From: Candidatus Altimarinota bacterium
Lineage (GTDB): Bacteria; Patescibacteriota; Gracilibacteria; BD1-5; UBA6164
NCBI GenBank assembly: GCA_028689115.1
Contig: JAQTWV010000001.1
Span: 721,539-785,538, forward strand
Reading direction: 5' to 3'
Length of the DNA: 64,000 bases
The notes under the pieces were generated by a model. The model did no database searches. It had not been told where the DNA came from and saw nothing but the letters and a program-made list of their open reading frames with translations. The translations under genes were made by a program, and so were the position numbers. This document shows positions 1-64,000 of this stretch, piece by piece; the first letter of the stretch is position 1, and every line of letters begins with the position of its first letter.

Positions 1-1027
1 TAGCCATCATAAGTAATACCAAAAATGGTGATAAATCCATTGATTTGCTCATAATATAAGGTACCAATATGTTATTTTCACACCATTGAATAATCATATA
101 TAATCATAAAATTATCAAAACAGTATTAAATCAAAGTAAAAAAGCAATAGCTAATGCTGGTAATAAAGCAAGTATTGGTCATAAATATGGTATAAATTCC
201 ATAAGACCAGCAATTATTGCAAGTGTAAAATTACTTTCTAAATCAATTCCAAAAAAACTAAGTATTGTTAATGATATAAAAACTATAAAAAACATTATAA
301 TCGCCAAAAAGAATTGTCATTTAAGCCATTCATACAAACTGTTTACTATTTTTACCTCTCTTGATTCTAGATATTTTGATATTTTTGATGGGATTATATC
401 ATAAAAGAATTTTTTTATATTTTTTCTTTCTAATACCATAAAAAAGTTAAATATAAAAATCATAGCAATTTGAAATACCATATTTCAAACAGATAAAACA
501 ATTCAAGTAGATGATGATGCAATGCTTCATAAATTACTAGCAATAAACTGGCTGATAGATGCAAAATTATTTTTTAATGCATTTAAAAGTGTATCTAAAT
601 TTATATTTTCTAATAATGGAAGTATATATTTAAAAATTGTATCATTTAGTCCAAGTCATTCTATTCATCATAATTTATATGCTTGATCTAAAATTTCCAT
701 TTTTTTACTTAAAAAATCTATAAGCAAAGATGTTTGTTCAACAAAAATTGGAATTATAGCAAAGAAACTTATAAGTAAAAACAATATAAAAAATAAATAT
801 ATTATAAATATCCCCAATATATCTGGAATTTTTCTCTTATTCATTTTATTTAGAAAAGGACTAAATAAAATAAGTAAAAATGAAGCAAAAAATAATATCT
901 TTAGGATATCTAATTGTAGGTATAAAAAACCTAGTATCGCTGAGATAGAAACAATTATTAAAAATTTAATACTAAATTTTATATAATCATTATTATTATC
1001 ATTTATAACTTTCTTTATTACATTCAT
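1..1027 (-). CDS. AI-2E family transporter (PerM/YdiK type), partial
   Basis: Polytopic membrane protein of the AI-2E/PerM export family; 342 codons are visible and the C-terminal end runs off the left edge of the window. The N-terminus shows the usual pairs of hydrophobic helices after a short basic leader (MNVIKK), then a long periplasmic/helical segment, and the last visible stretch (GIDLSPFL, then more helix) resembles the family's conserved core. Several in-frame TGA codons fall at glycine positions, so the gene is intact only in code 25. The substrate cannot be told from sequence; the family name comes from the E. coli autoinducer-2 exporter but most members have unknown cargo. It is transcribed leftward, after the small basic protein gene and separated from it by a terminator. 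Confidence 0.8.
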
Positions 1028-1071
1028 ATAAAATAATTAATGATAAGTATGTAAAGATTAATCAAAAACAA

Positions 1072-1098
1072 AAAAAAGACAATTTTATTGTCTTTTTT
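1072..1098 (-). terminator. Intrinsic terminator after the small basic protein gene
   Basis: An 11-bp A/T-rich stem (AAAAAAGACAA / TTGTCTTTTTT) around a five-base loop, with a U-tract on either strand. It lies just past the stop of the leftward gene at 1111-1443 and upstream of the AI-2E transporter start. Confidence 0.7.
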
Positions 1099-1110
1099 GT
1101 AACATTTAAA

Positions 1111-1443
1111 TTATCTAGGCATTCAGTAAAAATCTAAACCTTTTGAATCAACCATAGATTTAGTTAAAAAATTTTTCTTTTTACCTTTTATAAAAAAACC
1201 TCTTTCATCAATAATTCCTTGTTCAATTAAAGTAGTAGGATTTTTATTACTTAATTTTTTCTTTGGGAAATTTTGTTTATTTTCAAAATAATGAGTTCTT
1301 TCTTTAAAAGATGTATTTTTTCTAGTTTGTGGATTTTCATTTCACATATACACTTGGTATGAAGCTTTTTTATTTTTAGCTTGTTTTCTTGATGCAGCTT
1401 GTTTTTTTACAATCCTAGATGTAAGTCCGTGACTATTCGACAT
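1111..1443 (-). CDS. Small basic protein of unknown function
   Basis: A 110-residue ORF in code 25 (two in-frame TGA) starting MSNSHGLTSRIVKK and ending GLDFYGMPR. It is strongly basic, with many Lys/Arg clusters in the first half and around residues 75-95, has no predicted membrane segment or signal peptide and no family I recognise. The composition fits an RNA- or ribosome-associated protein, but that is only inference. It is flanked by the tRNA-Gly(UCA) region upstream and a terminator downstream, and is likely transcribed alone. The ATG is the only good start; no Shine-Dalgarno is visible. Confidence 0.6.
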
Positions 1444-1573
1444 AATTAATTATTAATCTTATAAAATTTAATAGTATTATAATAAAAAAAGTAGAAAACA
1501 CAAAGTAAAAAACATATTTATACTTTCTACTTTTTACTTTCTACACTTTTTATTTTTTATGTTTGTTTATTTA

Positions 1574-1599
1574 AAATTTGGAGCGGGGGACGAGGTTTG
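1574..1599. repeat. 26-bp direct repeat, distal copy of tRNA 3' end
   Basis: Exact 26-bp copy of 1744-1769, which is the acceptor/T-arm 3' end of tRNA-Gly(UCA) plus CCA and a few flanking bases. The two copies are 170 bp apart in the same orientation, the arrangement left by site-specific integration at a tRNA 3' end, although the enclosed segment is too short to be an autonomous element. Confidence 0.8.
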
Positions 1600-1686
1600 G
1601 CGCCCTTCGGGTCGGCCATCCGTTTTTATTGCTCTTATTCATCGCAATAAAATTTTTACTTCGTAAAAACCCTCCTTTCAAACCTC
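1574..1686 (-). ncRNA. Candidate structured RNA ending in a copy of the tRNA-Gly 3' end
   Basis: Downstream of tRNA-Gly(UCA) on the minus strand lies a GC-richer segment that can fold on itself: GAGGTTTG (1679-1686) pairs with CAAACCTC (1592-1599), enclosing three hairpins (TTTTTAC/GTAAAAA, TTTTATTGC/GCAATAAAA and a CCC-GAA-GGG stem). The 3' part (1574-1599) is identical to the 3' end of the tRNA including CCA. It also carries an AAAGGAGGG sequence. It matches no RNA family I know. It may be a degraded tRNA duplication, an attachment-site footprint, or a real small RNA. Confidence 0.35.
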
Positions 1687-1748
1687 TAAAAATAATAATT
1701 ATTTTTGTAGAAATTTGAAGCTCTGTTATGTTTGTTGTGTTTTAAATT

Positions 1749-1827
1749 TGGAGCGGGGGACGAGGTTTGAACTCGCACACCCAAGGGTTGAAGCCTTAGT
1801 ACACTCACTCTTTTATGTTACCCCCGC
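1749..1827 (-). tRNA. tRNA-Gly(UCA), decodes UGA as glycine
   Basis: A 76-nt tRNA body plus encoded CCA. The acceptor stem is GCGGGGG/CCCCCGC with U73, the anticodon stem is TAAGG/CCTTG with loop CTTCAAC giving anticodon UCA, and the T-arm is GCGAG-TTCAAAC-CTCGT. The acceptor, U73 and T-arm are those of bacterial tRNA-Gly. A tRNA-Trp(UCA) of the mycoplasma type or a tRNA-Sec with its long variable arm is excluded. The D-arm is weak (ACAT/GTGT) and its loop lacks the usual GG pair, so the fold may be unusual. This is the tRNA needed for the UGA-to-Gly reassignment seen in the window's proteins. Confidence 0.9.
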
Positions 1828-1981
1828 AAATGCAATATTTAAGATACTTTTTATTTTTCAAGTCTTATTTGCAGGTGGTATTTTATAAAATATTTGTTTT
1901 TTTGCAAATTTTTTTTAAATTTTTTTTGTTTTTAACATTTTTATGATAAAATATAATTGTTATTCTTAATAAAAAAAGATT

Positions 1982-2728
1982 ATGTTTGAATTTGATTTTT
2001 CTCAATTAAAAGACAATATTTTAAGTTGACTATATGAACAATTTTATAGTGCAATTGAAATATATTTACCTAAATTCATTTGAGCACTTTTTATTGTTTG
2101 ATTATGATTTATTTGCTCAATTTTAATATATAAATTGGTAATTTATATATTCAAAAAATTTAATATCATAAATTTTGTAGATAAATTATTTATAAATTTA
2201 AAAGATATTCATGATGATGATGAAAAATCACCTGATGAAAAAGTAATAGAAGAAAAAAAACTAATCAGAAAGAAAAAAATTTCAGATAAAATAAAACTTG
2301 ATGTAATTACTGCAAAAGCATTTGCATATTATATATTTCTAGTATTTTTTAGATATGCAATTGTTTTTATAGGTATTGCAGAAGTAGAAATATTTCTTTG
2401 AGACTTAATCACATACTTACCTAGCCTATTTATAGCAATAGTTATTTGATTTTTTTGAGTAAGATTTGCAAATTTTGTTTATGATATAGTATATCATGCT
2501 CTTGATTTAACAAAACAAAAAACAGCCAAAATTATAGCAAGCTGAGCAAAAATAATCATACTTTTCTTTACACTTATGGTTGTATTATCAAAAATAGGTA
2601 TAGCAACTGAAATCACTAATACAATATTAATTTGATTTGTTTCTATGTTATCTTTGGCTTGATGACTTGCATTTGGATTATGATGAAAAGAAATAGCTCA
2701 TGAAATACTTGAAAGTTTTAGAAAATAA
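1982..2728 (+). CDS. MscS-like / conserved TM-helix channel protein
   Basis: A 248-residue membrane protein in code 25. The N-terminus has one long hydrophobic segment (about residues 25-50), then a charged cytosolic linker rich in Asp/Glu/Lys (65-105), then three to four more helices. Near the end is LAGGLAFGLGGKEIAHEI, which matches the pore-lining GxxxGLGxxxA helix of MscS-type channels and the conserved TM-helix family (CmpX-like). It lacks the large MscS cytosolic vestibule, so it resembles the short relatives. Expected role: a mechanosensitive or osmotic-relief channel in the cytoplasmic membrane. It is followed after 9 bp by an unknown ORF, probably in the same transcript. Confidence 0.7.
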
Positions 2729-2737
2729 AAATCAAAA

Positions 2738-3283
2738 ATGGAACAAATAAATACAAAAACAAATAATTATGAAATTCAAAAATGATTATTAAATCCTCAA
2801 GTTCAAAAAGAAATTGATAAAAGTAATAAAAAAACTTTAGATTTAATAGCTTTTCAACATATAAGAGAAGAATTAGAAAAATACAATAATTGAAAATATT
2901 TTTTTATAACACATCAAACTATTGAGCAAAGTGCAATTAATATAATGCAAAGTTGATATTTTGGTCGTGCATGATTAAATGGCACTTCCCTAATTTCAAA
3001 CCTTGATTCTATAATAAATACATGTTATTTTTTGGAACAATGAGTAAGCTCTGCTCCAAATTTTCAAAAACATAAATGAAGTGATAGTTTAGTTATAATG
3101 GTAGTAAAAAAATCTCAATTCAAAGATTGTAGAAATTTAACTGATATAGATACAAAATTATTTGACTATATAGAATGATGAGAAATAAATCAATGGTGAT
3201 TACCAAATAATTGTATATGGTGATATGTAAGTTGAGTTTCTTATCATAAAAACCATAACTTTACTTGAAAAATTTGACAATAG
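2738..3283 (+). CDS. Unknown soluble protein downstream of MscS-like gene
   Basis: A 181-residue ORF in code 25 with about fifteen in-frame TGA. There is no signal peptide or membrane helix. The N-terminal third is charged and helical; the central part (around YFFITHQTIEQSAINIM, then SGYFGRAGLNGTSLIS) is mixed, and the C-terminal part is rich in Trp, Gly and Cys. The THQT...A..I...GYFGR pattern faintly recalls ADP-ribosyltransferase-type folds, but I cannot support that assignment. It starts 9 bp after the channel gene and ends just before a terminator-like hairpin, so the two form a short operon. Confidence 0.6.
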
Positions 3284-3302
3284 TAAATAAATACATATAA
3301 AT

Positions 3303-3351
3303 AAAAAGTCCCTTGGATAAGTAGCCTTGTCTCAAATGTGGACTTTTTTTT
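3303..3351 (+). terminator. Terminator-like hairpin after unknown gene
   Basis: AAAAAGTC at 3303 pairs with GACTTTTT around 3341, giving a stem of about eight base pairs with a large (about 30 nt) loop and a run of T residues. It sits 20 bp past the stop at 3283 and just before the GC-rich island. Confidence 0.5.
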
Positions 3352-3374
3352 CAAACTGAAGAAAGGAAATGACG

Positions 3375-3407
3375 ATGAAAATCATCGCTCTCGCAGCTTA
3401 CGCATAA
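3375..3407 (+). other. Micro-ORF 1 inside the RNA island
   Basis: Ten codons (MKIIALAAYA, stop TAA) preceded at the right distance by an AAAGGA sequence. Codons such as ATC, CTC and GCT differ from window-wide usage. It overlaps the first CGATG hairpin, so translation and folding would compete. It could be a leader peptide or chance. Confidence 0.25.
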
Positions 3408-3473
3408 ATCGGCGCCTTCGAAGTTACTTGTGAAAACAAGTTTTTCTAACCGAAGTTAACCAAGGAGAATTCG

Positions 3474-3497
3474 ATGAGACACATCGCTTTCGCATAA
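3474..3497 (+). other. Micro-ORF 2 inside the RNA island
   Basis: Seven codons (MRHIAFA, stop TAA) with AAGGAG six bases upstream. It occupies the same place in the second module as micro-ORF 1 in the first, and the peptides are related (MKIIALAAYA versus MRHIAFA). Confidence 0.25.
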
Positions 3498-3662
3498 ATC
3501 GCCGGCCATCGAAGTACTTGTGAAAACAAGTTTTTCTAACCAAGATGTTCTTCGTTCTTTACACAATTCGGGAAATTAAAAGGAAGGATTTTTAGCTCCT
3601 AACCTTTATTCTATCGCTACGATATGAGAGTCGAATTTGGATAGATTTTTTAAGCTAAAATT

Positions 3663-3692
3663 AAGAGCCCCCTCCGGGGGCTCTTTCCATTT
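3663..3692 (+). terminator. Strong GC-rich intrinsic terminator
   Basis: AAGAGCCCCC and GGGGGCTCTT form a ten-base-pair stem around a TCC loop, followed after a few bases by a T-run. It is the strongest GC hairpin in the window and closes the structured RNA island. Confidence 0.85.
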
Positions 3693-3702
3693 TTTTAAAA
3701 CA

Positions 3703-3737
3703 AAAAATATAGAAATTTTTTAAATTTCTATATTTTA
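3703..3737 (-). terminator. Terminator of the SLH/PKD protein gene
   Basis: An A/T-rich inverted repeat (AAATATAGAAATTT and its complement) overlapping the TAA stop of the leftward gene at 3735, followed on the minus strand by a T-run. Confidence 0.6.
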
Positions 3738-5825
3738 TTTTATTTGAAAATAATTTCATTTACTATAAATTGTTTTCTTATCTGGTGAAACTATAGCTGG
3801 AAAAACTGTGTCACATTTTCTAAGTGTAGAATTGAAGTCTACAAAATTAGAGCAAGGACAAGAATTACAAACTATATTTCAAAAAATCAAATCTCACCCT
3901 GTATATTCACAACTAGTTGCAACTTGTTTTGGTGAACAAATCCCAGAATTACAATAATATCAATTATCACAATCAGTATCACTACTACACAATTTATCAA
4001 ATATAGGACATCACTTATTTTTATCACTTCATTTTATTTCAGGACAAGCATCAAGTAGATTATTTATTCCATCATTATCATAATCTCAAACTAAAGAATT
4101 TTCTTTAACTTGTGAATAAACTCAAAGCATATCACTACTTTTACAATCATAAGATTTAGATTTTATATCTTCTAAAGTACAAATGTACAATACCTTATCA
4201 CTTGGAGTATTTATCTCAAAATCCTCTTTATCACTTACTCAATCTCAATCTGTATCACTTTGTTTTTTAATTTCAGAAAATACTCATAACATATCCATAT
4301 TTGTACAATCATATTTTTTATTTTGTATATCATTTAGTGTACAAATAAAAAGTATATTTTCTTTTGGAGTATTTATTTGCCTATCTTCACTATCAGCAAC
4401 TCAATCTCAATCTGTATCTAAACTATTAATTCAAGCTACATTTATGGCAATTGTAGAACTATATATTTCTCAATTTACATCTTTTAAAGTAAGTGTCACT
4501 TTATAAACTCCAGGTTCTTTATATATATGATTATTTGTTTTTCAAAGACTTGTTGTTCCGTCTCAAAAATCCCAATAATATGATGATCAATTACTATCTC
4601 AACTAAATATAGAAGAAAAATTTATAAGTAATGGTGAATCTCAAAATATAGGATTTGCATCAATTGAAAGTTTATTATTATTTTCATCAGTTGTTGAAGA
4701 AATATGTATATCATTGTAAACCTCTGCTGTATTTCAATTATCGCTTACTGCTCTAAAAAATACTCTATAATCTCAATCTTTTAAAAAATCATAATTATCT
4801 AAATATTGACCATATTTTATTATTGTCTCACCAGTATTATAGTTATAAAATCTCCAAATATATCAAGTATTATTACTTATAGTATCTCATTTAGGAAGAG
4901 CCACATTTCAGTAAAAATCATATACTTTTTCATTTCAAGTTAGATTTGAAATACTACAATCACCTATACTATTTACATCACAAGTTTTATTGTAAATATT
5001 TATTTCTAAACCAAGTTTATCATTACTTTTTTCATTACAAGAATTTGATTTCAAAGCTACATATGAAATACGTAAAAAATCTTCTTTTGTAATTGCTTGC
5101 TTTGGTCTAAGTTTATTATCTACTTTTTCTACAAGTTTATATATTTTTTGATTTCATTCTTTATCATATTCTACAACTTGATAATCAAGGGCTTTTTGAA
5201 AATCTGGATAAAAACTATATACACTTCAATCTAGATTTTTTGGACTTACATCATCTGCTAAATTTTGCGTTATCTCACCATTTGCAATTTTTAATCTTAC
5301 TAGATTTGCTTCCTCATTTGTAAGTATTCCTGATGATCTAAGTATAATAGCTAAAGCTTCTTCTAAGATAATTGTATTGTTTGGACAAAATGGTTTTTCC
5401 CCAACTTTAAAAGTTCAATCTTCACATTTTGTTCATTCTTGATATCAAGATACAAATGAACTTGCATCTGCTCAAGCAATACAATAAAAATATTTATTAG
5501 TTCTATTTACATCAAAAAAAAGTGTACTATTTTCATATTTACTTAAAAAATCATATGATACATTTGGTGAAATACATTTACTACAAGAAACTTCCATCAT
5601 AATTCATACAAATTCATCACGATTTAAAAGTTTTTGTGGATTAAATCTACCATCAGAATCTGGAAAAATCATCCCTTTATCATATAAAGTTTGAAGTTCA
5701 TTATAGTATTTATAATCCTTTGAAATATCAGAAAAAACCTGTTCAACAGGAACTGAATCAGCAAAAGACCTTCATAAAAATATGATAAAATACAAGATAA
5801 AAAAGCAAACAATTTTTTTAAACAT
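3735..5825 (-). CDS. Secreted SLH / PKD / calcium-repeat surface protein
   Basis: A 696-residue exported protein. Residues 1-20 form a signal peptide (MFKKIVCFFILYF..., cleavage near SFA-DS). Residues about 25-330 hold SLH-like repeats (FSDISKDYKYYNELQTLYDKG; FFDVNRTNKYFYCIAGA; a third ending in LRISYVAL) that would anchor it to the envelope. A PKD domain follows (YYWDFGDGT, HTYKEPGVYKVTLTL), then three thrombospondin-3-like calcium loops (DTDGDGVADSED, DTDGDGVSDKED, DYDNDGINN), and a Cys-rich tail with a CxxDTDCxxGYYC pattern. In the calcium loops both glycines of DGDG are written TGA, strong local evidence for the code. It is transcribed with the SpoU methylase gene, 9 bp upstream. Likely an S-layer-associated or adhesive protein. 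Confidence 0.85.
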
Positions 5826-5834
5826 ATTCAAAAA

Positions 5835-6284
5835 TTAGTTAACACTATACATAACTATTCATGCTGCAACTGAGACATTTAATGACTCTTTTTTTCCTCT
5901 CATTGGAATTATAACTATTTCGTCAGAAATATCTAAAATAGTTTTATTTACTCCAGATACTTCATTTCACATAACCAAAACTACATTTGGATTATTTTGT
6001 TTATACAACTCAGTATAATCTATACTTCTCTCATCTAATTCAACACTTATTATAATATACCCTTTTTTTCTTAAATTATCAAGTATTTCAAATGGATCTT
6101 TATAATATTCCCAATCTATAAATATTTCAGCACCAAGAGCAGTTTTACTTATATCATTTCTAGGTGGAGTTGGTGTAGTACCTGTTAAAATAACTTTTTC
6201 AAATCAGGCTCAATCAGCATTTCTAAAGATAGCACCTACATTTTGCATACTACGAATTGAATCAAGCAATATAATTTTTGACAT
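5835..6284 (-). CDS. SpoU/TrmH-family RNA 2'-O-methyltransferase
   Basis: A 149-residue SPOUT-fold methyltransferase that would add a 2'-O-methyl group to a ribose in tRNA or rRNA using SAM. The family motifs are visible: motif 1 LDSIRSMQNVGAIFRNADG near the N-terminus, motif 2 VVLVMGNEVSGV, and motif 3 IPMRGKKESLNVSVAAGIVMY, containing the knotted SAM site. It lacks the N-terminal substrate-binding domain of RlmB/TrmH, so it is a minimal TrmL-like form. It starts MSKIILLD and is followed 9 bp later by the SLH protein gene. The exact target nucleotide cannot be given. Confidence 0.85.
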
Positions 6285-6370
6285 ATTATGATTTTATTAA
6301 AAATTCTTATAGTATTTTTATACATTTTTTTTTGAAATTATCAACAGTTTTTCTTTTATTTTAAATGAAA

Positions 6371-6382
6371 ATGTGATATAAT
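6371..6382 (+). promoter_or_regulatory. Extended -10 promoter of the ATPase gene
   Basis: TATAAT at 6377-6382 preceded by TG at 6374-6375, an extended -10 element about 30 bp upstream of the ATPase start. No convincing -35 is visible. Confidence 0.4.
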
Positions 6383-6413
6383 AAAAGAAATTTAAAAAAT
6401 AAGATAAAAATAA

Positions 6414-8846
6414 ATGGATTATATAATTCTATTTACAAGTATTTTGGCTATGATAATAACCATTTATACTCTCATAAAAATACTTAGAAGAAAAAATGAT
6501 TACAAGAGAACTCTTAATATGACTTTTTTAAGAATCACTCTTCCAAAAAAGAATAGTGATTTAGACGAAAAAAAAGAAACAACTAAGGATTTTAAAGAAA
6601 TGATTGGTTTGATGGAACAACTTTATGCTTCACTAAAAGCAATTCATTCAAATAAATTGATGAAAAAAATCCTAGGTCAAGACCTAATAAGTTTTGAATA
6701 TATAGCTCATGAAAATGAGATACTTTTTTATGTTGTTATTCCAAAAAACTACAAATACTTAATAGAAAAACAAATAAACTGATTTTATACTGATGCAATC
6801 ATAGAAGAAACTACTGAAGTAAATATTTTTAAAAATAGAAAATACTATGAAGCAAAATACATAAATACAACTAAAGAATTTTTCTTCCCAATCAAAACAT
6901 ATCAAAAATTAGAAAGTGACCCAATAAACAACATAACAAATGCATTTTCAAAACTAGAAGAAGACGAATCAGCTGCGTTGCAAATAATACTAAAACCAAT
7001 TGATGATGATTGGCAATGAGAATGTAGTAAAGCAAGTAGTAAGATTATGAATTGAAAAACTAGTTTTTTTACACTAAATCCTATAAAATTATTTATAAAT
7101 TTCATAGAAGCATTTTCAACTAGTGATGATAATAATAAACCAAGTTCAGAAAATAACACTTCTGCTCTAACTCAAGAAAGATCAAAAACTGTAGATGAAA
7201 AATGAGATAAAACTTGATTTGAAGCTATAATTAGAGTTATTGCAACTTGAAATAACAAAGCTATGGTTGAATCTGAAATCACAAATATAATTTCATGTTT
7301 TACACAATTTAATTATCCAGATTTCAATAAATTTACAGCAACGCTATATCACAACAAAAAAAGATTAATAAAAAATTATATTTTTAGATATTTTAGAAAA
7401 CCATTTTATCTTAAGAAAATGATTTTAAATACTGAGGAATTAGCTTCATTATTTCATTTTCCACATATAAGATACAATTCTACTCCAGAAATAAAATGGC
7501 AAAATTTCAAGATAGTAAAAGCACCTAACAATATTCCAAAAGAATGAATCTTGCTTGGACACAACATATATAGATGAGTAAAAAAAGAAATAAGGATAAA
7601 AACTGAAGATAGATTTAGACATTTTTATGTTATCGGACAAACTGGTACGGGTAAATCTAGTATTATGCAAGTTATGGCAAGACAAGATTTACTAAATGGA
7701 GAATGACTTTGCGTAATTGATCCACATGGAGATTTAGCTCGTGATTTACTTCCATTTATACCTAGAGAAAGAGCTGATGACGTGATTATCTTTGATCCTA
7801 GTGATTTAGATAGACCAATGTGATTAAATCTACTTGAAGCATCAACTGATGAAGAAAAAGAATTAGTTGCAATGGACGCTCTAAATATAATGATAAAACT
7901 TTTTGGTAATGAAGTATTTGGTCCAAGAATACAAGATTATTTTAGAAATGCTGTTTTAACTCTTATGGATTATCCAGGAGGTTGAGCAATTACTGATGTA
8001 GTTAGATTATTTACAGATATAGATTTTCAAAAAGATAGAACAAGACATGTTAAAAATCCTATAGTAAAAAACTGGTGGGATAAAACATATGCTTCTATGT
8101 GAGATAGAGAAAAAGCTGAAATTATACCTTATTTTGCTGCAAAATTTGGTCAATTTACTACAAATAAGATGATGAGAAACATCATATGACAAGTAAAATC
8201 TAGTTTTGATATACTTGATATAATGCAAAATAAAAAAATCTTAATTGTAAATTTGAGTAAATGAAGACTTGGTGATCTAAACTCTAAACTTCTAGGTATG
8301 ATGCTTGTATCAAAGATACAAATGGCTGCCATGAGAAGAGATAGGATTGCAAAAGAAGATAGAAGTGATTTTTTCTTATATATAGATGAATTCCAAAACT
8401 ACGTAACGGATAGTATAGAATCTATACTTTCTGAAGCAAGAAAATATAGACTAAGTCTAAATATAGCTCACCAATATCTATGACAATTAGAACAAAGTGA
8501 TGCACTTACTAAATCTAGTCTAAATTTAAAAAATGCTATTTTTGGTAACGTTTGAAGTATTATGAGTTACAAGATATGACCTGAAGATTGAGAATTTATG
8601 GCTAAATATTATGCTCCAGTTTTTTCAGATCAAGATCTAGTAAATATGGATAAATTTAAAGCAACTATGAAACTTTCTGTTGATAATCAACCTACAACTC
8701 CGTTTTCAATTATTCCTATAAATCCTTATCTTGATAAGTGAGAACCTAGTTTAGCAAAAGCATATACTGAGCTTTCTCGTCTAAAGTATGGTCGTGATAA
8801 AGAATTTGTAAGTAAAGAAATAGAATACAGAATTTGAAGTAAATAA
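6414..8846 (+). CDS. VirB4/TraG-type conjugative-transfer-like ATPase, membrane anchored
   Basis: An 810-residue P-loop ATPase. One N-terminal membrane helix (residues 1-22) is followed by a long domain of about 370 residues typical of CPR homologues, then the motor domain: Walker A GQTGTGKSS (near residue 408), the DPHGDL motif, Walker B FLYIDEFQN, and a later GQLEQSDALT region. These features place it in the HerA/FtsK superfamily, near VirB4 and TraG/TraD of type IV secretion. No other type IV secretion genes are nearby, so a role in moving DNA or protein across the envelope, or in type IV pilus-like assembly, is inferred only from the family. It is transcribed alone, with an extended -10 upstream and a terminator after it. 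Confidence 0.8.
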
Positions 8847-8874
8847 AAAAATTGGATTTCATCCAATTTTTTTA
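8845..8874. terminator. Intrinsic terminator, ATPase gene
   Basis: Stem AAAAATTGGAT / ATCCAATTTTT with a TTC loop directly after the TAA at 8844-8846. It has T-runs on both strands and may also serve the convergent FISUMP gene. Confidence 0.8.
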
Positions 8875-8904
8875 TTGTTCTAAATTTTTTTACTAACTAT
8901 CTCT

Positions 8905-10158
8905 CTAGTTTTTGAAACACCTAACAGAAAAACCATAAGGAATATCACTAGTACTATTAGGATCAATATAACCAGAATCAAACCCTAAAAGATAAGGACT
9001 AACACCATTATAAGAAGATGACCAATATAGACCAAAGTAACTTCCATCACCAAAAGTACCATTATTCCAAAAACGAGAACCTGAATAAGGTAGTTTAAGT
9101 ATATTTTGCATTTCTGATCAATTACCAAACCATAATCATGATGCTACAATTCATGACCATTCTAAATTACTTGGTACATGATATCACCTAGCACATGGTC
9201 ATTGTCTTGCTATACTTGTATTTGTTGTATTTCACCAGTTATCTGTTATATCTGTATTTGCCCAACTATATGGAATTGGTAAACTTGCATCCCATACAAA
9301 TCAATATTCATCATTTAATGCATCAAGTCATTCACTTCAATCTATAGGTATAGATTGTTGAGTCATATCATTATAAGCAAATCCTTTATTTCTTCACCAT
9401 TGGAAATATTCTCATCTTGATATTGTCCAATCTGTACTTGCTGTTGTTGCTCATACATTACATGCTGAAGTTGTATATCAACTTCAACTTCATGCACATA
9501 CTATTATATCTGCTGTATCACATCAACTATAAGTTGTTGTTGCTGAAAATGGTGTTGGTGTATTTACTCATGTACAACTATCATAAGGATTAAATACACT
9601 TTCATTAGTTGTTCACACAACTATCTCATATGGTAAATTTACTCCTCAATCCTCTACAAAATATGTACTATCTGGATTGTATGTTATACTTGGACTATCT
9701 CCAGATTGCATCTTGTAATAATTTCATTTTACTACTGCTGTATTTTCTTCTTCATTTACTGTTGATATTTGATTAAATTTATAGGCTCATGTTCCACTTC
9801 ATCATACTGAGTATGATAATACATAATCTCAGTTTGTTACTGGATCTTTAAAACTATTTCCATCTTCTTTTAAAGCTAGAAAATTTGCTGTTCATTGGAT
9901 TGAACTTCAGCTATTTCAATCTATTGTTAATCATGAATTTGTTTTTGTTGTATTTATTAGTGATGAAATAGATGTTCATTTTGAACTTTCAATTCATATC
10001 TTTTTCATAATATTATTTATATCACTTACTCTTTTACTATCTCTTGCTGATGTACTATATCATTGTAAGTTTATAAACGCTATTGTACCCAAAATAGCTA
10101 GTATTGTGATTACTACTATTAGTTCTACTAGTGTAAACGCCTTGTTATTTTTTTGCAT
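8905..10158 (-). CDS. Pilin-like adhesin with C-terminal FISUMP domain
   Basis: A 417-residue protein. The N-terminus KAFTLVELIVVITILAIL is a type IV prepilin signal and helix (Glu at +5). Residues about 30-200 form a pilin-like head shared with the gene at 45056-46492. The C-terminal half is a Fibrobacter succinogenes major paralogous (FISUMP) domain of C-type-lectin-like fold (ISRGEYFQWGRN, ARGYHVPSNLEWSGI, YWSSSYNG, ending PYGFSVRCFKN). In the first 349 residues about 31 of 38 Gly codons are TGA, but the last 68 residues have nine Gly codons and none is TGA; Arg CGT also appears there. The tail thus looks newly acquired from a standard-code source. Surface binding is the expected role. Confidence 0.85.
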
Positions 10159-10172
10159 ATTTTTTTGTAAAA

Positions 10173-10207
10173 AATAAATACTAATATTTTAATTATTAGT
10201 ATTTATT
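10173..10207 (-). terminator. Terminator-like palindrome between ftsE-like gene and pilin gene
   Basis: A 14-bp perfect inverted repeat (AATAAATACTAATA / TATTAGTATTTATT) followed on the minus strand by a T-run, 15 bp before the pilin start. The same palindrome stands at 46503-46539 before the second pilin gene. It could end the upstream gene or act as an attenuator in the pilin leader. Confidence 0.6.
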
Positions 10208-10255
10208 ATGATTTGCAAAGTATTTATTGTTTTTTTAATTGACTATTAAAAATTA

Positions 10256-10939
10256 CTATTTCAAATTATAATGACCATTTTCTACATCTGAAATTATCTT
10301 TCTATCATGAAAAGTTATAACTCTTTTGTTTAATGCATTTACTATATTTGAATCATGAGTTGCCATAATTATAGTTTTTCATTCCATATTTAAATCCAAA
10401 AATATATCCATAATTTCCTTTGCAGTTTCTGGATCTAGATTTCAAGTTGGCTCATCTCAAATAATAATTCTAGGATCATGAACTAATGCTCTTGCAATTG
10501 CAACTCTTTGTTTCTCTCAACCTGATAATTCATAAACAAACTTATCTTTTTTTATCAAAAGTCATACTTTTTCAAGTGCTTCTGGTACTTTTTTTCTAAT
10601 AAGTGCATCGCTATAACCGCAAACTTCCATAGCAAATGCTACATTTTCATATACTTTTTTTGATTCAAGAAGTTTATAATCTTGAAAAATAACTCATACT
10701 TCTCTTCTATAAGAAAGCAAAGTTTCTTCTGTCATTCATCTATAAAGTGCTAAATTACTATCTAAAATTATATCTCATCTTTCTGGACGAAAATCTCAAA
10801 TAATAGATCTAATAACTGATGTTTTTCAACTACCAGAATAACCAATCATAAAAACAAATTCTCACTTTTTTATTTCTATATTTATATCTTTTAATATAAC
10901 TTTATTTCTAAAAGAAAGTGTAACATTATCTATCTTCAT
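10256..10939 (-). CDS. ftsE: FtsE-like ABC transporter ATP-binding protein
   Basis: A 227-residue ABC ATPase. Walker A is GYSGSGKTS, where the second-last Gly is a TGA codon. The Q-loop is VIFQDYKLL, the signature LSGGEKQRVAIARAL (one Gly as TGA), Walker B RIIIGDEPTGNLD, and the H-loop MATHD. The EPTGNLDP stretch and short length match FtsE, the cell-division ATPase that with FtsX controls peptidoglycan hydrolases. No ftsX follows it here: the next gene downstream is the FISUMP adhesin, so FtsX would have to be elsewhere or the protein serves another FtsE-like exporter. Upstream lies the EF-P gene, 80 bp away. Confidence 0.85.
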
Positions 10940-11019
10940 TTATTTATTTTTATATTTTAATTTATTATAATTTAGTAATTTTTCTATAAAATGCAATTTA
11001 ATAGAAAAATTACATAAAA

Positions 11020-11568
11020 TTATTTTACTTTATCTACAAATTCAAAAGTTGATGTATTAACAACTATTTCATCTCATTCCTCAATAAAAGGAGGAACTTC
11101 AAGTTTAAGTCATGTATTTGTTATAACTTCCTTATTTTCACTACTTCAAACAAGTGGTAAAGCTTCAACAACTTTTAATTTCATATAAGTTGCCAATATA
11201 ATTCATACAAAATTTCAATTATGTTGTTGTATATCAATTGTAGCTCATTCAGATAAAAAATACTTCATATCACCTACATCATCTTCACTTAGTTCAACTT
11301 GTTCATAATTTTCACTATTCATAAATACATAAACTCAAGAAGAATTATATAAATATTCAAAAACTGTTCTTTCTAAAATTACATCATCAAGTTTATCATC
11401 ACTACTATATACTTTGTCTGTCATAGAACCATTTCAAATATTTTTTAATCTCATTTTAACTGTTGTAGCTCATCTACCTCATCTATGAGATTCCCATTTA
11501 GTTACAAAATATAAATCTCAATCTATCTCTACTACACAACCTGGTCTAGTTTCAAATGCTGTTTTCAT
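11020..11568 (-). CDS. efp: Elongation factor P, Arg at the modified tip
   Basis: A 182-residue EF-P with three beta-barrel domains, which binds ribosomes stalled on polyproline and promotes peptide-bond formation. KOW-like domain I starts KTAFETRPGCVVEIDGDLYFV. Domain III ends with the conserved GLKLEVPPFIEEGDEIVVNTSTFEFVDKV. The tip loop reads WESHRGGRGATTVKM; the position that is Lys34 in E. coli is Arg here, as in EF-Ps that are rhamnosylated by EarP, although no earP is in the window. About a dozen in-frame TGA all lie at Gly positions. It is transcribed leftward, probably after the antiporter gene. Confidence 0.93.
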
Positions 11569-11649
11569 AAAAAAAATAATTATTAATTAATATTACTAAT
11601 ATTAACTATAATTATTTTTTTTCAAAAATATAATAAAAATATATTTTTA

Positions 11650-13782
11650 TTATGCCATTTTTTTAACATCACTATACATCTCTTTTTCTATTTCATCCAT
11701 AAATTTAAAATACAACTTAGGAGTAATTATTTCTTTATGATACAAATCTTTTATAGTTTTTTCTTCTAACTTTAAAAGTGATTTATTTACAAGCCTAGAT
11801 TCTACTGCATTTATTGTAGCTTTATGATTTGTAAATATTTTTATTCTCTTTTCATCTGCTTGTTTATTAAAAAATGCATATAATTCTATGATTTCATCAA
11901 AAAGTGATTTATCAAATCAAAAATCAATTTCAGCTAATATTCTAAGTTCTTTAATTACTTTTCTTGTAATTATAAGTCTTGTTCTATTTCTAATATATGA
12001 ATCTAAATCAGTTGAAGTTCTTTTATAAATATGAACTACACACCTAGTAAATATATCATAATCATTTTTCTTATTTGAGATACTACTTAATTGTTCATGA
12101 GATGATTCTAATCTTTCAATTTGTTTTTCTATTTTTCTAAGTATATATTTGAAATTTTTCTCATCAATTTCATTATATAAAAATAATTCTTTTAAATATT
12201 GTTTTTCAATTCAAAGCGCATGAAGTGATAATGCTCTTCTAATAAGAGTTTTTGGATCTGCTCATTTTTCTTCTAAAACTTTTTTCATCTTTTTAACAGC
12301 ATGATTTAGTTTTTCACTATACTTATCTTTTAACTCATCATATTCATTTTGAGTTAAATATGCTTTTTTGAAAGAAAGATTTAATTTTTGAATAATTTTT
12401 AAATTTGATAATATTTTTCATTCTTCATATTCAAATTCTTCAAGTTTATGTAATCTATCAATTCATAATCTTCTCATTATTATAGGAGTTGTTGGAGCTT
12501 TAATAAATAATGTAAACATTATACATCAGATAGTTAAAACTAATAGAAAATCTTTTATAGAATAATCATAATTCCATCAAACTGTTTGTTGAAATAATAA
12601 TATTTTTTCATACCCAACATCACCTACTCACGGAATTAACAATACCATCATCAAAGCAAGTGCTCATCTTAAACTTCACCAAGAAAGTAAAATTGACCAA
12701 GAGTTAGGAATATGGTCTTCTATTTTGAAAAAATTATTTATTCATACTGGGATATAAACTGAAATAATTCTAGAAATCATAACTACTAAAATAGCTACAA
12801 ATAAAGGTATAATAAATTCACTGAAATTTATATCTAAGTCACTAAGAATTAATCACATAAGTATAAATACAAGTGAATTTGAAATAAATGCAAAAAATTC
12901 CCAAAATTTATGCATATGAATTTCAACTCTTGGTGTAATCTTATATCTACCATAATTTCAAATTACAATTGATGCTATAACTGTTGCTATTACTCAAGAA
13001 ATAGGTAAAAATGGAAATTTTTCAGTTATAAGTTCAGCAAATATAAAAGTAATATGTGCTAAAAGCATAGTTATAACTATTTCTGCTTCCTCATTATTTT
13101 TTATGTATCAAAGTATTTTACTAAATAAAAAACCTGTAAATCATCAAAAAATAATTCAACCTCATACCATAGAAGCAAATTTAAGAGTTCCATCCAAAAA
13201 TGTTGAAGCTCAAATATTACCTCAATCTATTATCAATCAAAGTACAACTAAAAACATAGCTACTGCTGTACCATCATTAAACAAACTTTCTCCCTCAAAA
13301 ATAATAGTTAATCTTCTAGGAGCTCAAAGTGATTTAAAAATTGATAAAACTGCTACTGGATCTGTTGCTGAAATAAGAACTCAAAACAATAAACAAACCA
13401 TAAAAGGAATATGTAGTCCTACAAATGGAAAAAGATAAAACAATCAAAGCGCAATTAATGCTCAAGAAATTATTAATCAAAAAATAGATAATCATGCGAT
13501 TGTTTTCCAATTCATAATTAACTGTCTATAATTCATATTATATGATGCTTCAAAAAGCAATACTGGCAATAACACATAAAATAATAAATTTGGTGTTAAT
13601 TGAAAGTCATCTATAAATGAAAAAATTGGAATATGAGAAATTGGTATTAATAATAATCAAACAATTACTAATAATACTGTATAAGGGAAATTTATTCTTT
13701 TACTTAAAATATAAGTAAAAGAACTAATTATAAGTAAAAATAAAACTGCTAGAGTTTGAGATAAAAAACTTATTTCTTCCAT
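11650..13782 (-). CDS. Na+/H+ antiporter, CPA1/NhaP type
   Basis: A 710-residue monovalent cation/proton antiporter. Residues 1-430 hold about twelve hydrophobic helices with the family motifs: FEASYNM, ATDPVAVLSIFK (the ion-site motif ATDP), and EGESLFNDGTAVA (FGESLxND motif). The last 250 residues form a charged, largely helical cytosolic domain with a coiled-coil look (SFKKAYLTQNEYDEL, LEEKTIKDLYHKEIITPK), as in plant and bacterial NhaP relatives with regulatory tails. It would exchange Na+ or K+ for protons across the cytoplasmic membrane. A 75-residue stretch on the plus strand inside it is only a shadow frame. It lies upstream of efp. Confidence 0.85.
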
Positions 13783-13864
13783 AAAATTGAGTTATATATA
13801 TTTAAACAAGTCCAAAGTCTAAAAGTTTTTTAAATTTATGCAAGTTTTTATAAAAAAATATTGG

Positions 13865-15346
13865 CTATTTTAAGTAATACTTTTTATATTCTAAATAAAA
13901 ATATGGCAAATATAATGAAAACAAAATAATAGCAAAAAAAATAAAATCAAAATATAATCCTTTTGAAAAATGAACTAATAAATAATTTCAAAATAAAAAT
14001 ACAAATAAACCAAATATAATTCATCTGATTATAAAGAAAATTGGAAACTTAAAATTAATTATCTGTTTAGTATAATAATATCAAAATAAAAATAACAATA
14101 TTTGAGAAACAAGCGTAGTTACTCAAGCTCACATAAAACTATATTTTGGAATTAAAATTATATTTCAAACTATATTAAAAATGGTAATAAATATATTTAT
14201 TTTTAATAATTTTTCTTGTTTTTCAGCTCAAACTAGTGCATAAATAAAAACAAGTGATAAAAAATAAAACAATATTACAAAAAATACAACTACAAAAGCA
14301 TCACTCGAATTATACATATGAGTAGTAACTAAATAGTTTTCATTTGCAATTATCTTGATTATATAATCTCTAAGTAAAACTCAAAGAACAAACAACAATG
14401 AAGAAAAACAAAAAAGTATTTTAAAGGAAATATCAATTAGTGATAATAACTTATTTTCATCTTTTTCTTTAAATCATTTACTTAAACTTGGAAGCATTGA
14501 AGTCATATAAAATCATCAAATTACCATCAAAACTTCTACTATTTTCATAGGAAGACTATAAAGTGCTATACTTAAATCACCTTTTGTTGGTCACTCTAAT
14601 AAAGAAAGTAAAATCACATCAACCTTAAAATAAACAACACTTAAAAATAAAGCTATTCAATATGGAAGTGAAATTTTAAAAAGATGTTTTATATATTTCC
14701 AATCAAATTCAAATCAAATCTTTGTTATTCTTCTAGCATATAAAAAATTTAAAAATGTATTTATAAAAACTGAAATAACTCAAGCTGAAACTATAAATAA
14801 AAATGGGTTATAAAAACTAAAATTTTGAACAAAATCTTTAGGATAAATGTAAAATGCAATTATTGCTATTAATGAGACATTTATTATCTTTGAAATTATC
14901 AAACTAATTGCTGAAAACTCAATCTGCATATTTGCTTGCATAAGAGCAAGAATAGAAGAATTTAAAAGTTGAAAAATAGTAAAAAAAGATACTATTATTA
15001 TAGAAATGATAGCTAACTCTGAATTATAACCTGGGAGAAAAAATGCAATTATAGTAGATAAAAACAAAATTAATATTCACAAAATAAGCCTAAGAGTCAT
15101 CACATTTCAAACTATCTTGCTTGAATTTTCTCTATTATTTGATATTTCTCTAATTGAAATTGCATATAAACCTAAATCAGCCAAAAAAACAAAGATTCAA
15201 GTATAATTATAAATTTTTGAATATAATCAATACATTTCAACTGATAAATAATTAGTTAAAATACTAATTAAAAATATTGCAATTATTGCTGTAACAGCTT
15301 TTGATAAGATTTGAGAAAATGTATTGCTTGCTATTTTTTTTAACAC
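13865..15346 (-). CDS. Wzx-like polysaccharide flippase (MOP superfamily)
   Basis: A 493-residue membrane protein with about fourteen hydrophobic helices, of the polysaccharide transport protein family that flips lipid-linked oligosaccharides across the cytoplasmic membrane. The N-terminus (LKKIASNTFSQILSKAV, then LSVEMYGLYSKIYNYTGIFVFLADLGLYAISIREIS) is the typical Wzx opening, and the internal SAGVISVFINTFLNFLYARR and FMGAGVTTLVSQ segments fit the family repeats. The only in-frame start is GTG at 15344-15346. It is a stand-alone gene; no glycosyltransferase locus surrounds it. The substrate is unknown, and a MurJ-like lipid II role cannot be ruled out, although the fold looks nearer to Wzx. 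Confidence 0.8.
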
Positions 15347-15480
15347 GAGATACTAAAATTATTAAATTATTTTTTCTAGTGTAATGTAAATTATTTCTTT
15401 GTAAATACAAAAGAAATAAATTTTCTTTACAAAACCATTCTAAGATATAAAATTTAAAAAATATTTATAATAAACCAAAA

Positions 15481-16962
15481 ATGAAAAAAAACTTTTTCCT
15501 AACTATTTTTATATTAATTTTAATAATATCATTGTCTGTAGCTATTTATTTATTTCTAAACAAAAAAAATGAATTAGAAAATAATAGTTTAGACAATTCA
15601 ACATATTCTTGAATTTTTGACTCAAATAGTAAAAATGAAAATCCAAACGATAGACTTGATACTTTGAAAAAAAAGATTGCTTTAAAATGATTACTTACAA
15701 AATGAGATTTATATTTTGAAAATATGGAGTATACAACTGCACTTACTCAATATTTACAAGTATACAAGGAAGTCCCAAATGATAGAGAAACAAATTTAAA
15801 AATATGAGATATTTACTATAATTTAAATAAATATGATAAAGCTTATGAATATTATAGTAATATAAAAAATTATCAAAACCTAGATAAGACAAAAGCTGTT
15901 TTAAGTTTAATAAATTCAACATATAATTGAACATGAAGTTTAGAAAAATTATATAGTGAGATAGATAGTATTTGATTAAATAAACCTGAAAATTTTTATT
16001 ATAAAAATTCGCTTATCTGTATAAATGATTTTTCAAAATGTAGAGCAAATTTTCAAGAAACATTTGATAAAAATACTACTTCTTGAACTTGAAGTATTTA
16101 TGAAGATTCAAAAAATTTAAAAACAGTAAATGGTGCATTTATAAATTACTATAATTTTAAAATTGATGATCTTACTTACAAAGCAGCACTTGTAGCTTGA
16201 GCATTTTATCAAAATTGAACATATCTAATAGCACTTGAAACTGCAAAATCTATACTAAAAACAAATATAAATTATAAACCAATGCTGAAAATAGCAGCAA
16301 AAAGTGCTTATGAATTATGATTGTACAAAGAAGCAAAAGATTATTTAATAGAATACAATAAAATAGAATCAAACGATGCTGAAGCTAGTTATTTTTTAGC
16401 AAGAATTTATGAAAAACTAAATGACAAAATTCTTAGTAGTATTCATTATAATAAGGCTATAAAAATTTGATATCCTGATTTAAATGATATAAGAAGAAGA
16501 TTAATTTTTATATATTTTGAATTAAATGAAACAGAAAAAATGTTATCTACATTTAAAGATTTGATTGATTCAAAAGATGAAAAATTAAATATAAATGATT
16601 ATAATCTAGCTATATATTATAATATTTTAAATAATGAATTAGCTACTGCATTAAAATATAGTGAAATTGCTAAATTAAAATATCCAGATTCAGAATTATT
16701 TTATTGATACCAATCTTGGATAATGCTTCAAAGTGATAATATAAGTGATTATCAATTTAAAACAATAGAAAACAATATAAACAAAGCACTTGAAATAAAC
16801 GATAAAAGTTCTATGATTACAATGGTAAAATGAATTTTTGAATTTAAAAAAGAAAATTATGATGATGCATTTATTACATTTAAAAAAGCAATTACTCTTG
16901 ATAAAAATAATGAATATTCTGAAACAACTAAGTATTGGTTAGAACAAATTCCTAAAAAATAA
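15481..16962 (+). CDS. Membrane-anchored TPR-repeat protein
   Basis: A 493-residue protein with one N-terminal membrane anchor (KKNFFLTIFILILIISLSVAIYLFL) and then an all-helical extracytoplasmic region with repeated tetratricopeptide-like units, for example YTTALTQYLQVYKEVPNDRETNLKIGDIYYNLNKYDKAYEYY near residues 80-130, and NINKALEINDKSSMITMVKGIFEFKKENYDDAFITFKKAI near the end. Such proteins scaffold complexes. No enzymatic motif is present. About fifteen in-frame TGA codons lie mostly in TPR turns. It is followed after 4 bp by a second unknown gene, so the two are probably co-transcribed. Confidence 0.75.
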
Positions 16963-16966
16963 TAAT

Positions 16967-17530
16967 ATGAATGAAAAAATTAATTCTTGAGTTTTAAATG
17001 AAAAAGAAAGATTAGATAAAAAAATTATGCTTGATAATCTAGCAAATGAAATATCTAAAAAGTTTAAAATAGAAAAAAAAGAAATATTATCGCTTATAAA
17101 AAATACAACACTAGAATGACTTGAAAACCTAAAAAGTGAGATAAAAGAAACTTGAAGTTCTGATTTAAATAAACTAGATAATAGTGAATTAGAAAAATTG
17201 TTTTTAATCTTAAAATGAGCTCAAGAATTAATAGAAAATTCTTCTAAATTAGAAATAAAAATATTAAAAGATGATGTAGAAAAAAGTATAAGTATAGATG
17301 ACTTTAAAAATCATATAGAAGATTATCTACCAAGTAAACTTATAGATAAAGCCAAAAATCCAACAGCACTTCATGAACATATATTATGATTTGCTCTATG
17401 AACAGCGAATTCTCTAATTGCAACAATTGATTTATTGTATCAAATCTGAGCATGAATTATAAAAATGCCTTATCACATATATATGATTGTTTCATGAAAA
17501 TGAGAAATTAAGTCGATGAAAAATATATAA
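16967..17530 (+). CDS. Unknown helical protein downstream of TPR gene
   Basis: A 187-residue protein with no recognised family. Residues 1-130 are charged and probably coiled coil (KEILSLIKNTTLEGLENLKSEI). Residues about 140-180 contain one to two hydrophobic segments (ILGFALGTANSLIATIDLLYQIGAGIIKMPYHIYMIVSG), so it may sit at the membrane by its C-terminus. It starts 4 bp after the TPR protein gene and ends right at a terminator, which suggests a partner of the TPR protein. This pairing is inference from position only. Confidence 0.6.
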
Positions 17531-17558
17531 AAAAATCTGCATTTATGCAGATTTTTTT
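17531..17558 (+). terminator. Intrinsic terminator after the TPR operon
   Basis: AAAAATCTGC / GCAGATTTTT stem with a six-base loop and a T-run, directly after the TAA at 17528-17530. Confidence 0.8.
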
Positions 17559-17566
17559 ATATATTT

Positions 17567-18019
17567 TTAGCAATCAATTCAAGGAATAACTATTCATTTT
17601 AATCTATCTCTAAAAAATTCTAAGTTGTCATTTATAACACTATCTTCTACTACTTGTTTAGCAAAAACTATTGATTTTATTTTAAGTGCATTTATAGGAT
17701 CATCATATAAAAATCAGATTAATAATTCTCATGATTTTATCTTAGAAATATTTAATCTTAGATATTTAATATAATCTTCATCTTCAATAAAAAACATATT
17801 TTTAACTTCATATCAATATAACTCTAAATCTGTAGAAACATATCTAATTCTTTCTTTATATAAAGAAAGTAACTCAATAAATTTATCATTTTTAAGAGAA
17901 ATATCTTTTCATAATCTTTTAATTCATACAGTATTTAAAACTTCCTTAAGAAAAATAGAAAAATGTTTTGTTTTTTCATTTTCTCATCCTCATAATTGTT
18001 CTCAAATTATTTTATTCAT
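17567..18019 (-). CDS. Unknown 150-residue protein at the end of the NIF3 operon
   Basis: A 150-residue soluble protein (MNKIIGEQLGGGENEKTKHF, ending LKGIVIPGIDC) without a family I recognise. It is helical and rich in Lys, Glu and Ile, with no signal or membrane segment. The gene starts 4 bp after the NIF3-like gene stop and is thus the last gene of a leftward operon. Its stop lies against the terminator of the opposing TPR operon. Ten in-frame TGA codons are present. A regulatory or accessory role for its neighbours is possible but not supported by sequence. Confidence 0.6.
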
Positions 18020-18023
18020 AATC

Positions 18024-18800
18024 TTAATATTTTTCATCTAAAAAAACTATTTCAATTCCAAATTTATCCCTCAAATGATAAGCTAAAAGTTTTGGTCCTA
18101 TTTTTTCAGTTTCATAATGTCATCAAATCAAAATACTTTGTCATAATTCTTTTGCAAAAGTCATCTCATAATGAGCTCATTCTCAAGTTACAAAGACATC
18201 ATAATTTTTATCATTTGCTTCTTTTACACAGCTTAAAGCTCATCCAGAAACAAATGCTACACTATTTATATAGTCTTTTTTTCAAAAATTATATAGCCTC
18301 TTTGTTAATTGCATCATTTCTGCATATGGAGTTACCATATTTGAAATATGAATCTTATGTTTAAATTTAATTCAAAATCAAATAGGAATTCAATGATAAA
18401 ATCAAAAATCTTCTATTTCATATTCTCATTCTTGGAGTCAAAAAATATTTATAAAAGCTTTAGCTAGTCATATATTATTTCAAACTTCATTATGTGCATC
18501 AAGTGGAAGATGGCAAGAATAAAGACTTATATCATTATTTATAAGTTTTTTTGCTCTCTCAAATGGAACTCAAACAAGTGCTTGTTCAAATCACCAAAAT
18601 AAACCATGATGAGTCAAAACCATATCTACTCACTCTTCAATTGCCTTATCAAAAATATAAGTATTTGCATCTACTGCATATCATATTTTTTTTATTTCAT
18701 CCTTACTATTATCAACTTGTAAGCCATTTTTTGAATCATCTTTAAATTCTGAAATCTTTAAATACTCATCTAAGTATTTTATTAATTCTTCTTTTTTCAT
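18024..18800 (-). CDS. NIF3-like dinuclear metal-centre protein
   Basis: A 258-residue member of the NIF3/YbgI (GTP cyclohydrolase I type 2) family. The metal ligands are in place: THHGLFW (two His), SCHLPLDAH (His, Asp) near the middle, and GHYETE (His, Glu) near the C-terminus. Family-wide the catalytic role is unclear, with hydrolase activities reported for some members, so no reaction is assigned. It lies between yggS-like and an unknown gene with spacings of 9 and 4 bp, in a leftward operon. Its length is the usual one for the short NIF3 form without the inserted PII-like domain. Confidence 0.88.
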
Positions 18801-18809
18801 AATTAATTT

Positions 18810-19439
18810 TTAATTATATAAAGCATTTCAAATTCTAACTATATCAATTCCCTTTTCCAAAGCTATTTCATAATCAATAGAAGTTCAAGCAGAAATAAAT
18901 CAGTTTGGAATATATTTATTTCTTAAGTTTAGTAGTAAATCAAACTCTTTTTCTTTTTCTTCTCTTGTAAATTCACTTCTTCCAATTGCAGAAAATCAAA
19001 TCAAACTTATATTTTCCATTTCTCAAATCACTTTTAAAAATTCTGGAATCTTATCAACTTCAACTCAACCTGGTTTTGTAACGTCAACATTTATTTGTAG
19101 AAATATTTGAACCCATAAATCAGCTTTAGAACAAATTTCTTCCATTCTCAAAATTTGTTTCATATCATCTACACTATGAATAACTAAGCAATCTTTAACA
19201 ATTTCTTTTATTTGTTTAGTTTGAATATTTCAAATAAAGTGAGATTTTTCTCTATCAAATTCTTTTAGTTTTACTCATTCAAGTCTATTTTCTCAAAAAC
19301 CTTCAAGTATATCAAAATAATTTTGTTCCATAAATAAAACAACTTCTTCAGTGTCTTTTTTATCTAAATACTTAGTTACGACCAATATCCTAGATTCTGA
19401 ATTTCTTATTTTTTCTAATAATTGAGTATTTAATTTCAT
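18810..19439 (-). CDS. YggS-type PLP homeostasis protein
   Basis: A 209-residue pyridoxal-phosphate-binding protein of the YggS/PROSC family, which helps keep free PLP in balance. The conserved elements are ILVVTKYLD with the Schiff-base Lys, FGENRLEGVKLK (GENRVQE motif), HFIGNIQTKQIK (HFIGxLQxNK), IGFSAIGRSEF and, near the end, ISAGTSIDYEIALEKGIDIVRIGNALY (G-T-S-D-DxxxAI-GxxxVRIGxxLF). It is a little shorter than the usual 230 residues. It sits 9 bp upstream of the NIF3-like gene. Confidence 0.9.
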
Positions 19440-19526
19440 AATTTATCTTTTAAATATATATTGTTCTAATTTTTTACAAAATTGTTAAAAACTAGGTATT
19501 TTTGTTAAGTTATTGTTAAAAAGTTT

Positions 19527-20186
19527 CTACACATACATCAATTTATTTCAATTTACTTTCAGCCATTTTTGATGTTTTTTATAATGTCCATGATTTAATT
19601 TAGAAAAGAAATTATCTACATTTGACCAAAACTTTTGACTATGATTCATTTCAAGTAAATGCGATAACTCATGAATTATTACATAATCAATTGTTTCAAG
19701 CGGTGACATAATAAGTCTAAAACTAAAATTTAAATTTTTCTTACTACTACAACTTCACCACCTAGTTTTAGCACTTGTAATTCTTAATTCCCTAAAATCT
19801 AAATTGTATTCTCTAGCCAAAATAACTACCCTTTCTTTTATATGTTTTGATGCTTCAGTTTTATAAAAGATAATAAATTTCTCTCTTGTTTTTTCCTTAT
19901 GTTTGTAGTTTAAATAGAAATTATTTCAATCAAAACTTATTTTTTCGCTTACTTCATCAAAGATAAGTTTATAAGTATTTCATAAAAAATAAAACTCTTC
20001 TCACTCTACAAAATTTTTACTTTTTTCTAAAACAGAACTTTTAGCTTTTTCTATCCAAGTTTTATTTTTTTCTATAAAAGACAAAATAGTTTTTTCACTA
20101 GTAAAATATGGTGCTTTGATAATTAATTCTCAATCAGTACCAATACTAAGCGACAATGATTTTCTCCAAGACCTTATTATTTTCAT
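19527..20186 (-). CDS. YgjP-like zinc metallopeptidase (DUF45)
   Basis: A 219-residue protein of the SprT-like/DUF45 (YgjP) family. The zinc site is IDYVIIHELSHLLEMNHSQKFW (HExxH with a third His) followed by the conserved C-terminal HYKKHQKWLK. The arginine-rich motif TRWGSCSSKKNLNFSF is also typical. The family is predicted to be metal-dependent hydrolases; substrates are unknown. The start MKIIRSWRKSLSLSIG and total length match homologues. The gene overlaps no neighbour: its start is 3 bp after the stop of the IMPACT gene upstream. Confidence 0.88.
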
Positions 20187-20188
20187 TT

Positions 20189-20602
20189 TTAAATTTCTTT
20201 TAAAATTATTTTTGTAGCATCTATTACATTTTTAAATCTATCTGTTTGTAAATGTATTCATCAAAAATATCTAGTTACTACAATAATAGTATTTATATAT
20301 TCTTCCCTTTGTAATTCTCTTAAAATACACATTCAAGCTCCAGTTTCACCATCATCATTTTTTCATTCAAGTATACTTCAGCTTTCAAGTTTTATCCTAT
20401 ATGCAAAGGTATTATGAGTTGCTTTTTTAAAATAATCATCCAGTAAGATTTCTTTCATAAATAAATCTACTTCTTCTTTTGAAGCTACAATTCAAGCAAC
20501 AACACTATATTTACTCTTCCTATCAATTATAACATTACTAAGTATCTTTCTTTTAAACTTTGGAATATTTCAACCAAAATCTAGAGATAATTTATTTGTC
20601 AT
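20189..20602 (-). CDS. IMPACT/YigZ-family protein (UPF0029)
   Basis: A 137-residue single-domain UPF0029 protein. The conserved stretch DDGETGAGMCILRELQ corresponds to the family's DDGEPxGTAGxPIL motif, and IIVVTRYFGGIHLQTDRFKN to VVTRYFGGxxLGxGGL. It lacks the C-terminal DUF1949 domain found in E. coli YigZ, so it is the short form. IMPACT proteins act in translational stress in eukaryotes; the bacterial role is poorly defined. Its start overlaps the end of the MazG-like gene by 11 bp, so the two are translationally coupled. Confidence 0.82.
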
Positions 20603-20978
20603 TATTGTATAATTTATTATGTTCTAATTTAAGTTCTTTTTTTTGTGCATCTTTAACTTCTTGCCAATTATCTCATCAATTACCATCATAACCAACTCTT
20701 TCACCAAATTTTTTATAACATCTTTCAAATACCTTTTCTACTGAGCTTATTTTTCATTCATTTTCAAGAGCATGAATAAAACATAAATAATCCCAAAATA
20801 CATCTCAAAGTTCATCTTCTAAATAAACAGAATTATTTTCTTTTATTTCTTGTTCTACTTCCAAAAGCTCTTCTCTAATTCAATCTAAATAAGTTTTATT
20901 TCACTTATAAAAAGATATTTGTTTTTCTATCAAATATTTAACTCTTTTTGCAGATAATTCTCTTATTTTTTTATGCAT
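20592..20978 (-). CDS. MazG-like nucleotide pyrophosphohydrolase
   Basis: A 128-residue all-alpha NTP pyrophosphatase. The MazG EExxE12ExxD pattern is visible: REELLEVEQE near residue 40, then LEDELGDVFWDYLCF, which supplies the Mg2+-binding Glu/Asp. This family hydrolyses (d)NTPs to (d)NMP plus pyrophosphate and can remove noncanonical or excess nucleotides. The C-terminal tail NGGDNWQEVKDAQKKELKLEHNK is charged. The gene starts 8 bp after the DUF2130 gene stop and overlaps the next gene by 11 bp. Confidence 0.82.
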
Positions 20979-20986
20979 AAATATTT

Positions 20987-22237
20987 TTAATCTTCTAAAT
21001 CATAATCTACTTCTCCATATCATAATTCCAATCTCTCTGCTCAAGGCAAGGCTTGTCACATAAGACTTTCAAGTTCTCAATACATTCCAGTAACTGCAAA
21101 AGTTGCTCTTTCTAAATCTTTTTCTCTTCTTTTCCAATTTTTTTCCATTGCTCTTCTTTCAGAATCAATTCCTGCTTTAAGATTTGAAAATACATCAACC
21201 ATCATATTTATCTTGCTTGAAAATTCTTCACTAGAAAGATATTTATAAAGCATTTCCATCTTTGCATCTTTTCATTCTAGAGATTTTTCCACCTTAGAAA
21301 TAGATAATAATTTATCACGAAGCATAGTTGCAACGGCAATTGCAAATTCAGGAAGACAAACCATAACATCATCAAACATACCAAAATTTTTCATATCTTT
21401 TGGTAGCACTGTAGTCACCAAAATAGCTATATTTCAATTTATTTTTAACTTATCATCTTTCAATTTCATAACCCAAGAATCTGACCATGCTTTAGTATTT
21501 TTACTTTCCCAAACTATAATTCAAGCTTGTTGACCAAAATTATTTTTTACAGTTTGTACTAAATCAGCTCACTTAACTCAAGTAGCAACATCATCTATTT
21601 TATCAATAGGAAATGCTTGCATTATAGCATTTTTCAAATCATCTTCTTGAACATCTCATTGTATTTGTTGACTTCATTGTTCAGCTTTTCTTTTTGCATC
21701 ATCAAGTGATCTTTTTAATTGATCTTGTTGTTTTTGATATTCTAGCTCTTTTTTTCTAAATTCTTCCTGCATTTTTTCCATTTTTTCATCCATTTCTTTT
21801 TTAGAATTTTCTTTTAATCTTTCTTCTACAGATAATTCTATATTTTTTCTTTCTTCAAATAATTTTTTTTCCATTTCAAGCTCAAAGTTTTTTTCCTTAT
21901 TTTCTAATTCTCTTTGTTTTTGAATAAATTCTAATTCTTTTTTCTTAGCTTCTTGTTGTTCATTTTCTGCTTTTTCCAATCTAGAAGCCATATCTTTCAT
22001 TTCTAACTCCATTTCCTTTTTTGCATCAAGTGCTTTTTTTTCAGCAAATTCTTGAGCTTTTTTTCTCATTTCAATTGTTTTTTCTTCTAATTCTTTTTCA
22101 AATTGCTCTCTTTGTTTTTCTTGTTCTTCCTTTAATTTATATTCTTGTTCTTTAATCAATTTAGTATATTTTTCATCTGCAATCTTATCTAAATCTATAT
22201 CAAAATTACAATTTGGACATTTTATTTTTTGTGACAT
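20987..22237 (-). CDS. DUF2130 protein with N-terminal Zn ribbon and coiled coil
   Basis: A 416-residue protein. It begins with a short zinc-ribbon half (KIKCPNCNFDIDL), then about 150 residues of highly charged coiled coil rich in Glu, Lys and Gln, and then the DUF2130 domain. That domain carries ADLVQTVKNNFGQQAGIIVWESKNTKAWSDSWVMKLKDD, which resembles a PD-(D/E)xK nuclease core with ExK (WESK). DNA-related activity is proposed for the family but not proven. It is the first gene of a leftward run (DUF2130, MazG, IMPACT, YgjP, YggS, NIF3, unknown). Confidence 0.85.
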
Positions 22238-22397
22238 AAGTATATTTTAAAAAATATTTTATATTATAATATTTAAAAATAAGTAAATTACAAAATAAAA
22301 ATAAGAATACAAAAGAGAAAATAACTATACATTTTTTGCATAAAATAATTATAAATGATAAAATAACTATATATTTTAAAATGTTAGTTTTTCCAAA

Positions 22398-23912
22398 ATG
22401 GATAATTATATAACTATAGACAATAAATTTGATGATGTAAAAAAGAAAAATTTCTTTATATACTGATTTATTTCATCTTTTGTATGGATGTGTTTCCATT
22501 TCACTCTAGTGTTTTTCTTTTTAATTCAATTAAAAAGTCCTTTAGTAGTATGAATATTTTTGTGACTTTGAAACTTAGTTTCATTTTTTGCTGATAGTCC
22601 AGTTTGAGTATTTCAAAAATACTTTACTCCTAAAAAAATATTTTTATTCTGAACATATCTTATGTTTGTAGTATCATTGATATTTTTATATTTTATATAT
22701 CAAACAAGTACTATTGATGTAAATTTAGATTTTTCAGTTGAAGCATTAAAAAGTATGTTTTGATCATTTTTTAACATATTATTATTACTTATAGCAGTAG
22801 CACTTTATTGAATAATAAAAGAAATAAGTGATGTAACAAGTTATTCATATATAATGAATAATGCAGATCCAAGCGAATATTCTATGCTATTTTCTAAAAG
22901 AAATATATGGAGTGGAATTTGAAGTTTAGTTTGACTTATATCTTCATGAATAATCCTTGCATTTAATACTCTTGTTGCCGTTATTATTTTAGTTATTCTT
23001 ATAATTGTATTTATAATTTTTACTATAAAGTATTTTGATAATTCTGAAAATGAATTGAAATTTGAAGATTTAAAAAAATTAAAACTAATATCAAAAGATA
23101 ATATAGTAAACTCTCTAAACGATTACAAAACTAGTATATTATCAAATAAAAATGAATTAATTGAAAAAACAAAAAATATAAAAGTACTTTTTTTAAAGCC
23201 TACAGAAATTAAACAATCTATAAATTTTAAAGAAGTATATGATACAACAAAAGAAGATATGAAAAGTTTTTTTGAAATACTTATGCAACCTCCTTATAAT
23301 TATAGATTATTAATAATATGATGAATTTTTACATTGTTTGGGTTTTGGGACACATTTGTAACTTCATTTTTAATTGATTTTATTGACTGAGTATTAAGAA
23401 ACAATTCTTCTGAATTAGCAAAATTTAACTTGCAAAGTATATTTACAGCTTATGTATTTATTGCACTTTTAGCTATACCAGCTTACTGAGCACAAATCCC
23501 ACTAATAAAAATGTGAGAAAAATTATGAAATATAAAAGTATTAATAGTATGAGTTATAGTTTCTTGAGTTTCTATATTTATGTTTTGATTATTTGATTCT
23601 CTTTGGATTGTACTTATGCTATGATTATTAAATAGTTTATGATATGCAGCAGGTATGCCAATATCACAATGAGAATTTAGTAATGAATATAATAGTACTT
23701 ATGCAGAAAAGAAAAAACTAAAACAAATTGATGCAAATGCATCTAGTGCTCCTATAAAAATGCTTTCAAATCTAGCAAATGTTTGATGATTAATTATATG
23801 ATGAATTTTAATTCAAATATTTGGTTACACGTGAACATTTTTCGTATTCTGATGATGATTATTATGGATAAGTGCTATAAGTATAATAAAGAAAAAAGAA
23901 TATAAACTTTAA
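22398..23912 (+). CDS. MFS-like membrane transporter
   Basis: A 504-residue membrane protein with about eleven to twelve hydrophobic helices in two halves split by a long soluble loop (residues about 215-300, FEDLKKLKLISKDNIV to NFKEVYDTTKEDMKS). The second half reads like the closing half of major facilitator proteins (IGGIFTLFGFWDTFVTSF, NSLGYAAGMPISQGEFSNEY, NVGGLIIGGILIQIFGYTGTFFVFGGGLLWISAI). No substrate can be given. It is divergently transcribed from the DUF2130 gene across an AT-rich 160-bp region. More than twenty TGA codons at Gly positions fit code 25. Confidence 0.7.
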
Positions 23913-23932
23913 AAAGTTTATATTCTTTTTTT
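23892..23932 (+). terminator. Terminator of the MFS-like gene
   Basis: A long stem (AAAAAAGAATATAAACTT and its complement) that contains the stop region 23910-23912 and ends in a T-run. It also borders the stop of the opposing recX-like gene at 23931. Confidence 0.75.
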
Positions 23933-24386
23933 AAAACAATTTTTTTACTTCATCATAATTAAATCACTTTCTAAGCAATTTTTCTATAATCTTATTTTTT
24001 TCAAATTTTTGTTCTAATTTTTTAAATTCTCTAAGTATATTTTCACTTTCTCATTCTAGAAAATATTCTTCTAAATAATTTTCTATTAACTCCTTATCTT
24101 CTTGTCTTTCATACAATTTTTGCTTTATATAAAGTTTACTTTTTCATCTTTCTTTCAAAACTCTAATTTTTGACCTTATTACTTCATCTTCTTGGACTAT
24201 ATTACTAAGTTTTTCTCAAACTATATAATCAATTTCTTCATCTGATATTCAACCATATTTTTGTCATTTTTCAGAATCCGGTCAAAATTTTTCCTTTAAT
24301 TTTGATTTCAACTTTTTAGGACTTGGGTAATATTTTAGATAATACCAGATTGCATAATCTATGATTTTTTGAGAAATTTCATTCAT
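23931..24386 (-). CDS. recX: RecX-like regulatory protein
   Basis: A 151-residue all-helical protein resembling RecX, which binds and modulates RecA filaments. The recognisable parts are the N-terminal AIWYYLKYYPSPKKLKSKL (A..YL..r.rs..EL..kL) and the central IRSKIRVLKERGKSKLYIKQKL (G.s...i...L..kGi), followed by the third tandem three-helix repeat. It is shorter and more divergent than E. coli RecX. The gene sits alone between the MFS-like gene and the inverted-repeat element; no recA is in the window. Confidence 0.7.
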
Positions 24387-24433
24387 AAAAATTAGTTAAA
24401 ATATATATATTAGCTGAAAAGATTTTTACTTAT

Positions 24434-24820
24434 ATATGTACTTTTGTGACCAAAAGGTACCACACTAAAGTATAAGAAAAAGCTATAAAAATTAAAAATT
24501 TTTATGATTTTTCTAAAAAGTCTTTAAGGCTTATGCAGCCTTAAAAATCCGCAATGAGCACAAAACAGATGTAAATTCGCATTGAGTGTTATATTGCATA
24601 TTTTTATCTTAGAGTTTTGAAAATTAAATTAAATTAAATTAAATTAAATTAAATTAAAAACTAAAACTTCTAGAAATATCCCGGGGTCTTAGGGGTTAAG
24701 ATAGTGATTACTAGACGTAAGAAATAAAACTCAGCTAGCTAGTTCGAAAACCCCTAAAACTTTTGCTACCTTTTGGTTACAAAAGTAGGAATTGTTCTCT
24801 TTTGGTTACAAAAGTACATA
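24434..24820. mobile_element. MITE-like element with 21-bp terminal inverted repeats
   Basis: The left end (TATGTACTTTTGTGACCAAAAG, 24434-24455) is repeated in inverted orientation at the right end (24799-24820, 20 of 21 bp the same) and once more just inside it (24767-24787, matching the left end across GGTA). Each copy is itself a palindrome (CTTTTG-N4-CAAAAG). The inside holds a perfect hairpin (TTTAAGGCT/AGCCTTAAA near 24510-24545), seven AAATT units, and TTAGGGGTT pairing with AACCCCTAA about 60 bp apart. No ORF is present. It looks like a non-autonomous element or a structured regulatory region. It fills the whole recX-recJ gap, which has no gene. Confidence 0.55.
24621..24655. repeat. 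AAATT pentanucleotide tandem repeat, seven units
   Basis: Seven exact copies of AAATT in a row, inside the inverted-repeat element between recX and recJ. The pure, uninterrupted array is a candidate for length variation by slippage. Confidence 0.95.
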
Positions 24821-24828
24821 GGTTTTTT

Positions 24829-26481
24829 TTAATCCAAAATTATATCCACCACCTTTAACATCAAATTCTTATTTCCATTCCATGAATCTTCACTCAAATC
24901 GAAAACTATACTTACATTTTTCTTACTTCTTTTGATTTCTTCATAATAATCTCACATATAAAATGCAAATATCTTAAATCCGTGTTTTGTTGTAAACTTC
25001 AAATGATCTCTTCATTTTCATATAAACTCTATTTTTTCAGCTTCTAGATTTTCTAGTAAAAACAAAGGTTTATCATTTCAAATTCAAAAAGGTTTGTATT
25101 TATTTATCTTACTTAAAAATGAAAAACCTAGTTCTTCTAGTTTTATAACTTTATCAATTTGAATTTCTTTCTTGTATTTAGAAAAATCTTTTTTATTAAG
25201 TTCATTTATAATCTTAGTTTTAAATTCACTAAATTTTTCTTTTGAAATACTAAAACCAGCCGCTTGTTTATGACCACCAAAATGCAAGAAATAATCTTTG
25301 TATTTTTCTAACGTTTCAATTATAGAATGATACTCTGGACTTCTACAAGAAGCTACAAGTTTATCTCACTCATCTTTTAAACAAATACAAGGTTTATAAA
25401 ATTGTTCTGTAATTCTACCAGCTACAATTCCTATAATTCAGTGATTAATTGATGGAGAAATATAAAAAAGTAAATTATCATTTTTATTTACTTTATTCAT
25501 AGCATCCAGTGAAAATTCCTTTGTTAAATATTTTCTAGTTTCGTTTAATTTTTCTATTTCACTTATTGTTTGAAAAACACTATCTGTGTTATTTAAAATT
25601 AGATTTACAGCTTTGTAAGCGCTATCCAATCTACCTGCTGCGTTTATTCTAGGACCAATTAAAAATCAAAATAAATCTCAATCTAAATCATCATTTAACT
25701 TATCTTCTATCAATTTTCTAATTCATAAACTCCTTGATTTTTTAATTTGTTTTAATCATTCCATTACAATTATTCTATTTTCTCAAGTCAATCTCATACA
25801 GTCTGCAACAGTTCAAATTGCAGCAATATCAATTGATTCTATTATATATTTTCTTGCTTCTTCTTTATCAAAATATTCATAAGCAAGTGCTTGCATAAGT
25901 TTAAAAGCAACTCAAGCTCAAGCTAAATTTTTATAAAGATAATTACAATCTGGTCTTTTAGGATTTACAATTGCAATGGCTTCACTATGAGTTAAATCAG
26001 GTACAGCATGATGATCAGTAACTATTACATCTATTCATTTTGTTTTTGCATATTTAATAACTTCTATATCTCTAGTTCAACAATCAACAGTAATTATTAA
26101 ACTTACTCATAATTCAGCTATTTCATCTATAAAATATGATTTCATACCATATCCATCTTTCATCCTATTTGGAATTCTATAACTAGCTAACATTCATACT
26201 TTTTTGAAAAAATGCATAAGTATAGAAGTACTAGTAACTCAATCTACATCATAATCTCAAAATATCATTATCTTTTCACTATTCTCTTTTGCTTTTTTTA
26301 TCCTTTCAACAGCTTTATCCATATCTATAAGTAAATATGGATCATGTAAATCATCTATACTTGATTCAAGCATAAATTCACCATTTTCAAATCTAGCATC
26401 AATTACCTCTTCTATATCTTTGTTTAGAGTATTTTTATCAAATTTAATTATATTTCATTTTAAACTTATTTTTTGTTGCAT
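24829..26481 (-). CDS. recJ: RecJ single-stranded-DNA exonuclease
   Basis: A 550-residue DHH-family 5'-3' exonuclease for repair and recombination. The DHH domain motifs are FGDYDVDGVTSTSIL (motif I), TVDCGT, and VTDHHAVPD (DHH), and the DHHA1 domain has HFGGHKQAAGFSI. The OB-fold C-terminal part ends in VDIILD. A Mg/Mn-dependent nuclease active site is thus complete. The start MQQKISLKG is the first good ATG; no Shine-Dalgarno is visible. The stop lies 9 bp from the right end of the inverted-repeat element. Confidence 0.92.
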
Positions 26482-26557
26482 CTTATATTTTTAATTATTT
26501 TATTTTATTAATTATATAAATATAAAAAAAATAAGCCAACAATTTTTGTTAACTTTA

Positions 26558-27352
26558 TTAAATTATATGTAATTTTTTATGTGTATGATTTTGAAAAAGG
26601 TATCACTGAAAATACTCTGCTCATAAACTTTTTGCAAATTCAAGCATATTTTCTGTTTCAATCCATTCTGCTAAAACTTTTATATCTTTTGATTTTAATC
26701 ATTCTATATAATCACTAAGTCATTCTATATTATTAATATCAACATTTTCTAACATACTATCATATCAATACAAAGATCAAATATATGCATCTTGAATAAA
26801 TTTACCATCTATTTTAACCATATGTAAATCAATACCATGTAATAATATATTGTTTACTCTTCTCTTAGTTGAATATCAAGAAAATAAATCATCTATACTT
26901 AATAAAAATCACATTTTTACTAATATTTTTAAATTAGTAAAAACTTGCTTTTGAACTTCAGAAGTTATTTTTTCAGTTTCAAGTAACTCAAAATTTATAA
27001 GAGATGGTTTAATTCAAACAGAGTCTAAAATACTATCAATAAAGTACAGAAAGCTTGGATTAAGTAAATCTTGAATTTCTAGATTAACATGAATAATATC
27101 ACCAGTAACTTTTGCTTCATTAAAAGCTTTTTGGCAAATTCTTGTAAATAACATAAAAGTTTCTTTTCTAGCTCTTAACTCTTTTAAAACAATTACATGA
27201 GAATTATTAAAATCATTGACTCTAAAAAGAATTTCTCTGGCAAACATATCTCTATTTAAGTCAACAATTGGTTCAAACGCAGAAAACATTGGGTTTTCAC
27301 TATTTGATTTTTCAAATTGTGAACATGGTGATAAATCTTTATCCAAATACAT
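26558..27352 (-). CDS. EAL-domain protein (c-di-GMP phosphodiesterase-like)
   Basis: A 264-residue single-domain EAL protein. The residues that bind metal and c-di-GMP are mostly recognisable: FEPIVDLNRDMFAREILFR (the EAL motif is EIL), VNLEIQDL, FELLETE, SIDDLFSG (DDFG motif), HMVKIDGKF (catalytic Lys), LAEWIETEN and SLGAEYFQGYLF (QGY). It would hydrolyse c-di-GMP to pGpG, but the changes EAL to EIL and DDFG to DDLF mean activity is not certain. No GGDEF partner is in the window. An in-frame TTG at 27380-27382 would add ten residues; ATG at 27350-27352 is taken as the start. Confidence 0.8.
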
Positions 27353-27474
27353 ACTATAAGCACTAATAGAATAATAATACAAATTTATAATATTTTTTAT
27401 TTAAAAAAATTCAAACTTAAAATAAAAAATATTATTTTGACTTAATAATTATTATTAATATAAATTATATTAAT

Positions 27475-27552
27475 GCTCCCATAGCTCAGTTGGAAGAGCG
27501 CTAGGCCGCGAACCTAGGTCTGCCGTGGGTTCGAATCCTGCTGGGAGCACCA
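27475..27552 (+). tRNA. tRNA-Arg(GCG)
   Basis: 75-nt body plus encoded CCA. Acceptor GCTCCCA/TGGGAGC with A73, D-arm GCTC/GAGC, anticodon stem CTAGG/CCTAG with loop CCGCGAA, T-arm GTGGG-TTCGAAT-CCTGC. The anticodon GCG and the Arg-like body place it as tRNA-Arg for CGC/CGU. Position 33 is C instead of the near-universal U, which is unusual. Confidence 0.88.
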
Positions 27553-27566
27553 TATAAAAAGAAACT

Positions 27567-27590
27567 AACGTCATTATTGACGTTTTTTTT
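27567..27590 (+). terminator. Terminator after tRNA-Arg
   Basis: AACGTCA / TGACGTT stem with a four-base loop and eight T residues, 15 bp after the tRNA CCA end. Confidence 0.85.
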
Positions 27591-27688
27591 AGAATTTAAA
27601 AACAAAAATTGAAAATGTAAATGTAAATAACTTTACTATTATCATATATTAAATAATATACTTACATTTATTACTTAAATATAAAAAA

Positions 27689-29350
27689 ATGTATTTAAAA
27701 TCATTAAAATTTATTTTATATATTTTTGTGGGATTTTATTTTGTATTTATAAATCTAGTAAGTGCAAACTCCCTAACAAATCCATATTCAACAGATTTAA
27801 ATCAAGTAAATAAATTACAAATAGACAATTTAGTTACTTCTATTTCAACTAAAAAATTGCAGATAAATACAGAAAAATTTAATAGTTTTACAGATGATAT
27901 AACAAATAAATTATCTATCTTAAAATCAAAATTTTCTACAAATAAAAATGTTTTAAATACTATAAATTATCTATCATACGAAATAAATCAGTTAAAAAAA
28001 GATGATATGATTTCAGAATGAGATTTAGAAAAAATAATATGTTCTAATTGAAATTGTGATTCAAGCATTTCAAATTCAAATAATACTACAATTACTATAA
28101 ATTCTAACTCAATGATTGCTTGTTGAGATAGTACTAAAAATGATTATACAACTTATTGAGATATTTCTTGAAAAATTATTCTTAACAAAGAATATTGTAA
28201 CTCAAAATGATGAGAAATATGGGCAATATGTGATTGAAAACAAACAAATTTAAAATCAATTAATTCAATTAAAGATTGAGAAAATTTTAATTGTAATAAT
28301 ATAACACAAGTAGGTACAACCCAATTAATTAATACAAATAACAGTTTTTGAAGTTGTATTAAAAGTTGACCACTATATTATAATTCATGAAATACTTGTA
28401 CATGGGCAAGTTTTGAATGTGTAAATTGAAAATACTATTGGGGAAAACAATTTTCACCAGTTCCACCATATCCAGAAACATGAACAAAATTTTATAATAC
28501 TCTAAATTCATGTAATGTTACTCTAGAAAGTAATACAACTTCAACTATTAATAATGGAAATACAACTAATTCAAATATAACTACAAATACTAATAATACA
28601 TTATCAAATAATGCAATATATGATTTATTTAATAATAATTATTATAAATGTGCTGATGAATATGAAATATGGTCATGTGAAAAATATTTAGATTTTTATC
28701 CTCAATTACTAGATTTATATTCAAATCCAAATTCTAAATGATGTAATTGAAACAATAAAGCAGATAGTAATTGATGGACTATGAATTATTTTGAAAATAA
28801 TTGATATGTTGATGCAAACATTAGTTGATGGTGATGTGCTATAATGAAAAAATCACAATATTGTAGAAAATGAACAATTGAAGAAGTAAGCTTAGATACA
28901 ATCAAAAATGAAACTTGAATAAATGACTTAGTAAGTTGATATTGGTCTCCATTAAAAGTTGCAAATTTTAATTCATGATTTAATGAGCTAAAATTTGATT
29001 CTTGTAATAATAAAGTTGATGGTAACTTATACTCAAAAATTAGACTAAATTCAAATTGAACAAATATAACTCCAGAATTTAGAAATATTCGTACATTTAA
29101 TAGTAATTGACAATCTCATTCTTGGACTACAAAAAATGTAGATAAATTATCATGGACTTGTACTAATTCTCAAATGAAAACATTTTCAAATCAAAATGAA
29201 AGTCTTAATCATACAGAATATTTTATGTCTTGGGAACAACTTATAAATAGTTGATGGGCTTATTGATCATATAATTGTAAATGGACATTTGAATGAAATG
29301 GACAAAAAAAGGAAAAAAATGAATCTTTTTATTTAAGATATCAAAAATAA
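27689..29350 (+). CDS. Secreted Cys- and Asn-rich protein of unknown function
   Basis: A 553-residue exported protein. The signal peptide is residues 1-27 (FILYIFVGFYFVFINLVSA, cleavage near SA-NS). The mature chain is very rich in Asn, Ser and Thr with more than twenty Cys residues spread in pairs (CSNGNCDSS, CNGNNKADSNGW, CADEYEIWSCEK), which suggests a disulfide-bonded extracellular protein. A low-complexity Asn/Thr linker lies near residues 270-310. Many Trp-Gly and Trp-Ser steps recall carbohydrate-binding or adhesin domains, but no family is recognised. It is transcribed alone, with a terminator right after the stop. Confidence 0.75.
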
Positions 29351-29372
29351 AAACTCCCTGCGGGAGTTTTTA
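29348..29372. terminator. Bidirectional terminator, secreted protein / HisRS-like gene
   Basis: AAAACTCCC / GGGAGTTTT stem with a TGC loop and A/T tracts on both sides, between the two convergent genes and overlapping both stop regions. Confidence 0.85.
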
Positions 29373-30650
29373 TTTTTGCTCTATAATTAAATCTCTTTCT
29401 GGAGAATAAAAATCTAAATTTTCTTTACCTATCTTATCTATTATATAAGGAATTAATTCTTCTTTTTTAATTTCAGTTTGTGTTCATGCCTCCATATCTC
29501 TTACTTGAAATATACCATTTCTAGCTTCCATTATTCAAACCATAACAACATATCTAGATCAAACCCTATTTGCTTTTAACATTTGTTCTTTCATTGATGG
29601 TGTTCAAAGTGAAACAACTGTGTTTATTCAAGCTTCTCTAGCTAGAAGTGAAAGTGGTAAAACAACTGCTTTTGCTTCATCTCATAATTGTACAAAAAAT
29701 AAATCTATTCTATCTTTATTTTTTAGTTTTATATTATTTTCAAGTAATAAATTAATCAATATATTTGTATCTACTGAAAATCAAGTTGCTGGAATTTCTT
29801 TTGTTTCTCAAATATTTTTTGATAATGCATTATATCTAGCTCAATTTGATATAACTCTTCAATCAAGAGATTTAAATTGCCAAACTGAATTAGTTTGATA
29901 AGGTTTATCTCAAACAAGTTTATGATCTTCTTTATAAGGAATTTTTAAAATATCTAAATATTCTTTAAATTTCAAATAATGAGCCTTACTATCTTTTTTC
30001 AAAAACTTAGCTGAAATTGATGGTGCATTATTATTTAATATAATTTCATCTTCTTCCATAGAAGATAAAATATGCATTGGATCTAACTCTAATAATTTAA
30101 GAGAGTTTTCAGACAAAATATGTTTTTTATTTTCATAATAACTAATCAATTCTTCCCTATATTTTATTTTTTCTTTTTCAACTCAAATAGAATTTAGGCT
30201 TATAGTAAATTTATCTTTTAATCCTACTTTATTTAAAACTGTATAAGTTACATAGATTTGAATAGCATCAAGTATAGGATCATTTTCTCAAATTATATCT
30301 GCTCAAATTACTTCATATGCTTTTATTCAATTATCGTGTTTTTTATATAATTGATGCATATAATAATAATAAACTGGTTGAATTTCTTCACATATATTAT
30401 TTTCTAAATATGCTCTTAGATTTCAAAGTGAAGGATCTTGATTCAAATCAAACTCTCATTCATTAAAAATAAAATCACTTCAAATCATAGATTTTGAAAT
30501 TAAATCTTTTTTTTCAAGTAAAGGCGTAGATAATCTTCTAAATCAGCTTTTTCTAAATTCATGACGAAAAACCTTTTTTAAAAAAGTTAAATATTTGTGA
30601 TGTTCAGGCAATAAATCAAAAGTTCAATCTATAGGAGAGTATAAAGTCAT
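29370..30650 (-). CDS. Histidyl-tRNA synthetase-like class II protein
   Basis: A 426-residue protein aligned over its full length with HisRS. The start has SPIDGTFDLLPEHHKYL and RHEFRKSGFRRLSTPLLEKKDL (motif 1 region), the core has YEVIGADIIGENDPILDA (canonical GAEIIGxDDP), and the C-terminal anticodon-binding domain has DEAKAVVLPLSLLAREAGINTVVSLG and NRVGSRYVVMVG. However, where HisRS has PEGT the sequence is GNLRAYLEN, the motif-2 FRYERPQ arginine is replaced in YYYMHQLYKKHDNG, and the His-binding GGRYDGL is ISNGARYNAL. It is therefore either a divergent CPR HisRS or a paralogue that has lost aminoacylation. Confidence 0.7.
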
Positions 30651-30774
30651 ATGTCTATTTAAAAATTATTCTAGATGTTCATTATAAAAGATTTTTGTTA
30701 AAAAGAAAAATATTTTTGTTATTTTTAAAATTTAAATAATATATTTACAAATTTTACATAAATAATTAATAAAA

Positions 30775-31362
30775 ATGCAAGAATTAAACGAACAAATTTT
30801 AATATACTTAAACTCACTAACAAGTAATAAAATCATTGCATCTATAAGCTCAATATTTGCAGATAGTCCTATATTTATTTTACCTTTGTTTTTAATTATT
30901 TCTTGGATATTTTTTACATATAAAGTAAAAGACAATGAAAAGAAAAAAAACTTATTATTTATTTTTTACTCAACTGTTATTGCTATAATAATAAATTTAA
31001 TAATACAAAATTTATTTCATTTTGATAGACCAGAAACAGTTTTAGAATGAGCTTGAAATTTAATTCTAAAACATCTTCCTGATGCTAGTTTTCCATCTGA
31101 TCATGCAGCAGTTAGTTTTTCTTTTCTTAGCGCATTATTTTTAGCTAATTATAAAAAAACAGCTTATATATTGATTATTCCATTTTTAATAATGAATATT
31201 TCAAGAGTAATATTAGGTGTTCACTGGCCATTTGATGTATTAGTTTGAAGTATAATTTGAATAATATCTGCATTTATTTCATTTAAATTATTAAAAAAAT
31301 GCAATATAATAATCAAATTAAACGACTGTATTTTAAAAATTATGAATTATATAAAATTGTAA
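30775..31362 (+). CDS. PAP2-family phosphatase, membrane
   Basis: A 195-residue integral membrane phosphatase with about five to six helices. The three PAP2 motifs are present: HFDRPETVL (KxxxxxxRP region), FPSDHAAVSF (PSGH, here PSDH) and SRVILGVHWPFDV (SRxxxxxHxxxD). Such enzymes dephosphorylate undecaprenyl pyrophosphate or other lipid phosphates at the membrane surface; the murG gene next downstream fits a link to cell-wall lipid recycling, though the two are 55 bp apart. It starts MQELNEQILIYL. Confidence 0.85.
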
Positions 31363-31417
31363 CTTTATTTTTTTTAAAATTTATATATAATTTTTTTATT
31401 AATAATAATTATTTTAA

Positions 31418-32551
31418 ATGACTCATTTAAGACATAAAGAAAAAAAAGTAATTGCACTTACTGGTTGATCAACTGGTGGACATATATTCCCTCTTTTATC
31501 TATTTATAATTATTTAAAAGAAGAAAAAAAATATGATTTCATTTGGGTTTGAGAAGAAGAATGATTAGAAGAAGAAATAGCTAGAAAAAATAAAATACCT
31601 TTTATAGATATTCCTGCTTGAAAAATAAGAAGATATTATGACGTTAGAAATTTTTATGAACCACTTAAAAATCTAACTTGAATAGTTTTTGGTATTTATT
31701 ATATACTAAAAAATAAGATTGATATAGTTTTTAGTAAATGATGATATGTAGCTCTCCCACTTTGTATATCAGCTTTTATACTTAGAAAAAAAATTTACAT
31801 TCACGAATCTGATACTGTTTCTTGAATTGCAAATAGGATTATATGAAAAATAGCTACAAAAGTATTTTATACATTTCCAAATGATAAAACAGAATCATAT
31901 AATGAAAAATATGTATTAACATGACAAATATTAAATCCTGAATTAATTGATAACATAGATAATTTAGAAATAGCTGACAATGAAAGATTATCAGTTATGA
32001 TTATGGCAGGTTCTCAATGATCAACTACTATATTTGAAGCAATGTTAAATGTATTAAATCATATAGATGATATAGATTTTCAAGTAATTCTTTGAGAAAA
32101 AAATATGCATTTTAGAGAAGATTTCAAAAAAAATTCAAATATAATGGTTCATGATTTTGTAACTCAAAAAAGACTTTGAAAACTACTTAAACAAGTAGAT
32201 ATAGCTATAACAAGAGCTTGAGCTACTAGTTTATGGGAATTAAATATGTTTTGAATTCATTCAATAATAATTCCTTTAGAATGAAGTGCTTGAGATCATC
32301 AAAATAAAAATGCACTATATTTCAAAGAAAAATTTTGAAGCGATGTAATATATGAAAATGAAGATTTAGAAGTAGAAATATATAAAAAATTACAAGCGTA
32401 TAAAACACTTAGAAAATCATGATTAAATTTAAATTGATTTTTTAAACCACTTCAAATTATAGAAAAAGAAATAGAAGAATATGAAAATATATATGAAGAA
32501 AAAACTTCTAGTATTGACGATGATTCTAGTATTGATAATGATGAAGTTTAA
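31418..32551 (+). CDS. murG: MurG, UDP-GlcNAc:lipid I GlcNAc transferase
   Basis: A 377-residue GT-B glycosyltransferase that converts lipid I to lipid II in peptidoglycan synthesis at the inner face of the membrane. The motifs are in order: GGSTGGHIFPLLSIY (G-loop 1), KGGYVALPLCISA (G-loop 2), HESDTVSGIANRI, MIMAGSQGSTTIFE (G-loop 3), TRAGATSLWELNMFGIHSIIIPL and DHQNKNA (UDP-GlcNAc binding). Several of these glycines are written TGA. The last 40 residues are an acidic tail (EEKTSSIDDDSSIDNDEV) beyond the usual end. The window otherwise has no mur cluster. Confidence 0.92.
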
Positions 32552-32903
32552 CTTAAAATATAAATATAAAAATGTCTAGTAGAAATTCTTACTCTTAGGC
32601 ATTTTTTTTTTGTTTTTAAAAAAATTAAGTGCTAGAATTAATCAGTTATACTTAATACTTAATAATTTATAATAAAAAAACAAATATATTAGTAAATATA
32701 AATATATTATTTTATGATTATCAATAATTATATAAATATCATATATTTATTAAATCTATATGTATCTGTAACTTTTGAAGCAGTATGAAATAACTTAAAT
32801 AATTTAAATTAAATTTTAATATCATTTTTTTGACACCAAAAAAAAATTATGATAAAATTAAAATATATTCGCAAAAACAAAATTAATAATTAACTATTAA
32901 CAA
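32552..32903. other. AT-rich intergenic region, murG to VTC gene
   Basis: 352 bp without an ORF. It holds an imperfect terminator-like hairpin at about 32568-32611 (AAAAATGTCTA ... TAGGCATTTTTTT), long A/T-rich runs with several short inverted repeats, and the promoter at 32830-32858. Nothing else is recognised. Confidence 0.7.
32830..32858 (+). promoter_or_regulatory. Consensus sigma-70 promoter of the VTC gene
   Basis: TTGACA at 32830-32835, a 17-bp spacer and TAAAAT at 32853-32858, 46 bp upstream of the start codon. Confidence 0.7.
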
Positions 32904-33791
32904 ATGCCAGTAAAATATAGCTCAAAGTTAAAAAACTTTAAATCTATTACTTTAAATCAACTAAATGCTACAGCTAGTTTTTTAAAAAGAATAGATAAAA
33001 AATTTTTATTAAATTCTAAACAATTTGCATTAATATTAGAAGACTTAAAAGAAAATTTTAATGTACTTGAAATAAATGGCAAAAAAGTATTTAATTATGA
33101 TAATGTTTATATGGATACTGCTGATTATTTATTTTATAATCAACACCAAAATAAATTAGAATCAAGAACAAAGATTAGAACTAGATATTATGTAGATTCA
33201 AATATTGCATTTTTTGAATACAAACAAAAAAATAATGGAATTACAAATAAATATAGATATGAATTCCCTGCTTCTGAACATGGATTTATGACTAGAGGTA
33301 AAAAAAGATTTTTTGATTGAGTTTGGCAAAGTGTTTATGCTTGAGAAAAAGCTCCTGATATAAGCCCTGCAATTAAAACTACATACAAAAGAATTACTAT
33401 GGTTAGCAAAGCTTGAGATGAAAGATTAACAATTGATTTTGATATAAAAGCTCTTGATCTAAGAAAGAAAAATGCTGAAACTGTTGATTTAAAAAATCTA
33501 GTTATAGTTGAAAGTAAAAGTATGAAAGAAGATTCTGATATCTGTAAAACTATGGCTAAACACAAAATAGAAAAAGCTCATAGTTGTAGTAAATATTCTC
33601 TTTGAGTTGTATATTCAGGAATTGCTGATAAATATGATACATTTAGAGAAACTATGGAAAAAATTAAAGAAATTAGAATGGAAACTATTAAAAATACTAA
33701 TAGAGTAACTTCTCTAAATTCTGTTACAAAAAATATAACAAAAGAAATAACTAAACCAGTTGGAACATTCACAAAAAAAGAAATTGCGTAG
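32904..33791 (+). CDS. VTC-domain protein (polyphosphate polymerase-like)
   Basis: A 295-residue protein of the VTC domain family, a branch of the triphosphate tunnel metalloenzymes. Visible features: RIDKKFLLNSKQFALILEDL with the leading basic residues, YDNVYMDTADYLFY (YFDT-like), ESRTKIRTRYYVDSNIAFFEYKQKNNGITNKYRYE (RxKxRxR and ExK tunnel residues), TYKRITMVS, DERLTIDFDIKA and LVIVESKS. In yeast Vtc4 this fold makes polyphosphate from ATP; whether this bacterial form polymerises phosphate is not established. It starts MPVKYSSKLKN. A consensus promoter stands upstream, and a CYTH-domain protein of the same superfamily is encoded convergently just downstream. Confidence 0.85.
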
Positions 33792-33807
33792 CAATTTCTT
33801 TTTTTTA
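33773..33807 (+). terminator. Terminator overlapping the VTC gene stop
   Basis: AAAGAAATTGC / GCAATTTCTTT stem around GTA; the TAG stop at 33789-33791 lies in the loop and stem. A T-run follows. Confidence 0.8.
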
Positions 33808-33820
33808 TTTTAGAACAATA

Positions 33821-33848
33821 AAAAACAGTCTCTATTAGACTGATTTTT
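33821..33848 (-). terminator. Terminator of the CYTH gene
   Basis: CAGTCT-CTATT-AGACTG hairpin flanked by A- and T-runs, just after the leftward CYTH gene stop. Confidence 0.7.
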
Positions 33849-34399
33849 TACAAATATGAATAATCTAATCCATAATATTCATACAATTTTCTAGAACCAA
33901 AATCTTTTTGAATATGTTTTTCAAGTCATAAGATTTTTACATATTCTTTTATTTCTTCCACTGTTTTTGCTTCAATTTCAAGAAGTGTTGGTATAGAATC
34001 ATAATCATCTATATCAAATTCTACTCCATTTAATCTATAAGAAGTTCTATGTTTCTTTTTTTCTCTTGTTTGAGACATACCATATTTTTCAAGTACTTTC
34101 TTAAAACTATCTACATCTGTTATTATATTTTCACCTTCATCTGCAATTTTTACTCAATCTTCTCATCAATCACTTTTTTTATTTCTCTTTCTTTTTATAG
34201 TATACAAATGTGTTTCTCATTTTTGTCTTACTCTAAATAATCTTTTATTTTCTTCCATCTTCATATTTTCTCACTCGACAAAATCATAATAAATATCATG
34301 AATATAACCTTCAAATGTTTTTTCTGCTCATAGAGAATCAAGTTTTTTACAAATTTCTTCTTTGTTTATTTCTAGTATTTTAATTTCTTTTTCAAGCAT
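33848..34399 (-). CDS. CYTH-domain protein (class IV adenylate cyclase-like)
   Basis: A 183-residue CYTH protein. The signature ExExK is at the very start (MLEKEIKIL), followed by IYYDF, RLFRVRQKGETHLYTIKRKR (Arg/Lys strands that line the triphosphate tunnel), KKHRTSYRLNGVEFDIDDYDSIPTLLEIEAKT and a C-terminal KDFGSRKLYEYYG. The family includes CyaB adenylate cyclase and inorganic or thiamine triphosphatases; the reaction here cannot be fixed. It is convergent with the VTC gene, which belongs to the same superfamily. Confidence 0.85.
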
Positions 34400-34444
34400 C
34401 GTTAAATATTTACTTTTAAATATATAATATTATATCACAATTTT

Positions 34445-35140
34445 CTATTTTTGAAAAATATATCATTGTCATCTTATATTTTTTATCCATCAATCAATTC
34501 AAAAATTCTTTAAAATCATTTTTAACCTATAAATATAAATCCTTATATTTCTATTATCATAAACTTCATAATCTCAGAATAATTTAAAAGTCAAAAAATC
34601 AGTTGATAAAAATTTTTCATTATATGAAAAAAAAATTGATAATAAATATTTATTTTTCTTTGTTAATTCCAAAATTAATCAATTATAATTAAATTCATTT
34701 TTACATATATCATAGTATAATCAATTATATCAAACAACATTATCATTGAAGTTAAATCTATTAAAAAATCCATTTTTAAACCATTTTAAAACTCTAATGT
34801 ATAATTCTTCTAACCTAAATGGTTTAATAATATAATCACTAGCTCATAAAGTAAAAAACAAGTCTATACATCATATATCATCAACTCAACTAATAATAAT
34901 TACTGGGATTATAGAATTTTTATTTCTTATTAGTTTTATTATGTCTGCTCAATTTTTGTTACCTACTCATAGATTTATATCTAAAAGTATAATATCATAA
35001 ATATCAATTATTGAAATTTCATCTAAAAAATTTAGATAATTATTTACAATTTTAACTAGATTTATAGATTTATTTTTTTCAAATAAATACTTTATTTTTG
35101 AAGTTAAAAAACAATCATCGTCTATTATCAAAAAATTCAT
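34445..35140 (-). CDS. OmpR-type response regulator (divergent)
   Basis: A 231-residue response regulator. The receiver domain keeps IIDDD near the N-terminus, the phospho-acceptor Asp in DIILLDINLG, the Thr/Ser site IIISGVDD and Lys in DYIIKPF. The C-terminal part fits a winged-helix domain (YNGLYYDICKNEFNYNGL ... NIRIYIYRLKMILKNFGIDGWIKNIRGQGYIF), more divergent than the regulators at 38571 and 39380. It is encoded 67 bp downstream of the histidine kinase on the same strand, which makes the two a cognate pair. Confidence 0.88.
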
Positions 35141-35185
35141 TCCATATGGATAAAAATAATAACAATTTTAGTATATTTATAATAA

Positions 35186-35232
35186 AAAAAGAACAAAAAA
35201 GAAATATTTAAATATTTCTTTTTTGTTCTTTT
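35186..35232 (-). terminator. Long palindrome at the end of the histidine kinase gene
   Basis: AAAAGAACAAAAAAGAAATATTT and its complement form a stem of more than 20 bp that includes the TAA stop at 35208-35210. It lies between the kinase and regulator genes and could partly terminate or process the transcript. Confidence 0.6.
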
Positions 35233-37304
35233 GGAATAATAATTTCAAACTTTGCTCATCATAATATTTTTGAATTTTTAGCAACTATAGTACCATTATG
35301 AAACTCAACAATTTGCTTACAAAGATATAATCATAATCAAAGTCAAATAGAATTTCAAGTACCAGTTGTATATTTTTCAAATATATCTTTCTTATCAAAA
35401 TTACTAAATCATTTTCAGTTATCTTCAATAGAAATCTTTAATTTTTCTCAAAGATCTTTAACTACTATATTTAAAACTGGTTTTTCATTGTTTGAAAATT
35501 TAGATCAATTATGTAATAAATTTGATATAACTTGAGTAAATTGAACCTTATCCAAATCTATATAATTAACTTTTTTATCAAAAGAAAAATTTATTACTAA
35601 ATTTGAATTTATCTTACTTAAAGAATCTATTTCTCTTAAAAACAGGTTTTCTATGTTAATTTTTTCTATATATAACTTTACATTTCAAATATCATATTTT
35701 TCTATATTAAAAATCACTTTTACCAAATCTGCAATCTTAAAAATTTGATTTTTAAGTAAGAAAAGTTCTTTTTTTATATAATCCATATTTTTTTCGCCAT
35801 CATTTATATCATCAAATAGGCTCTCTACTTGAAGTGATGCAGACATAATAGGAGTTTTTATTTCATGAGAAGTTATAGAAATAAATTCTTTTTGTTTATT
35901 AATCAAAGTATTATATTCAATTGTTTTTTTATCTACCTCCTTATCTAAATTAATAGTTAAATATTTAATCTTTGAATATATTTCAATATACTTTAAATGT
36001 CATGTTAAATATTCAACGAAATCTTTAACTATTTTTATTTCTTCAGTAAAATAATGCTCTTTAAATGGTTTTGTTCATAATTCATAGAATCATATAATAT
36101 TTCACTCATTATTTTTCATTGGAAATACTAAATAAATAGTATTTGGTATTTCTGATTTAACTAAATCAATATTAAATTTATTTTTATTTTCCTCTAAGAA
36201 AACTATATCATTAATAAATATTTCACTCTTTGAATTACTAAAATATTTTAATAATTCTTTTTTATTTACTATATCAATATTTATATGTGAATGCTTGATA
36301 TTATAATTATCATAAGCAAATTTTTTTAAATGATTATTTAAAATATTTAAATCAAGTAAAAAAGGTATTTGAGATTTTAACTTATTTAAAAGTTTTAAAA
36401 AATATACATATTCTTTATTTAAAGGTAATATATTTATAAAAAATTTATATAAGATAAAAAATAAAGTTATAGAAAATATAATATCTATATACGTAAAATT
36501 TGAACTTATTCCCCACAAATTATTTTGTTTATAAAAATTTATTAAACCTATATTATGTCTGTAAAATAAAAATAATAAGGTAAAAAGTATAGATATAAAA
36601 AATGAAATTATTTCATTATACTTAAAAACTAAATCAGAAAAATGATATTTATTTAATGTATGCCAAGATAAAATTATAAATGGGATAATAAATAATATAA
36701 TTTCTTTTTGAAGTAAATATATTCAAAAGTATGGTAAGATTGTGATAAAAGTGATACCAAAAATAAGAAAAAAAAGAAATCCATAAAATATATTTTTAAG
36801 TCTTATTTTATTTATATATGCTAAATTTTTAAGCTTAATAAAAAATTCTGCTATAATAAAAATAAGCAATCATATTGTAATTATATAATGAAAATAAATA
36901 AAATTTCAATACTCTTCATAAAATACTAAATCTTGATAATTATAAGACATTCAAGATATAATATTATCAGTAAAAATATAAAAATAAGATAATAAAATAA
37001 AAGTACTAAATTCTATAAATTTATACTTTGTTTTATTTATATTAATTCAAAAATAATATATAAATTTGAAAAAACAATAAATAGTTATTATTGAAATGAA
37101 AAATGCACTCTTAGAAATATATGTAACTAAAAAAATATCACTAAAAATGTAAAATATAAAATAAAGAGTGAACCAAATTGATAAAAAAATACTAAATAAA
37201 AAATAATATTCTCAACTAATATTTTTTATATTTTTTCTAACACTATAACCTAAATATGAAATTAAAAATACACATGAAAAATATAATATAATGTATAAGT
37301 TCAT
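35208..37304 (-). CDS. Membrane sensor histidine kinase
   Basis: A 698-residue sensor kinase. The first 270 residues carry about eight membrane helices, a sensor with no family I recognise. A soluble GAF-like region follows (INDIVFLEENKNKF, IYLVFPMKNNEGNIIGFYEL). The kinase core has the H-box FISITSHEIKTPIMS with the phospho-accepting His, the N-box NLLHNGSKFS, and the G-boxes IEDNGKGF and GTGNSIGLGLGLYLCKQ, all with TGA-coded glycines. It would autophosphorylate and pass phosphate to the regulator encoded just downstream. Upstream by 61 bp is an unknown zinc-ribbon protein gene. Confidence 0.9.
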
Positions 37305-37365
37305 AATGATAATTTTATATAATTATTATCATCATTTATATCAATTTTTAAACAATATCAAAATT

Positions 37366-38184
37366 TTATTTTTTGCGCCTTAATAATTCCTTTAATGGAA
37401 CATCATAATTATCATTAAAATATTTAATAATAGTCCATGGAAAAACACATATATCTGAATCATATCAATAATATGTATTATTAACATAAGTTTTATCAAT
37501 TGATAATGAAATACTTCAAATAATTTGGTAAATCTTATACAATGAATTTTTTTTGTCCAATTCTGTAATTCATGGAATATTTTTTCATATATTTATAGAA
37601 TTAAAAAATCACCTAAGTAAATCATAAATATAATTTAAATTAGAAAAATCTTCATATGTTCACATAGAAGAAAAATTAATCATCTTGTCTAAATCTGAAA
37701 TAACTAATTTTTCTTTTATTTTTTCTTCTAAAAATCAAGGTTCTATATTTCAATAATGTGATATCAATTCACTTTTATAAATTTCCATAAACTTTCCAAT
37801 AAATCAATCACAAAATCATATAATGTTTCAATCTAAACTATATGATAAAACTAAAAAAGATTCCATCTTATATCTCTCTCTAAACACAGAAATACTCTTA
37901 TCAATATCATGAATAAATTCAGTATTTGTAGAATAACACTCTTTACATTTGATTGAATCTCACAAAAAAATTCACTCAAGTTTATCAACTGATTGCCTTC
38001 TTATTTCACTAGACAAGCATCAGAAAATATCTTTTTTTGAATGAATTTTATTACAACAATTACATCTAACATATTCTCATAATCAAAAAGCCCACATGTC
38101 TTTTTGTACTTTAGCCATTTCTAATAATGTAGAAGTAGAAATATTTTGAGTATTAATTTTTTCAATAAAAATCTTATTTTTCAT
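37366..38184 (-). CDS. Zinc-ribbon protein, possibly GNAT-like
   Basis: A 272-residue soluble protein. Cys pairs at residues about 38-41 (CNCC) and 74-77 (CKEC) can form a zinc ribbon. The following region, ERYKMESFLVLSYSLDGNIIGFCDGFIGKFMEIY, looks like the central strands of a GNAT acetyltransferase (IVGFCDG), but the acetyl-CoA loop is not obvious. The rest is unassigned. It is the first gene of a leftward group with the histidine kinase and its regulator, so a signalling role is possible. Divergent from the regulators at 38571 and 39380. Confidence 0.6.
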
Positions 38185-38330
38185 AATAAATATAAGTTAT
38201 ACAATAAAGTATCTTCTTTATATTTATTTAGTGTTACAAAATAGTTACATTAATTTTTATGTAATAAAATTAAGGTTGTGTTAAGGTCATATGATTATAT
38301 TGTTAATATTAATTTATAACTTATATTTTT

Positions 38331-38450
38331 ATGTTGGCTTTACGAAGAGATAAATCCTGTATTTTTAGAGAAAAAATAAATCAAGACAAAATTCAAGAAA
38401 TAATAAAACTTGATTGGAAACGAATAAAGATAGTTACTGAATGGATATAA
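38331..38450 (+). CDS. Very small ORF, doubtful
   Basis: 39 residues (MLALRRDKSCIFREKINQDK, ending VTEWI) with no TGA. It lies in the gap before the first response regulator. It is basic, has no family, and could be the remnant of a larger gene or a chance ORF. The rest of the gap to 38570 carries only shorter frames. Confidence 0.25.
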   Translation: MLALRRDKSCIFREKINQDKIQEIIKLDWKRIKIVTEWI

Positions 38451-38570
38451 AATTTAGAAATATATAATTTTGCAAAAAATATTTTATGAATAAGATTATT
38501 TCAAGGATTTTATATGAGGAGTAGTGATACTCTTGAAATAATTAAAAATTATAAGATATAACAATAAAAA

Positions 38571-39239
38571 ATGTATATAACAATAATTGAAGATGAAAAG
38601 ATATTATCAGCAAATATCGCAAAAAAATTAAATAAATCATGATTTAATACATGTATTATAAACTCATATCAAGAATTTGTGAATGCAAATCAAGATAAAC
38701 CTGATCTATATATAATAGACATTTCTCTAATTGATGGAAGTGGATTTGATATAATAAAATATATAAGAAAAGAAAGGAAATTAAAAACTCCTATAATCAT
38801 AACATCTTGATTTGATAATACTGAGAAAAAAATATATTGATTAGATTTATGAGCAGATGATTACCTACAAAAACCATACTCTATTGAAGAACTTATAGCT
38901 AGGATTAGAGCATTATTAAGAAGAAGTTTTGGTAGCCATGTATGATCAGAAATAAATTATAATAATATATCTTATAATCTATCAGAAAAATTGATAAGAA
39001 AAAATTGAACAATAATAGAATTAACTTGAAGAGAATTACAATTTGTTGAATATATGTTGTTTAATATTTGAAAAATTATTACTAAAAGTGAAATAATAAA
39101 TTCTGTATGGTGAAGTTATGATGAATTAAGTGTATCTGATAATACAATAAATGTTACAACTTCAAAAGTAAGGAAAAAATTATGAGATAATTTTAAATTA
39201 AAGACACTTATAAATAGATGATATTTATTAGAAGAATAG
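38571..39239 (+). CDS. OmpR/PhoB-type response regulator
   Basis: A 222-residue two-domain regulator. Receiver: IIEDE, phospho-acceptor in [16 protein letters not shown] in IIITSGFDN and Lys in [27 protein letters not shown]-binding winged helix: [29 protein letters not shown], then [34 protein letters not shown] (recognition helix) and LINRGYLLEE. It is followed after 140 bp by a close paralogue. The kinase that feeds it may be the one at 35208-37304 or lie outside the window. Confidence 0.93.
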
Positions 39240-39379
39240 ATATTTTCTAATAAATATATAAAAAGGTCTAACAGTTTAATGTGAATTTAATATTGAATAA
39301 GTATAATATATGAATATTAGTATAATTTTTTTATACAATATTATATATTTTATGGTATTTTATTTATTAATAATACAAA

Positions 39380-40057
39380 ATGAAAATAACAATCATAGAA
39401 GATGACATAGATCTAGCTGAGCAAATAGCTAATAGATTACAAAAGGACTGATATATAACTGCAATATACGACTCTGACAAAGATTTTTATGTAAACTTCG
39501 CAGAAAATAGTGATTTATATATTATAGATATAAATCTATGAGTATCTGAAGAAGATTGATTTAATGTAATTAAATTCCTGAGAAATAAAAGAAATATTAA
39601 ATCACCTATAATTATAACATCTTGATATTATAACACAGAAAAAAAAGTATATTGACTTGATATTTGAGCGGATGATTATTTACAAAAACCATACTCATAT
39701 GAAGAATTAGTTGCAAGAATAAGAGCACTATTAAGAAGATGATGTGAAGAAAAAACTAATATTATAAAATATAAAGAATTAAAGTTTGATTTAAGTACAA
39801 AAAGTTTTCTTTCTTGAGTAAATACAAAGATAAAATTTACAAAAAAAGATTTAATGCTTGTAGAATTATTTATATTAAATAAAGATAGAGTTGTTTCAAG
39901 ACATAAGGTTATTACTTCTGTCTGGTGAGATTATGATGGGAGTTGAGTAAATGATAATACTATAAATGTAACTTTACATAATCTTAGAAATAAAATATGA
40001 AATGTATTTAATTTAGTTACAGTAGTTTGAGAATGATATATTTTAAAAGAAAACTAA
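39380..40057 (+). CDS. OmpR/PhoB-type response regulator, paralogue
   Basis: A 225-residue regulator closely related to the one at 38571, with the same receiver signatures ([54 protein letters not shown]) and winged helix (TKKDLMLVELFILNKDRVVSRHKVITSVWGDYDG, NDNTINVTLHNLRNKIG, VVGEGYILKEN). The tandem arrangement points to a local duplication followed by divergence of the recognition helix. It ends at a terminator. Confidence 0.93.
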
Positions 40058-40086
40058 AAAAAGATAGATAAATCTATCTTTTTTTA
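40055..40086. terminator. Terminator between convergent regulator and unknown gene
   Basis: AAAAAAAGATAGAT / ATCTATCTTTTTTT hairpin overlapping the stops of both convergent genes. Confidence 0.8.
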
Positions 40087-40494
40087 GTTTTCTTCAACCA
40101 TTTCAATATCATGAATTAGTAAACTATCTATATATGCTCTTTCATCAGAAATATATTTTTTTAATTTTTCTGATGTTATTTCACAATCACTAGCCAATCT
40201 TCTGACAAAATCACTTGTATTTTTAGTTGTAAAATCAAAATCAACTCATATATTTTCAACTCAAATTTTTTTTATTATAGTATTTAATCAAATTATATGA
40301 AATATCATAGATTTAGTAACTTCTACTAAATCAGGAATTAAATCAGATGGAATTTCATCTAAATTTGTATAATTTTCTCAAATAACAGAATTTAATCAAA
40401 CTATAAATGCATTTTCATCTAATTTTAATCTTTTTATATCTTTTCTAACACTTTCAATTCACGCAACTTTATTATCAATAACTTGATTTCACAT
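40084..40494 (-). CDS. Unknown 136-residue protein
   Basis: A short soluble protein (MGNQVIDNKVAGIESVRKDIKRL, ending ISDERAYIDSLLIHDIEMVEEN) with no recognised family, no signal and no membrane segment. It is acidic and mostly helical. The second codon is TGA, so the ORF exists only in code 25. It is transcribed leftward between pnp and the regulators, with a terminator at each end, so it is probably its own unit. Confidence 0.55.
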
Positions 40495-40551
40495 AATTAA
40501 TTATTAGAAATTAACAATAATAATTGTACTTTAATTTTAAAAAAGTCAATT

Positions 40552-40582
40552 AAAAAAGTTAGCTTAAAAGCTAACTTTTTTA
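40552..40582 (-). terminator. Terminator at the end of pnp
   Basis: AAAAAAGTTAGCTT / AAGCTAACTTTTTT stem with a short loop, overlapping the TAA stop of pnp at 40580-40582. Confidence 0.85.
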
Positions 40583-42865
40583 ATTGTTTTCTTTATGATC
40601 TTTAAGTTTAATTTCAACCTTAACATGTGGTTTTTCTGCAGTTTCAACAGGAGTAGTTACTTTTATAGCTTCCATTTCTTTTAATTCAGCTTCACTTAAT
40701 TCTCTTTTTAAACCTATTCTTCATTTTTCAATATCAACTTGAACTATTTCAAATTTAACTTCATCTCAAACTTTAACAACATCTTCTACATTGTTTATTC
40801 TCTTGTAACTCAATTTTGAAATATGTATCATTCAAGATTTACCTTTAAAATCAACTATTGCTCAAGTTCATTCAATAATCTTTGAAACTACTCAAACTCA
40901 TTTGTATCCAACTTCTGGATTCCATAATTTTGCTTTTATTTCAGCAATTGCTTTTTCTCATCAAATTTGATCAACAGCAGTAATTGTTGTCATACCATCA
41001 TCTGCAATAGATATTTTTACATTGTATTCTTTTTCCATTCTTTGAACATTTTCTCAACCTTTTCAAATAATTGGACTTATTTTATCTACTGGAACTTGCA
41101 TAATCATGATAAGTGGTGCATATGGAGATAACTTTTCAGCAACCTTCGGTTGCACTTCTAGCATTTTACCAATTATATATTCAATAGCTCATTCTGATTG
41201 TTTAAACGCATCTCTAAATACATCCATTTTTAATCATTTTATTTTCACATCAAGTTGCATAGCAGTTATACCGTTTTTAGTTCTAGCAACCTTGAAGTCC
41301 ATATCTCACAAGAAATCTTCTTGTGCTTGTATATCACTAAGGATCTTATATTTATGAGTTTCTTCATCATAAATCATTCACATAGCTACTCATGCAACTG
41401 GTTCTTTTATAGGAACTCATGCATTCATAAGACTCATTGTAGAACCACAAACTGAAGCCATAGAAGAAGAACCATTACAAGTAGTAATTTCAGAAACTAC
41501 TCTCATAGTATAAGGAAAATCTTCTACACTTGGTAAAACTGGAATCAATGCTCTTTCAGCTAATGCTCAATGCCCTATTTCTCTTCTACCAACTCATCTC
41601 ATCATTCTTACTTCTCAAACTGAATATGGAGGAAAATTATAGTGATGAATATATCTTTTTTCACTTTCTGGCATCATACCATCAAGAGTTTGTACATCAT
41701 CAGGTCCTCATAGAGTTGTTATAGACAATGCTTGAGTCATACCTCTTTGGAAAAGCGCACTTCAATGAGTTCTTGGTAATAGTGAAGTTTCTCAAATAAC
41801 TGGTCTAACTTCATCTAGTTTTCTACCATCAAGTCTTTTAGAGTTATCTAAGATATTTGCTCTCATAACTTCTTTTACTCTTTTATAAACAAGAGCTCAA
41901 ATAGAAGTTTCATCTATTGCTTTTTCATTTTCACTAGATTTTTCTCAAATTGTATATCATTTTGAAACTAAGTATTCTCTTACTTCTAAATCTAGATTAT
42001 CAAGTTCTCATTGAAATTCTTTTTTTCATTTTTCATAAAGAACTTCCATTTTTTCACTTGTTAAAAATGATTTAACTTCATCATAAATAGTTTCATCAGG
42101 TTTATTATAAACAGCTTTTGCCTCAACTATTTCAAATGTTTTTTTATATTCTTCTATAAAATCAATTTGAGAATTACATATTTTTTTGATTATTTCATGA
42201 GATTTTTCAAGAGCCAAAATCATTTCTTCATTACTAACTTCATAAGCTCAAGCTTCAACCATAGTTATAGCATCAAGAGTTCAAGCAGTTAATAGGTTTA
42301 ACTTAGCCTCACTTTCTTGACTAGAAGTTGGATTAAAAACTATACTATTGTCTTTCATAAGTGAAACCTTACAACCAGAAACTGGTCATTCAAAAGGAGT
42401 TCAAGCAATAGTTAATCATAAACTTGCTCAAACTATTCACCAAATACCTAATTCTCTTTCTCCTGAAGATGATAAAACAGAAGCTATGATTTGAGTATCA
42501 TTTACAATCCCTTTTGGAAACATAGGTCTAATTGGTCTATCAATAATCCTAGCAGTTAGTGTTGCTTCATCTGTAGGCCTTCCTTCTCTTCTTTGAAATC
42601 TATTTCATCCTATCTTACCTGTAGCATAAAATTTTTCTTGCCATTCTACAATTAATGGAAAAAAATCTGAATTTAAATTTAATCAATCTTGTTTAAATCA
42701 TGTAGAAACAAATAAAACATTATCATTATCATCACTTATTGTAACAGCACCATTTATAAGTAAACCTAATTTACCAGTCTCAAAAGTAATTTTAGTACCT
42801 TCTATATCATAAGTTTTTCTTAAAGGTTTAACTAAAACAGCTGTTTTATCAGATAATCAAATCAT
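40580..42865 (-). CDS. pnp: Polynucleotide phosphorylase
   Basis: A 761-residue 3'-5' exoribonuclease that degrades RNA phosphorolytically. Two RNase PH domains ([27 protein letters not shown]-like [25 protein letters not shown]; second core [85 protein letters not shown]) flank the all-alpha linker. The KH domain ([21 protein letters not shown]) and S1 domain (GYKGVGVVSKIIEGTGAIVDF) follow, then an acidic C-terminal tail. Many catalytic glycines are GGN, some TGA. It starts MIGLSDKTAV. Confidence 0.95.
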
Positions 42866-43018
42866 AAAAAATTTGTTAAATATATAAATAATATTTAAAA
42901 TAAGGTAAATAATGAAATATCTCAGTAAACTAATTTAGTCTAATTTACTCAAACATTTCATCATTTAAAATACCTTTTTTAAAATATTAAAAATATTATA
43001 AACTAAATAAAATAAAAC

Positions 43019-43050
43019 ACAAAAAAAAGAGTTTTAAAACTCTTTTTTTT
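43019..43050. terminator. A/T hairpin upstream of pnp
   Basis: AAAAAAAGAGTTTT / AAAACTCTTTTTTT palindrome. It lies directly past the stop of the relic at 43049 on the minus strand and would end its transcript. Confidence 0.65.
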
Positions 43051-43114
43051 AATTTACTTGATCTTTTATACATCTAACAGAGAAACCATTCTTTTTATTA
43101 TTTAATAGAAACAT
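43049..43114 (-). pseudogene. 3' relic of a FISUMP-type adhesin gene
   Basis: An isolated 21-codon tail (MFLLNNKKNGFSVRCIKDQVN then TAA) that contains NGFSVRC, the hallmark ending of FISUMP domains, close to PYGFSVRCFKN of the intact gene at 8905. Upstream in frame there is a stop at once. Its Gly is GGT. The rest of the region 42866-43220 holds the palindrome at 43019-43050, A/T-rich sequence and the promoter area of the next gene. The most likely reading is a deleted paralogous adhesin. Confidence 0.6.
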
Positions 43115-43220
43115 TAGTATTTATTTGAATTTATAAATGATTTTTTTTATAAATATCTTTTTGTTTTTTTGCAAATAAAAACAAAATATTATAAAATAAA
43201 ATAATATTAATTTATTTAAA

Positions 43221-45026
43221 ATGGAAAACAATATTAATTCATCAAATGTAAGAGTTGTGGAACTTATAGAAAATATAAGTTCCCTAGTTTTTGATGAAAA
43301 AATATGGTTTTGAAATGAGATATGGAAGATAGCAGAAGTTACTTATTCATATGCAAACATATATGAAAAAAATGAATTAAAAATAAATTGAAAAGAAATA
43401 AACATAAATACTACACTATATGTAAGTTTATGAGAACTAAATTTAGATGAATTTATAAGTTCTGATGATAATTGAAAAAATAGATTATTAAAAAAAGCTA
43501 GTAAAATAATAAAAGATAAGATTATAGAAAAAAAATCTCAAATTAGAAAAGGTCTTTTAGAAACGAAAAAAATTGATACTACTAATTTAGATATTTGAGA
43601 AAAAAATAAATTAGAAATACTTATTGATTCATTATATGAAAAACTTGATTTACTTAATTATTGTTTAAACTGACTGGTTTATGAAGATGTCAAAGCATGA
43701 ATTAAAAGAAATATAAGTGAAAAAAGAGAAGAAAAAATAGATAAAAAACAAAGAAATCTTGATAAGAAATTATTTTGATGAGAAATCAAAGATAATGAAG
43801 AAGAGGTAGGGCTTTGCTATAATCACTTATATAATATTTATCTTGAAAATAAATCTAAACTAACAAATGATGAAATTCAAAGATTAGAATGATATATAAA
43901 AAGAATAAAAAACTATCTACCTAATTGATTTCAGTATAAAGAACCTACAAAACTAGAAAATAGGATTTCAGATTTAGAAAAATATAATCTTTCTCAAAGA
44001 GATTATATACTTGGATTTAATCTATTTATAGAAGCATTTTCAAAAATGGATTTCAATGTAGAAACAAATCCTTTTGTAAAAAGTATTTCTGATGGTCCAA
44101 ATTGATTTCAAATCCCAACTAGTGAAAAATTTCAAAAATTTACTCTTACTAGATTTCTTTTATTAAATGCTCACGAAAATGAAACTCATAATATTTCTGA
44201 ATATAATTCAAAAAATATAATATGAAATACTAGATGAAAAGATAGTACAACAAAGGAAGAATGAGTTGCAAAACTTATGGAAAATATGCTTAAATTTTGA
44301 AATCAATTATTTAAAATAGATCTAGATGCTTGAAAAACTATATTTGATTTAGAAAAATTTGAAATGGCAGATAATTTTGTAAAAACACTTTTCTGAGAAG
44401 TTTTACAAAATGCTGAATTATTAGATTTTTTACAATTATATGAAAAAATAAAAAAAGATATAATAAGTCCAAAAGATAGATTTGATAGACTAAAAAGAAG
44501 CAATAATAAATGAGTTCAACACAAGGATACAACTTACACTAGATGATTATTCCAAGTTGCATCAGAAATCAATAAATATATATTATCTGATTGAGAAACT
44601 TGAATAGAATTTTATGATTTATTTATAGCAAAAGTATGATTATGAGATATAAAAAAAGTAAAAGAAATAAAAGACTCTAAAGGTATAGAAACTCTAAAAC
44701 CAATTTTTTCATCTGATATAGTTTACTTTTTTATAAGAAATAATTTAGACTGAAAAAAAACAGACTTAGATAAATTTCTTGATTATCTAAAAAATAAATA
44801 TCCAATATTAGATTTTACACAAGAAATTATTGATTTGATAGTAAATGAAACTCATACAAGCATAAATTGAATAATAAACTTGTGATTAAAAAATATTTAT
44901 GACCAAGAAATAAATAAGACAATATCTGAAACTAGAAAAAAAGTATCTAAAGTTTTAATCGAAGAAAGTATAAATAAAGCAATAGAATTATTAGCTCCAA
45001 AAAGAAGAAAAGCATTGGTAGCTTAA
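43221..45026 (+). CDS. DUF1704-like HExxTH protein
   Basis: A 601-residue soluble protein. Near residue 320 is NAHENETHN followed by KEEGVAKLMENML, resembling the zinc-peptidase-like HExxTH and QEGLA motifs of the DUF1704 (flavohaemoglobin-associated, TIGR02421-type) family. The N-terminal 250 residues are charged and helical with a long Lys-rich coiled coil (RNISEKREEKIDKKQRNLDKKLF). The C-terminus is helical and basic (KAIELLAPKRRKALVA). A metallopeptidase function is inferred from the motif only. It is monocistronic with a good terminator after it. Confidence 0.6.
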
Positions 45027-45055
45027 CAAAAAAACTCCCTACGGGAGTTTTTTTG
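45027..45055. terminator. Terminator after the DUF1704-like gene
   Basis: AAAAACTCCC / GGGAGTTTTT stem with a TAC loop and T-run, and an A-run for the opposite strand, between convergent genes. Confidence 0.85.
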
Positions 45056-46492
45056 TTAAGGACAAGTTCACCATTGTGGTTGAACTGACGCATTTCATGA
45101 AAATCATGAATTACTATCAAATGACCATGGTTTAGAAGCTATTTTTGAAACGCACCAACCAGATATATTTTTATTAAATGCATTTGCTGCTAGAAACATT
45201 GCATCCATGTTAGTAACATTTGCTGTATCCCATAATGATATATCTTGATTAAATGCAAATGCACCATTAAACATCATACTCATAAAAGTAACATTTGATG
45301 TATTCCAACTTCATATATTTTGGTTAAATGATGTAGCATTAAAAAACATAGATGCCATTAATGTTACACTTGAAGTATCCCATCATGATATATCTTGATT
45401 AAATGCTCATGCAGAAGTAAACATTCATGCCATACTAACCACTTTTGAAGTATCCCATAATGATATATCTTGATTAAATGATGGTGCACTTGCAAATAGT
45501 CAAGTCATATTTATTACATTTGAAGTATTCCAACTTCATATATTTTGATTAAATGAATTTGCTGAAAAAAACATATTTGACATATTAGTTACTTTAGAAG
45601 TATCCCAACTTCATATATCCTGATTAAATGCATTTGCAAATGAAAACATATTTGACATATCAGTAACATTTGAAGTATCCCAATATCAAATATCTGAATT
45701 AAAACTTGTTTTAGAACTAAATAAATTTGCCATACTAGTAACTTGACCAGTAAAAATATCTGTTGCTGTGTAAGTTACTCATCAAACAGTTATTCAAGTA
45801 TCAATAGCAGTTTGAATTCAATAAGTTCATGTTCATGTTTCAACAATCAATAATCATTCACATCAATTCCATCATGTTTCTCATACAACTCAAATATTAG
45901 ATGGTACATAACAATTTGCTGCTCAAACTATAGGTGTTGTTCAACTATTTGCAATCAAATTATATGGCAAATCAACTCATCAATCTACTACAAAAAATGT
46001 ATTATCTGGATTATATGTTATACTTGGACTATCTGAAGATTGCATCTTGTAATAATTTCATTTTACCACTGCCGTATTTTCTTCTTCATTTACTGTTGAT
46101 GCTTGTGTGAATTTATATGCTCATGTTCCACTTCATCATACTGAGTATGAAAATACATAATCTCATTTTGTTACTGGATCTTTAAAACTATTTCCATCTT
46201 CTTTTAAAGCTAGAAAATTTGCTGTTCATTGGATTGAACTTCAACTATTTCAATTTATTGTTAATCATGAGTTTATTTTTATTGTATTTATTAAACTTGA
46301 TAGACTTGTTCATTTTGAACTTTCTATTCATATCTTTTTCATAATATTGTTTATATCACTTACTCTTTTTCAGTCTCTTGCTGATGTACTATATCAACTT
46401 AAATTTATAAACGCTATTGTTCATAGTATTGCTAATATTGTTATTACTACTATTAGTTCTACTAGTGTGAAGGCTTTGTTATATTTTTTCAT
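45056..46492 (-). CDS. Pilin-like adhesin with C-terminal BspA (DUF285) repeats
   Basis: A 478-residue protein. The N-terminus KKYNKAFTLVELIVVITILAIL is a type IV prepilin signal with Glu at +5; the first ~190 residues are nearly the same as in the FISUMP adhesin at 8905-10158. The C-terminal half instead contains about eight BspA-like units of about 25 residues (AFNQDIGSWDTSKVTNMSNMF), as in Mycoplasma/Entamoeba surface proteins that bind fibronectin or host surfaces, and it ends in WCVSKIASKPWSF ... PQWGTCP. The glycines of the repeats are written TGA. Expected role: pilus-like or surface-anchored adhesin. Confidence 0.88.
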
Positions 46493-46502
46493 AGTTTTTT
46501 AT

Positions 46503-46539
46503 AAAAAATAAATACTAATAGTTTTATTATTAGTATTTA
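46503..46539 (-). terminator. Palindrome before the second pilin gene
   Basis: AATAAATACTAATA / TATTAGTATTTAT, the counterpart of the palindrome at 10173-10207, with the same distance to the pilin start. The duplication between the two loci therefore includes this leader. Confidence 0.6.
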
Positions 46540-46587
46540 TCTATATTTGCAAAGTATTTTTTTGTTTTTTGATTGACTTTTTTTAAT

Positions 46588-47934
46588 TTATCTACTTAAA
46601 TATTCTCTAAAAATCTTAAAAAGATTTTTCTTCTTTATTTTCATATTATCATCAAACTCATCAATTATAAGTAAGTCTAAATAATAATTTTTTATATATT
46701 TAAAATCTTCTGCTAATTCTTCATAGTTTTTATTTGCAAGTTTTATATTTCAAATCTTGATAAATCAATCTTTTGTTAATCAAATTTCTTTTCAAACACA
46801 AGATTCTTCAACATCTATTCAATAAACTGATTTTTTTGTTCTTATTTTTTCAAGTAATTTATGATTAAAAGCTCTAAGAATTCATCTTTTAGTTGCATAA
46901 ATATTAACAACTATATTATTTTCTTTTAGCTTTCATACCTTCGTTTCTGGATTACAAACTATTTCATACATATTTAAACCATATGCTCTTTTCATAAGTT
47001 CCAATCTTCATCCTCATAATCTACCATTTAATTCAATAGTTTTTAATTCTCATTTACTATTTATTTTAAATTCATGGTGTACAAATGTATTTTTAATTCA
47101 AGTTGCTTTAACATTTGAATTAACAAAAGCTTTTAGTCTTTTTCACTTAAATTCTCACTCAGTTTTTTCAGTTGAAATTCTAGCTATATTACAATAATCT
47201 TCTACTTTTACATCAACTCAAAGTCTAACTTTAACTGGTTTTGATATAAATGAATTTCAATCCTTATCAACATAATAATCTACAGAATACAAAGTCCCAT
47301 CTATAAATTCTTCAACTATTAATTCTTTATTATTTATTCATCTAGCTTCTAATCTATCATGAAATTTTTTATAATTAGAAATATAATCTAAAAAATCCTT
47401 TTTATTTTTTATTTTTGCAACTCAAGAACTTTGAACTCAATCGATTGGTTTAATAATAAATGGAAATCAAACGTATTTTTCAATTTCATCTATAACAAAA
47501 CTATCTATTGTTCCCTTTATAAACTTAACTCACAAATCAGGATTATGTTTTTGTATTAAATCTCTTTGTAAAAATTTGTTTCTAAAAATATTTGGATAAT
47601 CAGAAACTCCTAATCACAATATTTCTCTCACTTCATTAACTGAATTTATAAGTAATTCAAGTGCTGTGTTAACAAAAATTACTTCATAATTTTTTGAAAA
47701 TTCTTTTACTTTTTCTTTTAAATCTTCTTTATTAGAATAATTGTATAAAAAAATACCCAATTTTTCTAACTTAGTTATCAAATCTGCATATTCTATTTTT
47801 TCTCATTTATAAAAAATCACATTTTTAATTCAATACTTTTCAGATACTTCCTCTATAGCATCAATATCAGATGTAAAAACTTCACTTTTCATCCTAGACT
47901 TAGTCATTATATGGACTATAGCTTTTGTATGCAT
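46588..47934 (-). CDS. ATP-grasp domain protein
   Basis: A 448-residue ATP-grasp enzyme (carboxylate-amine/thiol ligase superfamily). The ATP-grasp signs are YPNIFRNKFLQRDLIQKH (start of the A domain), VGFPFIIKPIDGVQSSGVAKIKNKKDF (Lys and Gly-rich loop), LIVEEFIDGTLYSVDYYVD and FKINSKGELKTIELNGRLGGGRLELM (metal- and substrate-binding ExNxRxxG). The acid and amine substrates cannot be inferred. It starts at the Met of MHTKAIVHIMTKSRM; in-frame internal ATGs are also possible. It is transcribed leftward, upstream of the pilin with BspA repeats. Confidence 0.82.
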
Positions 47935-48060
47935 GTCTTTATATTAACTTATAAATAAAAATTATAAATTTAACTAAAAATAAATAATTTTTCTCCTTAT
48001 CCGAATTTCAGAAACCAGATTATAAAAAAAAAAATTAAATCTACAAGTTTTTCTAGTTAA

Positions 48061-48876
48061 TTATTTGTTAAATTCTAAAAAAATATCGCACCAAATAGAT
48101 ATATTTAAGTCTTCTCATCTAGTATTATCTCATATAGAATACTTAGAAAAAACTTGTATAATTAAGTCTTTATCATAACCTGCTTTTTCTAAGTTTTTAG
48201 ATAATTTTTTTCTTGGTTCACTAAATGCTTTTTTTATAAAAACCATAAAATCATTATCATTTATATGATTATATAAATTGTGAGTTTCAAAAAGTAAAAC
48301 ACTAGATTCTACTTTTGGAGCAGGAATAAAATTTTCTTTTCAAACAAAAAGTACTTCAGAAACTATGCATTTTTTAGAAACAAATAGCGATAAAACTGAA
48401 GTTTTTTCCTTTCATTTTCCAAGTATCTTATCTCAAACATCTTTTTGCATAAGTATAACCATAAACTCTGGCTTATTTTCAACATCATACAAAAAATGTC
48501 TCAATATAGGTGAAGTAATATAATATGGAATATTTGCTATAACGCTATAATCAGAAAAAGTAGGATTATATTTTAAAACGTCACAATTATTTATATTGAA
48601 ATCAATTCAATTTAAATCAAAATCTCAAGAATCTTTTCTTTTATTCAAGATTTCAATCATATCTTTATCTAATTCAACCAAATTTAGAGTTTTTGGTTTT
48701 TTATTAATAAGTTTTTCAGTCAATGCTCAATATCCTGGTCAAACCTCTATTATATTTTTTCAACTTATTTCTATAACTTCAGAAATAGAAGTAACTATAT
48801 TCTCATTTACTAAAAAATTTTGTCATAGTGATTTTTTAGCTTTTATATTGTATTTCCTAAGAATTTCTAATGTCAT
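48061..48876 (-). CDS. rsmA: 16S rRNA dimethyladenosine transferase RsmA
   Basis: A 271-residue SAM-dependent dimethyltransferase that modifies two adjacent adenines near the 3' end of 16S rRNA. Motifs: AKKSLGQNFLVNENI (start), IIEVGPGYGALTEKL (motif I, with TGA-coded Gly), VELDKDM, NCDVLKYN, VIANIPYYITSPILRHF (NIPY catalytic motif) and IPAPKVESSVLLF. The C-terminal domain is short and ends ISIWCDIFLEFNK. It is a complete, ordinary member of the family (also called KsgA). Confidence 0.93.
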
Positions 48877-49050
48877 TATTAATATTTTTAAAATTATTAT
48901 ATTAATACTTTACTCAAAAATCAAAAAAATTCAATTTATTTTAAAACTAATCATAAAATAAATTATATATAAAAATGGCTTAATATAAGCATTAAATATA
49001 CTTAATTGTAAATAATTTAAATATTAAGTATTAAATTTAAGTTAATTTTT

Positions 49051-49080
49051 TTGACAAAGGATTTCAAAATATGTTATCAT
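49051..49080 (+). promoter_or_regulatory. Strong sigma-70 promoter with extended -10
   Basis: TTGACA at 49051-49056, an 18-bp spacer and TATCAT at 49075-49080 with TG at 49072-49073. An A/T inverted repeat (ATACTTAAT ... ATTAAGTAT) lies just upstream. The 5' leader of about 80 nt has a G-rich patch (GCTGGGGG) and no Shine-Dalgarno sequence. Confidence 0.75.
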
Positions 49081-49164
49081 ACTAGTGCTGGGGGAAAAGA
49101 ACAAAATAATCTTTCTACCTTATTGCTAGCAAAAATTTATATTATTTATTTACATATTACGTTT

Positions 49165-49854
49165 ATGTTAAAAACAAAAATAAAAAAAGCTATAGCTATA
49201 GCTTCTATTGCAGGTATGACTGCTACAACTTTAGGTACTAGTTTAGGTACAACATTTGCTGCTACAGTTATAGGTTCTGGTAGTGTTGCTGGTACAGGTG
49301 CATTTAATTCTTCTGTTATTTGGGATGATGCATTTCCAGGGTTCGCTACTGGTTCAGTTTCTGGAATTAAAGTAAAAGCAAAAGTATTACCTACTTTAAA
49401 TATGACACTATCTGCTTCAGAAGTAAACTTAGGAACATTAGTTGCTGGAGTTCCTGCATCTGGAACAATTGATATCGAAGTTGGTACAAACGCTAAAGAT
49501 GGAGTTTCAATTACTGCTAGATCAGGAAGTGGATGATTAACTAATCTTGCTAATAATTCAGTTCAAATGAATAATCTAAGTACTGATGGTATTGCTGAAT
49601 CATATACATTTGCTTCAAATGCTAATGCTATTGATTCTACAGTTGCTGGATTTGTTAACACTACTGGTAACTTAGCATCTACAGAAGTTAATAATAACTC
49701 TACTGAACATGTTATTTATACTACAAATAAACCAGAAAAATTAGATTTTGCAGTTCAAGATTTAACTTTTACAGTTGCTGCTACTGCTGATGCACAAACA
49801 CAAGCTGGTGATTATGAAGATACAATTACATTTACTGTTACTGGTAAATTTTAA
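49165..49854 (+). CDS. Secreted surface protein, WxL-like beta-sandwich
   Basis: A 229-residue exported protein with a clear signal peptide (KIKKAIAIASIAGMTATTLGT ... TFA-AT near residue 32). The mature part is Thr/Ser/Val/Gly-rich beta structure with NLGTLVAGVPASGTIDIEV in the middle and AGDYEDTITFTVTGKF at the end, like WxL or spore-coat-U type domains. It is remarkable for codon use: about 23 glycines, only one written TGA (residue about 125), the rest GGT/GGA, along with preferred codons throughout. Together with the strong promoter this points to very high expression. It is probably partnered with the WxL-interacting-like protein encoded next. Confidence 0.75.
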
Positions 49855-49867
49855 TAAAAAAACATAC

Positions 49868-49895
49868 AAAAAGACTATTATTAGTCTTTTTTTTG
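49868..49895 (+). terminator. Terminator after the secreted surface protein
   Basis: AAAAAGACTA / TAGTCTTTTT stem with a T-run, 14 bp after the stop. Confidence 0.8.
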
Positions 49896-49952
49896 ATTTT
49901 AAATTTTTTTTTTATAAAATGGTTTTAATTTAAATTAGAACCATAAAATAAA

Positions 49953-51353
49953 ATGAAAAAATATTTAAGTTTACTTATATTTATAAGTATAGTATCTTCC
50001 TTTATAAATAATGTTTTTGCTGCTAATGTTGACCTAGTAGTATCGCCAATAAAATATGAAATTACTTGAGCACCTTGAGAAAGTATAACAAAAACAGCTA
50101 CTTTAATAAATAAAACTAATGATACTTTATTAATTCATACTTGAAAATCAGATTTCATATCAAATGATACATCTGGTAATCCTGTATTTGTAAGAAAAAG
50201 TGAAATTGTATATAATGATCAAGAATTAGCAAATTGGATAAATATAAATTTAAATGATTTTTATATAGCTTGAAAAGAAGAAAAAGATATTGAATTTACA
50301 ATAAATATACCTACAGATGCAACTCCAGGGTGACATTATTGAGCTATATTTTTTAAAAATAATTGAAAAGAAAATTCAAGCTGATGATGACAAATAAAAC
50401 TTAACATTGATTATTGAGTATTACTTTTAGTAACTGTTGATTGAGAAATAATTGATAATTGAACACCTTGAGAACCAATTATAAATAATTGAAATGCTAC
50501 AACTTGACCTGCTTCAGGTTGAATTCAAAGAGATAGTTGTCCATTTTGAGATTTAACAAATAGTAATATAGACTGAAAATGTATAGATGATTTTTGATTA
50601 TGAAATATAATAAATGATATAAAATGAGAAAATAGTAATACTTGAACTTGAAGTAATACTAGTTGAACTTGAAGTAATGATAAAGAAGATTTTGTAATTG
50701 ATTTTTGAATTCCATTTAATAATGATTGAAATACACATATCAAACCAACTTGAAAAATAACACTTGTAGATGAAAATGGTAATCCTATAAAATGAGTTTG
50801 AAAAGAAATAATTTTAAATGATGAATGAGCTGTTATTTGAGAAAAAATTGTAGATTATCTACCTATAAATGATAATGGTTGAAATATATTACCAAATACT
50901 CAAAGAATTTTTGAATCAGAATGGAAAGGTTTTCCATATGAAGCATATGATGAAAATTGAAAAAAAATAATAAAATATTGGTCACCATCAGATTATTATT
51001 CTAGAAAAAATATAGAAGATAAAAAATTTATTTTCCCATGGCAAAGAATAAATGAAAATGTTGAACAAAAACAAATTAAAGCATTAATAGAATTAGCATA
51101 CAAAAATTATAAATGAGAGGAAATTAAATTTAACTCAGCTAAAGAATTTAGTGTAGACTATATAGTAAAATCAGTTTGAATTAATCCATATTTTGTTATT
51201 TGATTTATATTTAGTTTATGAATATTTTGGTTCTTTTTCATTATTTGGAGAAGAAAAACAAAGAAAAAATGTCATAATTGTAAAAAAAGAATTGATAAAG
51301 ATATGAAGATTTGTCCATATTGTTGAGAAAAACAAAAAGATAAGAAGAAATAA
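49953..51353 (+). CDS. WxL-interacting-like (DUF916) surface protein with zinc-ribbon tail
   Basis: A 466-residue membrane protein. Signal peptide residues 1-23 (SLLIFISIVSSFINNVFA-AN). Residues about 24-160 resemble DUF916/WxL-interacting domains (NVDLVVSPIKYEITGAPGESITKTATLINKTND, DATPGGHYGAIFFK). A Ser/Asn/Gly/Thr linker and a second beta domain (GKITLVDENGNPIKGVGKEI) follow. One membrane helix near residue 410 (YFVIGFIFSLGIFWFFFIIW) leads to a cytosolic zinc ribbon (CHNCKKRIDKDMKICPYCGEK). It lies 98 bp after the secreted WxL-like protein, past a terminator. It may hold that protein at the surface. Confidence 0.7.
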
Positions 51354-51375
51354 TATTTCTTCTTATCTTTTTTTA
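51340..51375. terminator. Palindromic terminator between convergent genes
   Basis: GATAAGAAGAAATA / TATTTCTTCTTATC palindrome that includes the TAA stop at 51351 and ends in T-runs; it serves both convergent genes. Confidence 0.75.
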
Positions 51376-52128
51376 TAAAGCATTTTTTATCTTACTTGGC
51401 CATTTTTTCCAAATTCTTTCAATATATCACAAATTTATCATCATCATATCTAAAATCTTATTATATTTTGTTCTTTGTTCTTGATCATAAGTCTTTTTTT
51501 GATCTTTTGCAACTTGGCTTTTATTTAATTGCAAAATATTAAAAGCAACATTATTAAAAATGCTTATTTTTACTTTTATTAAATTTGTACAATCTCCAGA
51601 GCCTCCTTTCAAATATTCTTTTGCCTGATCAACTGATACAGATGGTTTTTCTTCTGCTAGCGTATATGATCAATTTTCTATATATTTTCAAGCTTTAGCA
51701 ACAATATCAACACAAGAATCATTATATAAACCTTCAAAATATTTTGATTTTTCCCATATATGATTAATTCCATCAAAATAACTGAATTGTGCATCTTTTC
51801 AAAAATAAAGATTTTTTGAATTAGTTAAACTTTGAAAATATTCTTCCATTTCACAATCAATTTCGCTAAATTCAGTATCTAAAATTATTTGAAAAACTCT
51901 ATTTTCAGGAACATCTTGTAAACAAACAAAATCCTCTACACTCCTAATAGATGATCATTTTGCTATAAATCAATTTTCTTTTGATAAAAATGGTTTTACT
52001 GCTTCATTACACATATCTATTTTACTTTTAATACTCAGATTTGGTTTATCACAACTTGGTGTATCACTTCAAGCATTAACAATAGAAAATCAAAAGAAAA
52101 ATAATATTATAAACATCAATCTTTTCAT
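51373..52128 (-). CDS. Secreted protein of unknown function
   Basis: A 251-residue exported protein with a signal peptide (MKRLMFIILFFFGFSIVNA-GS). The mature chain is helical with eight Cys and no recognised domain; it includes a well-defined segment KSQVAKDQKKTYDQEQRTKYNKILDMMM typical of a helical bundle. It is encoded 3 bp after the small YtxH-like gene, so the two are coupled. No function can be given. Confidence 0.65.
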
Positions 52129-52131
52129 AAA

Positions 52132-52362
52132 TTATTTTTTATTAAAAAATTTTATAACTCAAACTAAACATTTTCAAAAAACACTATATCATTTTTTAAA
52201 AGCTCAAACTCCTTCATTTTTTATATTATTTGTTACCTCTTTTCATTTACTTGTTTTTGACAAACCTATCATTGATGCAACAGCAGTTCAGATTATAAGT
52301 CACGTTATAACTTTATCTATTTTTTTTGCTCATGCACTTACATTTTTTCTTTTAAAAAACAC
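52132..52362 (-). CDS. Small YtxH-like membrane-anchored protein
   Basis: A 76-residue protein read from a GTG at 52360-52362 (no in-frame ATG). One hydrophobic helix (KVITGLIIGTAVASMIGL) is followed by a helical stretch with STSKGKEVTNNIKNEGVGAFKKGYSVFGKCL, the look of YtxH/gas-vesicle-GvpP-type proteins. It has nine in-frame TGA codons. Its stop is 3 bp before the next gene start, so it is the first gene of a short operon with the unknown secreted protein. Confidence 0.55.
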
Positions 52363-52379
52363 GTTTCATTAAATTAATA

Positions 52380-52805
52380 TTAAATTTTTTCTATTCTTAT
52401 ACTTTGACTTGAAAATTTAAGTTTTGGTACAGTAATTATAAGTAAATTATTATCCATAGTAGCTTTTATACCATCGAAATCTAAGTTTTCTGGCAAGATT
52501 ATATTTCTAGAAAATTCTCACCAATAACATTCACTATTTCTTACATTTATATCTCTAGAATAAATTTCTGGTCTAAATCTCTCACCACTAATAGTTAATA
52601 CATTATTATGAAAAGAAATATCTATATCATCTAAGCTTATTCAAGCCACTGGAGCTAATAAAATCATTTCAAATTTAGTCTCTAAAATATCAACTGCAAT
52701 TTGTCATATTTCATCTTTTACAGTTTGAGTATTTTCTACTTCATCTTCATCTTCAAATATTTCTTCAAACTCTTCTTCTTTACTTACACCAAAAAATTTA
52801 AACAT
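52380..52805 (-). CDS. Hsp20/alpha-crystallin small heat-shock protein
   Basis: A 141-residue small heat-shock protein, an ATP-independent holdase. The alpha-crystallin domain starts near residue 40 (VDILETKFEMILLAPVAGISLDDIDISFHNNVLTISGERF) and ends with the conserved A-x-x-x-n-GvL region ATMDNNLLIITVPK. The N-terminal 30 residues are acidic (KEEEFEEIFEDEDE). The C-terminal IRIEKI holds an IxI motif for oligomer formation. It lies 17 bp upstream of the YtxH-like gene, in the same direction. Confidence 0.9.
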
Positions 52806-52905
52806 AATTTCTTTTTTAGTAATATAATCATTTTTATTATATGTTTATTTGAAATAATTCAAGATAAATGATAAAATTAATGTATTAATAACAAAAACTT
52901 TGATA

Positions 52906-54030
52906 ATGAAAATTTATTTAGAAAAGATTAAGTTATTTTTTAGTAAAAAATTAAATAACAATACATCAAAAATAAAAATAAGCTCAAAAGATAAGATAAA
53001 TTTTTTGGAGCAATTATCTAGTTTAATACAATCTTGAATTCCACTAATTAATAGTTTGAAAATAATAATGTATCAAAGTAAAAATAAAAATGTTAAAAAA
53101 TTATTAAATTCAATTATAGAAAAATTAAATACTTGAAGCAGTCTAAAAGATGCATTTAAATGATTTTCAAATATTTTTAATATATTTGATATATCAATAG
53201 TTGAAATGTGAGAAGTAACTTGAAAACTTTGAGATTCAATTGAAACAATAAAACTTAAAGAAGAAAAATCTAGAGAATTAAAAAGCAAAATAATATGAGC
53301 CATGATTTACCCAATGGTAATAATTACTTTATCTATTTGTATGATATGAGTTTTTATGATATTTGTTATTCCAAAATTAGAACAAATGTATAAAGATTCA
53401 AAAGTAAATCTCCCAAGCTTAACACAACATGTAATAGATATTTCTAAATTTTTACAAGATAACATTTTTTTTATTATATTTTGAATTATATTATTAATAT
53501 TTTGAGTTATAATTTTCAAAACAAATAAAAAAACAAAGATTTACTGGGATTATATGATAATAAAAATGCCTATATTTTGACCACTAATTAAGAAAAAAAT
53601 ATTAGCATTATTTACTTCTAGTTTATGAATACTTTTAAAAAACTGAGTAATAATAAATAATTCTCTAGAAATAAGTTCTAGAGCATTGGATAATGATTAT
53701 TATGAAAGAGATTTAAAAGAAATAAGTTCTAGAGTAAGTAAATGAATAGAACTAAGTACACTTATGTGAATAAATGAAATTCAAAGTTGAAAAGAAAATT
53801 TTTTATTTCCTATAGAACTAGCAAGTGTAATAAAAATATGAGAAGAAACTTGAAATTTAGCGAATTTACTTATAAAAATAAGTAATAAAATGAATAAAGA
53901 AATAGATAGTATAGTAAAAAATATTCAAACTGCTATTGAACCGCTTGTTATAATAATAGTTTGATGAATAATATGAACACTAATTATGGCTATAATGTTA
54001 CCATTTTTTAATATGGTAAATGTGATATAA
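52906..54030 (+). CDS. pilC: Type II secretion/type IV pilus inner-membrane protein PilC
   Basis: A 374-residue T2SF-domain protein. Two T2SF repeats are visible: the first with LEQLSSLIQSGIPLINSLKII ... VTGKLGDSIETIKLKEEKSRELKSKIIGAMIYPMVII, the second with LFTSSLGILLKNGVIINNSLEI ... IGEETGNLANLLIKISNKMNKEID and AIEPLVIIIVGGIIGTLIMAIMLPFF. Three membrane helices fit PilC/GspF. It is a stand-alone gene and, with the two pilin-like adhesins, shows that a type IV pilus-like system operates in this organism, although the PilB and PilD genes are outside the window. Confidence 0.88.
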
Positions 54031-54061
54031 AAAAAGCTTAGAAAAATCTAAGCTTTTTTTA
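54030..54061. terminator. Terminator between pilC and thioredoxin
   Basis: AAAAAAGCTTAGA / TCTAAGCTTTTTT stem with a four-base loop, overlapping the convergent stops. Confidence 0.85.
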
Positions 54062-54373
54062 TTATAAATATTTACTACAAACTTCTTCAAGTTTTGATTG
54101 TTGTTGTACTCAAACCATAGTTTCTACAGCAACTCAATCTTTAAAAACAATTAAAGTAGGTATAGACATAACTCTAAATTTTCCAGCAATTTCTGGTGCT
54201 TCATCTACATTTACTTTTGATACTTTCATTTTACCTTCCATAGCAGAAGAAAAGTTTTCTAAAATTGGTAACATCATTTGACAAGGTCCACACCATTCAG
54301 CCCAAAAATCAACTAAAGTTACTCAACTTTTTATAGTTTCATCAAAATTTTGTCCATTTAATACTATTGTCAT
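54062..54373 (-). CDS. Thioredoxin
   Basis: A 103-residue thioredoxin, a disulfide reductase of the cytosol. The active site is VDFWAEWCGPCQMMLP (WCGPC), with the cis-Pro in VMSIPTLIVFKDG. The length and fold are canonical. The gene stands alone, convergent to pilC, with its own upstream A/T-rich region. No thioredoxin reductase is in the window. Confidence 0.95.
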
Positions 54374-54518
54374 ATTTCTATTATTACAAATTAATTAATT
54401 TCAAAATTAAGAAAATTTCTTAATTTAAAATTTATTTACATTAAAAATATATTAATATAAATAACTAAACTAGTTTAATCAATTTTTATTTTTTATCAAT
54501 ATAATTATTGTGATTTTT

Positions 54519-55283
54519 TTATAAATCTCTAAATAAATCTTTAAAAACATTGATAGCAAGCTCTTGATTTATAAAAAAAGGTGATGTAGAAATTGTTATA
54601 AAATCTGCCTTTTTAAATGCATCTCTTACTACTTTCTTTTTTAAATCATAATCTATAAAATCCAAATCAGGTTGAAAAAAATCTAGATCAAGATTGAGAA
54701 TTACTTTATAATCTCCCCAAAAATCAAGTTTAGAATTATCAAAATATTTTTTTAAATATTCTTCTAAATTACTTGTATTTCTAATTTGAATTACTTCTCA
54801 AATAAGTCATTCAACTTTAGCTGGAATTATATAATCCCCTACATTTAATACTTCATTTGTAAAATTAAAAACTTTTTCTAAATCAAAACTATCAGGTTTT
54901 AATAAGTACTTATTATTATCTCTAGTATCTGCGTGTTCGTCTATATGAATTAATAAATTATTATCTCAAATTATAGATCTATTTCTAGCTTCATACCAAA
55001 AATAAAAAGCATGATTATGATTATCAAATAATATAATTTCTTTTCATTTAATCCTTATTCTATAGAAATTTTTAAGTCAATAATTAGTTGATAAATTATC
55101 ATCAAAGCCAAAGTCCTCAAAAGCTATTTTATCAACATCATTTTGTACTTGTATATTATCCAGATCATTTATATCCAAATCAATTATCTCTGGAACATAT
55201 AGTTTTTTATTTTGTCTTTTTTCAAAAGAAAAGGCATTATTTCAAACTGGTTTTTCTATGTAAAATCATTTTTTATAAAACAT
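54519..55283 (-). CDS. UPF0489-family protein (arginase-like fold)
   Basis: A 254-residue protein of the UPF0489 (C5orf22-like) family, related to arginase/deacetylase folds. Family motifs: IILFDNHNHAFYFWYEAR, LLIHIDEHADTR (metal-binding Asp and His) and VILNLDLDFFQPDLDFIDYD. These form a probable binuclear metal site; the substrate is unknown. It ends AINVFKDLFRDL and stands alone with its start close to the divergent nth gene. Confidence 0.8.
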
Positions 55284-55346
55284 TTTTCTTTAAAATTAAT
55301 AAATTTTTAGTATTATATAAAAAATAAAAAAATAAGTAAATAAAAA

Positions 55347-55979
55347 ATGAATAAAAAAGATATAAGTGATTTTGCAAAAAAACTAAATGAGATGTATCCA
55401 AATGCCAAAACTGAACTTTATTATACAAATGAATTTCAGTTACTTATAGCTATTTTAATGTCAGCTCAAACAACTGATAAACAAGTAAATATAGTAAATA
55501 GAAATTTTTTCAATTTTTTAAAAGAACCTAGCGATTGAGCTTCTATGGATGTAGAATACATAAAAGATTTTATAAATACAATTTCATTTTTTAACAATAA
55601 AGCAGAAAATATAAAAAAAACTTCTACTATTATAAAAGAAAAATTTGGAAGTGTTATCCCAAAAACAATAGAAGAGCTTATAACTCTTCCATGAGTTTGA
55701 ATAAAAACAGCCAAGGTATTTTTAGCAGTAAGTGAGGATGCTCCATATATATGAGTAGACACACATGTGCATAGAGTTTTAAATAGATTATGACTTGTAA
55801 ATACGAAAACTCCACTAGAAACAGACAAAAAAATAAGCAAAAATTTCACAAAAGAAAATCATGCTCTGCTTCATAATACATTAGTTTTATTTTGAAGATA
55901 TCAATGTATGGCTAGAAATCCAAAGTGTGAAACTTGTCCTTTTAGTGGAAAATGTAATTATTATAAAAAAAATAATTAA
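55347..55979 (+). CDS. nth: Endonuclease III
   Basis: A 210-residue DNA glycosylase/AP lyase for oxidised pyrimidines. It has the helix-hairpin-helix LPGVGIKTAKVFLA, the catalytic Lys region AQTTDKQVN, the catalytic Asp in IGVDTHVHRVLNRLG, and the 4Fe-4S cluster ligands C-x6-C-x2-C-x5-C in CMARNPKCETCPFSGKC. The length is canonical. It is divergently transcribed from UPF0489 with a 63-bp gap. Confidence 0.95.
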
Positions 55980-56004
55980 TAATCAGATTATTAATTATTT
56001 TTTT
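55971..56004. terminator. Terminator after nth
   Basis: AATAATTAATAATC / GATTATTAATTATT palindrome with a T-run on each side, covering the nth stop and lying just before the convergent gene's stop at 56014. Confidence 0.75.
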
Positions 56005-56013
56005 ATTCATTTA

Positions 56014-56835
56014 TTATTCTAAGTTTTCTAATTTATATTTTTCTCAAGCAGATGTTTCAAAATATACTTCTCCACTTTCTGTATAAATTTTTTGTAATTC
56101 TAAGCTAGTCACATAAAGTGATTTTTTTTCTTTTGAAATTGGATTATATAAATAGATAGAATTTCAATCAATACTTCCAAGAGATAGATTTTTTATCCTT
56201 ATCTCGTCATCTTTTTTAATTATTCAAATGTAACTATCTTTGTAATAAACAAAATCTTCAAAAAAAGTAAAATACTCTAGATTTTTATTTGCCTTATTAT
56301 AAACAAAACTTCCCTTTGAAGTATTTATTATATATAAATCATCACTTCTTTTTATATAATTTACATCTATAGATAAATCAAGTTCAAAAAGCAAATCAGC
56401 TAAACTATTGTATATGTATTTTTTGTTTCAAACTACTAGATAAAAATCAGTACCGCTTGAATATATCTTTTGAATTTCTAGCTTTGTATCTGGTACTAAA
56501 TCAAAATTTCAAACAAGATTTTTGTTTAATTCAAGTGTTAGATTATTATCTTTCTTTAAAAAAGTAAACACATCATTTCAAATATTTATAGTTTTATAAT
56601 AAGCATTATTATTTTTTATAGATGCTATTTTTTCCTCTGGAGTAAGCGTTTTTTCTTCCACTTTAACTACATCATCAATCTTTGTTAATTTAACTGCTTT
56701 TTTTTCAATCTCTGTATTAATAACTTGTTCTTTATCCTTAGCTACTTTATTTGGAACATAAACAAAAGTCCAGTAAAAAAATCAGACAACCATAAAAGCA
56801 AGAATTATCAAAACTCAAAGTACTCTATTTGACAT
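56014..56835 (-). CDS. Membrane-anchored unknown protein
   Basis: A 273-residue protein with one N-terminal membrane helix (RVLGVLIILAFMVVGFFYWTFVYV) and an exposed C-terminal domain of strongly charged beta-like sequence (NLTLELNKNLVGNFDLVPDTKLEIQKIYSS, repeated patterns of alternating hydrophobic and polar residues). No family is recognised. It stands alone between nth and folD. A role in the cell envelope is possible. Confidence 0.6.
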
Positions 56836-56922
56836 ATATTTTTAATTTAAATTATATTTACATAAATATATGCTTTTCTTGTAGTTTACAAAATTTATCT
56901 TGATAAAAAGAATAAAATACTT

Positions 56923-57792
56923 ATGCTTACAATAATATTTAATAAAAAAATAAAAAAGATGATAATAGATTGAAAAGAAATAGCTAAGAAAATATATGAT
57001 GAAATAAAAAAAGAAGTTTCTCTTTTGAAAACAAAACCAACTCTTGGAGCTATTTTAGTGTGAAATAATAGTTCAAGTTTGAGATATATAGAACAAAAGA
57101 AAAAATGGGCAGAATACACTTGAATAAATTTCAAATTAGAAAAATTTGATGAAAAAATAAGTGAATTAGAATTGTATAACAAGATCAAAAGTTTCAATGA
57201 AAACCCAGAAATAAGCTGATATATAGTTCAATTACCTCTTCCAAAACATATAAATTCTCAAAAGATAATAAATAATATTCACCCAAAAAAAGATGTAGAT
57301 TGATTTCATCCAAATAATCAAGGTAAGGTTTTACTTTGAGATGAATCTGGATTTGTACCTTGTACGCCTGCTTGAATATTGGAAATATTAAAAGAACAAG
57401 AAGTACAATTAGAATGAAAAGTAGTATGTGTAATTTGAAGAAGTAATATAGTTTGAAAACCAATTATTTCACTTTTAATAAACGCTTGAGCTACAGTTTT
57501 GGCTTGTAATAGTAAAACTAAAAACTTATCTAAATTTTCAACACAAGCTGATATAGTTATAGTTGCAGCTTGAAGTCCATGACTTTTGAAAGTAAATATG
57601 CTAAAAGTTTGATCAATAATTATAGATGTATGATTTACAGTTATAGATTGAAAAATATATTGAGATGCTGATACAAAACTAATTGATTTAGTTTGAAGTA
57701 AGGTTACTCCAGTTCCAGGTTGAGTTTGAGCATTAACAGTTGCATGCTTGATGAAAAATACTCTAAAAGCTTACAAGATTCAAAACAAATAA
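56923..57792 (+). CDS. folD: FolD, methylenetetrahydrofolate dehydrogenase/cyclohydrolase
   Basis: A 289-residue bifunctional enzyme of one-carbon folate metabolism. Motifs: YIEQKKKWAEYTGI (catalytic Tyr/Lys region), KKDVDGFHPNNQGKVLLG, VPCTPAGILEIL, VCVIGRSNIVGKPIISLLINAGATV (NADP-binding GRSxxVG) and the end PVPGGVGALTVACL, where PGGVG has two TGA glycines. The family normally begins near MIIDGKEIAKKI, which corresponds to the Met at 56959; the first ATG at 56923 adds twelve residues and may or may not be used. It stands alone, followed by a terminator. Confidence 0.93.
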
Positions 57793-57797
57793 TTTAA

Positions 57798-57836
57798 TAA
57801 AAATCTCTATTTTTAAAGAAAAATAGAGATTTTTAT
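57798..57836 (+). terminator. Terminator after folD
   Basis: AAAAATCTCTATTTTT / AAAAATAGAGATTTTT stem with an AAAG-like loop and a T-run. Confidence 0.85.
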
Positions 57837-57910
57837 TTTTTTGATAAAAAAGTTTTGACTTATAATTTATTTTTAATAAAATGTGTCTCGCAAGTCAAGA
57901 AGGATATATA

Positions 57911-57987
57911 AGCGGGTGTAGCTCAATTGGCTAGAGCATCTGCCTTCCAAGCAGAGGGTTAAGGGTTCGAGTCCCTTTACCCGCTCC
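57911..57987 (+). tRNA. tRNA-Gly(UCC)
   Basis: 74-nt body plus CCA. Acceptor GCGGGTG/TACCCGC with U73, anticodon loop CTTCCAA (anticodon UCC), T-arm AAGGG-TTCGAGT-CCCTT. A normal tRNA-Gly for GGN codons, the counterpart of the UCA-reading one at 1749-1827. Confidence 0.93.
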
Positions 57988-57996
57988 ATTTAAAAA

Positions 57997-58070
57997 CTTG
58001 CAAAAAACGAATTAGAGATTACGAGTATTTCTTAAAGACCTTATTCGTAAGATCGAAATTCGTTTTTTAA
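57997..58070. other. Structured spacer between two tRNA genes
   Basis: AAAAAACGAATT at the left pairs with AATTCGTTTTTT at the right; inside is TTACGA ... TCGTAA. The two arms form a long hairpin-like spacer with terminator-type A/T tails, which could end the first tRNA transcript or guide 3' processing. Confidence 0.4.
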
Positions 58071-58075
58071 TTTGT

Positions 58076-58152
58076 GGGTGTATAGCTCAGTTGGTTAGAG
58101 CGCATGACTGATAATCATGAGGTCGATGGTTCAACTCCATCTATACCCACCA
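58076..58152 (+). tRNA. tRNA-Ile(GAU)
   Basis: Acceptor GGGTGTA/TATACCC with A73, anticodon loop CTGATAA (anticodon GAU), T-arm GATGG-TTCAACT-CCATC, CCA encoded. A normal bacterial tRNA-Ile. Confidence 0.94.
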
Positions 58153-58157
58153 TTTTT

Positions 58158-58234
58158 CGGAGACTGGCGCAATTGGCTAGCGCACTCGCTTTGGGAGCGA
58201 GGGGTTGTGAGTTCGAGTCTCGCGTCTCCGACCA
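58158..58234 (+). tRNA. tRNA-Pro(UGG)
   Basis: Acceptor CGGAGAC/GTCTCCG with A73 and encoded CCA; anticodon stem CTCGC/GCGAG with loop TTTGGGA (anticodon UGG). It directly follows tRNA-Ile, five bases apart, so they are processed from one transcript. Confidence 0.94.
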
Positions 58235-58250
58235 ATTAATAAAAACAATA

Positions 58251-58286
58251 AAAAAAGATTAACTTTATATAAAGTTAATCTTTTTT
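58251..58286 (+). terminator. Terminator after the tRNA cluster
   Basis: AAAAAAGATTAACTTTA and its complement form a long stem with a T-run; it also borders the stop of the convergent kinase gene. Confidence 0.85.
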
Positions 58287-58986
58287 ATGTACTTTGCTCC
58301 AATAACTCAACAACTCTTTTTAAAATAATATTTTTATCTGGTTCTGGTTCATTATTATCAAATTTTAAAACTCTAGTATCTCCTTGAGAATAATTTTCAT
58401 CTACAATTCATGATTTATAATAACTATTTATTTTTTCTGTCATCTTAATAACAAAATCATCTATATGTTTTCATCTACTTTCTAATCTAGAAATAATAGT
58501 TGAATCACTTGCTTGTACTTCTATAACTATATCAGGCAATGGCAAGCTGTTAAATTGTTCTCCATACATAGAGTTAAAAGTTTTCAATGCACTTCAACTT
58601 AGTTTGATATCTGCAAATATAAATGTTTGAGTTAAAGCAAAATCAAAAACTATAGGCTTAGATTTTGCTTCTATAAATGCTTTGGTTATTTCTCAAATAT
58701 CAGTCGCTAGGAAAAAATTTTGATTATTTAACCAAAGAGTTGTGTCATTTACTTTTCAAGATGTTTCTTTTATAACCTTTAAAAAAGGATTATTTTCAGG
58801 AAGTTCAGTATATACTTTTGCTCATAAATATTTTGCCAATTCACTTGTAATTGTACTTTTTCCTACTCAAGCAGGTCAAGTTATAGCAATAACAGGAAAT
58901 CTTTTTTGTTGTTTCAAAAAATTCTTAAGTGTCATTTCTATATCTGGTTTTATGATTGATTCTACAAATTCATTTTGATTGTTCAT
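58285..58986 (-). CDS. Deoxynucleoside kinase-like P-loop kinase
   Basis: A 233-residue kinase of the dNK/thymidylate-kinase-like group. Walker A is ITGPAGVGKSTIT; NPFLKVIKE and WLNNQNFFLATD form the family helix region, and IVIEVQASDSTIISRLESRGKHIDDFV contains the lid with Arg. It would phosphorylate deoxynucleosides using ATP, typical for salvage in CPR bacteria that lack nucleotide synthesis. Which deoxynucleoside it takes is not decidable. It stands alone. Confidence 0.8.
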
Positions 58987-59131
58987 AAATGATTTTTAAA
59001 ATATTATTTATTTAATTATACAATACTTTAGTTTTTATAACAAAATTTAATATTTATTTAAAAGAAATATTGATTTTTATTATAATAGTTTATAATTATA
59101 GATACCACATTTATTTATTAACTATGATATT

Positions 59132-60685
59132 ATGTTAAAAGTAAATAAACTTATTATTGTGTTACTAGTTATATTTTTATCTAGTTGTACAAGTCAAAAT
59201 AATCAAAATACACAAGATAATCAAACTGGTTCAACAAGTAACACTCAAACTGGTATTACAAATACCAGTGAAAAAACTTGAGATTATAATTGAGTTGATA
59301 AAACTTGATTATGACTAAAGGTTGCAAATGATTTTACCATTTCTATCTTTGCTGATAATTTATCTGGAGCAAGAGATTTAATTTGACCAGATAAATTATG
59401 AAATTATTTATTAAGTCGTACAAGTGAATGAATAATAACAATGCTTGTAATAAAAAATTGAGAAGTTAAAGAAAAAAATGATATATTAAAAAATCTGAAT
59501 AATCCACATTGATTAGCATTAGGATTAGATTGAACTACTCTTTATTATGCTGAAACTGATAAGTTATCAAAAATAAATCTTTACTCAGATTGAAGTCCTG
59601 AAAAAATAATAGATCTACCAAAATGATGAAGACATTTTACTCGTTCCCTATTATTTTGACCAGATTGAAAATTGTATATTTCAATTTGATCAACATGTGA
59701 CGTATGTAACGAAAAAGATGAGAGAATAGCCAGTATATATAGTATAAATACTGACTGAAGCAATTTTAAAAAAGTTGCTTCTTGACTTCGTAACTCTGTT
59801 TTTATGTCTACAAATCCTATAACTGGAGATATATGGGCAACTGAAATGTGAAGAGATAATTTGTGAGATAATATTCCACCAGATGAAATAAATATAATCA
59901 AATCTGGAAATGATTATGGATGGCCAACTTGTTATGGTAATAATGTGCAAGATAGTCAATTTGATAAAAATGTATATATTGTAAACCCTTGTACAAATAA
60001 AACTCCAGCACATATAGAATTACAAGCTCATAGTGCTCCACTTTGATTAAGTTTTATCCCTGAAGAATGATGGCCAGAAAATTATTGGAATGATTTAATA
60101 ATATCTTATCATTGATCATGGAATAGAAGTGTTAAAACTTGATATAAACTAGTACATATAACCTTGGATGATAAATGAAATGCAACTAATACAAATGATT
60201 TTATAACTTGATGGTTAGATGAAAATTGAAATGCATCTGGCCGTCCAGTAGATATACTAAGTTCGCCAGGATGAGTATCATATATTACAGATGATAAAAA
60301 GGGAGTAATTTATAAATTAGCTTATAATAATCCAGAATTTATATTAATAGACAAGCAAAGTTTTACTGATGATGAAAATAAGATTAAAGCTGATATAGAA
60401 GTAAATAAAAATAATGAAATATTAATAAATTGAGAAGCAAGTTGAACTTGGTACTTTGAAGCTGTATTTGGAATAGAGCTAGTAGATGAAAATAATAATA
60501 TGCTTTATCAATCATATACTACTGCTGATTCTGATTGGATGACTACAGATTATGTGCCATTCCATTCATTATTTAAATATGAAGATCCTAAAACTGATTA
60601 TTGATATATAATATTCAAAAAAGATAATCCTTCTTGATTAAAAGAAAATGATCTAGAAAAAAAAGTTAAAATAAAAATTAGATAA
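59132..60685 (+). CDS. Sorbosone-dehydrogenase-like lipoprotein with Gmad2 domain
   Basis: A 517-residue lipoprotein. Residues 1-20 are a lipoprotein signal (LLVIFLSSC, lipobox LSSC). A Ser/Thr/Asn/Gln linker follows to residue ~60. Residues about 65-390 form a glucose/sorbosone dehydrogenase beta-propeller (NNPHGLALGLDGTTLYYAET, FTRSLLFGPDGKLYISIGSTCD, ASGLRNSVFMSTNPITGDIWATEMGRDNLGDNIPPDEIN, WNRSVKTGYKLVHITL). The C-terminal ~100 residues fit a Gmad2 domain (GEASGTWYFEAVFGIELVDENNNML). PQQ dependence is not shown. It is a surface-exposed protein that may act on or bind sugars. Confidence 0.8.
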
Positions 60686-60724
60686 AACAAGAAAGACGAA
60701 AATTAATTTTCGTCTTTCTTGTTT
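60685..60724 (+). terminator. Strong terminator after the lipoprotein
   Basis: AAACAAGAAAGACGAAAATT and its complement form a nearly 20-bp stem with T-rich sequence after it. Confidence 0.85.
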
Positions 60725-60765
60725 CTTAATATAATAAGAACATAAATATTTAATAAATAAATTAT

Positions 60766-60972
60766 ATGTTTGAAACAAATATACTCCTTTCATGAATAAT
60801 CTTTAGTTCAGTTTGAATGTGATATTTTATCTATGGGAAAAAAACACCAAATTATATAGCACTAATTTCATGAATAGTTCTTATGATATACCCATTACTT
60901 GTAACAAATATATATTATATGATTTGAATATGAGTAGCATTTATTGTATTACCTTTTTTGATTAGATGATAA
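60766..60972 (+). CDS. Small membrane protein overlapping the next gene
   Basis: A 68-residue protein that is mostly hydrophobic (GIIFSSVGMGYFIYGKKTPNYIALISGIVLMIYPLLVTNIYYMIGIGVAFIVLPFLI), with two or three membrane helices and seven TGA glycines. Its TGA-TAA end overlaps the ATG of the spermidine-synthase-like gene (ATG at 60966), which is typical of translational coupling. The function is unknown; similar tiny membrane proteins are common in CPR genomes. Confidence 0.65.
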
Positions 60973-61748
60973 AATACTACACTTCAAAATTTTATTTAAA
61001 ACCAATAATTGTTGAAAATAATTTTTGAGAAATAACACTAACAATTTATGATAATCTAGGTAGAGAAATAATCTATACTTGGTATAATGTAGTTGAAAAA
61101 ACTACTCAAAGTACATATATAAATAAATGTTTACTATGATCATTTATAAGAAAAATACCAAAAAATGTGCTTATAATCTGATTTTGATGATGAGCATTTG
61201 CCAAATTTTTAGAAGATCATATAGAAAATATAGAAATAACATGAATTGAAATTGATGAAGCTATGATTGAAATAGCAAAAAAAGAATACAATATAAAAGC
61301 TGATGATTTTTACATCATAGATGCTAATATAGCTCTTGAAAAAATAATTTCTGAGTGAAAAAAATTTGATTCTATATTAATTGATGTTTATTGAAATAAC
61401 TGAAAAATACCTGATTATTTTGATGAAAAAACATTTTTTGAAAATATAAAAAAAGTCACAAATAATGACTCAGTTATTTCTATAAATTTTGCTGATTACA
61501 ATTTCAAAGAAAAAAATACAAGATACGATAAGATTCACTCAAATTTATTAGAAATATTTTGAAAATATTATTCTCATATCTTTTCATGATGAGAAATTTC
61601 GTGAAATATCTCTTGAATTTATAACCTAGATAAATACTACTCTGCCCTAGAATATGATGAAAACTTCAGAAAAAATTATAGAGCTTGAAATATAAGATAT
61701 AATTTGGAAATAATAAAAGATACGGTTTTAATACAAAAAAAATCATAA
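60966..61748 (+). CDS. Spermidine-synthase-like protein
   Basis: A 260-residue protein of the SpeE-like Rossmann fold. Near residue 70 is KNVLIIGFGGGAFAKFLEDH (GGGxG nucleotide-binding loop), then IEITGIEIDEAMIEIAKKEY, FYIIDANIALEKIISEGKKFDSILIDVYGNNGKIPDYFDEKTFFENIKKV (D-V/Y-x-x acidic motif). The substrate may be a polyamine or another molecule; the N-terminal strand domain (YLKPIIVENNFGEITLTIYDNLGREIIYTWYN) fits the family. It overlaps the small membrane protein upstream by seven bases. Confidence 0.75.
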
Positions 61749-61771
61749 TTTTAAAAATTATGATTTTTTTT
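61736..61771. terminator. Terminator between spermidine-synthase-like and LysM genes
   Basis: AAAAAAATCATAATTTT and its complement; the palindrome carries the TAA stop of both convergent genes. Confidence 0.75.
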
Positions 61772-62471
61772 GTATTTCTTTTCAAAGTACTTTTAATATG
61801 TTTGGTAATTTAATATTTTTTCACTTAATTATTAAGTCTCACTTAATTCAATCTGGAGGAGCAATATCTGTTTTTATTTTTTTATGACTTGAATTATGTT
61901 TTACTAAGGCATTAATAGCATTTGCAATTTCGTGATTATCTGTAAGCCCATATTTTCTCTTAACTATCTTCCATAAATTATCTCATTTTTCAACAGTGTA
62001 ATTTTCATCATCTATAACTACATCATCTTTAAGCTTTTGTAATCTAATTTTTGATTCTGCACGTATTTTCTCAACTTGTGAAATTAATTTTTCTCATAAA
62101 TTATTTTCATCATAATTATAAACCTCATCTCAAACTAAACTTTTAAATTTAGTTTTATCATTAATGACTCCAACTAAACGAAAATTATTTGAATAACTTC
62201 TAAAATTTCTGGAAATAAAATTATCATTTCTTCAGTAAATATTTAATCAATCATTTGATTTTTTAATAACAAAAGAATTTCAATTACTAGAAATTGAATC
62301 AAAATCATTATTAGATAAATCAAATAATTTATTTTCTTTTAATAATATAGAAATTTTATTAAATTGCTCATTTGAATTTATTTCTATTCATCTATTTAAA
62401 GAATCAGTTAATAATCTCAATTCTCTACTTTTTCAATTAAAATCAAAATTATTTTGTATTGATTCAATCAT
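61758..62471 (-). CDS. LysM-domain protein
   Basis: A 237-residue protein without a clear signal peptide. The C-terminal third holds a LysM domain (NYTVEKGDNLWKIVKRKYGLTDNHEIANAINALVKHN ... DLIIKGKNIKLP), which binds N-acetylglucosamine polymers such as peptidoglycan. The N-terminal two thirds are helical and charged, without a family. It might be a cell-wall associated or export-adapter protein. The convergent spermidine-synthase-like gene and the foreign-looking gene flank it. Confidence 0.75.
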
Positions 62472-62526
62472 AATTTTTATTATTAATATAAATTAAAATA
62501 ATAATAACATATATATTTGAAAAAAG

Positions 62527-62559
62527 AAAAAAAGCTGCATATTTTTAGCAGCTTTTTTT
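62527..62559 (-). terminator. Terminator after the foreign-looking gene
   Basis: AAAAAAAGCTGC / GCAGCTTTTTTT stem about 15 bp past the TGA stop of the gene at 62574. A further small hairpin (ATCGGA-TGAATAA-TCCGAT) includes that stop. Confidence 0.85.
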
Positions 62560-62573
62560 AAGAATCGGATTAT

Positions 62574-63422
62574 TCATCCGATTTTTTTTGCAGATTCACC
62601 ATCACGAACCAATTTAATTTGGTCCAGAAGTTCAAATGCGCGATTTTCTTCATGAGTCTTGTGAAGACGAACGTTAAGTTGCCCCCACAAACGGTCAAAA
62701 GTACTTGCCGGAAGCCCCATGATGCTGTATGGTTCATCTGGCAATTTCACTGGCAACCACGTACAACTGCTCAAAATGTGCTTGAGTTCATCTTCATTAT
62801 TGACAGATGAATGTTCTACTGAAGCTGCAACTAGTTGCACGATGTTGTCAGCCAAAGGTGGCTCTTCAACAACAGCTGGGGCAGGAACTTCCGCCTGAGA
62901 AACTTCGACTTGAGTCGTAGCTTGTTGCAAAACCTTGACGAATTCTTCAGGCCCTTTTGCAAGAGCATTCTGAAGAAACTGCTTGGTATCAGCATCAAAA
63001 CGACAACTTGCCGAAGCAAGTTCAGCCTTAACAGCTTCGATGATTTCATTGATTTCACCTTGCTGTGCATTGGCTGCTTTGACAAAACTTGCTGCAGACA
63101 TCAGTTGTGCAAGACCAAAGCCTTGCTGCTGAGAACGCTCGTAAACCTTGGAAAAAATTGCGGAAAGTTCCTCTTCGTTTCCAGAAATGGGCTTAGCTGC
63201 ATGTGCAGCATCAACTTGGGAAATAGCTTTTTGAAAAATATTTTTCATGGCAAAATCTCCTTCTTCAACAAAAAAATTGACAATATTTTCTAAACTCTTT
63301 CTTTTTTTCCTGTTATTTAAGACATCTATAACCTTCAAAATAAGGAAAAGAATCAAAAAAAACAAGATAGTAGAAAAAATCAAAAAATCAGGGGAATGAA
63401 AAAACATGCTCCATTGGTCCAC
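62574..63422 (-). CDS. Foreign-looking gene with a standard-code UGA stop
   Basis: A 282-residue ORF unlike its neighbours: G+C clearly higher, ten Gly codons all GGN and no TGA until the terminal TGA (62574-62576), Ala/Val/Arg codons with C and G at third position. It has a textbook ribosome site (AGGAGG six bases before the GTG start), and another SD (AAGGAGA) lies in front of an internal ATG at 63246-63248. Domains: one N-terminal membrane helix (FLIFSTILFFLILFLILKVI), a charged segment, then a soluble helical part with no known family (Ala- and Gln-rich, ending RLWGQLNVRLHKTHEENRAFELLDQI). If TGA is read as Gly, it runs on for about 28 codons to a TAA. Confidence 0.7.
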   Translation of the reverse strand: MDQWSMFFHSPDFLIFSTILFFLILFLILKVIDVLNNRKKRKSLENIVNFFVEEGDFAMKNIFQKAISQVDAAHAAKPISGNEEELSAIFSKVYERSQQQGFGLAQLMSAASFVKAANAQQGEINEIIEAVKAELASASCRFDADTKQFLQNALAKGPEEFVKVLQQATTQVEVSQAEVPAPAVVEEPPLADNIVQLVAASVEHSSVNNEDELKHILSSCTWLPVKLPDEPYSIMGLPASTFDRLWGQLNVRLHKTHEENRAFELLDQIKLVRDGESAKKIG

Positions 63423-63453
63423 ATCTTGCCTCCTTACTTAAAATGCGCTCCTA

Positions 63454-63482
63454 TATAATATATAATAAAATACTATTGTCAA
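63454..63482 (-). promoter_or_regulatory. Sigma-70 promoter of the foreign-looking gene
   Basis: On the minus strand TTGACA (63477-63482), a 16-17-bp spacer and TATTAT/ATTATA (63454-63460), followed by a leader with AGGAGG. It lies inside the palindrome 63458-63500. Confidence 0.65.
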
Positions 63483-63500
63483 TAGTATTTTATTATATAT
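63458..63500. repeat. 43-bp near-perfect palindrome
   Basis: Two 21-bp arms, mirror images about one central base (63479), A/T-rich, with the -35 box of the leftward promoter at the centre. It may be an operator site, a cruciform or a footprint of insertion. Confidence 0.75.
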
Positions 63501-63553
63501 ATTTAGTGATTTATAGTACAATATAAATAATAATATAAATTATAAGTTATAAT

Positions 63554-64000
63554 ATGAATAATCTTCCTACTTGGATACATCCAGCTTTAATACAAGCTCA
63601 CTTAGATAAACAAGCATTACCAATAAAAAATCAAATAAATGAAACAAAAACTTGAATTGAAAAAGTAACTTGAAATGAAGAAAAACAAGAAAAAATAAGA
63701 AATTCTCCTCAAAGAGCACCTTCAATATCTATAAAATCATTAATTGATTTTTTAAGATTAGATATAGAAGAATTTAAATGAAAAAATATAGTAGATTTAT
63801 GATGATGATTTTGATGAGTAGCAAAAATATTAAATAGTGCTGCAAATAATATAACTATTGTAGATCCTATATTTTCTGAAGATATAGAAAGATATTTAGA
63901 AAATAATATAGAAAATCAAAAATACTTTATTTATGCAAGAAAAGAATTTCTAAAAAATAATAGAAATAAATCTCATATAAATGCTGAAATATTTGAATGA
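63554..64000 (+). CDS. SAM-dependent methyltransferase, partial
   Basis: 149 codons are visible and the reading frame runs off the right edge of the window. The N-terminus (NLPTWIHPALIQAHLDKQAL, then a charged linker) leads to IEEFKGKNIVDLGGGFGGVAKILN, the Gly-rich motif I of Rossmann-type methyltransferases (three glycines as TGA), and ITIVDPIF with the acidic motif-II residue. The target molecule is unknown. It is divergent from the foreign-looking gene and preceded by an A/T-rich leader with no Shine-Dalgarno. Confidence 0.75.

Follow-up and report, generated by a model that had tools for sequence, protein, structure and literature searches.

tRNA-Gly(UCA) in a code-25 gracilibacterium: a probable UGA-to-glycine decoder with an unusual body conserved across its order

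A tRNA-Gly with the anticodon UCA, together with genetic code 25, was reportedly described for Gracilibacteria/BD1-5 and Absconditabacteria/SR1 by Campbell and by Rinke, both in 2013, and some of the structural features treated below may already be drawn in those reports. Known tRNAs-Gly(UCA) of this code combine the anticodon, an acceptor end of the glycine type and U73 as the discriminator, and they occur where UGA is read as glycine and RF2 has been lost, features that are all shared by the locus studied here. The reading of UGA as glycine in Gracilibacteria and Absconditabacteria is established (PMC4032931, PMC8629427), and in one BD1-5 bacterium 97 peptides were unique to this reading compared with 3 for tryptophan (PMC4032931). 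Here, we analyse a 64-kb stretch of DNA (hereafter, the window) that carries a tRNA gene with this anticodon. Because UGA as glycine is established in this group, the window represents a new member of the known code 25, not a new code. We conclude, with a probability of roughly 0.94, that the gene is a GlyRS-charged tRNA-Gly(UCA) decoding UGA as glycine in a code-25 gracilibacterium, and we find that its body departs from the canonical form in ways that are shared throughout its order.

ARAGORN calls a tRNA gene with the anticodon tca at exactly 1749–1827, the coordinates at which the original prediction had placed a tRNA reading UCA through the loop CTTCAAC, and adds the strand (minus), which had not been given. 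The covariance score that had been proposed as a check is 45.9 bits with the Rfam tRNA model (E = 1.4e-6 for the window; cut-off, 29 bits), the lowest among the five tRNAs of the window yet well over the threshold, and the tRNA observation is confirmed. The transcript parses as GCGGGGG / UA / ACAU-AAAAGAGUGA-GUGU / A / CUAAGG-CUUCAAC-CCUUGG / GUGU / GCGAG-UUCAAAC-CUCGU / CCCCCGC / U / CCA, giving a molecule of 79 nt with a 7-bp acceptor stem, a 4-nt variable loop and a gene-encoded CCA. A sixth anticodon-stem pair, the outermost C-G, had been overlooked. Glycine identity, at first read from the acceptor stem and U73, is supported by the full glycine signature (G1-C72, C2-G71, G3-C70 and U73, by the criteria of PMC8629427), which is also present in all 23 homologue sequences. 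Among 30 tRNA matches in the source genome (1.23 Mb in 4 contigs, rated 80% complete), only one has the UCA anticodon. The ordinary tRNA-Gly(UCC) of the same genome is present as predicted, one base away from the coordinates first assigned to it (57911–57987). It resembles the UCA tRNA in an acceptor stem that begins GCGGG and ends CCCGC, in U73 and in C35; unlike the UCA tRNA, it has G10-C25, U16, a D-loop GG, five anticodon-stem pairs and a variable loop of 5 nt.

Table 1 Features of the window and the evidence on which each is placed
Feature	Description	Position	Strand	Basis
tRNA-Gly(UCA)	Probable decoder of UGA as glycine; CCA encoded	1749..1827	-	ARAGORN, Rfam, parse, homologues
D-arm	ACAU-AAAAGAGUGA-GUGU; D-loop without G18-G19	1801..1818	-	Parse and homologue alignment
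Anticodon arm	Stem of 6 bp (CUAAGG/CCUUGG) and loop CUUCAAC, with the UCA anticodon at 1789-1791	1781..1799	-	Parse, covariation, RNAalifold
Acceptor 3′ strand	CCCCCGC followed by U73 and CCA; forms the glycine signature with the 5′ GCG (1825-1827)	1749..1759	-	Parse; criteria of PMC8629427
PNPase gene	39 in-frame TGA; basis for the meaning of UGA	40580..42865	-	Codon count, alignment
FolD gene	20 in-frame TGA; basis for the meaning of UGA	56923..57792	+	Codon count, alignment
tRNA-Gly(UCC)	Ordinary tRNA, reader of GGN codons; comparison	57912..57988	+	ARAGORN, parse

The proposed meaning of UGA is supported by codon use, by alignments, by the release factors and by the presence of a glycyl-tRNA synthetase. 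In 45 open reading frames of the window, TGA accounts for 790 of about 16,400 codons (4.83%) compared with 240 GGN codons, and thus for 77% of the glycine codons; with TGA treated as sense when the frames were called, 38 of them stop at TAA, 7 at TAG and none at TGA. When TGA was masked as X, glycine stood at 18 of the 20 TGA sites of FolD in the alignment with its best PDB match (counted by eye), and at 18 of 31 aligned TGA sites of PNPase, where alanine came next with 6. The rpoB gene of the source genome contains TGA throughout. RF2 was not found in this genome, the sole match to the RF2 model falling below the cut-off and being the RF1 protein (473 bits with the RF1 model versus 281 with that of RF2), whose gene has 15 in-frame TGA; given a rated completeness of 80%, the case for a missing RF2 draws also on the relatives described below. 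The genome encodes a GlyRS of the dimeric type, which scores 498 bits (cut-off, 243).

These data bear on two other ways of reading a UCA tRNA. ARAGORN names the gene 'tRNA-SeC', and the UCA anticodon would suit a selenocysteine tRNA, but the body is not of that kind, because its acceptor and T stems are 7/5 and no long extra arm is present where an 8-bp acceptor and a long variable arm would be expected; moreover, SECIS-directed selenocysteine cannot explain UGA codons at this frequency in ordinary genes and at glycine columns. On structure (the 7-bp acceptor stem and 4-nt variable loop, with U73) and on codon use, we reject this identity as extremely improbable. The second reading, in which UGA would mean tryptophan through this or another tRNA as in Mycoplasma, draws on the UCA anticodon of the Mycoplasma tRNA-Trp. 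Tryptophan, however, is never the partner of a TGA site in the FolD and PNPase alignments, the discriminator is U73 rather than G73, the genome has a separate tRNA-Trp(CCA), and the reassignment would lower glycine to 1.5% of residues. We regard it as having next to no chance of being correct and reject it on the aligned columns and U73.

The original prediction described a D-arm with an ACAT/GTGT stem and a loop lacking GG; the parse bears out both, whereas the view that this is an oddity of one copy does not hold. A tRNA pattern search of 84,980 species genomes returned 46 records, most of them titled Candidatus Gracilibacteria, in keeping with the predicted placement in the Gracilibacteria branch, and the remainder titled 'bacterium', 'uncultured bacterium' or Patescibacteria; near-identical tRNAs are among the named Candidatus Gracilibacteria records. 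The same pattern had no match in viral contigs, and a phage-borne tRNA was rejected on that ground. A D-loop of the form AANNGAGYGA, without G18-G19, and six anticodon-stem pairs are common to all the UCA tRNAs that we recovered from the order's three families. Among 23 distinct homologues, 99.4% of pair cells are paired and compensatory changes occur in all four helices, with eight pairs altered on both sides (shuffles doing as well, 0 of 500), including D-stem pairs 1 (A-U to G-C) and 3 (A-U to U-A). At the sixth position of the anticodon stem, the pair is C-G and once U-A. RNAalifold, unaided, predicts the same cloverleaf with the sixth pair included. Folding of the single sequence failed to return the cloverleaf and was uninformative. 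The odd D-arm and longer anticodon stem are thus a feature of the whole order, and an origin by chance or as a pseudogene was rejected on this conservation. A tRNA in decay, or one without a role in translation, would be in line with the low covariance score and noncanonical D-loop of the gene, and some non-translational tRNAs-Gly do have D-loops without GG. It is nevertheless the sole UCA tRNA in a genome with thousands of UGA codons, it encodes its CCA, and its homologues are up to 100% identical across genera and show compensatory stem changes, so that we consider either state very unlikely.

Among 29 tRNAs of the genome itself, only the UCA tRNA and one with the anticodon CCG have D-loops without GG; among the 32 tRNAs of one genome of family f13, there are none. 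The tRNA(CCG) (L031; G000:C3:319950-320023, minus strand) has G73, the D-loop AATTCGAA and the T-loop TGCAATT; between these loops, C18 and G55 would make up a compensated pair at the elbow. CGG has been proposed to mean tryptophan in some Gracilibacteria (PMC8629427), and neither CGA nor CGG occurs among the approximately 16,400 codons of the window. A further tRNA-like gene of about 101 nt (L032; G000:C3:429729-429829, minus strand; 42.8 bits) carries a long insert within its anticodon arm, has no ARAGORN call, and is a pseudogene or an interrupted tRNA. Separately, the UCA tRNA, tRNA-Gln and tRNA-Val of this genome, as well as the UCA tRNA of a relative, each have on their 3′ side a structured element of about 95 nt (window 1579-1690; L134:119-240; L135:285-400; L044:1596-1720). 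After each copy, the 3′ end of the host tRNA is repeated from T-loop position 57 on, and the 5′ end of the element is complementary to the 3′ strand of the host T-arm. The element has no match in viral sequences and none in Rfam, where the best hit is far below the cut-off.

Comparison across the class, in a sample of 89 genomes, places these features in context. In the order itself and in f13, presumably the Absconditabacterales, RF2 is missing and RF1 usually has in-frame TGA, whereas in nearly all other genomes with matches RF2 is present and RF1 lacks in-frame TGA (in the RF1 tree, one row, G066, is read on the wrong strand). Two UCA tRNAs of f13 were read, and a BLAST search with an f13 UCA tRNA as query returned no further f13 copy. 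Both are canonical: that of G177 has the D-arm GUUU-AAUGGUA-AGAC and the anticodon arm CUAAG-CUUCAAC-CUUGG, and that of G071 likewise has GG in its D-loop and a 5-bp anticodon stem. In contrast, the window tRNA lacks the D-loop GG and has one extra anticodon-stem pair, and most of the order has A10-U25 instead of G10-C25. Taking one G-C pair out of the anticodon arm of the window tRNA yields the arm of G177, a likeness that, on one sequence, suggests common descent of the two. Because the f13 UCA tRNAs that were read have a canonical body, the altered body is dispensable for reading UGA. Within the order, family f3 has the D-stem GCUU/GAGC, which keeps G10-C25, with a loop already of the odd type; the odd D-loop is therefore older than, or independent of, the change at G10.

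Whether the altered body is itself functional is harder to judge. The odd D-arm and sixth stem pair could be an adaptation, for instance to avoid UGG, to read UGA more strongly or to mark the tRNA for GlyRS, as their maintenance over three families and the rarity of GG-less D-loops in the genome might suggest. tRNA-Pyl, another reader of a former stop codon, shares the six-pair anticodon stem and the absence of G18-G19 (PMC7609411). The likeness is a resemblance only, with no sign of kinship: unlike the UCA tRNA, tRNA-Pyl has a D-loop of 4-5 nt, a 3-nt variable loop, G73, the anticodon CUA and its own synthetase. Against an adaptation, f13 also reads UGA as glycine with GG loops and five stem pairs, so the changes are not required, and conservation by itself cannot separate selection from lock-in with GlyRS. 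We therefore hold an adaptive role to be possible but lean towards doubting it.

The suggestion that the D-arm matters for acceptance by GlyRS fits what is known of the enzyme. The dimeric GlyRS of Thermus is reported to depend on G1-C72, G10, U16, C35, C36 and C50-G64 (PMC9976931), of which the UCA tRNA keeps G1-C72, C35 and C50-G64 and lacks G10, U16 and C36, having A10, A16 and A36 instead. With these three missing, recognition by GlyRS would have to be relaxed, and the enzyme of this order would have to rely on the acceptor end, on C35 and perhaps on the T-stem. The usual elbow contact with U55-C56 should likewise be impossible in the standard way, because G18-G19 are absent; the invariant GAG of the D-loop may provide a substitute. 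Charging of the UCA tRNA by GlyRS is assumed here, since these determinants and the elbow G18-G19 are missing. In the mechanism that we propose from sequence, GlyRS would charge tRNA-Gly(UCA) with glycine and the charged tRNA would decode UGA as glycine in vivo, while tRNA-Gly(UCC) would handle the GGN codons and, with RF2 lost, RF1 alone would terminate at UAA and UAG. Most likely, the elbow has been rebuilt, with the GG-less D-loop and longer anticodon stem tolerated or co-adapted, and would be matched by a GlyRS that has lost its dependence on G10, U16 and C36.

A different combination is seen in Candidatus Gracilibacteria PL25b_bin.48 (JANQMV01; G011, family f14), the UCA tRNA of which (L131:4485-4561) is of the glycine type at its acceptor end and canonical in its D-loop. 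This genome has in-frame TGA in two PilB-like genes, where 5 of 7 sites (counted by eye) are at glycine columns, and in GDGC-type repeats, housekeeping genes such as rpoB without TGA, and an intact RF2 (464 bits, with SPF and GGQ motifs) that lies 3 kb from one of these TGA-containing genes on the same contig, L169 (loci: L169:6984-8006, minus, and 10877-12127; L182:5103-6905). An rpoB tree, with weak backbone support and three badly translated rows (G079, G066 and G209), does not group f14 with the recoded clades. The pattern could reflect an independent or unfinished reassignment of UGA to glycine. A mixed assembly keeps some probability as its source; the contig shared by RF2 and a TGA-containing gene argues against it. 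On a broader view, which we consider unlikely, the body would have been rebuilt under selection within the order (through the GG-less D-loop, the sixth pair and the dropping of G10, U16 and C36 as determinants) to read UGA and only UGA, whereas elsewhere in the class there are UCA tRNAs-Gly with a canonical body, one of them in an RF2-keeping lineage that may represent an independent, unfinished reassignment.

Together, these observations locate the UGA-to-glycine recoding of this genome in a single UCA tRNA. They also provide a comparative set consisting of an order whose UCA tRNA is rebuilt, a family that lacks RF2 and whose UCA tRNA is canonical, and a genome with both a UCA tRNA-Gly and RF2. 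With this set, two questions can be put to the test: by what route GlyRS became able to accept a tRNA lacking G10, U16 and C36, and which came first, the gain of the tRNA or the loss of RF2.

Follow-up and report, generated by a model that had tools for sequence, protein, structure and literature searches.

In the trypanosomatid Blastocrithidia, a eukaryote in which all three stop codons are reassigned, the reassigned codons are depleted in highly expressed genes, including those of cytosolic ribosomal proteins (PMC12153298). In the ciliate Oligohymenophorea sp. PL0344, where UAA and UAG encode Lys and Glu and UGA is still a stop, the reassigned codons are likewise rarer in highly expressed genes, with inefficiency as one suggested cause (PMC10553269). 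As far as the accessible sections of these two papers extend, the principle of avoidance is already published for two eukaryotes. For bacteria with code 25 (UGA = Gly), the available part of one study asked how TGA usage in hosts and phages is related to translation efficiency and counted high genomic TGA in favour of efficient decoding (PMC10746230). Neither that part nor the corresponding parts of PMC4032931, PMC6851277, PMC8629427, PMC11452946, PMC13092985 and PMC9866869 showed code-25 avoidance, and we found no such report in the literature searched, which did not include Campbell 2013, a paper that could contain one.

Here, we describe a case in a bacterium with a single reassigned codon, read as glycine, in which, unlike in Blastocrithidia (judging from the sections available), the avoided codon is the commonest for its amino acid. 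The bacteria are the same as those of PMC10746230, and their top genes point the opposite way from the expectation in the accessible part of that paper: what began as one odd gene is a pattern across the class, in which the commonest glycine codon looks disfavoured. The pattern also provides a bacterial case for the question of whether a reassigned stop codon can become a fully equal sense codon.

A genome with UGA as its commonest glycine codon

The window, i.e., the whole 64,000-nucleotide stretch analysed here (G000:C3:721539-785538), belongs to a code-25 gracilibacterial genome of 1.23 Mb (four contigs, 80% complete; G000). In 13 stretches of 20 kb each from family f1, the coding fraction was 0.68–0.96 under code 25 versus 0.00–0.09 under code 11, and the frames of the window are likewise open only with TGA as a sense codon. 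We sampled ~37% of the genome, namely the window and 20 further stretches, some targeted at elongation-factor or ribosomal matches and the remainder at approximately even spacing, and took the longest open frames as genes. Among sampled ORFs of at least 150 aa, TGA makes up 5886 of 8185 glycine codons, and GGC is almost missing (37 of 8185).

The genome has a single match to the release-factor family PF00472, which we take to be RF1-like from the P-x-T motif in its sequence; RF2, whose absence is a criterion of code 25, was not among the matches in this 80% complete assembly. One release-factor match was also the rule in the wider set (66 of the 68 genomes with any match). A second match, without TGA, occurs in a 2.7 Mb genome bin (G225:C153:10152-10478) and is possibly contamination by a standard-code contig.

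The surface-protein gene and its locus

A preliminary description had singled out one gene of the window (P0001; Table 1) as almost free of TGA amid TGA-rich neighbours, and both observations hold. Its 23 glycine codons comprise 13 GGT, 8 GGA, 1 GGG, 1 TGA and no GGC, whereas TGA accounts for 821 of 1087 glycine codons in 50 other window genes (≥100 aa, ≥8 Gly) and also dominates the gene directly downstream. A beta-binomial fit to the sampled genes gives at most 1 TGA in 23 a probability of 1.7e-5 (~0.005 when corrected for 317 genes). Among the 317 sampled genes of the genome (≥8 Gly, ≥100 aa), P0001 has the third lowest TGA share, after L19 (0/9) and a 1092-aa S-layer-like protein with an SLH domain (1/78; L012:3698-6976, corresponding to G000:C4:23698-26976); it is followed, in ascending order, by S2, L13, an import-like ORF, S11, S1, EF-Tu, S9 and EF-G. 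The depletion is evident at the level of single genes.

Table 1. Coordinates of the features discussed (positions in the window)
Feature	Position	Strand	Remarks
tRNA(UCA), presumed UGA-glycine decoder	1749..1827	-	45.9 bits against the tRNA model
ksgA/rsmA-type methyltransferase gene (RrnaAD)	48061..48876	-	syntenic anchor; divergent from P0001
Extended -10 promoter, TTGACA-18-TATCAT	49051..49080	+	conserved at four orthologous loci
Palindrome TTGCTAGCAA in the mRNA leader	49123..49132	+	perfect; conserved in four orthologous leaders
Exported surface-protein gene P0001	49165..49854	+	229 aa; 1 TGA among 23 Gly codons
Single TGA codon, Gly124	49534..49536	+	orthologue column: TGA 15/30, GGN 15/30
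Terminator-like hairpin	49870..49894	+	8-bp stem, 4-nt loop, T run; read from the sequence
Gene with WxLIP-like domain and zinc ribbon	49953..51353	+	TGA-rich (40/46)
tRNA-Gly(UCC), presumed GGN decoder	57912..57988	+	70.8 bits
Foreign-looking ORF	62493-63407	-	GC 0.38, GC3 0.31; 1/11 TGA; proxy rank 316th of 317

The encoded protein looks as if it carries a signal peptide; it has no Pfam match above cut-off, and a structure prediction from seven sequences reached a mean pLDDT of only 34. Its promoter, which the preliminary description had called the best in the window, is a strong and conserved site but not uniquely the best: nine further window sites share its score of 11/12, and the extended TG is found in two of these 11/12 sites, that of P0001 among them. 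With the -35 box and extended -10 conserved upstream of four orthologues, the promoter does look real. The palindrome in the leader occurs once in the window and not at all in the 20 other sampled stretches. Together, the conserved promoter and the terminator-like hairpin suggest that P0001 has its own transcript, and the gene looks monocistronic; a terminator scan that required three G-C pairs did not return this hairpin.

The locus resembles WxL-type surface systems with a WxLIP partner in that an exported protein adjoins a WxLIP-like gene. It differs in that neither P0001 nor five scanned orthologues gave a WxL-domain match in Pfam, and in the terminal zinc ribbon of the partner protein. 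A WxLIP match above the Pfam cut-off was obtained for two of six neighbour proteins (L075, L077), with the window's own below it (17.8 vs 27.3). Elsewhere in the window, 45056-46492 (minus strand) encodes a DUF285 repeat protein whose N-terminus carries a pilin methylation motif.

Genes of presumed abundant proteins are poor in UGA

The preliminary description had offered a less efficient decoding of UGA, avoided by abundant proteins, as one explanation, against which ordinary TGA use in ribosomal-protein and EF-Tu genes would speak. TGA is instead low in these genes: 15 ribosomal proteins (recovered out of 44 in an E. coli reference list), EF-Tu and EF-G together have 52 TGA among 250 glycine codons, compared to a share of 0.73 in 313 other genes of the genome. 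The genome yielded no L2, and S10 was the only member of the S10 cluster in the sampled stretches, which thus cover this cluster little. The depletion is milder in some ribosomal proteins (rpsL 6/14, rpsD 5/10); DnaK is intermediate (21/57), and housekeeping genes whose products are presumably of moderate abundance come closer to the background (NusG 13/16, IF2 47/73, RpoA 21/33, PNPase 39/65). High expression is read here from gene identity; P0001 and the S-layer, EF-Tu, EF-G and ribosomal-protein genes are probably the most expressed. With EF-Tu, EF-G, the ribosomal proteins and the putative S-layer protein all poor in TGA, the expression-linked avoidance gains support, and TGA poverty becomes a sequence-only way to nominate abundant proteins of uncultured bacteria, the putative S-layer protein and P0001 being examples.

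The broader suggestion that UGA acts as an expression-level signal in code-25 genomes failed in its graded form. As a codon-adaptation proxy, we used a score trained on the ribosomal genes with glycine omitted, which ranked the S-layer-like protein 2nd and P0001 10th of 317, the threonine codons of the latter being off the ribosomal pattern (ACA 18/34). Across 306 non-ribosomal genes, the proxy was weakly related to TGA share (rho -0.12, p 0.04), and only the top decile departs (TGA 0.49 vs 0.74–0.78 below). Given that the departure is confined to this decile, and that it is weak or absent in the ribosomal proteins of a second family (f13, below), the UGA share singles out the most extreme genes but does not serve as a graded measure of expression. 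Position within the gene has a small effect (TGA 0.67 to 0.75 across bins) and context a modest one (0.60 preceding another glycine, 0.53 preceding Met).

The depletion recurs across genomes

The same pattern recurs in other genomes of the order. In all 28 testable genomes (≥40 background Gly; p<0.01 in 24, Fisher), TGA makes up a smaller fraction of the glycine codons of EF-Tu than of other ORFs, with 139/1116 versus 13148/23213 TGA when pooled; in G034 EF-Tu is not significantly lower (24/39 vs 36/50). For ribosomal proteins, 12 of the 16 genomes with at least 8 ribosomal Gly show a lower share (142/410 vs 10541/17016). Homologues of the S-layer protein, present in 68 of 77 genomes, have 139 TGA in 2402 glycine codons versus 554 in 1085 for flanking ORFs, and are lower in each of the 29 loci whose flanks sufficed for comparison. 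In these genomes, short SLH matches frequently contain several TGAs within ~170 aa. In family f13 of the same class, EF-Tu is lower in 7 of 7 genomes (p<0.01 each; pooled 22/263 vs 1372/3228), and ribosomal proteins in 5 of 7 (pooled 417/1350 vs 1077/2315), with G078 equal (162/235 vs 494/730) and G185 higher. Four genomes were left out of the EF-Tu comparisons, G059 and G072 for want of a usable background and G182 and G141 for want of an EF-Tu locus.

A protein search showed that 51 of the order's 77 genomes have an orthologue of P0001, as do six named contigs, four of them titled Gracilibacteria; identities are mostly 45–88% among the matches listed. The methyltransferase, P0001 and WxLIP-like genes are consecutive in L073, L074 and L076; in L075 and L077, one extra gene intervenes before the P0001 orthologue, and L078 is a short contig. 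At 29 of the 30 loci, the flanking ORFs have the higher TGA share; the exception is L200 (6/19 vs 8/28), where the match lies near a contig end.

The single TGA codon of P0001 falls on a position that is a glycine in relatives too, and the remaining columns of the 30 orthologues have 0 to 6 TGA each. Residual TGAs cluster at particular columns beyond within-gene shuffles in both P0001 orthologues and EF-Tu, and no such clustering was seen for S-layer TGAs. GGT and GGA cluster by column as well (GGA in P0001 by variance only), hence we draw no conclusion on programmed sites.

Probable translational selection and the decoding of UGA

We consider it probable (about 75%) that translational selection keeps UGA-Gly out of the most expressed genes. 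P0001 would then be among the cell's most abundant proteins, made from its own transcript under a strong conserved promoter, and selection for translation would favour GGU and GGA over UGA in P0001 as in the EF-Tu, EF-G, ribosomal-protein and S-layer genes. Elsewhere, AT mutation pressure together with weak selection would let UGA reach ~73% of glycines. As the most likely cause, the single tRNA(UCA), which does not have the usual GG in its D-loop, would decode UGA slowly or be limited in supply; termination at UGA appears less likely than poor decoding because the only release factor found is of the RF1 type.

The tRNA complement is consistent with this proposal. One UCC and one UCA tRNA are present both in the genome studied (30 Rfam matches) and in the single-contig relative G159 (34 matches, of which the UCA tRNA is the weakest). 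No tRNA-Gly(GCC) was among these matches in G159 or in our 80% complete assembly, and GGU therefore seems to be read by superwobble. The tRNA(UCA) has G1:C72, C2:G71, G3:C70 and U73, as glycine identity requires by the criteria in the available part of PMC8629427, and AGU in its D-loop in place of the model's GGU. Across the order, 66 of 77 genomes have a match to it, full-length in 64 of them and single in all of these but G234 (two); in G190 and G207 the match is a 29-base fragment only.

Alternative explanations

Among the alternatives, accuracy survives best, although we regard it as unlikely. UGA shares two bases with the Trp codon UGG and might be misread, e.g., by tRNA-Trp, and would then be shunned where errors are costly. 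Conserved glycines of non-ribosomal genes are indeed slightly poorer in TGA (Akashi test; MH odds ratio 0.82, z -1.9), but the effect is not significant over all genes (0.86, z -1.5) and is reversed in ribosomal and elongation-factor genes (1.66, z 1.2), and the tRNA-Trp has a normal anticodon stem of 5 bp. With no clear protection of conserved glycines, accuracy seems less likely to be the main force.

A second possibility, that base or amino-acid composition alone drives GC-richer genes to GGN, is improbable. TGA share does fall with GC at codon positions 1–2 (GC12; rho -0.50 across 306 non-ribosomal genes), so amino-acid composition contributes, but a TGA share of 0.68 persists in non-ribosomal genes matched for GC12. 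In a quasi-binomial model with GC12 and GC3 (321 genes, P0001 and the S-layer-like gene excluded), the ribosomal term was -1.94 (t -8.3). Synonymous GC3 shows no relation to TGA share (rho 0.08); outside glycine it is 0.072 in ribosomal versus 0.082 in other genes, and the ribosomal genes shift toward the AT-rich codons AGA (Arg), AAA (Lys), GAA (Glu) and TTA (Leu). Synonymous composition is thereby excluded as the source of the depletion.

EF-Tu and ribosomal proteins evolve slowly, and conserved genes could in principle retain GGN codons from before the reassignment. This historical lag is very improbable, given that the S-layer and surface proteins, both of which diverge much faster (identity mostly 35–60% and 45–88%, respectively, among the matches listed), avoid UGA too. 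In addition, S-layer columns with glycine in at most 10% of homologues have 16 TGA in 267, versus 38 in 789 for columns above 70%; rare-glycine columns are thus as TGA-poor as conserved ones, which excludes retained ancestral codons.

Least probable of all is the other reading of the preliminary description, import of P0001 from a standard-code organism with UGA not yet accumulated: its place amid TGA-rich neighbours and the import-like ORF elsewhere in the window would fit, but the deep orthology of P0001, with a TGA poverty that its orthologues share, excludes import, and the largely kept gene order, the GC3 of 0.05 and the high proxy rank of P0001 also stand against it.

Possible two-tier decoding

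Under translational selection against UGA, one could further imagine two tiers of decoding, in which tRNA-Gly(UCC) serves the few most abundant proteins and the degenerate tRNA(UCA) supplies the bulk of glycines on UGA. We put this forward tentatively, as a doubtful extension. If true, the upper limit on a gene's elongation would depend on its UGA content, and genes free of UGA, code-11-compatible phage genes among them, would get privileged access to the fast pool. As a separate observation, the window contains a 21-base exact copy of the tRNA(UCA) 3' end (1579-1599, minus strand), ~150 bases from the tRNA gene, which is possibly an attachment-site remnant; a similar 3'-end copy lies close to the tRNA in G178.
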